In this document: positions 1 to 45,234 of the stretch, piece after piece
How the letters are laid out: every line of letters starts with the position of its first letter
Position numbering within the stretch: the first letter of the stretch is position 1
Assembly (NCBI GenBank): GCA_002721275.1
Contig: PBJZ01000002.1
Span: forward strand, 24,529 to 69,762
Source: Flavobacteriaceae bacterium
GTDB taxonomy: Bacteria; Bacteroidota; Bacteroidia; Flavobacteriales; Flavobacteriaceae
Reading direction: 5' to 3'
DNA length: 45,234 bases
The notes under the pieces: generated by a model
Databases searched by the model: none
Told to the model about the DNA's origin: nothing
What the model saw: the letters and a program-made list of their open reading frames with translations, nothing else
Program-made: the position numbers and the translations under genes

Positions 1-136
1 AACTTCTATAGTATGTATCAACTGATCCTGATGTAATAAACTTTGGTGCTAAATTATTATCTGTTTCTTGAGAGTTTCCAAAGAAAAAACAGGTGAAGAT
101 TAACAAACATTTGATTGTTATTTTTAAGTTTTTCAT
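1..136 (-). CDS. N-terminus of outer-membrane porin/beta-barrel protein (partial, runs off left edge)
   Basis: Minus strand reads MKNLKITIKCLLIFTCFFFGNSQETDNNLAPKFITSGSVDTYYRS: signal peptide, then a 'SGSVDTYYR'-like start typical of Bacteroidota porins next to amt. Not in the ORF track because it is truncated. Confidence 0.65.
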   Translation of the reverse strand, partial: MKNLKITIKCLLIFTCFFFGNSQETDNNLAPKFITSGSVDTYYRS

Positions 137-191
137 TTTAGTATTATTGTTTTTAATTTTAGTATTATTGTTTTTAATTTTAATATTATTG
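135..191. repeat. 21-nt tandem repeat, ~2.7 copies, between amt stop and porin start
   Basis: attttagtattattgttttta at 135-155 and 156-176 (identical), then attttaatattattg at 177-191 (one mismatch). Confidence 0.9.
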
Positions 192-1406
192 AGCGTATGC
201 CTCCATACCATCGTGTTCTGTGATGTCTAGTCCTTTAATTTCATGATCTTTATCAACTCTTAATCCAATTGTCTTTTTAATTGAATAAAAAATTATAAAC
301 GAACATGTTAAGCAAAAGACACCAATAATTACAATTGATTTGAGTTGAATTATAAATTGATCAATACCAGCCATTTGTCCGAATATTCCAACTGCAAGTG
401 TTCCCCAGATACCACATATTAAGTGAACTGTCACAGCTCCAACAGGATCGTCGAGTTTTAATTTATCTATAAAGGTTATTCCCAAGACAATGATAATACC
501 ACCAATTAATCCTATGATGATTGCATCAGTAGGACTCATTTGATCTGCACCGGCAGTAATGCTAACTAAACCACCTAAGACACCATTCATAAACATTGTT
601 AAATCATAGTTTTTATACATTAGATTAGAAAACAGTGCAGAACCAACCCCACCTGCAGCTGCAGCTAAACAAGTTGTAACTAGTGTAAGTGATGTCAGGG
701 TTGGATCAGCTGAGAGAACAGAGCCTCCATTAAATCCAAACCATCCTAACCAAAGTATCAAGACTCCAGCAGCAGCCAGTGGTATATTTGAACCAGGGAT
801 TACTCGTGGATTTCCGTTATCGTCAAACTTGCCAATACGTGCACCTAATAAGTAAATTCCAATTAAGGCACCCCATCCACCCACTGAATGAACCAGAGTT
901 GATCCAGCAAAATCATAGAATCCCATTTGATCAAGAAAACCACCACCCCATTTCCATGCACCAACAATAGGATAAACTAATCCCACGTAAAAAATTGTAA
1001 AGAGCATGAATGAGGTTAATTTGATTCTACCTGCAACTGCTCCTGAAACAATTGTTGCTGCAGTTGCAGCGAACATTCCTTGAAATAGAAAATCTGTCCA
1101 CCAAGTGTAACCCCCATCAGCATATCCAAATCCCATACCTCCTTCAGGTACTGAAATTCCAAAACCAGCAAATTTCAATAAACCCTCTCCGTCCTCAAAT
1201 CCAGGATACATTAGGTTGAATCCCCCAATTGCATATAGTAGTAGTCCAATTGTTATCACAAAAAAATTTTTAAATAAAATATTCACTGTATTTTTTCTTC
1301 TTGTTAACCCTATCTCAAGTAGCGAAAATCCTAAATGCATAAAAAACACAAGAGCTGTGCAAATCATCATCCACACATTATTAACTGTTAAAATTGTTGT
1401 TTCCAT
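186..1406 (-). CDS. amt: Ammonium transporter (Amt/MEP/Rh)
   Basis: Amt motifs: DFAGSTLVHSVGGWGALIG, LGWFGFNGGS, HLICGIWGTLAVGIF; multiple TM segments; adjacent to a P-II gene. Confidence 0.97.
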   Translation of the reverse strand: METTILTVNNVWMMICTALVFFMHLGFSLLEIGLTRRKNTVNILFKNFFVITIGLLLYAIGGFNLMYPGFEDGEGLLKFAGFGISVPEGGMGFGYADGGYTWWTDFLFQGMFAATAATIVSGAVAGRIKLTSFMLFTIFYVGLVYPIVGAWKWGGGFLDQMGFYDFAGSTLVHSVGGWGALIGIYLLGARIGKFDDNGNPRVIPGSNIPLAAAGVLILWLGWFGFNGGSVLSADPTLTSLTLVTTCLAAAAGGVGSALFSNLMYKNYDLTMFMNGVLGGLVSITAGADQMSPTDAIIIGLIGGIIIVLGITFIDKLKLDDPVGAVTVHLICGIWGTLAVGIFGQMAGIDQFIIQLKSIVIIGVFCLTCSFIIFYSIKKTIGLRVDKDHEIKGLDITEHDGMEAYAQ

Positions 1407-1423
1407 TATTATTTGATATTATA

Positions 1424-1762
1424 TTAATTTAATGATCCTTTACCTTTTTCGCCTGTTCTAATTCTATATGCATCTTCTACTGGAAGAATAAAAATTTTCC
1501 CATCTCCGATATTTTCAGTTGCAGCTGACTTTAAAATTGCCTCAATAGTCGGTTGGACAAAATTGTCATTCACAACTATTGATAGAAATCTTCTTTGTAT
1601 TTCTGAAGTACTATATGATATTCCTCTGTAGACATGTCCTTCTTTTTCATTACCAACTCCAGTGACGTCCCAATAGCTAAAAAAATTTACTTCTACATCA
1701 TGTAGAGCTTTTTTTACATCTGTGAATTTTGATTTGCGAATAATAGCTTCAATTTTTTTCAT
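1424..1762 (-). CDS. glnK: Nitrogen regulatory protein P-II
   Basis: 112 aa, MKKIEAIIRKSKFTDVKKAL, T-loop with VYRG, C-terminal GDGKIFILPVEDAYRIRTGEKG. Confidence 0.95.
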   Translation of the reverse strand: MKKIEAIIRKSKFTDVKKALHDVEVNFFSYWDVTGVGNEKEGHVYRGISYSTSEIQRRFLSIVVNDNFVQPTIEAILKSAATENIGDGKIFILPVEDAYRIRTGEKGKGSLN

Positions 1763-1945
1763 TTTTATTTTAATTTGAGATCAAAATTATTTTAATTAAT
1801 ATTTTCTTTTTGAAAGAATTTTAAAAAAAAAAATATTTTTGGGGATATGGTAATTATGTATGCTATTTTTTTATGAATTTCACAAAATTAATATCTTTTA
1901 TTTATAAAAAATTTAATAAAATATTAAATTCAATGAATAATTATT

Positions 1946-2323
1946 CTAAAATAAGCTTTGGCATAATAAATATCCTAATCTAACCATAATTAGTCCAATA
2001 ATTATGCTCGAAGTGATATATGAGATCAATAAAATCCAATTTTGATGTTTTATCATAACAAAGGCTTCATGACTAAATGTTGAAAAAGTTGTAAGTCCTC
2101 CGCATATGCCAAAAACACCAAAAATAATCCAATCGGAGCGAAAGTTTTTTAAAAGTATATTTGTCACAAAACCAATAATAAAACAACCTACTATATTGAC
2201 TATAAAAGTTCCCCACGGAAATACATTACCAACCGAATTGAATAACTTTCCAGCAAGATATCTCAACATTGACCCTATACCTCCTCCCAAAAAAACAAGT
2301 AAAAGATTCTTAAATGTATTCAT
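1946..2323 (-). CDS. crcB: Fluoride ion channel CrcB/Fluc
   Basis: GGGIGSMLRYLAG, PWGTFIVNIVGCFIIGF, GICGGLTTFSTFSHE. Start set to ATG at 2323-2321 (MNTFKNLL), which makes an ATGA overlap with the upstream stop. Confidence 0.93.
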   Translation of the reverse strand: MNTFKNLLLVFLGGGIGSMLRYLAGKLFNSVGNVFPWGTFIVNIVGCFIIGFVTNILLKNFRSDWIIFGVFGICGGLTTFSTFSHEAFVMIKHQNWILLISYITSSIIIGLIMVRLGYLLCQSLF

Positions 2324-2925
2324 CTTATTGGATAATAAATTCCAGTAATCCATTCAGTTGAATCTACAGTTTCAGTTGGTCCATACCAAAGAACTTCGAA
2401 TGGAGCATTAAAAATTTTTTTATTTTCCTTAAGTAATTTATTATCCAATATTTCCCATGCTTGATCTCTATTTATCATATGTCCATTATAAGACAACCCA
2501 ATAACGTCTTGCTTTGGAAAGTAATTGCATACCATTTTTGGGTATAAATTTAGTTTTGGACAGTCTGTAACAGGAATAGCTATAATAGATTGAATTTTTT
2601 TTTCTGTTCTTAATGTGTAAATAACAAATCTATTACCATTTTTAGATAATCTATTTTGAGTGATGAATTTCTCAAGATTTTTAAATTCAATATTTTTTAT
2701 TTTATCGAAATTTTTTTTTGATGATGATAAAATTTTACCTAAATAAAACCCACCTTCGTGAATTTGTTTTCCATGATATTCATATTGATTGTATGACAAA
2801 TCATTTATTATTAGAATTATTGATACAAAAACTATAAAAAACAATATTAATTTATATTTCTTCAATTTTTTACGAGTTAATTCTGCGTATATTTTTTTAT
2901 TAAAAATAATGAGATGGTAAGACAA
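2320..2925 (-). CDS. Membrane-anchored protein with possible GyrI-like/effector-binding domain
   Basis: One N-terminal TM helix, then a domain ending FNAPFEVLWYGPTETVDSTEWITGIYYPI, reminiscent of GyrI-like folds. The true start may be internal because the 5' end overlaps the preceding ORF. Confidence 0.5.
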   Translation of the reverse strand: MSYHLIIFNKKIYAELTRKKLKKYKLILFFIVFVSIILIINDLSYNQYEYHGKQIHEGGFYLGKILSSSKKNFDKIKNIEFKNLEKFITQNRLSKNGNRFVIYTLRTEKKIQSIIAIPVTDCPKLNLYPKMVCNYFPKQDVIGLSYNGHMINRDQAWEILDNKLLKENKKIFNAPFEVLWYGPTETVDSTEWITGIYYPIR

Positions 2926-3065
2926 ATCATAAAAAGAATAATCTTAAAACTTCCTTTGAAATATTCTTTTTGATTTTTTCTATCTTGTGCATAAGAATAA
3001 ACTAGTATTAGTGTAAATATTATTACGAATGCTAATGCGAAAACAAGTTGTCCTGAAGTAAACAT
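2877..3065 (-). CDS. Small two-TM membrane protein, unknown function
   Basis: 62 aa, two hydrophobic segments (LVFALAFVIIFTLILVYSY; IILFMICLTISLFLI); same strand as and overlapping the following gene. Confidence 0.6.
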   Translation of the reverse strand: MFTSGQLVFALAFVIIFTLILVYSYAQDRKNQKEYFKGSFKIILFMICLTISLFLIKKYTQN

Positions 3066-3126
3066 TATTTTTTAATTTAAAATTAATTAAACCATAAGTA
3101 AATTAACCTATAATCTAACATAAATA

Positions 3127-3525
3127 ATGATCGAAAAACCAATAAATTTTGTAAAAGTATTTCATAAGGCATTTAATATTGATATGTCAGACACTCCCAC
3201 GGTAAAAGTTCCAAGGGATATAATTAAACTGAGACACAAATTAATGTATGAGGAGAACAAAGAGTATTATGAAGCTGCTATGAATAACGATTTAATTGAA
3301 GTTGCAGATGCTTTGGGTGATATGTTATATATTCTATGTGGTACAATTATAACTCACGGTATGCAACATAAGATAGAGGAGGTTTTTGATGCCATACAGG
3401 AAAGTAATATGAGCAAACTAGATATAAATGGTAAACCTATTTATCGCGAAGATGGAAAAGTATTGAAAGGACCCAATTATTTCAAACCTAATATTAAAGA
3501 TATACTGAAAGATTATAATAATTAA
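3127..3525 (+). CDS. MazG/PRA-PH-like nucleotide pyrophosphohydrolase
   Basis: VKVFHKAF, EENKEYYEA ... EVADALGDMLYILCGTI resembles the EExxE...ExxD motif of the all-alpha NTP pyrophosphatase superfamily. Confidence 0.8.
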   Translation: MIEKPINFVKVFHKAFNIDMSDTPTVKVPRDIIKLRHKLMYEENKEYYEAAMNNDLIEVADALGDMLYILCGTIITHGMQHKIEEVFDAIQESNMSKLDINGKPIYREDGKVLKGPNYFKPNIKDILKDYNN

Positions 3526-4568
3526 ACTTCACTTCTCCAACCAAACTTATCATCCGATCTGTTGTATTGAATGTCGGTTATAATTTTTTTTATTTTTTCT
3601 GCGTAAGATTCTTTTACTGGTTTAATATCATAATCAATATTTTTATAACCAAAACCTGAAATTGAGAGAATCACAACCGCAGTTCCAGCTCCGAAAATTT
3701 CTTTTAAAGATTTATTTTTTACTGCTGCAACTAATTCATCCACAGTAAAAGGCCTGACCTCAACATCTATTCCAATATCTTTAGCTATTTGTATCACACT
3801 TTTTCTCGTTATTCCATCAAGAATCCTATCATTTGTGGGAGCAGTGATTAATTTATTTTCTATTCTAAAAAAAATATTCATTGTTCCAGCTTCTTCAATA
3901 AATTTGTGTTCATTTGAGTCAGTCCAAATTATTTGATGATACCCCTTATTTTGAGCTATTGAAGTAGGGTAAAAAGAACTGCCATAATTCCCTGCAGCTT
4001 TTGCAAATCCTACTCCACCACTTGAAGCTCTACTATATTTCTCAGAAATTAAAACGTTGAATTTGGATTCATTATAATAAGATTTAGCAGGTGAACAAAT
4101 GATTATGAACTTGTATTCACTTGAGGGCGAAGCTTGAACTGTAGCCTGACTTGCGAAAACGAAAGGTCTTATGTAAAGTGAGTTTCCATTTCCTGGTTTA
4201 ACCCAGTCAGAGTCAATTGAAACTAATTTTTTTAAACCGTTCATAAAAATATCTTTAGGAATTTCAGGAATTTTCATTCTTTTACAAGATTTATTCAATC
4301 TTTCGAAATTATCCTCAGGTCTAAATAACCATACCTTATTATTATGGTCTTTGTATGCTTTCATGCCTTCAAAAATTGCTTGACCATAATGAAGTGCACT
4401 TGTGGATGGGTCAATTGAGATATTTTGATAGGGAATAATTTTTGGATCAACCCAGTTGCCATCCAAAAAATCACAAATGAACATATGATCAGTAAAAGTT
4501 TCTCCAAAGGATAAATTTTCAAAGTCTACCTTGTTAAATTTTGGATTATCATTTTTTATAATTTCCAC
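3522..4568 (-). CDS. ilvE: Branched-chain amino acid aminotransferase
   Basis: QAIFEGMKAYKD, FGFAKAAGNYGSS-type segment, EEAGTMNIFF, GITRKSVIQIA; ~350 aa. Confidence 0.95.
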   Translation of the reverse strand: MEIIKNDNPKFNKVDFENLSFGETFTDHMFICDFLDGNWVDPKIIPYQNISIDPSTSALHYGQAIFEGMKAYKDHNNKVWLFRPEDNFERLNKSCKRMKIPEIPKDIFMNGLKKLVSIDSDWVKPGNGNSLYIRPFVFASQATVQASPSSEYKFIIICSPAKSYYNESKFNVLISEKYSRASSGGVGFAKAAGNYGSSFYPTSIAQNKGYHQIIWTDSNEHKFIEEAGTMNIFFRIENKLITAPTNDRILDGITRKSVIQIAKDIGIDVEVRPFTVDELVAAVKNKSLKEIFGAGTAVVILSISGFGYKNIDYDIKPVKESYAEKIKKIITDIQYNRSDDKFGWRSEV

Positions 4569-4687
4569 AACTAAATTTTTTGATAAATAAAATAAAAGTA
4601 ATTTATTTTAGATCATAATTATTATTTTTTTTTTCTAAAAATTAAAAATATGCATAGAAAATGGTGTAAAATCATTTTCTTTATTAA

Positions 4688-5341
4688 ATGAAAGAGAAAA
4701 TAATTACTGCTGATGGAAGCTTTTCTTACTATGATTCGACAATTAATGAATGTTATCATTCAAAAAACGGGGCTTATTCAGAATCAACTCATGTTTATAT
4801 AAATAACGGACTTAATTATTGGTTTGAAAAGAACAAAAAAAAAATATGCAGAATATTCGAATTAGGATACGGAACTGGTTTAAATGCACTTTTAGCGAAG
4901 AGATATGCTGAAAAAAATAAGTTGAAAGTTGTTTATCATACAATTGATAAATTTCCTCTCACTGCAAACCAAATTGAAGTAATTAAACCAAGAAAACTAT
5001 CAACTAGTGATAATTTTGTTTATTCAGCTGCATGGGACTCTGAATTTAGTTTAACTTCTTTTTTTTCAATTCATAAAATTCATGCTGATTTTTTTATATA
5101 TCAATTTGATAATACTTATGATATATTTTTTTATGATGCATTTGCATTTCATGCTCAACCACAAATATGGAAAAAAAATATATTAAAAAAATCAATTGAT
5201 GTTCTGAATAATAATGGTGTTTGGGTAACATATTGTTCAAAGGGAATTGTTAGAAGAGCAGTCGAATCCTTTGATGTTAAAGTAGAAAAAATTCCTGGCT
5301 TTTCTCGAAAAAGAGAAATGTTAAGAGCATTAAAAAAATAA
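4688..5341 (+). CDS. mnmD: tRNA U34 methyltransferase domain protein (MnmC/MnmD-like)
   Basis: ITADGSFSYYDSTINECYHSKNGAYSES, ELGYGTGLNALLA, YDIFFYDAFAFHAQPQIW, GIVRRA. No oxidase domain, so the stand-alone form. Confidence 0.88.
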   Translation: MKEKIITADGSFSYYDSTINECYHSKNGAYSESTHVYINNGLNYWFEKNKKKICRIFELGYGTGLNALLAKRYAEKNKLKVVYHTIDKFPLTANQIEVIKPRKLSTSDNFVYSAAWDSEFSLTSFFSIHKIHADFFIYQFDNTYDIFFYDAFAFHAQPQIWKKNILKKSIDVLNNNGVWVTYCSKGIVRRAVESFDVKVEKIPGFSRKREMLRALKK

Positions 5342-5360
5342 TCTATTATTTTTGATTGAA

Positions 5361-6266
5361 ATGAAAATTCTTGTTACTGGAGCCACTGGCTTAATTGGAA
5401 AAGTTATTATTAGAAAAGCATTAAAGAAAGGTTATAAAGTTAATTTTCTTACATCTGAAAAATCGAAAATAAATTCTATTCCTGGGGGTGAAGGTTATTA
5501 TTGGAAGCCCATCAAAGGTATTATAGATTTAAATGCTTTTAAAGGTGTGACGCACCTAATTAATCTAGCTGGAGAATCTATATCAGGTAGATGGACAAGT
5601 AGATATAAAAATCAAATTATAGAAAGTAGAGTTTTATCAGCTAATTTAATATCTAATGCTTTAATTGATCTTCAAATCAATCTAAAAGGCATAATATCTG
5701 CATCGGCTATTGGATATTATTCTGATAGCAATAAATTATTCGATGAATCTGATTTATGTGTACCAGAAACTTTCCTTCAAAAAGTTGTTGAAAAATGGGA
5801 AAATTCCATCTCAGAACTTGAAATTTATACTCAAAATTTATCCATTGTTAGAATTGGGCTTGTGATTTCAGATATGGGTGGAATTTTATCCAAGATCGCT
5901 CCTCCAATAAAATTTTGTTTAGGTTCAGCTTTTGGGAGTGGAAAACAATGGCAATCATGGATTCATATTGATGATATATGTGAAATTTTTCTGCATATAA
6001 TTGAAAATAATATTAAGGGTGTAATAAATGGTGTAGCACCTAATCCAATAACTCAAAATGAATTGATTAAGTACCTGGCTGACTTTCTAGATAAACCGCT
6101 GATTTTTCCAAATGTTCCTAAGCTTTTGATTAAACTTCTTTTGAGTGAGAGAAGTGAGTTGTTATTAAGCAGTCATAAAGTTAGCTCAAAAAAAATTGAA
6201 CGAACTGGATACAAATTCAGGTATCCTCTATTTAAAAATGCAATAGATAATTTTAAAGTTAAATAA
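5361..6266 (+). CDS. TIGR01777-family NAD-dependent epimerase (SDR39U1-like)
   Basis: MKILVTGATGLIGKVI, LINLAGESISGRWTSRYKNQIIESRV, SASAIGYYSD, GKQWQSWIHIDD. Start moved from TTG 5352 to ATG 5361. Confidence 0.9.
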   Translation: MKILVTGATGLIGKVIIRKALKKGYKVNFLTSEKSKINSIPGGEGYYWKPIKGIIDLNAFKGVTHLINLAGESISGRWTSRYKNQIIESRVLSANLISNALIDLQINLKGIISASAIGYYSDSNKLFDESDLCVPETFLQKVVEKWENSISELEIYTQNLSIVRIGLVISDMGGILSKIAPPIKFCLGSAFGSGKQWQSWIHIDDICEIFLHIIENNIKGVINGVAPNPITQNELIKYLADFLDKPLIFPNVPKLLIKLLLSERSELLLSSHKVSSKKIERTGYKFRYPLFKNAIDNFKVK

Positions 6267-6267
6267 G

Positions 6268-6306
6268 TGACATTATGGCACTAATAAAAGAATGGCAGAA
6301 CCTTTG
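6268..6306 (+). promoter_or_regulatory. Candidate chaperone-gene regulatory element upstream of grpE
   Basis: TGACATTATGGCACTAATAAAAGAATGGCAGAACCTTTG aligns ungapped with 38278-38316 upstream of dnaK (26/39 identical). Confidence 0.5.
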
Positions 6307-6329
6307 TTGTATTATAATAAAAATCAATC

Positions 6330-6863
6330 ATGTCTAAATCATCCAAAGACAAACCAAAAACAAGTAAGATTCCCAAAAAAAACTTGAAAAAAGTTAGTAA
6401 GACAGATCAATCTGCCAACTTAAAAAAAATAAATGAAGAGTTAGCAGATGAAAAAGAAAAGTTTTTACGTTTGTTTGCTGAATTTGAAAATTATAAAAAA
6501 CGTACGACTAAAGAACGCATTGATTTATTCAAATCTGCAAATCATGAGTTAATGTCAGCTTTGATTCCTGTAATAGATGACTTCGATAGGGCGAAAAACC
6601 AAATAAAAAAAACAGATGATTCAGATAATATCCAAGGTCTTTATTTAATATTTAACAAAATGAGAGAAATTCTCAAATCCAATGGCCTTTCTGAAGTTGA
6701 GGTTTCAATTAATGATATTTTCGACTCAGAAATACACGAGGCAATTACCCAAATACAATCAAAAAACAAAAAGCAAATTGGAAGAATCATAGATGTCGTT
6801 GAAAAGGGATATAAACTGGGAGAAAAAATAATTAGATATCCCAAGGTCGTAGTAGGTAAATAA
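6330..6863 (+). CDS. grpE: Nucleotide exchange factor GrpE
   Basis: EKFLRLFAEFENYKKRTTKERIDL, VIDDFDRA, HEAITQIQS, RIIDVVEKGYKLGEKIIRYPKVVVGK. Confidence 0.96.
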   Translation: MSKSSKDKPKTSKIPKKNLKKVSKTDQSANLKKINEELADEKEKFLRLFAEFENYKKRTTKERIDLFKSANHELMSALIPVIDDFDRAKNQIKKTDDSDNIQGLYLIFNKMREILKSNGLSEVEVSINDIFDSEIHEAITQIQSKNKKQIGRIIDVVEKGYKLGEKIIRYPKVVVGK

Positions 6864-6869
6864 AATATC

Positions 6870-7982
6870 ATGAAAGAAGATTTTTATGACATATTAGGAA
6901 TTTCCAAAGGTGCTTCAGCCGATGAGATAAAAAAAGCTTACAGAAAGACGGCCATTAAGTACCATCCTGACAAAAATCCGGGAGATAAAGATGCAGAAGC
7001 AAATTTTAAAAAGGCCGCTGAAGCATATGAAATCCTTGGTAATCCTCAAAATAAATCAAAATACGATCAATATGGACATGCCGCATTTGAAAATGGTGGT
7101 TTTGGATCTGGATCTGGAATGAACATGGACGATATATTTAGCCAGTTCGGTGATATTTTTGGTGGAGCATTTGGTGGTTTTGGTGGAGGTGGATTTGGGC
7201 AACAGAGATCTACTCAAAGAAGAGGCAGTAATTTAAGAATAAAGGTTTCTCTCTCATTGGAAGAAATATTATCAGGAGTCGACAAAAAAGTCAAGGTTAA
7301 AAGAAAAGTACAAGCGCCTGGTATAGAATATTCTAATTGCGCTAACTGTAATGGTACAGGTCAAGTTACCAGAATAACAAATACCATATTGGGTAGAATG
7401 CAAGCCTCATCTCCATGTAACACCTGTGCGGGCTCAGGACAAACTATTTCAAACAGACCGCCTGGATCCGACTCACAAGGTATGATTCAAGAGGAAGAAA
7501 CAGTATCAATACAAATTCCTGCTGGAGTTGAAGAAGGAATGCAATTGAAGGTTACAGGCAAAGGAAATGCTGCTTTATCAAATGGAGTTTCAGGGGATTT
7601 ATTGGTACTAATTAGTGAACGCCCACATGAAAATTTTATCAGGGAGGGCCAGCATCTCCATTTAGATGTTTATGTCAGTATATCTGAGGCAGTATTAGGG
7701 ATATCAAAAGACATACAACTTTTAAATGGTAAAGTAAGGATTAAGTTGGACTCAGGAATTCAGTCTGGTAAAACATTGAGATTGAGAGGAAAAGGTCTTC
7801 CCGACATTAATGGATACTCAACAGGTGACCTTTTAGTCCATATTAATGTTTGGACACCCAAAGTACTTAGTAGAGAACAAAAAAAATTTTTTCAAAGTAT
7901 GATTGATGACGATAATTTTGAGCCAAAACCAGATAAGTCAGATAAATCTTTTTTTGAAAAGGTGAAAGATATGTTTTCATAG
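6870..7982 (+). CDS. dnaJ: Chaperone DnaJ with reduced zinc-finger domain
   Basis: J domain with HPDKNPGD, G/F-rich linker, two CxxCxGxG-type motifs (CANCNGTG, CNTCAGSG), C-terminal substrate-binding domains. Confidence 0.96.
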   Translation: MKEDFYDILGISKGASADEIKKAYRKTAIKYHPDKNPGDKDAEANFKKAAEAYEILGNPQNKSKYDQYGHAAFENGGFGSGSGMNMDDIFSQFGDIFGGAFGGFGGGGFGQQRSTQRRGSNLRIKVSLSLEEILSGVDKKVKVKRKVQAPGIEYSNCANCNGTGQVTRITNTILGRMQASSPCNTCAGSGQTISNRPPGSDSQGMIQEEETVSIQIPAGVEEGMQLKVTGKGNAALSNGVSGDLLVLISERPHENFIREGQHLHLDVYVSISEAVLGISKDIQLLNGKVRIKLDSGIQSGKTLRLRGKGLPDINGYSTGDLLVHINVWTPKVLSREQKKFFQSMIDDDNFEPKPDKSDKSFFEKVKDMFS

Positions 7983-8058
7983 ATTTTCAAATCATTATAC
8001 TTTCATAAATTTTTTTAAAATTATCTTGAGTTTTAGTTTTGTTTTTGTATAATAGTCT

Positions 8059-8901
8059 ATGTTTTTGATTCAAAACCCATTTAAAAAATTTTTAAGCAAG
8101 GAAATCTCCATAGGTGATTCAATAATTCTAAACCCTAAAGCAATACTAATTATTTTATTAGCTTTTTTCATTACATGGCTTTTTTTAAAGACAGTAAAAA
8201 AAATTGTTTACAAAGCGTTATCTGAGGATGCTAAAATCAAATTTGAGAGTATTTTTTCTTTTTTTAACTATTTTGTATACGTAGTCGTTGCACTAATAAC
8301 AATTAATACTATAGGGATCGATTTAACCGGTTTTTTAGCTGCATCTGCTGCACTTCTTGTTGGAGTAGGTTTAGCTCTTCAAACTTTTATTCAAGATATT
8401 ATTTCTGGGGTTTTTATTATTGCTGATCAGACAGTTCATGTTGGAGATATAATACAAATTGATGGACAGATTGGAAAAGTAGAGAATATTAAGCTGAGAA
8501 CTACACGAGCAGTTACAAGAGATAATAAGGTGTTAATCATTCCGAACCATATGTTTTTGACAAAAATTTTATATAATTGGACTGAAAACGGGTCCTTGAT
8601 TCGAGAATCAGTTTCTTTTGGAGTTTCATATGATACAAATGTAAATATGTTAAAAGATAAATTAATTGAAATAGCTCTTGAGCACCCTCTGATTCATAAA
8701 GATAAAAGGCCTTTTGTTTTATTTGATGATTTTGGTAAAAGTTCTCTAAATTTTACTTTGGTTTTTTCCATGTCAAATAGCTTTAATCTTCATAAAGTTA
8801 AAAGTGATTTAAGATTTTCAATGAACAAATTTTTTAAAGAAAATGGTATTGAAATTCCATTTCCTCAAAGAACAGTTAAACTAATTAATACAAACACTTA
8901 A
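8059..8901 (+). CDS. MscS-family small-conductance mechanosensitive channel
   Basis: GFLAASAALLVGVGLALQTFIQDIISGVFIIADQTVHVGDIIQIDG ... GKVENIKLRTTRAVTRDNKVLIIPNHMFL. Confidence 0.93.
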   Translation: MFLIQNPFKKFLSKEISIGDSIILNPKAILIILLAFFITWLFLKTVKKIVYKALSEDAKIKFESIFSFFNYFVYVVVALITINTIGIDLTGFLAASAALLVGVGLALQTFIQDIISGVFIIADQTVHVGDIIQIDGQIGKVENIKLRTTRAVTRDNKVLIIPNHMFLTKILYNWTENGSLIRESVSFGVSYDTNVNMLKDKLIEIALEHPLIHKDKRPFVLFDDFGKSSLNFTLVFSMSNSFNLHKVKSDLRFSMNKFFKENGIEIPFPQRTVKLINTNT

Positions 8902-8909
8902 TTTAAATA

Positions 8910-10073
8910 ATGGCTAAAATATTAATTATTGAGGATGAAGAACCTATCAGAAGGGTTCTTGTAAGAATTTTAACTGAAGAAGACTCGTTATTTGAGGTCG
9001 ACGAGGCCATTGACGGAAAAGATGGATTAAAAATGCTAAGCAACAACAATTATGATCTTGTTTTATGTGATATCAAAATGCCTAAATTAGATGGTATAGA
9101 AGTCCTTGAAAAAGTAAAAATCTCAAAAAAAACACTTCCATTCATAATGCTTACAGGTCATGGAAATGTTTCAACTGCAGTTGAGGCAATGAAGCTTGGT
9201 GCCTATGATTTTATATCAAAACCACCAGATCTAAATAGACTACTTAACTCAGTTAGACATGCATTGGAAAGGAAAAGTCTGGTTAATGAAAATATTATTT
9301 TAAAAAAGAAGGTTGAAAAGAAATATGAGATGGTTGGAAACTCAGTTGCAATAAGAAAGATTCATGAGCTTATTGATAAAGTTTCTCCAACAGACGCTCG
9401 TGTTCTAATTACAGGCGATAATGGTACTGGAAAGGAATTAGTAGCTCATAATATCCATGAGAAAAGTAAAAGGTCGAATGCCCCTTTTATTGAGGTTAAT
9501 TGTGCTGCGATACCATCTGAACTAATTGAAAGTGAGTTATTCGGTCATATTAAAGGGTCCTTTACCTCAGCAATAAAGGATAGAGCCGGAAAATTTGAGT
9601 CAGCAAACAAAGGAACATTATTTTTAGATGAAGTTGCTGATATGAGTTTAGCAGCTCAAGCTAAGGTATTAAGAGCTCTTGAGGAAAATAAAATTCAACG
9701 TGTAGGCGGAAATAAGGATATAAGTGTTGATGTAAGAGTCATTGCTGCCACAAACAAAAATTTAAATGAAGAAATTGAAGATGGGAATTTCAGAGAAGAT
9801 TTATTTCATAGGTTAGCAGTTATACTTATTGATGTTCCCCCTTTAAAAGATAGGAAAGATGATATAGGTTTATTAGTTGATCATTTTGTCAATTTAATAT
9901 CATCAGATCAAGGTCTAGAGAAAAAAACCTTTGATTCAAAAGCAATCGATTCCCTTAAAAATTATCCTTGGTCAGGAAATATTCGTGAATTAAGAAATGT
10001 TGTTGAGAGACTTTTGATTCTAGGGAATAATCCAATAACTAGGGATAATATAACTAAGTTTGCTAAAAAGTAA
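8910..10073 (+). CDS. NtrC-type AAA+ response regulator lacking a C-terminal Fis/HTH domain
   Basis: REC domain (LCDIKMPKLDG, MLTGHG, SKPP) and sigma54-activator AAA+ (GDNGTGKE, GTLFLDEVADM). ORF ends at ...NPITRDNITKFAKK. Confidence 0.92.
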   Translation: MAKILIIEDEEPIRRVLVRILTEEDSLFEVDEAIDGKDGLKMLSNNNYDLVLCDIKMPKLDGIEVLEKVKISKKTLPFIMLTGHGNVSTAVEAMKLGAYDFISKPPDLNRLLNSVRHALERKSLVNENIILKKKVEKKYEMVGNSVAIRKIHELIDKVSPTDARVLITGDNGTGKELVAHNIHEKSKRSNAPFIEVNCAAIPSELIESELFGHIKGSFTSAIKDRAGKFESANKGTLFLDEVADMSLAAQAKVLRALEENKIQRVGGNKDISVDVRVIAATNKNLNEEIEDGNFREDLFHRLAVILIDVPPLKDRKDDIGLLVDHFVNLISSDQGLEKKTFDSKAIDSLKNYPWSGNIRELRNVVERLLILGNNPITRDNITKFAKK

Positions 10074-10080
10074 TTTAAAC

Positions 10081-11457
10081 ATGCTTCGTTATTTTTTTAT
10101 TTTATTTTTTTTTCAATGTTATCTATTTACACAGGAAAATAACGAGATTGAATTAAAAATTAGGGACTTTTATAATTACTCGCTTACTAACGGAAGTAGT
10201 TACAACAGACTTGAATATCTTTCGAATGACATTGGTAGTAGATTGTCTGGATCACTAGGAGCAGAAAGAGCAGTTCAATGGGTGAAAAAGGAGTTAGAAA
10301 ACCTCAACTTAGATGAGGTTTGGTTAGAACCAGTTATGGTTCCAAAATGGGTCAGGGGGAGTTTTGAATATGCAAGTATTGAGAGTTCCACAGGTAATTC
10401 AATAAACGTACCAGTTTGTGCTTTAGGGGGGTCTATTTCTACTCCAAGTAAAGGAATAAGAGCCCAAGTAATTGAGGTAAAATCATTCGAAGAATTGAAA
10501 AATTATGGAAAAAATAAAGTTCAAGGAAAAATTGTTTTTTTTAATAAGTCTATGGATCCAAAACGAATAAATACTTTTTTAGCTTACAGAGATCTAGTTA
10601 ACATAAGAATAAATGCTGCAACTGAAGCAATAAAATATGGTGCAAAAGCAGTAGTTATACGTTCTTTAAATCTGTCTAATGATGATTTCCCACATACAGG
10701 CTCAATGAGTTATGGAAAAACTAAGTTAAGAGAAAGGATTCCCTCTTTAGCTATAAGTACAAATGGTGCTAATCTACTAAGCTCAATGGTAAACTTAGAT
10801 CCAAATTTAAATTTTTTTATTAAGCAAAATTGTAAAAATTACCCGGATGTCTTGTCTCATAATGTCATAGGTGAAATAAAAGGCCATGCATATCCCAAAA
10901 AAATAATACTTATTGGTGCTCATCTAGATTCTTGGGATCTAGGTGATGGATCCCATGATAACGGTGCTGGTGTTGTTCAGTCCCTGGAAGTTTTAAGTAA
11001 TTTTATCTCACTAGATTATAAACCTCGTCACACCATTCGGGTTGTTTTATTTATGAATGAAGAAAATGGTTTGAGAGGAGCAAAAAAATATCTAGCAAAT
11101 TCAATTAAAAATAATGAGGATCATTTATTTGCACTAGAATCAGATTCAGGAGGTTTTTCTCCGAGAGGTTTTTCTTTTGATTCTTCAGAGATAGAATTTA
11201 ATAAGATTAATAAGTGGAGTAGCTATTTAAAACCCTTTTTCACTGATAATTTTTTTGTTGGTAGCGTAGGTGCAGATATTAATTTTCTAAAACCACTTGG
11301 AACAGTCTTATCAAGTTTATCAACCGACTCACAAAAATATTTTCAATTTCATCACTCAGCAAAAGATGTATTTAAAAATGTAAATAGAAGAGAACTTGAA
11401 TTAGGTGCAGCAGCAATGACTAGTTTAATATATCTGGTAGATACTTTTGGTTTATAA
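10081..11457 (+). CDS. M28-family metallopeptidase (carboxypeptidase Q-like), exported
   Basis: Signal peptide, PA-like insert, GAHLDSWDLGDGSHDNGAGV, NEENGLRGAKKY, HHSAKDVF. Start moved from TTG 10060 to ATG 10081. Confidence 0.9.
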   Translation: MLRYFFILFFFQCYLFTQENNEIELKIRDFYNYSLTNGSSYNRLEYLSNDIGSRLSGSLGAERAVQWVKKELENLNLDEVWLEPVMVPKWVRGSFEYASIESSTGNSINVPVCALGGSISTPSKGIRAQVIEVKSFEELKNYGKNKVQGKIVFFNKSMDPKRINTFLAYRDLVNIRINAATEAIKYGAKAVVIRSLNLSNDDFPHTGSMSYGKTKLRERIPSLAISTNGANLLSSMVNLDPNLNFFIKQNCKNYPDVLSHNVIGEIKGHAYPKKIILIGAHLDSWDLGDGSHDNGAGVVQSLEVLSNFISLDYKPRHTIRVVLFMNEENGLRGAKKYLANSIKNNEDHLFALESDSGGFSPRGFSFDSSEIEFNKINKWSSYLKPFFTDNFFVGSVGADINFLKPLGTVLSSLSTDSQKYFQFHHSAKDVFKNVNRRELELGAAAMTSLIYLVDTFGL

Positions 11458-11483
11458 AGTATAAATTTGCCAAAAATATGTAA

Positions 11484-12866
11484 ATGATATTATCTTCTTA
11501 CACAAAGGAATTCACCTACAATATAAAACTTGCTATACCTGTTATTACAGCACTTCTTGGACATACCTTTATTCAATTAGCAGATAACATAATGGTTGGG
11601 CAGCTTGGAACGGCTTCATTAGCTGCTATTTCTTTGGGTAACAGTTTTTTTTGGGTTGCTATGGCAATAGGTATTGGATTTTCTACCGCAATAACCCCGT
11701 TAATTGCCGAAACTGATGGGGAGAAAAATATACATAAAGGAAGAGAGGTATTTATTCATGGTCTTTATTCGTGTTTTTTTTTAGGTTTTATTTTATTTAT
11801 TTGTCTATTTGTTACTCAACCTCTTTTATATAAAATGGGTCAACCTGCCGCAGTTGTTGGAATGGCATATGACTATTTATTTTGGGTGGCAGTTTCACTA
11901 CTTCCACTATTGATTTTTCAATCATTAAAACAATTTTCTGATGGACTTTCATACACTAAGCCCTCAATGTATGCTAGTTTATTGGCTAATTTGATAAACC
12001 TTATTTTAAATTATGTGTTGATCTTTGGAAATTGGGGGGCACCAGAAATGGGAATTGAAGGTGCAGCAATAGGAACTATGATTTCTAGATTTCTCGCATT
12101 GATATTTATGGTTATCTATTTATTAATTGACCCCAAATTTACACCTTATTTAAAAGGCTTAAGTTTTAGTAAAGTTGAAATGATATTATTTAAAAAAATG
12201 TTTAAAATTGGTTTACCAAGTGCCGCGATTATGTTTTTTGAAATTACATTTTTTACATGTTGCATATGGATGTCTGGATTACTTGGGAAAAATCCACAAG
12301 CAGCTAATCAAATCGCATTAAACCTTTCTACAATTACATATATGTTTGCTATGGGATTGAGTGTTGTGGCAATGATTAGAGTTGGAAATCAAAAGGGGAA
12401 AAGGGATTTTATTGAATTACGGAGAGTTGCTATATCAGTTTTTTTATTGATTTTTATGTTTGATATTTTATTCTGTTTCATATTTATTTTTTTTCATCAA
12501 GACCTTCCATGGATTTATCTTGATTCAAAAAATATAATTGATTCTTCTGATGTTTTTAGTGTTGTGAAATTATCTTCAAATCTATTATTGATTTCAGCTT
12601 TTTTTCAAATTTCTGATGGTATACAATCGGTCGTAATTGGTGCATTAAGAGGGCTTCAAGATGTAAACTTACCAGCACTTATTACATTCATTTCATATGG
12701 TCTAATTGGATTTCCTATCTCTTATTCATTTGGAATTAAATTTGAATATGGGGTAGTGGGTATTTGGATTGGCTTACTTGTTGGATTAACCTTTTCTTCT
12801 ATTTTCTTATTGATGAGATTTCAATACCTTACAAAAAAATTAATCAATAATAATTTATTTGTTTGA
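11484..12866 (+). CDS. MATE-family efflux transporter
   Basis: ~12 TM; FIQLADNIMVGQLGTASLAAISLGNSFF; internal repeat GLPSAAIMFFEITFFTCCIWMSGLLG. Confidence 0.94.
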   Translation: MILSSYTKEFTYNIKLAIPVITALLGHTFIQLADNIMVGQLGTASLAAISLGNSFFWVAMAIGIGFSTAITPLIAETDGEKNIHKGREVFIHGLYSCFFLGFILFICLFVTQPLLYKMGQPAAVVGMAYDYLFWVAVSLLPLLIFQSLKQFSDGLSYTKPSMYASLLANLINLILNYVLIFGNWGAPEMGIEGAAIGTMISRFLALIFMVIYLLIDPKFTPYLKGLSFSKVEMILFKKMFKIGLPSAAIMFFEITFFTCCIWMSGLLGKNPQAANQIALNLSTITYMFAMGLSVVAMIRVGNQKGKRDFIELRRVAISVFLLIFMFDILFCFIFIFFHQDLPWIYLDSKNIIDSSDVFSVVKLSSNLLLISAFFQISDGIQSVVIGALRGLQDVNLPALITFISYGLIGFPISYSFGIKFEYGVVGIWIGLLVGLTFSSIFLLMRFQYLTKKLINNNLFV

Positions 12867-13429
12867 TGATTGAAAATTTAATTGAATTAGATAGAGAAAT
12901 ATTCATTTATCTGAACTCTTTGGGTAAGCGTGAATATGATTTTTTTTGGTTAGTAATGACAAATAAAATTTTAAATTTTACTATCTATTTTATTTTTTCA
13001 ATCATTTACTTATCCAAAACAAATCTAAAACGATTTTCTTTGCTTGTATTTACAATATTATTAATGATATTATTAACTGATCAGACAACAAATTTTTTTA
13101 AATATAGTTTCTCAAGACTTCGCCCATGTCATGAGGAGGATTTAATAGGTATAATTAGATTATTAAAGTCAAGCTGTGGTGGGCTTTATGGATATTTTTC
13201 AGCTCATGCATCAAATTCCTTTGCCTTAGCCTCTTTTTTTTCTATGTTATATATAAAGAACGGAATAAAAATCCCTATTTTTTTAATTTCTGTTGCGGTC
13301 TTAGTGTCTTACAGTCGAATTTATATCGGCGTTCATTATCCATTTGATGTTATCTCTGGTGCTTTTTTTGGGATATTGTCAGGATATTCCTTTTATTTAT
13401 TTTCAAAAAAATATCTGAAAGTTTTTTAA
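12866..13429 (+). CDS. PAP2-family phosphatase
   Basis: KYSFSRLRPC, YGYFSAHASNSFALASF, SRIYIGVHYPFDVISGA (PAP2 motifs). TGATG overlap with the MATE stop. Confidence 0.92.
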   Translation: MIENLIELDREIFIYLNSLGKREYDFFWLVMTNKILNFTIYFIFSIIYLSKTNLKRFSLLVFTILLMILLTDQTTNFFKYSFSRLRPCHEEDLIGIIRLLKSSCGGLYGYFSAHASNSFALASFFSMLYIKNGIKIPIFLISVAVLVSYSRIYIGVHYPFDVISGAFFGILSGYSFYLFSKKYLKVF

Positions 13430-14085
13430 TGAGTTTCTTTCAAAATATTTTTGAACTTAGATTTGAATTTGTTTAATCTGGGTACCGATATATTTCTCAC
13501 GTAAGGGTTATTTGGGTTTAGTTTTTCATAATCTTGATGATAATCTTCTGCATAGTAAAATTTTTTAATTTTTCTCACTTCTGTAGCTATTGGTTTTTGA
13601 TAAGTTTTATTTTTCGTTAATGAATCAATCTTTTTATTAATTATTTCTTGCTCTTCCTTATTTGTGAAAAATGCTATAGATCTGTATTGACTTCCAACAT
13701 CAGGCCCTTGTCTATTAATAGAAGTAGGATCATGTGATCCAAAAAATACATTAACAAGGGTTTTAAATGATACTTTTAAAGGATCATAAATTACTTCAAC
13801 AGATTCGGCATGTCCAGTTTGACCTGTTCCGATACTATTGTAAGTTGGGTTATTTGTGTTTCCACCAGCATAGCCTGAAAAAACTTCTTCAACACCATAA
13901 ACACTCTCGTAAATGGCTTCAACACACCAAAAACAACCTGAAGCAAAGTATGCTTTTTCTTTATTTAAATAACTAATTTTCTTTGGTGGTGAATTTTTAA
14001 ATTCATTTTTAATAATACCCTGATTTCCCTGGCATGAGCTTGATAACAAAAAACTAAATATTAAAAAAATTTTCTTTTTTATCAT
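13426..14085 (-). CDS. msrA: Peptide methionine sulfoxide reductase MsrA, probably exported/lipoprotein
   Basis: YFASGCFWCVEAIYESVYGVEEVFSGYAGG, GHAESVEVIYDP, YHQDY; N-terminus MIKKKIFLIFSFLLSSSCQG resembles a lipoprotein signal. Confidence 0.95.
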   Translation of the reverse strand: MIKKKIFLIFSFLLSSSCQGNQGIIKNEFKNSPPKKISYLNKEKAYFASGCFWCVEAIYESVYGVEEVFSGYAGGNTNNPTYNSIGTGQTGHAESVEVIYDPLKVSFKTLVNVFFGSHDPTSINRQGPDVGSQYRSIAFFTNKEEQEIINKKIDSLTKNKTYQKPIATEVRKIKKFYYAEDYHQDYEKLNPNNPYVRNISVPRLNKFKSKFKNILKETH

Positions 14086-14094
14086 GACATTTAC

Positions 14095-15222
14095 TTATTC
14101 TATAAAATTAATAATCTCTTTTGAATATTTATTCCAAGTGTAATATTTAATTGAGGATCCTATATTTTTTATAAAAAACTTTTTTTCATTTGAATTCAAC
14201 ATTTTATCGATTTTAATTGATATATCAACAGGGTTTTGAGAGCATATCATTCCGGTTTTATCTTTTTCTATAGGTGTTTTCAACCCTAAAAGATTAGATG
14301 CTAAAACTGGCGTTCTGTAATGATATGCTAACGGAATAACACCACTTTGAGTTGCAGATTTGTATGTTAATGATATCATGTCAGCAGATGAAAAACATAG
14401 TTGCGTTAACTCCTCATTTGCAAATTTCGGTATTATATAAATTCTATTTTCTAATTTTAATTTAGCAATTAATTTTTTGTATTTGTTAATTGGTTCATAA
14501 AATTCCCCAACTATGGCAAGTTTTACATTTGACCTATTTAGAGGAGGTTCGTCAAAAGATTTAATTAATAAATCTAAACCTTTATATGATCTAATTAATC
14601 CGTAAAATAAAACAATTGGACTCTTAATATCCCAATCTAATTTTTTTCTTGAATCTGATTTTGGCAATTTTTTTGGTAGACTTTTACTTATAGGATGAAA
14701 ACCCGAAAAAACCGGAAATTTATTATCCTTTTTTAACTCTGATGCGACATTGCTTGACAATGTTAGAAATTTATTTATTTTTTTTGAAAAAAGTTTATTT
14801 AAAATTTTATCAAAAGATTTTGGTTCATGTGGAATCCAATTATCAACTAATGCTACCAATTTAATTTTATTATTTAATCGGATCATTAAATTGTAATAAC
14901 AAATTGATAAAAAAGGAGTATAATATCTAAATATAACCACTTTTGGATTTGTATTATTTATTTTTTTTGAAACTAGAAACCAATTTATTGGATTGTAACT
15001 ATGGATAAATCTATTTATGTTTAGTGATTCTGGTTTGGATTTATTCTTAATATATTGATCCTTACCCGGAAACAAAAAATTTGGATAAAGTTTTTTGAAA
15101 GTGTAGAGTTTTACTTTTTTCCCAGAATTTATTAGACTTTGTGCTAATTCATTTTGAGTCTCTGCGATCCCTCCTCTGTATGGGTATGAGGGTCCAATTA
15201 ATATGTAATCAACTTGTTCCAT
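14095..15222 (-). CDS. Glycosyltransferase (GT4-like)
   Basis: IGPSYPYRGGIAETQNELAQSL at N-terminus, LFYGLIRSYKGLDLLIKSF, GVIPLAYHYRTPVLASNLLGL. Confidence 0.85.
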   Translation of the reverse strand: MEQVDYILIGPSYPYRGGIAETQNELAQSLINSGKKVKLYTFKKLYPNFLFPGKDQYIKNKSKPESLNINRFIHSYNPINWFLVSKKINNTNPKVVIFRYYTPFLSICYYNLMIRLNNKIKLVALVDNWIPHEPKSFDKILNKLFSKKINKFLTLSSNVASELKKDNKFPVFSGFHPISKSLPKKLPKSDSRKKLDWDIKSPIVLFYGLIRSYKGLDLLIKSFDEPPLNRSNVKLAIVGEFYEPINKYKKLIAKLKLENRIYIIPKFANEELTQLCFSSADMISLTYKSATQSGVIPLAYHYRTPVLASNLLGLKTPIEKDKTGMICSQNPVDISIKIDKMLNSNEKKFFIKNIGSSIKYYTWNKYSKEIINFIE

Positions 15223-16468
15223 CCATAAGTCTTTTTGGAGGAGAAATAAAAAGTAAACTTATTAGTGTGAAGGTTAGATAGATCAATATTGAATAAATAA
15301 ATACTTTAGAATTGTTTGCATATAAATTCCACTTTATGGGAAAAAGAAAGTAAATTAGAATTAAGGAACATCTGATTAACTCAAATCTTTTTGACCAACT
15401 ATGTCCATCCATGAAAGATGTGAACCCAAAAATACTTACCATAACTATAAAGCCCAACTCAAAACGATTTGATGGGTCTAGGCTAGCATAAAAAATTAGA
15501 AAAAAATAGAGTAGGGTATTAATACCAATAAATTGAAAAATTATCCATACTTTATTTTCAATATTTTCTTTAGTTCTGTATTTAATTTGTTTATTAACGT
15601 TTTCTATTGTTTTGATTGGAAACTTTTTCAACACATCATTTGGTCTCCAGCCTGTAGGTTTAAACCATATTAAAAACTTTGCCTTCCAATCTTTTGTATA
15701 ATATGCATCCCTTAAAAGTCTCCAAAAATGCTGAAAATTGATCCAAAATGGATTCCAAGTTTGAACTGGTTTTAAAACACCATATACAGGTTCAATTTCA
15801 TCTAATTCTTCCTGAAAGGTGCCAAAAATTCTGTCCCAAACACAAAAAATTGCAGAAAGGTTTTTATCTATGTATTCCGGATTAATTGCGTGATGTACTC
15901 TGTGTTGAGATGGTGTTACGATTATATATTCTAAAATCCCCAATTTCCCTATATGTCTGGTATGATACCAAAATTGAGCAAAAAGGTGAAGTGGGGTAAG
16001 TATAGAAATAACTTTGTAGGGAATTCCAATTATTGCAGCTGGTATCAGAAAAAATGCTGTAAAACCAATTAAATTAGAAATACTTTGTCTTAGTGCACAC
16101 GCAAGGTTAAACTCCTCGCTGCTATGGTGGATTACATGTATATTCCAAAAAATATTTACTTTATGTTTAAGTCTATGAATCCAATACTGAGCAAAATCAA
16201 TACAAATAAATGCTAAAATCCAAACTATGTATGTATCATTTAATCTTATTAGTGACAAATTATCAAATAAAAATGGATAAGAAATTAATATAATAATTAA
16301 GCCTAAAGAGTTTTTGATTATTTGTGTCATACCGGAAGTAAGACTAGTAATTGTATCAGAAAAACTGTAAGTCTGAAAACCTTTAAAATGTCCATATGCT
16401 ACTTCGAATAGAACAAGAATGCTAAAACTAGGTATTGCGATTAAAAGGGCATTCATGTAGGCCTCCAT
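15209..16468 (-). CDS. Sterol desaturase/fatty acid hydroxylase superfamily membrane protein
   Basis: His-box motifs HRLKH, HVIHHSSEEFN, HRVHHAIN; multiple TM, extra C-terminal TM region. Confidence 0.9.
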   Translation of the reverse strand: MEAYMNALLIAIPSFSILVLFEVAYGHFKGFQTYSFSDTITSLTSGMTQIIKNSLGLIIILISYPFLFDNLSLIRLNDTYIVWILAFICIDFAQYWIHRLKHKVNIFWNIHVIHHSSEEFNLACALRQSISNLIGFTAFFLIPAAIIGIPYKVISILTPLHLFAQFWYHTRHIGKLGILEYIIVTPSQHRVHHAINPEYIDKNLSAIFCVWDRIFGTFQEELDEIEPVYGVLKPVQTWNPFWINFQHFWRLLRDAYYTKDWKAKFLIWFKPTGWRPNDVLKKFPIKTIENVNKQIKYRTKENIENKVWIIFQFIGINTLLYFFLIFYASLDPSNRFELGFIVMVSIFGFTSFMDGHSWSKRFELIRCSLILIYFLFPIKWNLYANNSKVFIYSILIYLTFTLISLLFISPPKRLMDGTS

Positions 16469-16520
16469 AATTATTCAAATTTTATTACAAATAAAGTAAA
16501 AATCTCTTTTTTCAAAGAAT

Positions 16521-19500
16521 TTAATGTTCTACTAAAACCCATTCTCCTCTATTAATTAGGATTTCTGCTTGTTTGTATTTCATTGTTTTCGAGGAGCCAT
16601 CTTTGATATTTTTAATTGTAACCTTCTGATTTCTACCAATTTTTGGCTTTTCTCTTATAATAGTTTCAGTTTTGTTATAGTTTTGGCTCACATTAGAACC
16701 AACATCCCTATTTTTTGCTGCTGCTTGATCTATATTTAAAATTTCGTCTTTTTGTGTTGCCAAATTTTGGTTTCCTTTTGTTTGTTTAGCTTCCTGAATA
16801 GATGATTCATTTTGAGAAGGAAGATTTCCTTTGATTAAAAAGGATAAAGTATCTCTATTCAGTTGATTAATCATTTGTTTGAACAATTCGAAAGATTCAA
16901 ATTTATATATTAATAATGGATCTTTTTGTTCGTGAACTGCAAGTTGAACTGATTGTTTCAATTCATCCATTTTTCTTAAATGTGTCTTCCAAATATCGTC
17001 AATAAACGCTAAAGAAATATTTCTTTCAAAATCTTCAACTAATTTTTTCCCTCTAGATTCATATGCTTTTTTTAGGTCTGTTACCACATTAATCGACTTT
17101 ACTCCATCCGAAAAAGGAACAACAATTCTTTCAAATCTATTTCCTTGACTTTCATAAACATTTTTTATTACTGAAAATGCTATTTTAGAATTAGATTTGA
17201 TTTTTTCTTGGTAGAAGTTTAATAAAAAAGTGTATAGTTTATCTATTAAGTCGTTTTCATCTATACTTTCAAATAGATCTTTTTTAATAGGAGAGGTCAC
17301 AGAAAAATTACTAATTATTTCGAACTCAAAGTTTTTATAGTCATTGAGGTTTTTATTTTTGGTAATTATATCTTCACAAGTATCGAATAACATATTAGCG
17401 ATGTCTAATTTTAGTCTATCCCCACTTAGTGCATTTCTTCGTCTTTTATATATAACCTCACGTTGAGAGTTCATTACATCATCATATTCAAGTAATCTTT
17501 TTCTTATGCCAAAATTATTTTCTTCAACCTTTTTTTGAGCTCTTTCAATGGACTTAGTCATCATCGAATGTTGTATTACTTCTCCTTCCTCTAACCCCAT
17601 TTTATCCATTACTTTTGCAACCCTTTCAGATCCAAATAATCTCATTAAATTATCTTCAAGAGATATAAAAAACTGAGAGCTTCCGGGGTCACCCTGTCTT
17701 CCAGATCTACCCCTTAATTGTCTATCTACTCTTCTTGAATCATGTCTTTCAGTTCCGACAATTGCAAGTCCTCCAGAATTAATTACAATGTCAGATAGTT
17801 TTATGTCTGTTCCTCTACCAGCCATATTTGTTGCAATTGTCACTACTCCAGGATTTCCAGCTTCAGCAACTATATCAGCCTCTTTTTTGTGCAACTTTGC
17901 ATTCAAAACATTATGTTTAACTTTTCGTATTGTTAATGTTTTACTTAATAATTCTGAGATTTCTACTGAAGTTGTTCCGATCAAAACAGGTCTTCCACTT
18001 TTTGATAGCTGGGTGACTTCATTTATTATTGCGTTATATTTTTCTCTTTTGGTTTTGTAAATTAAATCATTTTCGTCTTTTCTGGCAATTGGTCTGTTTG
18101 TGGGTATTTCCATTACATCAAGCTTATATATTTCCCAAAATTCTCCTGCCTCTGTTATAGCTGTTCCAGTCATTCCAGATAGCTTTTTATACATTCGAAA
18201 GTAATTTTGTAAAGTTACAGTTGCGAAGGTTTGAGTTGCTGCTTCAATTTTGACATTTTCTTTTGCCTCTATTGCTTGATGTAAACCATCTGAGTAACGT
18301 CTTCCATCCATAATTCTTCCAGTCTGTTCGTCAACTATCATAACTTTGTTGTCCATTACAACATATTCAATATCCTTCTCAAATAATGTATATGCCTTAA
18401 GTAGTTGATTCATAGAATGAATTCTTTCACTTTTTATATTAAAATCTTTGAAAAGAATTTCTTTTTTCTTTGCCTCATCCTCTGGTTTTAGTTCCTGAGA
18501 TTCAATATTTGCAATTTCTGAGCCAATATCTGGTAGTATGAAAAGGTTTGAGTCATTACTTTTTTTCGATAACAACTCTGTACCTTTTTCAGTAAGATCA
18601 ATTTGGTTATTTTTTTCATCAATTACAAAATATAACTCTGCATCAATTATATGCATATTTCGATTGTTGTCCTGCATATAAAAGTTTTCATTTTTTTGAA
18701 GTAATTGTTTTACACCTTCCTCGCTTAAATATTTAATTAAAGCTTTATTCTTGGGAAGTCCTCTAAAAACGGTGTAAAGAATTTTACCTCCTTCCTCTTC
18801 ATCACCATCTTTTATTTTTATTTTCGCTTCCGCTAACAAACCACTCAAAAGGGATTTTTGTTTAGAAACTAGCTCTGATACCTGAGGTTTTAGTTGATTA
18901 AATTCATGTTTATCACCCTCAGGGGTTGGACCAGAGATAATGAGTGGTGTCCTAGCATCATCAATTAATACAGAATCTACCTCATCAACTATTGAGTAAT
19001 TATGTTTTCTTTGAACTAAATCCTCAGGCCTGTGCGCCATATTATCTCTTAAGTAATCAAATCCAAACTCATTATTTGTCCCATAAGTTATGTCTGCTAA
19101 ATAAGCATTTTTTCTTTCTTTGCTATTTGGTTTGTGATGATCTATACAATCTACACTTAGACCATGAAATTGAAATAATGGGGCCATCCACGCACTGTCC
19201 CTCTTAGCTAAATAGTCGTTAACTGTTACTAAATGAACCCCTCTGCCTGTTAGCGCATTCAAAAAAACAGGAAGAGTTGCAACTAATGTTTTTCCCTCTC
19301 CAGTTTGCATTTCTGCAATTTTACCTTGATGAAGAGCAATACCCCCAATGAGTTGGACATCATAGTGAACCATGTCCCAAGTAATTGGTTTTCCAGCAGC
19401 ATCCCATTGGTTTTTCCAAATTGCCTTATCACCTTTTAATTCAAGATAATCATGATTTGGAGATAATAAACGGTCGAAGTCATTAGCATTCACCTCTAAA

Positions 19501-19883
19501 TATGAATTCTCTTTAAACCTTCTGGCTGTCTCTTTTACTATTGCAAATGCCTCAGGGAGTATATTATTTAATTTTTCTTGAATTATTTTGTATGCTTCCT
19601 CTTCAAGAGAATCTACTTTCTGATATAGTTGATCATTAATTTCAAAATTTTCTGAATTCTGAATTTTATTCTCCAGTTCTTTTATTTCTCTATCAATTTT
19701 TATTCTTGATTGATTAAGTATATTTTTTAAATTTTCAGTCTTACCTCTTAATTTATCATTATCAATACTTGTGAATTCTTTTTGAATTTGGTTGATTTCA
19801 TTGACAAGTGGTCTAATTTTTGATATATCTTTTTCTGCTTTGTTTCCAAGAAAGGTTTTGAGAATATTATTTAAAAAATTCAT
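16521..19883 (-). CDS. secA: Preprotein translocase ATPase SecA
   Basis: [80 protein letters not shown]; 1120 aa. Confidence 0.98.
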
Positions 19884-19914
19884 TAGATTGAATTAAATAC
19901 GTTCAAATTTACGT

Positions 19915-19937
19915 AAAAAAAAATCTCAAAATGAGAC
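19915..19937 (-). terminator. Putative intrinsic terminator downstream of the DUF2795-like gene
   Basis: Minus strand: TCTCA-TTT-TGAGA hairpin (19924-19936) followed by a run of T. Confidence 0.5.
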
Positions 19938-19958
19938 TTTCAAAATTAGCCATTGAAT

Positions 19959-20180
19959 TTAATACTCATCTTCATTCCACAAATAATCATCTTCAGTTGG
20001 AAAATCAGGCCAAATTTCTTCGATAGATTCATAAATGTCACCTTCATCTTCCATTGACTGTAGATTTTCAACAACTTCAAGAGGAGCGCCAGTTCGAATA
20101 GAAAAGTCTATTAGCTCATCTTTGGTAGCAGGCCAAGGAGCGTCGCTCAAGTATGAAGCAAGTTCTAATGTCCAGTACAT
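19959..20180 (-). CDS. Small acidic DUF2795-like protein
   Basis: 73 aa, YWTLELASYLSDAPWPATKDELIDFSIRTGAPLEVVENLQSMEDEGD...; upstream of secA on the same strand. Confidence 0.8.
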   Translation of the reverse strand: MYWTLELASYLSDAPWPATKDELIDFSIRTGAPLEVVENLQSMEDEGDIYESIEEIWPDFPTEDDYLWNEDEY

Positions 20181-20196
20181 TACAATTATTTTTTTG

Positions 20197-20226
20197 CAAA
20201 AATATAATCTTTATTAAATTGAACAA
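20197..20226 (-). promoter_or_regulatory. Bacteroidota-type sigma70 promoter for the DUF2795-like gene
   Basis: Minus strand: TTG (20226-20224), 19-nt spacer, TATTTTTG (20204-20197), matching TTG-N19-TAnnTTTG. Confidence 0.6.
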
Positions 20227-20265
20227 CTATTTGCTGCTTTTTTTACGTCAAACCCATAAATTAAA

Positions 20266-21873
20266 TTAGATTTTTGGAGTGAATCTACCGCTAATAGCAA
20301 TAAAGAAGTAAATCAAAAAAATTAAAATACTAATTCTTCCCAATAAGTCCCCATACTTAGTGTAGAATGTGATTTTTTTCACTAATGGAATTTCCCCATA
20401 TATAGACCCTTTTAAACCGTAATCTAGTTTTTTGAGATATTCGCCTCTTTCGTTTATAAGTGCTGAAATCCCGGTATTTGCGCTTCGGGCAATTGCTCTT
20501 CTATTTTCAATAGCCCTTAATCTTGTATAGCTGAGTAACTGTTTGTGGCCTGGTGAATTTCCCCACCATGCGTCATTTGATATTACCGATAAAAAATCTG
20601 CGCCAAGTCTAACATACTCAGTATTAAACTCTCCGTAAATTGATTCGTAACAAATTACAGGTGCAGAAATTATTTGTTTTTGGGGATGTTTAAAAACAGA
20701 TCGTTTTTTTTGGGTAACCCTATTAGAAACTGTACCTCCCAAATCAATCATGAATTTTCCTATAATTGGCATCAAATATTTTGCGTATGGGAGTGTTTCT
20801 ACTCCAACAACTAATTTTGATTTATGATAAAAATTTGTTTTTGCTACTGGGGAGACAGAGATTGCTGAATTGTAATAATCAATCCACATATTTTTTCTTA
20901 CTTTATTTGATGTTAATGTTTTATCTAAATCGGTGTATACATCATAAAATTGTATTCCACTTATTAGTTGAGATTCTCCAATGTTTTCGAGTAATAATTT
21001 AATTTTTTTATCGAGCGCATTCAAATTAAAAGTTCTTAATCTTTCCCCGTAACCACTTGAAAAGTATGTTTCTGGTAGAAGTATATAATCAATATTTTTT
21101 CCGTGATATTTTTTTATTAAATCACCAAATATTTTTAATAAATCTGGGTTCGAATAACGATATTTTTCATTGTATGGATCAATATTTGGTTGAACAGAAA
21201 CTATTTTTATCTTATCATCTGAATCTTCATGGTTTACATATATCAACAACGAAATTATTATTGGTATTGTAATTCCAATAATTAGTTTTGAACTGTTCTT
21301 CAAAAAATATAAGAGTGTATATGAATTTCTGTAGTTCTTAAAAGTTTCGAAGAAACCAATATTCAAAATCAGAATCCATAATGTGCCTCCCATAGTTCCA
21401 GTGAACTCATACCACTGAATCCAATATATATAATCAGAAAAACCATTACCAAGATTTAACCAAGGCCATGAAATACTCCAATATAGATGAAGCTTTTCAA
21501 ACGAAATCCACGAACTAATAAATAATATATACGAGCTATTTAAAGAAAGTCTTTTTTTTCCTAGTTGAAACAATAAAAAAATAAAACTAAAAAATAGAGA
21601 ATTAAATAAATTTGCAATTATCATACCTGAAATAGATGCATTTATTAACCACCATGTTGTTGATAAATTCCACATTAAAAAAACCAAATATGAATATAAC
21701 CAAACTCTTAAATTTTTGTTTTTCTTATCATCTTCATTGATTTTTTTTTGAAGAAAAAAAATAGGAACAAAAATTAAAAATAGAAATATTGGAATTCCAT
21801 TATTTGGCCATCCTGCATAAAATAAAGATGCAGAGATTAAACATAATAGTATATATATTTTATTTAGTCTCAT
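20266..21873 (-). CDS. lnt: Apolipoprotein N-acyltransferase
   Basis: Nitrilase-like domain with candidate catalytic residues in LLPETYF, HKSKLVVGVETLPY and VICYESIYGE; N-terminal TM region with WPWLNLGNG. Confidence 0.95.
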   Translation of the reverse strand: MRLNKIYILLCLISASLFYAGWPNNGIPIFLFLIFVPIFFLQKKINEDDKKNKNLRVWLYSYLVFLMWNLSTTWWLINASISGMIIANLFNSLFFSFIFLLFQLGKKRLSLNSSYILFISSWISFEKLHLYWSISWPWLNLGNGFSDYIYWIQWYEFTGTMGGTLWILILNIGFFETFKNYRNSYTLLYFLKNSSKLIIGITIPIIISLLIYVNHEDSDDKIKIVSVQPNIDPYNEKYRYSNPDLLKIFGDLIKKYHGKNIDYILLPETYFSSGYGERLRTFNLNALDKKIKLLLENIGESQLISGIQFYDVYTDLDKTLTSNKVRKNMWIDYYNSAISVSPVAKTNFYHKSKLVVGVETLPYAKYLMPIIGKFMIDLGGTVSNRVTQKKRSVFKHPQKQIISAPVICYESIYGEFNTEYVRLGADFLSVISNDAWWGNSPGHKQLLSYTRLRAIENRRAIARSANTGISALINERGEYLKKLDYGLKGSIYGEIPLVKKITFYTKYGDLLGRISILIFLIYFFIAISGRFTPKI

Positions 21874-21933
21874 TTATTATCGAAAGTTAAATTTTTTTAA
21901 ACTTTTTAGCTTCAATTAACATAAATATTTGTT

Positions 21934-21957
21934 TTTTTGATTTATGTAAATCAAAAA
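21934..21957. repeat. 24-nt perfect inverted repeat just upstream of pssA start
   Basis: TTTTTGATTTA-TG-TAAATCAAAAA; ATG of pssA at 21959. Confidence 0.85.
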
Positions 21958-21958
21958 T

Positions 21959-22708
21959 ATGCTAAGATATATTCCAAATTTCATAACAGCAGCAAATCTC
22001 TTTTGTGGTTGTGTTGCATCAGTACTTGTAAGTTTAAATCAGTTTGAGGCAGCTTTTATGATTGTTCTTCTGGGCATTATTTTTGATTTATTTGATGGTC
22101 TTTTAGCAAGACTACTAAATGTTACGAGTAAATTAGGATTACAATTAGATTCTCTAGCAGATCTAATAACTAGTGGTTTCGTTCCTGGTTTAGTTGTTTA
22201 TCAACTATTTTTAAGAAGTGGAGTCTTGGTAAATCATTATAAAATAAACTTGTTTTCTGACGAGATTACTATTTCAATTGCACCAATAGCAATGACCTCT
22301 TTCATCATTCCTATAGGCGCTGCATTCAGACTTGCAAAATTTAATATTAGGGACTCAAAATCAGATGATTTCTTTGGATTACCCACACCTGCAAATGCAA
22401 TATTTTTCTGTAGTTTACCCTTATTTATAGATCATCCATCATTTACATTTATATCATATTACTTAAAGTCGGCATATGTTTTAATTTTTTTGACCTTACT
22501 TTTTGTTTTTTTGATGAATAGTAGTTGGAGGTTGTTTTCATTAAAAAATAATACGGGGTTTGAAATCAAAAAAATGATTTATCCTATTTTACTTATTTTA
22601 TGCTCAATTCCCTTAATATTTTATTTCAAAGGTGCAGCTTTTCCAATAATTATTTTTATTTATCTATTATTGTCAGCATCTAGAAATTGGATTTTATTTC
22701 AGTCCTGA
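21959..22708 (+). CDS. pssA: CDP-diacylglycerol-serine O-phosphatidyltransferase
   Basis: CDP-alcohol phosphatidyltransferase motif DLFDGLLARLLNVTSKLGLQLDSLADLITSGFVPG; ~7 TM. Confidence 0.95.
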   Translation: MLRYIPNFITAANLFCGCVASVLVSLNQFEAAFMIVLLGIIFDLFDGLLARLLNVTSKLGLQLDSLADLITSGFVPGLVVYQLFLRSGVLVNHYKINLFSDEITISIAPIAMTSFIIPIGAAFRLAKFNIRDSKSDDFFGLPTPANAIFFCSLPLFIDHPSFTFISYYLKSAYVLIFLTLLFVFLMNSSWRLFSLKNNTGFEIKKMIYPILLILCSIPLIFYFKGAAFPIIIFIYLLLSASRNWILFQS

Positions 22709-22722
22709 AGCTTTCAATTTAT

Positions 22723-23085
22723 TTAAATCCAAATATCATTTGGGGATTTCAAATAATGATCCTCACCACCAGTATTAATAGTATTTTTTCTTTCGATCAA
22801 TATTATTTTACATTCTTCATCGCTGAATGGCTTGTGTTTTTCTCCGCTAGGAATCACGATCATTTCTCCTTTATTTAGTTCGGCAATTTTGTCTTTGAAT
22901 TCTATTTTTAATTTTCCTTCCAATACAATAAAGACTTCATCCGTTTTATCATGTTTGTGACTAACGAAATCCCCTTTGAGTTTAACTAATTTTATTTCCT
23001 GTTCATTGAATTCAGATATAATCTTTGGAGACCATAGATCGTTGAATTTGGCAAGTTTTCTTTTAAAATTAATTATTTTTTTCAA
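22723..23085 (-). CDS. Cupin-domain protein
   Basis: HKHDKTDEVFIVLEGKLKIEF ... GEMIVIPSGEKHKPFS. Confidence 0.9.
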   Translation of the reverse strand: MKKIINFKRKLAKFNDLWSPKIISEFNEQEIKLVKLKGDFVSHKHDKTDEVFIVLEGKLKIEFKDKIAELNKGEMIVIPSGEKHKPFSDEECKIILIERKNTINTGGEDHYLKSPNDIWI

Positions 23086-23136
23086 TTCGATTGAGGTTTC
23101 ACAATTAATTGGTACAATAAAACATAATTGTTCAAA

Positions 23137-23892
23137 CTATTTTTTTCTTAATTCAAAATTTTTTCCTAAATATACTTTTCTTACCATTTCATCTTTTGCT
23201 AGCTCTTCAGGAGATCCTTCTTTTAAAATTCTACCCTCAAACATAAGATAAGTTTTATCGGTAATTGCAAGTGTTTCTTGAACATTGTGATCAGTTATTA
23301 ATATTCCAATATTTTTCATTTTAAGATGAGATATAATTTTTTGGATATCTTCAACTGCGATTGGGTCAACCCCAGCGAAAGGTTCGTCCAATAATACAAA
23401 TTTTGGATCAGTCGCTAATGCTCTTGCTATTTCAGTTCTTCTTCTTTCACCACCAGATAATAGGTCGCCTCTGTTTTTTCTTATTTGCAACAACCCAAAC
23501 TCGTCGAGTAGAGATTCTGTTTTTAATTTTTGTTCTGCTTTTGATAAGTTAGTTAACTGTAAAACACTTAAAATATTTTCTTCAACACTCATTTTTCTAA
23601 AAACTGAAGCTTCTTGAGCTAGATAGCCGATACCATTTTGAGCTCTCTTGTACATCGGAAAATTTGTTATTTCATCATTATCAATGAATATTTTTCCATT
23701 ATCTGGTTTAATAAGCCCCACTATCATGTAAAATGATGTTGTTTTTCCAGCTCCATTGGGTCCAAGTAAGCCAACTATCTCTCCTTGTCTTAGGGTTAAA
23801 GAAACTTTATTCACAACTGTTTTTTTTGTAAAAAAATCATCTAATCCTTTGCCACGGTAGGATTTCTCAATGTTTTCGGCTATTAATTTCAT
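23137..23892 (-). CDS. lptB: LPS export ABC transporter ATP-binding protein
   Basis: Walker [68 protein letters not shown]. Confidence 0.95.
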
Positions 23893-24713
23893 AAACTAAG
23901 TCCTTGAGATTTATTTTCTTGATTTCCATAGACAATCTTTGATATAAATATACTCACTTCATAAAGAATCAAAAGAGGAATGCAAACAATTATTTGACTA
24001 GCTATATCGGGTGGAGTAATTATTGCAGATAAAGATAATAATATAACCAGGGCAAATTTTCTATTTGATTTAAGAAATTTAGGTGTTACTAATCCTATTT
24101 TTGTAAAAAAATATATAATAATTGGAAGCTCAAAAATTAATCCTGAGGCTAAAACAGAGGCCCTTAATAAGCCAATATAGCTGGAGAGGTCAAAATCATT
24201 AAAAACTTCCGTACTGACCGAATAATTACCTAAAAAATTTATTGAAAGTGGAGTAATAATATAGTAACCAAATAATACACCTAAAAAAAATAGTAGTGAG
24301 GCAACAAGAATAAATCCTCTTGCGTTTTTTCTTTCATTTTCATTTAATCCTGGACTAATAAATTTCCATAATTCATAGAGCACATATGGAAAAGAAACAA
24401 TAAAGCCTGCCAAGATTGAAGTCCATAGATGAGCTGAAAATTGACCAGCCATTGTTCTGCTTTGAATTCTAAATGGCATTTCTTGAATGCAAAAACTATT
24501 TCCTTGTCCTAATATCTCACTTACGTTACAAAACCACCTGTAGGTAACGAAGTTGGTATTTTTAGGTCCAAATAATAATGTGTTAAAAATAAAATCCTTA
24601 AAAATAAATGCCATAGTTCCTAAAATAAGAATTGACATTACAGATCTTATAAGATGCCATCTAAGTTCTTCCAAATGATCTAGAAATGACATTTGATTTG
24701 GATCTTTCATCAA
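23889..24713 (-). CDS. tatC: Sec-independent protein translocase TatC
   Basis: [40 protein letters not shown]; 6 TM. Confidence 0.97.
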
Positions 24714-25675
24714 CTTATACCCTCCTTTATTAGGTCTAATACATGAACAATCCCAACATACCTATTATTTTTTAAAACAACTATATGATTGATATTTTTA
24801 TTATTTATCATATCAACAGCCTCAATGGCTAAGGTATCATGATTCATACATTTTGGATTTTTTGTCATGATATCGGAAGCTTTTTTATATTCAAAATTTT
24901 CAGTGTTTTCTAGCATTCTTCTTATATCACCGTCCGTAATAATGCCGCATATAAAATCATCCTCAAGAACAGCAGTAGCACCTAATCTTTTTGATGTTAT
25001 TTCGTTAATTACATTTTTTAATGAATCATTTCTGTCTACACTGGGCGGATTATTAGTTTTAATCATTCCTTCTAGGTTAAGAAATAATTTTTTACCCAAG
25101 GTTCCACCAGGATGAAATTTTGCGAAATCCTTAGCTTCAAATCCATTTAGTTCTAATAAACACATCGCTAATGCATCACCCATGGCCAGTTGAACACTTG
25201 TACTGGTAGTTGGGGCAAGGTTGTTAGGGCATGCTTCTCTGGCTACTGGAGTGGTTATAGTTAACTTAGAGTTATTTGATAAATATGAATTAGGATTTGA
25301 AGTCATTCCAATAATTATATTTTTTTCTTTTTTCAGGGACGGAATAAGGCTTCTAATTTCAGGAGAATTTCCACTTTTGGAAATACATAAAATAATATCA
25401 TCCTTTTGAATAAGACCAAGATCTCCGTGGATAGCATCTGAAGAATGCATAAAAACCGAAGGAGTACCAGTTGAATTTAAGGTTGCTACAATTTTCATTC
25501 CAATTACTCCACTTTTACCAACACCAGTAATAATAATTCTACCTTTTGAATTTGACATCATATCAACAGCTTTTAAAAAACTATCGTCGATATAATTGAC
25601 TAAATTATTGATTGCTTCAGCCTCAATAAGAATTGTCATTTTAGCTCTTTCAGTAATCTTTTTCTTTGACATCAA
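24710..25675 (-). CDS. kdsD: Arabinose-5-phosphate isomerase (KdsD/KpsF)
   Basis: SIS domain (GRIIITGVGKSGVIGMKIVATLNSTGTPSVFMHSSDAIHGDLG) plus CBS pair (GIITDGDIRRML). Confidence 0.95.
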   Translation of the reverse strand: MMSKKKITERAKMTILIEAEAINNLVNYIDDSFLKAVDMMSNSKGRIIITGVGKSGVIGMKIVATLNSTGTPSVFMHSSDAIHGDLGLIQKDDIILCISKSGNSPEIRSLIPSLKKEKNIIIGMTSNPNSYLSNNSKLTITTPVAREACPNNLAPTTSTSVQLAMGDALAMCLLELNGFEAKDFAKFHPGGTLGKKLFLNLEGMIKTNNPPSVDRNDSLKNVINEITSKRLGATAVLEDDFICGIITDGDIRRMLENTENFEYKKASDIMTKNPKCMNHDTLAIEAVDMINNKNINHIVVLKNNRYVGIVHVLDLIKEGIS

Positions 25676-25762
25676 ACTTTAAACATTTTTTAATTTTTCA
25701 AAAAGAAAATTGTATATTTATTAATGCAAATGTAGCTAATTTATGAATAAGCATCGATCTCG

Positions 25763-27943
25763 ATGAGTGAAGTAAGTTTAGAGCAAAGCTTAAAAAATTT
25801 TTTTGGCTTTTCAGCTTTTAAAGGCCTTCAGAAACCAGTTATTGAAAATTTATTAAAAGGTAAAAATTCTTTTGTAATTATGCCTACAGGTGGGGGTAAA
25901 TCGTTATGTTATCAATTACCTGCACTTATTATGGATGGGACTGCAATTATCATTTCACCATTGATAGCGTTGATGAAAAATCAAGTTGATTTTATTCGAG
26001 GTTCATCTCAAAATAAATGTATTGCGCATGTTTACAACTCTTCCCTCAATAAATCCGAAATTGAGGAAGTTAAAAATGACATTATTTCCAAAAAAACTAA
26101 ACTTTTATATGTTGCACCAGAATCTTTAACAAAAGAAGCAACTATTTTATTTCTCCAAAAAATAAAAATTTCTTTTTTTGCGATCGATGAAGCACATTGC
26201 ATTTCAGAATGGGGTCATGATTTCAGACCGGATTACAGAAATTTAAGTTCCATTACTGATAAAATTAAATCAAATTCAATAATTATTGCCCTAACTGCCA
26301 CTGCAACGCCGAAAGTACAGGAAGATATAATGAAAAATTTAAATATCGAAAACGCTAAAGTCTTTAAGTCATCATTCAATAGACCAAATTTATTTTATGA
26401 GGTAAGAAACAAAACCAATGATGTTGATGTCGAAATAATTAAGTTTATAAAAAAAAATACTAAGAAGTCTGGTATAATATATTGTCTATCAAGAAAAAGA
26501 GTTGAAGAGTTAACAGAGGTTATTAAGGTTAATAATATAAAGGCTCTTCCTTATCATGCTGGTCTGGATATTAAAACAAGAGCAAATAATCAGGATGCTT
26601 TTTTGAATGAAGATTGTAACGTTATAGTAGCTACTGTAGCGTTTGGAATGGGAATAGACAAGCCTGATGTAAGATATGTTATACATAATGATATGCCAAA
26701 GAGCATTGAAAGTTATTATCAAGAAACTGGCAGAGCAGGGAGAGATGGTGGTGAGGGTTATTGTTTGGCATTTTATTCAAAAAAAGATATTGAAAAACTG
26801 GAAAAGTTTCTAGACGGTAAGCCGATTTCGGAAAAAGAAATAGGAAAAAATTTACTAGATGATGTTTCAGCTTACGCAGAAACTTCCATTTCAAGAAGAA
26901 AATTTATTTTAAATTATTTTGGTGAAAGTTTTGATTCTAAAAATGGAGATGGTGCAGAAAACGATGATAATATGATGTTTCCTAAAGCCTCAATTGAGGT
27001 GAAGAAAGAATTATTATTGTTACTCACAGTTTTGACTAAAACAAAACAAGCATACAAAACAAAAGAATTAGCGAAAGTTTTAATAGGAGAGACTAACGCA
27101 TTAATAATTTCTCACAAAACTCATTTGAAACCTTTTTTTGGTCAAGGTAAATACAAAGATGAAAAATTTTGGGTTGGACTTATAAATCAATCAATTATTT
27201 TAGGCTTTATTATAAAAGAAGTTGAAACTTATGGTATTATTAAGTTGACAACAAAAGGTTCTCAATTTATTAAATCACCTTATAATATTAAAATCAAACT
27301 CAAGTCAAAGAACATTGATAAATCTGATTTAAAAAGATCAGATGTTGATGTATATGATAAAATTTTAATCTCTGATTTGAAAGATTTAAGAAAAAAAATT
27401 GCTAAAAAACACAACATTCCTCCATATGTTGTTTTTCAAGAAAACTCATTATTAGAAATGTCAATTAAGTATCCGTCAAAAATTCTTGAATTATCTAATA
27501 TAGTAGGTGTAAGTGAAGGAAAAGCGAAACGTTTTGGAGAACCTTTTTTAAACTTAATTAATAATTATGTTGAGAAAAATAAAATCATAAAAAAAGATGA
27601 TTTAGTTGTGAAGAGTACAGGATCAAACTCGTCATTAAAATTATATTTGATACAAAATATAGACAGAAAAATTCCTTTGGAAGATATAGCCTCTTCAAAG
27701 GGAATGGATTTAAATAAATTGATTACTGAAATGGAGACTATTGTAATTTCAGGAACTAAATTAAATATCGATTACTATGTAGATGAGGTTCTTGATGACG
27801 ACTCTAAGGATGAGCTGCATAATTATTTTATGAATTCGGATAGCGATAATATAAAAAGTGCAGTTGATCATTTTGAGGATGATTTTGAAGAAGATGAACT
27901 AAGACTATTTAGAATAAAGTTTTTATCTGAAATAGCCAACTAA
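25763..27943 (+). CDS. recQ: ATP-dependent DNA helicase RecQ
   Basis: MPTGGGKSLCYQLPA, DEAHCISEWGHDFRPDY, LTATATPKV, YYQETGRAGRDG, RQC/HRDC-like C-terminus. Confidence 0.97.
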   Translation: MSEVSLEQSLKNFFGFSAFKGLQKPVIENLLKGKNSFVIMPTGGGKSLCYQLPALIMDGTAIIISPLIALMKNQVDFIRGSSQNKCIAHVYNSSLNKSEIEEVKNDIISKKTKLLYVAPESLTKEATILFLQKIKISFFAIDEAHCISEWGHDFRPDYRNLSSITDKIKSNSIIIALTATATPKVQEDIMKNLNIENAKVFKSSFNRPNLFYEVRNKTNDVDVEIIKFIKKNTKKSGIIYCLSRKRVEELTEVIKVNNIKALPYHAGLDIKTRANNQDAFLNEDCNVIVATVAFGMGIDKPDVRYVIHNDMPKSIESYYQETGRAGRDGGEGYCLAFYSKKDIEKLEKFLDGKPISEKEIGKNLLDDVSAYAETSISRRKFILNYFGESFDSKNGDGAENDDNMMFPKASIEVKKELLLLLTVLTKTKQAYKTKELAKVLIGETNALIISHKTHLKPFFGQGKYKDEKFWVGLINQSIILGFIIKEVETYGIIKLTTKGSQFIKSPYNIKIKLKSKNIDKSDLKRSDVDVYDKILISDLKDLRKKIAKKHNIPPYVVFQENSLLEMSIKYPSKILELSNIVGVSEGKAKRFGEPFLNLINNYVEKNKIIKKDDLVVKSTGSNSSLKLYLIQNIDRKIPLEDIASSKGMDLNKLITEMETIVISGTKLNIDYYVDEVLDDDSKDELHNYFMNSDSDNIKSAVDHFEDDFEEDELRLFRIKFLSEIAN

Positions 27944-27957
27944 TTTTTTTGTTAGTT
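27936..27957. repeat. Inverted repeat at recQ 3' end (hairpin; weak terminator candidate)
   Basis: CAACTAA-TTTTTTTG-TTAGTTG; includes the recQ stop codon; no T-run after the hairpin. Confidence 0.5.
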
Positions 27958-27986
27958 GATTAAATAATAATTAATAAAAATTAAAT

Positions 27987-28925
27987 ATGGAAAACGGTTT
28001 ATACGCTAAAATTAACACTACAAAAGGAGACATTATTGTCAATTTAACCTATAAAATTACACCAGGAACGGTTGGAAACTTTGTTGGTCTAGTCGAGGGA
28101 AAGATTAAAAATAACCATAAAGAGATGGGAGTTCCTTATTACAATGGTATAAAATTTCATAGAGTAATTAAAGATTTTATGGTTCAAGCTGGTTGTCCAA
28201 ACGGTTCAGGTACCGGTGGGCCAGGCTATCAATTTGATGATGAGTTTTCAAGTGAATTAAAACATGATTCTCCTGGTGTTTTATCCATGGCAAATGCTGG
28301 ACCTGGAACAAATGGAAGTCAATTCTTTATAACTCATATTCCAACAAATTGGTTAGATGGGAAGCATACCGTTTTTGGAAAAGTAATTGAAGGAATCGAG
28401 ATTGTAAATAAAATTGAACAAGGAGATATAATCAATAGTATTGATGTCCTGAGGATTGGAGAAGAAGCAAAAAAATGGAACCCAAGTAATGCATTTGAGA
28501 AATTCTTATTGAAAGGGGATGACTTAAAACACCAAAAAATCAAGTCTGATAAAAAAGAATTCGAAAAACAAATTGAGGGTATGGCTAAGTCTTCCTCAGG
28601 TTTATATTATACGATCCTGGAGGTAGGAAATAAAAATAAACCCAAGAAAGGACAAAAAGTACTTGTTCACTACAAAGGAATGCTATTAGATGGGACTGTT
28701 TTTGATTCATCTTATGAAAGAAACCAACCAATAGATTTTACTATTGGTGTAGGACAGGTTATATCTGGTTGGGATGAGGGTATCGCATTGTTAGGTGAGG
28801 GTGCTAAAGCAAAATTTGTAATTCCTAGTGATTTAGCATATGGAAGTGCTGGAGCTGGTGGAGTTATTCCTCCAAATGCTTCCTTGGTTTTTGAAGTTGA
28901 ACTTATAAAAATTAGTGAAATCTGA
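27987..28925 (+). CDS. Cyclophilin-FKBP dual peptidyl-prolyl isomerase
   Basis: N-terminal cyclophilin ([59 protein letters not shown]) fused to C-terminal FKBP ([62 protein letters not shown]). Confidence 0.96.
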
Positions 28926-28930
28926 CTTAC

Positions 28931-29278
28931 ATGGATTCAAAAAAGATTGAAAATTGGAAGATATTTAATTTAATTGACATTAGAATCGGTTCCATATTAA
29001 AAGTAATGAAATTTGTTGAAGCAAAAAAACCCGCTTATAAATTAATAATTGATTTTGGTTTTCTTGGGATTTTAAATTCCTCTGCACAAATTACTGAACT
29101 GTATTCTATTGAAGAACTAATAGGAAAAGATGTGGTAGCAGTCATCAATATTGGAAACAAAAAAATACACAAATTTACAAGTGAGTGTTTAGTTCTGGGA
29201 GTTTCAGGAATAAAGGGTGTTTCCCTTATTAAGTCTTCTCAAAAAATTGAATCAGGTTCCTCAGTGTTCATTGATTAG
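28931..29278 (+). CDS. CsaA-like tRNA-binding domain protein
   Basis: IDIRIGSILKVMKFVEAKKPAYKLIIDFG ... SSAQITELYSIEELIGKDVVAVINIGNKKI. Confidence 0.9.
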   Translation: MDSKKIENWKIFNLIDIRIGSILKVMKFVEAKKPAYKLIIDFGFLGILNSSAQITELYSIEELIGKDVVAVINIGNKKIHKFTSECLVLGVSGIKGVSLIKSSQKIESGSSVFID

Positions 29279-30328
29279 CTTTACCAAAAAATCACCAACC
29301 TCTGACGTCTTAAATGATTTCTTTGAATCAGCGATATCCTCAGTAAGAATTCCTTTTTCAAGAGAAATATTAACAGCTTTTTTAATCAAATTTGATTCGT
29401 TAATTAAATTAAAGCTCATTTCAAACATCATTGCAGCTGATAAAATTGTTGCTAGAGGATTGGCAATGTTTTTATTTGTAGCTTGAGGGAAGGATCCGTG
29501 AATGGGCTCATACAAGGCAATTCCGTCACCTAATGAAGCTGATGGCATTAACCCCATTGACCCTGAGATAACGGAAGCCTCATCAGTTAAAATATCTCCA
29601 AATAAATTTTCAGTAATTAAAACATCATATGAGTTAGGCCATTGAACTAGTCTCATTGCAACAGCGTCAACTAATTCGTAAGAAACATTTACGTTTGGAT
29701 ACTCTGTCTCAAGAGCCTGAACAGTTTCTCTCCATAACCTCGAACTTTCCATAACATTTGCTTTATCTACACAACATAATCGATTTGATCTTTTCATAGC
29801 TAATTCAAAACCCATTTTAGCAAGTCTTGTTATCTCGTCTCTAGAGTAAATACATGTATCATATGCAATGTTCCCACTATCTTTTCTTCCTTTTTCACCA
29901 AAATAAATTCCTCCAGTTAATTCGCGTAAAAAAATCAGATCTGTTCCATCAATCCTCTCCTTTTTTAGAGGGGATTTATCAATTAAAGATTTAAAAGTGA
30001 AAGTTGGTCTGACATTTGCATATAGTCCTAGCTTTTTTCTCATCCTCAGAAGACCTTCTTCAGGTCGAACCTTTGCAGATGGGTTATTATCATATTTTGG
30101 TAATCCAATTGCACCAAAAAGTACAGCATCTGAATTTATACAAACATTATGAGTGTCAGATGGATAAGGGTCACCATATTTGTCGATGGCCGCTGCTCCA
30201 GTAAGTGCATGATTCCAAATAATATTATGATTAAATTTTTTTGCAATGGCATTTGATACTTTGATTGCCTCTCTGATAACTTCAGGACCAATACCATCAC
30301 CAGCTAATGCAGCAATTTTAAGTTTCAT
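29261..30328 (-). CDS. leuB: 3-isopropylmalate dehydrogenase
   Basis: ALAGDGIGPEVIREA, LLRMRKKLGLYANVRP, LTGGIYFGEKGR, DKANVMESSRLWRE, ILTDEASVISGSMGLMPSASLG. Confidence 0.97.
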   Translation of the reverse strand: MKLKIAALAGDGIGPEVIREAIKVSNAIAKKFNHNIIWNHALTGAAAIDKYGDPYPSDTHNVCINSDAVLFGAIGLPKYDNNPSAKVRPEEGLLRMRKKLGLYANVRPTFTFKSLIDKSPLKKERIDGTDLIFLRELTGGIYFGEKGRKDSGNIAYDTCIYSRDEITRLAKMGFELAMKRSNRLCCVDKANVMESSRLWRETVQALETEYPNVNVSYELVDAVAMRLVQWPNSYDVLITENLFGDILTDEASVISGSMGLMPSASLGDGIALYEPIHGSFPQATNKNIANPLATILSAAMMFEMSFNLINESNLIKKAVNISLEKGILTEDIADSKKSFKTSEVGDFLVKLINEH

Positions 30329-30330
30329 GA

Positions 30331-31860
30331 TTAAAAATTATTATTTAACATTTTTTCAGTTGCAATAATTGCAGAAACAGTTTGATCAGAGTCAAGCCCT
30401 CTTGTTATAAACTCTTCATTACCTAGTTTCCAGGTTATTGTCGTTTCACATAATGCATCGGAATTACTTCCAGGTGGAATATGAACTGCATAATCAATTA
30501 AATACGGTAATTTCATTTTTTTTTGCTTGTAAATTTTTTTAATTGCATTCATAAATCCGTCAAATTGACCATCTCCAGATGCATTTTCTTCTATAATATC
30601 TCCATCTATCTCGAGAGAAACAGATGTAGTTGGATTTAATCCTTTTGCGTGTGTCAGTACGTATGATTTTACTACTATCTTTTTTCTAGAATTATTACTG
30701 CCAATAACATCTGAAATTATATACGGTAAGTCATATGAAGTGACGCTTTGTTTTTTATCACCAAGTTCAATTATTCTTTTTGTCACTTTAATAAGATCAG
30801 AATCATTAAGTTTCAGACCAAGCTCCTCTAAATTTTTTTTGATATTTGCTTTTCCAGAGGTTTTACCCAATGCGTATTTTCTTTTTCTCCCAAAACGCTC
30901 GGGTATCAAGTTATTGTGGTATAGGTTTTTCTTACTGTCTCCATCCGCATGAATTCCTGCAGTTTGTGTAAAAACATTTCCTCCAGTTATGGGTTTATTC
31001 GCTGGTATCCTGATTCCGCTAAATGTGGATACTATTTGTCCAACTTTATATAATGCTTTTTCATTGATATTTGTCGTAACATTTGGAATAAAATCATTAA
31101 TTACTGATACAACGCTTGCTAAGGGGGCGTTACCTGCCCTTTCCCCCATACCGTTGACAGTCAGATGTAAACCATTTATGCCACAATTAACAGCTTCCAT
31201 GGCATTAGCAACAGATAGGTCATAGTCATTATGACCATGGAAGTCAAAAACTTGATTTGGATACTTATTAATTATTTCAGATACATACGAATTTGTCTGA
31301 ATTGGTGATAATATTCCAAGGGTATCAGGTAATAGAACTCTTTTTATATTCAATGATGATATAAAATTTAATAACTCAATTACGTACTCTTTAGAATCCC
31401 TCATTCCATTGCTCCAATCCTCTAAATATATATTTGAAATAATTGAATTTTCCTCAGCTTTTTTTATGTTTTCTTCTATATTTTTGAAATGTTCTTCAGG
31501 CGTTTGCTTAAGTTGATGTTTGAGATGATTTAAAGATCCTTTAGTTAGAAGATTTTGTACTCTAGCCCCAGATTTAAGTAGCCATTCAATTGAAGTTCCA
31601 TTATCTAAAAAAGTTAATACTTCAATTCTTTTTTCAAAATCACTTTCTTTTGACCAATCAATAATTTCTTTAACGGCATCAAATTCGCCATCAGAAACTC
31701 TTGCTGAAGCAACTTCAATTCTGTCGACATTTAATTCGCATAATAATAGTTTTGATAAAGTTAATTTCTCTGATACAGAAAATGACACCCCTGATGTTTG
31801 TTCTCCATCTCTGAGGGTGGTGTCCATAATCTCAATTTTTCTTTTTTTATTTTTTTTCAA
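30331..31860 (-). CDS. 2-isopropylmalate synthase-family enzyme, likely citramalate synthase (Leptospira CimA-like)
   Basis: [87 protein letters not shown]-terminal regulatory domain ending SDQTVSAIIATEKMLN. Confidence 0.8.
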   Translation of the reverse strand: MKKNKKRKIEIMDTTLRDGEQTSGVSFSVSEKLTLSKLLLCELNVDRIEVASARVSDGEFDAVKEIIDWSKESDFEKRIEVLTFLDNGTSIEWLLKSGARVQNLLTKGSLNHLKHQLKQTPEEHFKNIEENIKKAEENSIISNIYLEDWSNGMRDSKEYVIELLNFISSLNIKRVLLPDTLGILSPIQTNSYVSEIINKYPNQVFDFHGHNDYDLSVANAMEAVNCGINGLHLTVNGMGERAGNAPLASVVSVINDFIPNVTTNINEKALYKVGQIVSTFSGIRIPANKPITGGNVFTQTAGIHADGDSKKNLYHNNLIPERFGRKRKYALGKTSGKANIKKNLEELGLKLNDSDLIKVTKRIIELGDKKQSVTSYDLPYIISDVIGSNNSRKKIVVKSYVLTHAKGLNPTTSVSLEIDGDIIEENASGDGQFDGFMNAIKKIYKQKKMKLPYLIDYAVHIPPGSNSDALCETTITWKLGNEEFITRGLDSDQTVSAIIATEKMLNNNF

Positions 31861-31869
31861 AACCTAAAT

Positions 31870-32466
31870 TTAGAAAGGTGTTTTATTTGCAAAAGCAGAA
31901 ATCTGATCTTTTAGGTTGATTAAATAGTCAATGTCGTCAAAACCATTTAATAAATTTTCTTTTTTGTAGGGGTTGATTTCAAAAAGTTCAAATTCTTTTG
32001 TATCAATTATTGAAACTTTTTGTTCTAATAAATTTACTTCAAAATTTGATTTAGGATTTAATTCTATGTTCTTGAATATCTTTTGAAGAAAAGATTCTGA
32101 AACTTGAACGGGAAGTACACCAATGTTCATACAATTATTTTTAAAAATATCTGCAAAAAAACTTGATATTACGCATCTAAATCCATAATCGTATATTGCC
32201 CAAGCAGCATGCTCTCTTGATGAGCCAGATCCAAAATTCTTTCCACCAACTAATATTTTTCCTTCGTACAATGAATTATTTAAAATAAAATCATTTTTTA
32301 ACTTACCCTTTTGATCATATCTCCAGTCTCTGAATAGATTGTCCCCAAATCCAACCCTTTCGACAGCTTTCAAAAATCTGGCAGGAATAATTTGATCAGT
32401 ATCTACGTTTTCAATCTTTAAAGGAACTGCTCTACTTTTTAGAATATTAAATTTATCGTATGCCAT
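31870..32466 (-). CDS. leuD: 3-isopropylmalate dehydratase small subunit
   Basis: [43 protein letters not shown]. Confidence 0.97.
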
Positions 32467-32469
32467 AAA

Positions 32470-33864
32470 TTAAAACAATGTTCTTGGATCTGTAATTTGA
32501 CCAGTTATTGCTGCTGCTGCAGCAACTAAAGGGCTTGCTAAGATTGTTCTTGCACCAGGACCTTGTCGTCCTTCAAAATTTCTATTTGATGTACTTACTG
32601 CATATTTTCCAATTGGTATTTTATCATCATTCATAGCTAAACATGCTGAACATCCTGGTTCTCGAAGCTCAAATCCTGATTCATTTAAAATATTTAAAAT
32701 ACCCTCTTCTTTTATTGACTCTAAAACCTTGTGAGAGCCAGGTACCAACCATGCGGTTACATCGGGATTTTTCTTTTTTCCTTTTATGATTTTAGCAAAT
32801 GCTCTAAAATCTTCAATTCTTCCATTTGTGCAACTACCCAGAAATACAAAATCTATTTTTTTTCCAATCATTTCATCTCCCTCACTGTAACCCATATAAT
32901 TGAGTGATTTTTTATAAGAAATCGAGCCTTCACCATTATTCTTAATAGATGGTATACCCTTTGTAATTGAGATACCCATACCAGGATTGGTTCCAAAGGT
33001 TATCATTGGTTCTATTTCGTTTGCATCAAAGTAATATTCTTTATCAAATTTAGAGTCCTCATCAGAATATAAAGTTTTCCAATATTTCATTGAATTTGAC
33101 CAATTTTTATCTTTAGGAGTAAATTCTCTATTTTTAATGTATTCAAATGTTTTATCATCAGGAGCAATCATACCACCTCTTGCACCCATTTCAATACTTA
33201 AATTGCATACTGTCATCCTACCCTCCATACTCATTTCTGTAAAAACACTTCCAGAATATTCTACAAAAAACCCTGTAGCACCTGAGGTTGAAAGTCTAGA
33301 TATGATAAAAAGTGCTATATCTTTTGGCGTCACCCCTTTTCCCATCTTTCCATTCACATTTATTCTCATTTTTTTCGGCTTAACCTGCATGATGCATTGA
33401 GTAGACAGGACCATCTCAACTTCGGATGTACCAATTCCAAAAGCAATAGCACCAAAAGCACCATGGGTAGAGGTATGAGAATCACCACATACTATTGTTG
33501 CTCCGGGTAATGTAATACCATATTCCGGTCCAATTACATGTACAATACCATTTTTCTTGTGGCCAAGTCCCCAAAATGATATTCCAAAATTTTTTGAATT
33601 TCTTTCGAGGGTTTTTAATTGATTTGCAGATAGAGAATCTTTAACTGGAAGATGTTGATTTATTGTAGGGGTATTGTGATCAGCTGTCGCAAATGTTTTA
33701 TTTGGGTATAAAACCGATAATTTTCTATTTTTAAGTCCTAAAAAAGCAACTGGACTAGTGACTTCATGAACCATATGTCTATCAATAAATAGAACATCAG
33801 GCCCATTATTGACTTTTTTAACAACATGGGTATCCCAAACTTTATCGAAAAGTGTTTTGCTCAT
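32470..33864 (-). CDS. leuC: 3-isopropylmalate dehydratase large subunit
   Basis: [59 protein letters not shown]. Confidence 0.97.
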
Positions 33865-33869
33865 CTTAT

Positions 33870-35024
33870 TTATATTTCTGATAGCTCAATTATATTGGGT
33901 ATATCATTGTCATTAACATTTTTGTTGATGTCCGCAAAATCAAGGAATGTCTGATAAACTTTATCGAGTTGTTTTTTATCCAAATTATATCCAATTTTTT
34001 TTGCTTTATATGCAAGAGCAGCCCTTCCTGACCTTGCCGTAAGAACAATCGCTGATTCAGTAACACCAACATCATTTGGATCTATTATTTCATATGTTTC
34101 CCTATTTTTTATTACTCCATCTTGATGAATTCCTGAGCTGTGGGCAAAGGCATTAGCTCCAACTATTGCTTTATTTGGTTGCACAGGCATGCCCATGTTT
34201 TCAGAAACTAAATTACTTAAACTAAATAATAAGTTGCTATTTATTGAAGTATCAATATTTAGATTTTGATGTTGTCTCATGACCATTACTACTTCTTCTA
34301 GTGATGTATTGCCTGCTCGTTCCCCAATTCCATTGATCGTACATTCAATTTGCCTTGCACCATTAATTGCTCCTGCAATGGAGTTTGCTGTTGCTAATCC
34401 AAGGTCATTGTGACAATGACATGATAAGATTGCTTTATCGATTCCAGATACATTTTCTTTTAAATATTTTATTTTTTTACCATATTGCTCAGGTAAACAG
34501 TAACCAGTAGTGTCAGGTATATTTAGAACAGTTGCACCAGCCTTTATTACTTTTTCACAAATTTCTGCAAGAAATTTATTTTCAGTTCTACCAGCATCTT
34601 CGGCATAAAATTCCACATCTTCCACCTTCTTTTTTGCATACGAAACGGCTTTAACAGCACGTTCAATAATTTTTTGTTTATCTGAATTAAATTTAAATTT
34701 TATGTGCATTGGAGAAGTTCCTATGCCAGTGTGAATTCGGGGCTTTTTTGCGTATTTTAAAGCTTCAGCAGCAATGTCTATATCTTTTTCTACAGCTCTT
34801 GATAATGCACAAACTGTTGTATTCTTTATTATTTTTGATATTTCAGTTACTGATTTGAAATCACCAGGACTGGATATTGGAAACCCCGCTTCTATTATAT
34901 TGACACCCAAATTTTCAAGCTGTTCAGCAATTATTAGTTTATTTTCTGTGTTTAATTTACAGCCTGGAACCTGTTCACCATCCCTAAGTGTGGTATCAAA
35001 AATATGTACAGTTTCTTTTGACAT
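33870..35024 (-). CDS. leuA: 2-isopropylmalate synthase, short form without C-terminal regulatory domain
   Basis: [67 protein letters not shown]; ends at 384 aa. Confidence 0.95.
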
Positions 35025-35159
35025 TATTAAATTTAATATTTACGAAAATATATTTTGTAACTTTAAGATTTAAAATTTGATTGATATCATTACAATATTC
35101 AATAGTTATTTTGATTTGTAAAGAACTAATATAAAGTTAATTAAAAAATTAATCATACA

Positions 35160-36731
35160 ATGACAAAGGATCAAAAAGAACATTTGTTTATTCTGATTAA
35201 ATCTCTAACAAAATCAGAAAAAAGACAATTTAAGCTCTACGTAAATAGAATGGGTTCAAATTTTGATTCAAAATTTTTAAATCTTTTTAATTTTTTGGAA
35301 AAATCTGAATTTTATGATGAAAAGTTGATTTTGGGTAAAGGGATTGTTTCTAAGCAGCAATTATCAAACCTCAAAGCACATTTATATAAGCAAATACTTA
35401 TAAGTCTAAGACTAAATCCAGCTCTTAAGAATATTAGATTAAAGATTAGAGAATTAATTGATTTTGCAACAATATTATACCAAAAAGGGTTATATAAACA
35501 AAGTCTTAAGTTATTAGAAAAAGCTAAAAGTTTAGCAATTAAAAATGAGGAAAAATATACAGCTTTTGATATTGTAGAGCTTGAAAAAGTTATTGAATCT
35601 CAATATATTACAAGAAGTTTAAGCAATAGAACACAAATTCTAATTTCTCAAGCCGATAAGCTCATAATTCAAAATGATTTGGCCAGTAAACTATCAAATC
35701 TCTCTTTGAGTCTATATGAGAGATTTATCAAGGCAGGATATGCAAAAAGTGATGATGAGTTTAGAGAAATTACCAAATTTTTTTATGAGAGACTTCCTAA
35801 AATTGATTCAGAAAAAATTGATTTTAGAGAAAAACTTTGGTATTATAAAGCTCATGTTTGGTATAGTTTCCTTACACAGGATTTTTTGTCAAGTTATAAA
35901 TATGCTTCTAAATGGGTGTCAATGTTTGAGCACAACGTAAAAATGATTTCAATTCACCCAGTTTTTTATTTGAAGGGAAATAACTATCTGCTAGAATCTT
36001 TGAATCTAATTAAATATCCGCAAAAGTTTAAATTAACTTTGGAAAATATGTTGAAACAAACAAAAAGTCCTGATTTTCCTGTTAATGACAATTTGGAAAC
36101 TCTAATTTTTTTGTATAAGTATAACAACCTTATAAATTATTATAATTTTCAAGGTGATTTTCAAAAGGCAGAATTTATAGTAAAAGAAGTTTTGTACGGA
36201 ATAGACAGATATAAAAGTCAAATTGACCCTCATCATGTAATGGTTTTTTATTATAAAATTGCTTGCTTATATTTTGGGTTAAATGAATATGAGAATTGTA
36301 TTTTGTATTTAAATAAAATTATCTCAAACAGGCATTTAAAAATGCACGAAGATTTATTGTGTTTCACCAGGGTTCTAAACTTAGTGGCACATTACGAAGC
36401 TGGATTTGATTATAATATGGATTATCATTTGCGTGAAACATATAAATTTCTAATTAAGATGAATGATATGCATGAAGTTCAAAAGGCCTTGATAAGATTC
36501 GTTAAAAAGTTGGGAGATATATATCCCCAAGATCTAAAAAAGGCTTTTATCAATCTACACAAAGAATTAAAACAACATGAGAATGACCCATATGAAAGAA
36601 GATCATTTTTATATCTAGACATTTTGTCATGGTTAGAGAGTAATATACACAATCGACCGATTGGTGAAATTATAAGAGAAAAAGCTATTCAGTTCAATCG
36701 CAGAAAAAAGTTACCCAAGGTTCCCTTTTAG
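35160..36731 (+). CDS. Large alpha-helical, TPR-like protein of unknown function
   Basis: 523 aa, N-terminal LIKSLTKSEKRQFKLYVNRMG; repeated helical segments (KQSLKLLEKAKSLAIKNEE; YENCILYLNKIISNRH). Confidence 0.75.
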   Translation: MTKDQKEHLFILIKSLTKSEKRQFKLYVNRMGSNFDSKFLNLFNFLEKSEFYDEKLILGKGIVSKQQLSNLKAHLYKQILISLRLNPALKNIRLKIRELIDFATILYQKGLYKQSLKLLEKAKSLAIKNEEKYTAFDIVELEKVIESQYITRSLSNRTQILISQADKLIIQNDLASKLSNLSLSLYERFIKAGYAKSDDEFREITKFFYERLPKIDSEKIDFREKLWYYKAHVWYSFLTQDFLSSYKYASKWVSMFEHNVKMISIHPVFYLKGNNYLLESLNLIKYPQKFKLTLENMLKQTKSPDFPVNDNLETLIFLYKYNNLINYYNFQGDFQKAEFIVKEVLYGIDRYKSQIDPHHVMVFYYKIACLYFGLNEYENCILYLNKIISNRHLKMHEDLLCFTRVLNLVAHYEAGFDYNMDYHLRETYKFLIKMNDMHEVQKALIRFVKKLGDIYPQDLKKAFINLHKELKQHENDPYERRSFLYLDILSWLESNIHNRPIGEIIREKAIQFNRRKKLPKVPF

Positions 36732-37395
36732 GAGTGGGGGCTTCTATACTAATTTGATCTTTTTTTACTGGATGCTCAAAAAAAATACTTCTGGAGTGAA
36801 GGTCTATGCTTCCATCAAAATTATTTCTTCTGCTCCCATATTTTAAGTCCCCTTTTATGGTTAGACCAATATTTGAAAGCTGTGCTCTGATTTGATGATG
36901 TCTACCCGTTAACGGATTTATTTCTAACAACATGTAATTATCAAATAATTTAATAGTTTTAAAACTAAGTTCAGCAAATTTACTCCCATCAATTTTATTG
37001 TCATACACATAAGTTTTATTTTGTTTTTGATTCTTTTTCAACCAGTTTCTCAATGTTTTCTTTCCTTTATTTTGGTTTTTTTCAGTTATTGCTAAGTACT
37101 TTTTTTTGATTTTCCTATCTTTAAATTGCTTGTTAAGTCTTATTAAACTTTTAGATGTCTTTGCTAAAATTAATACACCACTTGTTGGTCTATCAAGTCT
37201 GTGAACTAATCCTAAAAATACATCTCCAGGTTTATTATATTTTTTTTTTAAATATATTTTGGTAAGGTCCACAAGATGAGTGTCTCCTGTTTTATCTCCT
37301 TGAACTAAAATTCCTGAGGGTTTATTTATTGCTATTATGTGATTATCCTCAAATAGCACATCTCCTTCACGAATTTCAATTTTAGTATTGTTCAT
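36694..37395 (-). CDS. RluA-family pseudouridine synthase
   Basis: [49 protein letters not shown]. Confidence 0.94.
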
Positions 37396-38200
37396 TTTTA
37401 TTTGGAAATTTTCCGGATTTTACATCTGAAGAATAAGATTTTACTGCTGTAGTAATTAAATTATTTAAATCTAAATATCTTCGAAGAAAACGTGGACTAA
37501 AGTCTTTATTCATTCCCAACATATCGTGAAGAACCAGCACTTGTCCATCCACATTGTTTCCAGCCCCAATACCAATAATAGGACAAGTAACTTGTTTTGA
37601 TATTTTTTTCGCTAATTCTGATGGGATTTTTTCAAGAACAATACCAAAACAGCCAATTTCTTCCAATAATTTAGCATCTCTTGTTAATTCTAAAGATTCA
37701 TTTTTATTTTTTGCCCTAACAGTATAAGTGCCAAATTTATAAATTGATTGTGGTGTAAGACCCAAATGTCCCATAACAGGAATACCCGCCTGTAAAATTC
37801 TCTCAATTGAATCTTTTGCTATTTTACCCCCTTCCACTTTGACAGCGTGTGCTCCAGATTCCTTCATGATTCTTATGGCAGATTTTAAAGCTTCTTTTGA
37901 ATCGGCTTGATAGGTTCCGAATGGTAAATCTACAACAACTAATGCCCTATTTGAGGCCTTAACCACTGATGAAGCATGATAAATCATCTGGTCTAGTGTT
38001 ATTGGTAGAGTGGTTTCATGACCTGCCATCACATTTGATGCTGAGTCACCTACTAAAATAATATCAATCCCTGCGGAATCAATAATTTTTGATAATGTGA
38101 AATCATAAGCAGTTAGCATCGCTATTTTATCCCCATTTTTTTTCATTTCCATTAAAGTGTTTGTTGTAACTCTCGAATATTCTTTTTTAACTTTTGACAT
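37382..38200 (-). CDS. panB: 3-methyl-2-oxobutanoate hydroxymethyltransferase
   Basis: [83 protein letters not shown]. Confidence 0.97.
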
Positions 38201-38277
38201 TAGGTAATTTTAGGTTGCTAACAAAAATAATATTTTTTTACATGTCTATTTGTAATCTAGAATTTACTTAAACTAAA

Positions 38278-38316
38278 TGACAACCTGTCACTTATAACTT
38301 ATTGGCATAATGGTTG
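38278..38316 (+). promoter_or_regulatory. Candidate chaperone-gene regulatory element upstream of dnaK
   Basis: TGACAACCTGTCACTTATAACTTATTGGCATAATGGTTG; TGACA-N3-TGTCA inverted repeat plus TGGCA-N6-TTG; aligns ungapped to 6268-6306. Confidence 0.5.
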
Positions 38317-38341
38317 AACATATTTTAAAAAAAACATAACA

Positions 38342-40264
38342 ATGAGTAAAATTATAGGAATTGATTTAGGAACTACAAATTCGTGTGTTTCAGTTATGGA
38401 AGGTAATGAACCAGTAGTAATTCCTAATTCTGAAGGAAAAAGAACAACTCCATCCGTCATAGCTTTTGTTGAGGGTGGCGAAATAAAGGTTGGTGACCCT
38501 GCAAAACGTCAAGCGGTAACTAATCCAACAAAAACTATTGCATCAGTCAAAAGGTTTATGGGTAATAAATTTTCTGAATCCAAAAATGATTTGTCAACTA
38601 TTGCTTACAAAGTTGTTAAGGGTGATAATGACACACCGAGAGTTGATATTGATGGCAGATTATACACACCCCAAGAGTTATCTGCTATGACTCTGCAAAA
38701 AATGAAGAAAACTGCTGAAGACTACCTTGGGCAGGACGTCTCAGAAGCAGTGATAACTGTACCTGCATACTTTAACGATGCCCAAAGACAAGCAACTAAA
38801 GAAGCTGGTGAAATTTCCGGTTTGAAAGTTCAAAGAATAATTAACGAACCTACAGCTGCAGCCCTAGCATATGGTCTAGATAAAGGAGGTGCAGATAAAA
38901 AAATTGCAGTATATGACTTAGGAGGAGGAACATTCGATATTTCGATCCTTGAGCTAGGAGATGGAGTTTTCGAAGTTCTTTCAACAAACGGAGATACTCA
39001 CCTGGGAGGTGATGATTTTGATCAAGTTATAATAAATTTTTTAGCCGATGAATTTTTGAAAGCGGAAAATATAGATTTGAGAAAAGATCCAATGGCACTG
39101 CAACGCCTAAAAGAAGCAGCTGAAAAATCAAAAATTGAACTTTCATCATCTACCCAAGCCGAAATAAACCTTCCATATGTAACCGCTACTGAAAGCGGAC
39201 CTAAACACTTAGTAACCAGCCTGACAAGGTCTAAATTTCAACAATTATCTGATAAGCTTGTAAAGCGTTCTATGAGCCCTGTTAAAAAAGCATTGGATGA
39301 TGCAGGACTAAATAAATCTGATATTGATGAAATAATTTTAGTAGGAGGTTCAACAAGAATTCCAATAATTCAAGAAGAAGTTGAAAAGTTTTTTGGGAAA
39401 AAACCTTCAAAAGGTGTAAACCCTGATGAGGTAGTAGCAATCGGAGCTGCAATACAAGGAGGAGTTTTAAGTGGAGATGTTAAGGATGTTCTTCTTTTAG
39501 ATGTAACACCCTTATCCCTAGGTATAGAGACTATGGGTAGTGTAATGACTAAGCTAATTGATGCTAATACAACCATACCAAGTAAAAAATCACAAGTTTT
39601 TTCAACTGCTGCAGACAATCAACCCTCTGTTGAAATTCATGTTCTTCAGGGTGATCGGTCCATGGCTGCCGATAATAAAACTATAGGAAGATTTCATTTA
39701 GATGGAATTCCTCCAGCTCCAAGGGGTACACCACAAATTGAGGTTACTTTTGATATCGATGCAAATGGTATCATAAAGGTAAGTGCGCAAGATAAAGCCA
39801 CTGGTAAAAGTCAAGATATACGAATTGAGGCTTCATCAGGTTTAACTGAAGATGAAATCGAAAAAATGAAGAAAGACGCAGAGGTTAACGCTGAATATGA
39901 CAAAAAAGCTAAGGAACATGTTGATAAAATGAATAGCGCAGATCAATTAATTTTTCAAACTGAAAAACAACTAAAAGAGTTTGGTGATAAGATTTCAGAT
40001 GCAAAAAAGAAACCTGTAGAGTCAGCACTCAAAGACCTAAAAAAGGCATACGAAACAAAAGATCTCAAATTGATTGAACCGGAACTAGATAAATTAAACG
40101 AAGCATGGAAAAATGCTTCTGAAGAAATTTACAAAGCACAAGCTGACGCATCCAAAAGTAGTCAAGCTGGCACAAGTGAATCAAAAGCAAAAAACAAATC
40201 TGGTGATTCACCTGGTAAAGGAGGCGACGATGTTCAAGATGTGGACTTCGAAGAAGTTAAATAA
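38342..40264 (+). CDS. dnaK: Chaperone DnaK (Hsp70)
   Basis: [57 protein letters not shown]. Confidence 0.99.
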
Positions 40265-40283
40265 ATATCAATAAAAACAACAA

Positions 40284-40313
40284 AACAACCTTAAATTAAG
40301 GTTGTTTTTTTTT
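40284..40313 (+). terminator. Intrinsic terminator downstream of dnaK
   Basis: AACAACCTTAA-A-TTAAGGTTGTT inverted repeat running into a T9 tract. Confidence 0.85.
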
Positions 40314-40316
40314 AAA

Positions 40317-40736
40317 ATGGATAAAGATAATATTCTAAGGCTATGCAATAATAATTCAAACACCTTGATGGAAACTCTCGGTATCATTTTTGTTGATATG
40401 GGTGATGATTTTGTTACAGCAAAAATGCCAGTAAATAGTAAGGTCTACCAACCTAATGGAATACTTCATGGTGGTGCAACAGTTGCTCTTGCTGAAACGG
40501 TTGGAAGCTTTGCATCGTATTTCTTTAACAAAGACAAAAATTTATCAGTAAGGGGTATAGAAATTTCTGCAAATCACCTAAAAAGTGTGTCAGAGGGACT
40601 TGTATATGCAACTGCTCGTCCAATTAAGATTGGAAAATCAATACAATTATGGGAAATTAAAGTTGTAAATGACAAAAATGAATTAATTTCACTGTGTAAA
40701 TTAACTACATATTCTAAAACCATTAAAAATAAATAA
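40317..40736 (+). CDS. Hotdog-fold thioesterase, MenI/YdiI-like (possible DHNA-CoA thioesterase)
   Basis: AKMPVNSKVYQPNGILHGGATVALAETVGSFASYFF ... GIEISANHLKSVSEGLVYATARPIKIGKSIQLWEI. Start set to ATG 40317; the TTG 40302 in the ORF track lies in the terminator. Confidence 0.85.
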   Translation: MDKDNILRLCNNNSNTLMETLGIIFVDMGDDFVTAKMPVNSKVYQPNGILHGGATVALAETVGSFASYFFNKDKNLSVRGIEISANHLKSVSEGLVYATARPIKIGKSIQLWEIKVVNDKNELISLCKLTTYSKTIKNK

Positions 40737-40737
40737 T

Positions 40738-42108
40738 ATGAAAAGTGTAATAATATGTGACATGGAAGGTGTTATTGAAAATCTAAATAAAGATGCAGAA
40801 AAACTTTTTGGTTATAGTAATTCGGAACTGATTGGAAAAAAAAGAGTCTCAATTTTCTCTGAAGGAGAAATAGTTCTTCAAAATGTTTTAATGTGGTTAA
40901 AAAGTGCAAATGCTAACGGATTTCATGAGACTAAAACAAATTTCATAAGGAAAGATGGTACAAAGTTTGCAGCAAAAATCAGAATAACACCAAACTTTTC
41001 AAATGGTAAAAATAAGCCTCAAACTGGCTATTGTGGTATGACTGAACCAATTGAAGAAATAATTGACGTCCCTATATCATTTACAACAAAGATTATCAAG
41101 GGTGTCGCAATAACAAGAGCTGGTTTTGGTTCAGCATCAATATTACCCATATTCGCTGTTGCTGCATTTTATGCAGGGAAAGGCGATTCTATATTTAGTG
41201 TATTTAGTTTAATTTTAACTGTAGCCGGTATTTTATCATTACAATTATTTTCAAACTTGTATAATGATTATTTTGATGTTAAAGATGGAACAGATGGATT
41301 AAATGAGGAATATTTTAATGTAGGTTTGAATGATAAACTCTTAGAAGGAGCGCAAGTTTCTGGTGGGAGTAGGGCAATAGAGCTAGGCCTTACAAACCTT
41401 GAAAAAACAAAATCTCTTGGAAATAAAATGTTAATACTAGGTCTTATTTTTTTGGTCTCTGTGGTATCATTATCCTACTACAATACCGGATCACTAAACA
41501 ATACTAAATATATTACAATAATTGCCCTTTTAGGTGGTCTTTTGGGATATTTTTACACCGCATCACCAATTAAACTTGTGTCTAGATATGGACTTGGTGA
41601 GCTAGCAATATTTTTAACTTTTGGCCCTTTATTAACTTTAGGTTCTGGGTACGCAATATCTGTTAATACAATTGAGTTTTTATCTACAGAATTTCTAAAT
41701 CTTATTTTACTAGGTATTCCTACTGGATTGTTAACAACTAACATCCTATTCATTAATCAATTTCCAGATTATAAGTCTGACAAAATTGCAAAAAAAAATA
41801 ACCTTGTTGTATTGTTTGGTAAAAAAGCTTCCAGATGGGGATATCTTTTATTTTTGATTTGCACATTTTCTTTTATGTACTTTTTTACAAGTATTTTAGA
41901 TCAAGAAATAGTGAACTTTTCTTATAATGGCTACATGATATCTAATGGATTATTATTATTATTGGGTCTTTCGATCTTTTTTCATTTATTTAAAAATTAT
42001 AATTCCAGAGATTTGATTAAATCAAACATAAATACAATATATTTTCAAATGATATTTACCATTGTATATATTCTATTATTAAACCCTTTTTACTTAAATT
42101 ACTGGTAA
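40738..42108 (+). CDS. PAS domain fused to MenA/UbiA-family prenyltransferase
   Basis: N-terminal PAS (IICDMEGVIENLNKDAEKLFGYSNSELIGKKRVSIFS ... FIRKDGTKFAAKIRITP); C-terminal UbiA fold with NLYNDYFDVKDGTDG and NQFPDYKSDKIAKKNNLVVLFGKK. Confidence 0.88.
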   Translation: MKSVIICDMEGVIENLNKDAEKLFGYSNSELIGKKRVSIFSEGEIVLQNVLMWLKSANANGFHETKTNFIRKDGTKFAAKIRITPNFSNGKNKPQTGYCGMTEPIEEIIDVPISFTTKIIKGVAITRAGFGSASILPIFAVAAFYAGKGDSIFSVFSLILTVAGILSLQLFSNLYNDYFDVKDGTDGLNEEYFNVGLNDKLLEGAQVSGGSRAIELGLTNLEKTKSLGNKMLILGLIFLVSVVSLSYYNTGSLNNTKYITIIALLGGLLGYFYTASPIKLVSRYGLGELAIFLTFGPLLTLGSGYAISVNTIEFLSTEFLNLILLGIPTGLLTTNILFINQFPDYKSDKIAKKNNLVVLFGKKASRWGYLLFLICTFSFMYFFTSILDQEIVNFSYNGYMISNGLLLLLGLSIFFHLFKNYNSRDLIKSNINTIYFQMIFTIVYILLLNPFYLNYW

Positions 42109-42165
42109 CATTAATTCAAAAACGTAAGAAATTATGATTATCTTACGGATCAATATTACTGCACT

Positions 42166-43083
42166 ATGTTTTTAAAATACAGCGATAGTAGATTTGATAA
42201 GTTTGGATATTATCTTCTTGGCTCATTAGTAATTATAATATTCAACTTCATAGGCCAAATACCCTTAACTATAGCATTTGCAAGTAGCCTTGTTGATTCA
42301 AATATCGAAATCAATCCAGAAATGAATCCGATTGATTTATTAAAAGTAATTCCATCTAATTTGCGTTTATTTTTAATGTTATTTCCTGCTGCTTTTAGTT
42401 TTATTGGGGTTTGGTTGGTTTCCAAAAAGATACATGATAGAAAAGTAACCAATTATTTTACAAGTAGAAATAGAATAGATTTCAGTAGAATTTTATTTTC
42501 TTTTACACTGTGGACTGCAACAATGGTTTTTTTTATTTTCTTAGATTTTTTTATTCACCCTGAAAATTACGAGTTAAATTTCAAACCTGTTCCTTTTTTA
42601 ATTTTATTTTTCATTACTATGTTTTTTATGCCATTTGCAACGACCCTTGAAGAGTTTATTTTCAGAGGTTACCTAATGAAAGGTTTTGGAAATTTATTTA
42701 GAAATAATTTCATTCCATTGATTTTTACATCATTTATCTTTGGAATTGTTCATATATCAAACCCTGAAGTATCTGAATTAGGATATGGAACAATGTTTTT
42801 TTATATAGGAACAGGATTTTTCTTAGGAATTATTACTTTGCTTGATGAGGGTACTGAATTAGCTTTGGGTTGGCACGCTGCAAACAACATAGTTGCGTCT
42901 TTACTAGTTACTACCGATTGGACTGTATTACAAACGAATGCAGTTTTAAAGGATATAACTGAACCAAGCATGGATAGTGAGGTATTAATTAACTTACTGA
43001 TTTTATACCCGCTACTTATTTTTATTTTTCAAAAAAAATACAAATGGAAGGATGCCTTTACAAAGCTTACATTAAAATTTTAA
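42166..43083 (+). CDS. CPBP (CAAX/Abi) family intramembrane metalloprotease
   Basis: TLEEFIFRGYLMKGFG, FIFGIVHISN, LGWHAANNIVASL. Confidence 0.92.
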   Translation: MFLKYSDSRFDKFGYYLLGSLVIIIFNFIGQIPLTIAFASSLVDSNIEINPEMNPIDLLKVIPSNLRLFLMLFPAAFSFIGVWLVSKKIHDRKVTNYFTSRNRIDFSRILFSFTLWTATMVFFIFLDFFIHPENYELNFKPVPFLILFFITMFFMPFATTLEEFIFRGYLMKGFGNLFRNNFIPLIFTSFIFGIVHISNPEVSELGYGTMFFYIGTGFFLGIITLLDEGTELALGWHAANNIVASLLVTTDWTVLQTNAVLKDITEPSMDSEVLINLLILYPLLIFIFQKKYKWKDAFTKLTLKF

Positions 43084-43086
43084 TTT

Positions 43087-43266
43087 ATGGGACTTAATAA
43101 AAATAAAATATTCGGTTACGCTGCATTAGTATTAATGGTGTTGGGAAGTACATTAATTCTTCTAGGAGTATTTTTGTATAAACAATATACAATTGGCTTT
43201 ACTGTAATGGGACTAGGATTCAATGCTGTTGCCTGGGCTTTTAATGCCTTGAGAGGAAGAATATAA
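43087..43266 (+). CDS. Small membrane protein (59 aa), unannotated in the ORF track
   Basis: ATG 43087 to TAA 43266: MGLNKNKIFGYAALVLMVLGSTLILLGVFLYKQYTIGFTVMGLGFNAVAWAFNALRGRI; two hydrophobic segments; sits neatly between the CPBP and ettA genes. Confidence 0.8.
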   Translation: MGLNKNKIFGYAALVLMVLGSTLILLGVFLYKQYTIGFTVMGLGFNAVAWAFNALRGRI

Positions 43267-43267
43267 G

Positions 43268-44962
43268 ATGTCTGAAGATAAGAAAGTAATTTTCTCAATG
43301 TCAGGAGTTTCGAAGACTTATCCTGATCAACAAAAGGAAGTACTTAAAAATATTCACCTGAGTTTTTTTTATGGAGCAAAGATTGGGGTACTTGGTTTGA
43401 ATGGATCTGGTAAATCTTCATTATTAAGGATTATAGCTGGTATAGATAAAAATTTTAGTGGTGATGTATCTTTTAAAAAAGAATATAGTGTGGGGCTTCT
43501 TGATCAGGAACCAAGTGTAGATCCAAATAAATGTGTTCTGGATATTGTCAAGGAAGGTGTCTCAGATACAGTTGAAATACTAAACGAGTATCAATCCATT
43601 AATAATCAATTCGGTTTACCTGAGGTATATGAAAACGCTGATAAAATGGAAAAACTTATGGCCCGACAATCAATACTTCAAGATGAAATTGATTCACGAA
43701 ATGCATGGGAGCTCGACAATCAACTTGAAATCGCAATGGATGCTTTAAGAACACCTCCTCCTGAAATGAACATTTCCTCACTCTCCGGTGGAGAGGCTAG
43801 AAGAGTTGCGTTGTGTAGGTTACTTCTTCAAAAACCAGATATTTTATTATTAGATGAACCAACCAACCATTTAGATGCTGAGTCCGTGAGTTGGCTTGAA
43901 CATCACTTGGCTCAATATAAAGGTACTGTAATAGCAGTTACGCATGATCGATATTTTTTAGATAATGTTGCTGGTTGGATCTTAGAACTTGATAGGGGTG
44001 AGGGGATCCCCTGGAAAGGAAATTATTCTTCATGGTTAAATCAAAAATCTATTAGATTATCAAATGAAAAAAAACAAGTAAGTAAAAGAAAAAAAACCTT
44101 AGAAAGAGAATTAGATTGGGTAAGAATGTCTCCAAAAGGAAGACAAACCAAACAAAAAGCACGATTGGCAAATTATGACAAACTCATGAGTCAAGATTCA
44201 AAAGTAATTGATGACAAGTTAGAAATTTATATACCGCCTGGACCAAGGCTTGGGAATGAAGTAATTGAGGCTTTGAATATAAGTAAATCTTTTGGTGAAA
44301 AGCTTCTTTATGAAAATTTAAGTTTTAGATTACCTCCAGCTGGTATTGTTGGAATCATAGGTCCCAATGGTGCCGGTAAAACTACTCTTTTCAAAATGAT
44401 AGTTAAGGAATTATCCCCAAATCAAGGTTCTTTTAAAATTGGAGATACTGTAAAAGTTGCCTATGTTGATCAATCTCACAGTGATATCAATAGCGACAAG
44501 TCTATTTGGTCAAATTTTTGTGATGAACAGGATTTGATTAAAGTTGGTGGAAGAGAAATCAATTCAAGAGCATATTTGAGTCGATTCAATTTTAGTGGAA
44601 ATGAACAAAATAAAAAAGTTTCTTCATTATCTGGCGGTGAGAGAAACAGACTTCACTTAGCAATGACTTTAAAAGAAGAGGGAAATGTGTTATTATTAGA
44701 TGAGCCAACTAATGATCTTGATGTAAATACATTACGGGCTTTGGAGGAGGGACTTGAAAACTTTGCGGGATGTGCAGTAGTAATATCTCATGACAGATGG
44801 TTTTTAGATAGAATATGTACTCATATTTTAGCCTTTGAGGGTAACTCGAAAGTATATTTTTTTCAAGGCTCTTACTCCGAGTATCAAGAAAATAAATTAA
44901 CTCGAATAGGAGCAGAGAAACTTCCTACAAGAATTAAGTATAAAAAAATATCTAGAGATTAA
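43268..44962 (+). CDS. ettA: ABC-F protein EttA (energy-dependent translational throttle)
   Basis: Two ABC domains ([26 protein letters not shown]), LSGGEARRVALCRLLL, RMSPKGRQTKQKARLANYDKL linker. Confidence 0.96.
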   Translation: MSEDKKVIFSMSGVSKTYPDQQKEVLKNIHLSFFYGAKIGVLGLNGSGKSSLLRIIAGIDKNFSGDVSFKKEYSVGLLDQEPSVDPNKCVLDIVKEGVSDTVEILNEYQSINNQFGLPEVYENADKMEKLMARQSILQDEIDSRNAWELDNQLEIAMDALRTPPPEMNISSLSGGEARRVALCRLLLQKPDILLLDEPTNHLDAESVSWLEHHLAQYKGTVIAVTHDRYFLDNVAGWILELDRGEGIPWKGNYSSWLNQKSIRLSNEKKQVSKRKKTLERELDWVRMSPKGRQTKQKARLANYDKLMSQDSKVIDDKLEIYIPPGPRLGNEVIEALNISKSFGEKLLYENLSFRLPPAGIVGIIGPNGAGKTTLFKMIVKELSPNQGSFKIGDTVKVAYVDQSHSDINSDKSIWSNFCDEQDLIKVGGREINSRAYLSRFNFSGNEQNKKVSSLSGGERNRLHLAMTLKEEGNVLLLDEPTNDLDVNTLRALEEGLENFAGCAVVISHDRWFLDRICTHILAFEGNSKVYFFQGSYSEYQENKLTRIGAEKLPTRIKYKKISRD

Positions 44963-45234
44963 TTAATTAATATTAATTTCATTTTAATATCTCCCCTTTT
45001 GTATGGATTTAGGCCTTTAATTTGTACTTTTTTAAAACCATATTTATTATATAAGTGAATTGAGTTTTTAAGTTTTGTACTTGAATACAAATATATTTCT
45101 TTCCAATTATTTTTTTTACCAAATGTAATTACAAATTCAATCATTTTATTTCCGTAGCCATTATCTCTCATACTTTTTTTTACTGCCATTTTTGCAAGCT
45201 CGAAACACCCACTAGCTCTTTTGATAAGAGCGAA
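44959..45234 (-). CDS. GNAT-family N-acetyltransferase (partial, runs off right edge)
   Basis: Minus strand open to the edge: FALIKRASGCFELAKMAVKKSMRDNGYGNKMIEFVITFGKKNNWKEIYLYSSTKLKNSIHLYNKYGFKKV. Confidence 0.88.
   Translation of the reverse strand, partial: FALIKRASGCFELAKMAVKKSMRDNGYGNKMIEFVITFGKKNNWKEIYLYSSTKLKNSIHLYNKYGFKKVQIKGLNPYKRGDIKMKLILIN

Follow-up and report, generated by a model that had tools for sequence, protein, structure and literature searches.

A conserved PAS-UbiA fusion of marine Flavobacteriales as a candidate prenyltransferase for an unrecognised respiratory quinone supply

Introduction

PAS domains that respond to quinones are described for sensor proteins with histidine kinase output. 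In ArcB, two PAS cysteines are involved and quinones act as their direct oxidants or reductants (PMC11620690), and in EvgS, like ArcB a protein of Escherichia coli, cysteines of the PAS region are reported to respond to the quinone pool (PMC8174306). On the side of quinone supply, a survey of 26,264 bacterial genomes encountered many lineages lacking any known quinone pathway and suggested that further quinones may await discovery (PMC13386864). Nitrospirota provide the precedent: a lineage without canonical pathways, they proved to have a new quinone, methyl-plastoquinone (PMC12324825, PMC13386864).

Such a case appears to exist among marine Flavobacteriales, where complete quinone-using respiratory complexes, UbiE/MenG and a polyprenyl-diphosphate synthase are combined with no known head-group pathway and with one candidate prenyltransferase that tracks the pathway loss, so that lipid analysis could address the question directly. 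The candidate, here called PAS-UbiA, is encoded in the window, by which we mean the whole stretch of 45,234 nucleotides that was analysed. Like ArcB and EvgS it couples a PAS domain to a pair of cysteines, redox-active there and conserved here, with a link to quinones; unlike them it has its PAS domain fused to a prenyltransferase rather than acting through a histidine kinase. Our literature search found no paper on a PAS-UbiA fusion and none on the quinones of these Flavobacteriales.

Results

A PAS domain is fused to a UbiA-type prenyltransferase

The PAS-UbiA gene (40738..42108, stop codon included; like all window features named here, on the + strand) encodes 456 aa in an uninterrupted ORF with an ATG start. 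Its N-terminal part (residues 1-105; 40738..41052) matches Pfam PAS_9 (PF13426; E=1.4e-9, 38.6 bits against a cut-off of 27, residues 3-92) and NCBIfam sensory_box (TIGR00229; 1.6e-11, 44.4 bits against 22.9, residues 4-91). A UbiA-superfamily membrane prenyltransferase domain follows at residues 115-453 (41080..42096) and matches Pfam UbiA (PF01040; E=4.9e-16, 59.2 bits against 34.2, with the best stretch at 231-385). The AlphaFold2 model computed from a 52-row alignment (mean pLDDT 87.7, pTM 0.83) places a PAS fold in residues 3-104, with strands at 3-8, 12-16, 63-70, 76-86 and 97-104 and helices at 18-24, 28-31, 37-40 and 43-60, followed by a helical UbiA bundle whose helices span residues 115-453. 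Comparison with the PDB by Foldseek returned 3lyx as the best match of the PAS half (rmsd 1.2-1.6 A, TMt about 0.8) and, for the catalytic half, the UbiA-fold structures 4tq4/4tq5, UBIAD1 (8djk) and DGGGP synthase (6m31/7bpu). PAS domains and UbiA-fold enzymes were the two top-ranking classes among the solved structures retrieved. Prediction confidence is good for both folds, and each has counterparts among solved structures. The preliminary description had read this single ORF as a PAS fold of about 105 residues joined to a UbiA prenyltransferase, an assignment that Pfam, NCBIfam, AlphaFold2 and Foldseek all confirm. The two Asp-rich motifs likewise lie where it had placed them, NDYFD at residues 176-180 (41263..41277) and NQFPDYKSD at residues 340-348 (41755..41781); their key residues, N176, D177 and D180 in the first and N340, D344 and D348 in the second, are invariant among relatives, and the active site is intact.

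A scan of a genome collection gave at least 80 loci, the first 67 or so of which encode the fusion, and together with a further genome search it yielded 64 distinct full-length proteins for alignment. Because at least 64 distinct full-length fusions occur in independent genomes (39-86% identity to the window protein over the aligned stretch), the fusion is neither a product of chance nor of mis-assembly. It is old, and homologues were found in marine Flavobacteriales, Saprospirales, Ignavibacteria and Kapabacteria; in an order-wide sample of Flavobacteriales the family is present in 28 of 398 genomes, some copies being fragments at contig ends. None of the 64 aligned full-length members is without the PAS domain. 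Calculated over all pairs of these proteins, mean identity amounts to 67.5% for the PAS part and 52.4% for the catalytic part, and the PAS domain is the more conserved half in 99.5% of pairs. Being present in all full-length members and evolving more slowly than the catalytic domain, the PAS region is neither dispensable in evolution nor unconserved, and together with two invariant cysteines this supports the earlier idea of a sensor acting in cis on the enzyme.

These cysteines, C7 and C99, form the only conserved cysteine columns of the whole protein, and both fall within the PAS domain. Cys7 (codon 40756..40758), part of CDMEG, is the same residue in 64/64 full-length homologues, and Cys99 (codon 41032..41034), part of GYCG, in 63/63 homologues readable there. 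In the model, C7 is located on strand 3-8 and C99 on strand 97-104; the corresponding strands are adjacent in the usual PAS sheet. A heme PAS domain is recognised by a conserved axial His and a LOV domain by its cysteine motif. Across the alignment, residues 1-105 contain no conserved His of the kind expected for a FixL/DosH-type heme PAS, and no LOV cysteine motif was seen. The invariant cysteine pair is the strongest clue to the hypothesised sensing mechanism.

PAS-UbiA is distinct from MenA

Against the MenA model TIGR00751 the window protein scores 50.7 bits, half of the curated cut-off of 102.15, compared with 241.7 bits for MenA of a congener (G004); canonical Flavobacteriales MenA genes are far above this cut-off. 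In a maximum-likelihood tree the MenA clade, which includes E. coli MenA, and the PAS-UbiA clade are separate, each with 100/100 support; among the groups included, MenA lies closer to PAS-UbiA than UbiA, COX10 and the other UbiA groups do. MenA, the nearest characterised family by profile scores and tree, shares with it the UbiA fold and the N-D-x-x-D and N-x-x-x-D-x-x-x-D motifs, whereas PAS-UbiA stands apart by its own clade, its low score, the fused PAS domain and its occurrence mostly in genomes without men genes. Judged by sequence comparison, PAS-UbiA founds a subfamily of its own among the membrane aromatic prenyltransferases, one that is conserved and distinct from MenA. In the tree it is most closely joined by UbiA proteins without a PAS domain, which come from Betaproteobacteria, Heimdallarchaeota and a few further lineages. 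The nearest relatives of the catalytic domain, UbiA-fold proteins of Betaproteobacteria (Rhodocyclaceae, Methylotenera) and Heimdallarchaeota (L101-L113), have GGSR and FINQFPDY in common with it; in contrast to PAS-UbiA, the betaproteobacterial proteins carry no added PAS domain, and those of Heimdallarchaeota have another N-terminal domain instead of the PAS domain. The gene contexts of both groups gave no clue to a pathway.

The window genome (G000) is ~83% complete, and our local searches covered 1.54 Mb of it. In this genome MenB and MenD are absent, and MqnA/MqnD of the futalosine pathway (PF02621) gave no match. With the men operon of G004 as the query, neither MenD nor MenE was found, MenC was represented by a weak 25% match and MenB by a generic enoyl-CoA hydratase; overall, MenC and MenE have only weak generic matches. 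The TrpE-type protein of the window genome is by score not an isochorismate synthase. A search for a second, PAS-less menA, as the preliminary description had proposed, found none: the only other UbiA-fold gene detected in the window genome is of the COX10 (protoheme IX farnesyltransferase) type and lies beside cytochrome oxidase genes.

Directly upstream of the fusion, a hotdog-fold thioesterase (TIGR00369; 40317..40736, with the likely start at ATG 40317 and a mechanical ORF from TTG 40302) ends 1 base before the PAS-UbiA start codon. It fits the general TIGR00369 family, scores far short of the cut-offs for MenI and EntH and is a conserved neighbour of the fusion in near relatives only. Congener G004, whose men operon is normal and which has no PAS-UbiA, carries a 73% identical thioesterase next to dnaK; since the dnaK-thioesterase order is thus kept without the fusion, the thioesterase does not count as evidence that MenI and MenA are paired here. 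A strong terminator-like hairpin with a T run (40282..40313) separates dnaK from the thioesterase and stops only a few bases short of the probable thioesterase start codon, suggesting that the thioesterase and the fusion form a unit separate from dnaK. On the other side, a CPBP/Rce1-like membrane protease (42166..43083) is the downstream neighbour of the fusion in 46 related loci. Assigning a pathway by neighbours was not successful, the thioesterase and the CPBP protease adjoining the fusion in near relatives only; across distant lineages we found no partner gene conserved beside PAS-UbiA.

The preliminary description had proposed a redox-controlled MenA operating in a normal menaquinone pathway, with a MenI-like thioesterase upstream to supply the preceding step. 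MenA models are indeed among the best family matches and a thioesterase does precede the gene. However, the protein falls below the MenA cut-off and outside the MenA clade, the genome is without MenB, MenD, MqnA/D and convincing MenC/MenE, and the thioesterase, far below the MenI models, is also present in the congener that has no fusion. This model is already largely refuted, and we consider it very improbable.

Carriage of the fusion tracks the loss of menaquinone pathways

Within the window genus, men genes and the fusion are mutually exclusive. PAS-UbiA is present and MenB and MenD are absent in G000, G001, G002, G003 and G006; the two genomes without PAS-UbiA, G004 and G005 (74% complete), have MenD, and G004 also has MenA and MenB. 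None of the seven genomes (G000-G006) contains MqnA/D. Among Flavobacteriales genomes at least 80% complete, both menaquinone pathways are absent in 14 of 20 carriers versus 1 of 39 non-carriers, a pathway being present in the remaining 6 and 38, respectively. The corresponding Fisher tests (p=3.8e-8, and 9.2e-5 at a completeness of at least 90%) ignore shared ancestry and are descriptive only. Both pathways are likewise lacking in family f6 and in genus g109 of family f11, and other carriers of f11 have MqnA/D. Carriers without MqnA/D (e.g., G141, G146, G138 and G205) show one strong UbiA match fewer than carriers with MqnA/D.

The association has exceptions in several lineages. Six Flavobacteriales carriers have MqnA/D and a carrier from Saprospirales (G100) has MenA, MenB and MenD, so PAS-UbiA is not always the sole quinone prenyltransferase. 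In Ignavibacteria and Kapabacteria, MenB is absent; PF02621 matches of intermediate strength occur in G102, G103 and G107, and a MenA over the cut-off in G104. Two further assignments were considered and rejected: the MqnP of the futalosine pathway, given that the window genome lacks the MqnA/MqnD match (PF02621) seen in some other carriers, and the UbiA of the ubiquinone pathway, of which only UbiE and polyprenyl-diphosphate synthase match well in the window genome.

Carriers retain quinone-using machinery

The window genome encodes Na+-NQR in an nqrABCDEF operon (NqrA, NqrB and NqrF over their cut-offs) and SDH with a b558-type cytochrome, in addition to the cytochrome oxidase genes beside COX10. 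Homologues of a long-chain polyprenyl-diphosphate synthase and of UbiE/MenG are over their cut-offs as well, and UbiE/MenG was found in most carriers tested. The UbiE/MenG gene of the window genome is located outside the window (G000:C19:51500-52228). Its product is 47% identical to that of G004 against an orthologue median of 69%, which places it at the 6th percentile and may hint at a changed substrate. Queries with E. coli UbiB, C, D, H, I, F, X, T, U and V produced no match at 1e-3 in the window genome, and UbiG gave a weak partial match only. Where UbiC, UbiD and UbiX are concerned, the window genome thereby differs from the methyl-plastoquinone pathway of Nitrospirota and its related ubiquinone route. 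Its UbiE homologue matches MpqE below the cut-off, and the NCBIfam matches of the fusion include no Mpq prenyltransferase model. A gene-content comparison of the window genome with G004 (1.54 Mb and 1.06 Mb) returned 45 synteny-based candidates with no evident quinone pathway among them, and no head-group enzyme was identified in the window genome. Homogentisate was considered as the head group on account of a homogentisate-dioxygenase-like ORF noticed by eye near the gene in Kapabacteria, and was set aside as a simple motif scan of the window genome returned no HPD or HGO candidate. With quinone-using complexes present and no known head-group pathway seen, the cells appear to use a quinone of unrecognised supply.

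One way to account for this combination is salvage, in which DHNA or a similar naphthoate from other organisms would be prenylated by PAS-UbiA and methylated by MenG to ordinary menaquinone, and the PAS domain might monitor either the redox state or how much substrate is available. DHNA-dependent growth is known in other bacteria, and the retention of MenG without the upstream pathway, the small genomes of about 1.6 Mb and the proximity of PAS-UbiA to MenA relative to the other UbiA groups would all fit. Yet PAS-UbiA is separate from MenA in the tree, carriers come from several orders and habitats, and salvage seems needless in the several genomes that encode, besides the fusion, all of the futalosine or the Men pathway. 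On balance, we regard salvage to ordinary menaquinone as a possible but doubtful explanation.

Such coexistence could instead point to a non-respiratory prenylated aromatic, such as an antioxidant or a pigment, as the product, with the quinone made by something else. At some Flavobacteriales loci the fusion has neighbours that are unusual for quinone genes: a cupredoxin protein, an SDR, a flavin-reductase-like protein and a MerR regulator that binds B12. Against this, searches of the window genome and of several carriers lacking menaquinone pathways found no UbiA besides the fusion and the COX10 type, these carriers keep quinone-using complexes and UbiE/MenG, and carriage is strongly associated with the loss of both pathways. 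We regard a non-respiratory product as rather unlikely.

Discussion

Since the fusion occurs mainly in marine bacteria that have quinone-dependent respiration and lack both known menaquinone pathways, it probably helps to make or salvage a respiratory quinone. The reading we prefer, and to which we give roughly even chances, is that PAS-UbiA is the prenyltransferase behind the respiratory quinone, acts on a head group that is scavenged or of unrecognised origin, and is controlled by a cysteine-based redox or quinone switch in its PAS domain; substrate, product and sensing mechanism are what we infer here. PAS-UbiA would attach the polyprenyl tail to the head group in bacteria whose Men and futalosine pathways have disappeared or are disappearing. 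This head group would be scavenged or made by a route not yet recognised, and methylation of the prenylated ring would fall to the retained UbiE/MenG. The cytosolic PAS domain would most likely sense the quinone pool or the cellular redox state via its two invariant cysteines and set the activity of the enzyme, much as the cysteines in the PAS domain of ArcB control a kinase. In such a simple feedback loop the PAS domain would read the quinone pool and set the enzyme that fills it. If true, a quinone-type prenyltransferase with its own fused sensor would subject the quinone pool to feedback of an unusual and direct kind. As a conserved new subfamily, PAS-UbiA is a promising starting point in the search for a quinone supply that has gone unrecognised, consistent with the remark on further quinones in the genome survey (PMC13386864).

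Several further loci deserve mention. In Heimdallarchaeota, the UbiA-fold proteins of L101 (5545-6873) and L103 (5536-6885), and similar ones of L109, L111 and L113, begin with a ~150-aa domain whose PNPOx-like (flavin-type) match is weak, possibly a second sensor or redox fusion to a UbiA enzyme. At L138 (G103:C44:3800-7200) two UbiA-like ORFs of 301 and 355 aa are adjacent, the second of which seems to be without the usual Asp-rich motifs. A broken PAS-UbiA gene with stops and a frame change is found at G150:C1:259297-260564 in a genome that has MqnA/D. In some Flavobacteriales a cupredoxin-domain protein adjoins PAS-UbiA (L072, 7407-8129; L076, 4514-5419), joined in L076 to a fasciclin domain. 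Only a few genes away from PAS-UbiA, the latter locus also encodes a MerR regulator that contains a B12-binding domain (2958-3827, - strand), a type of regulator often linked to light response.
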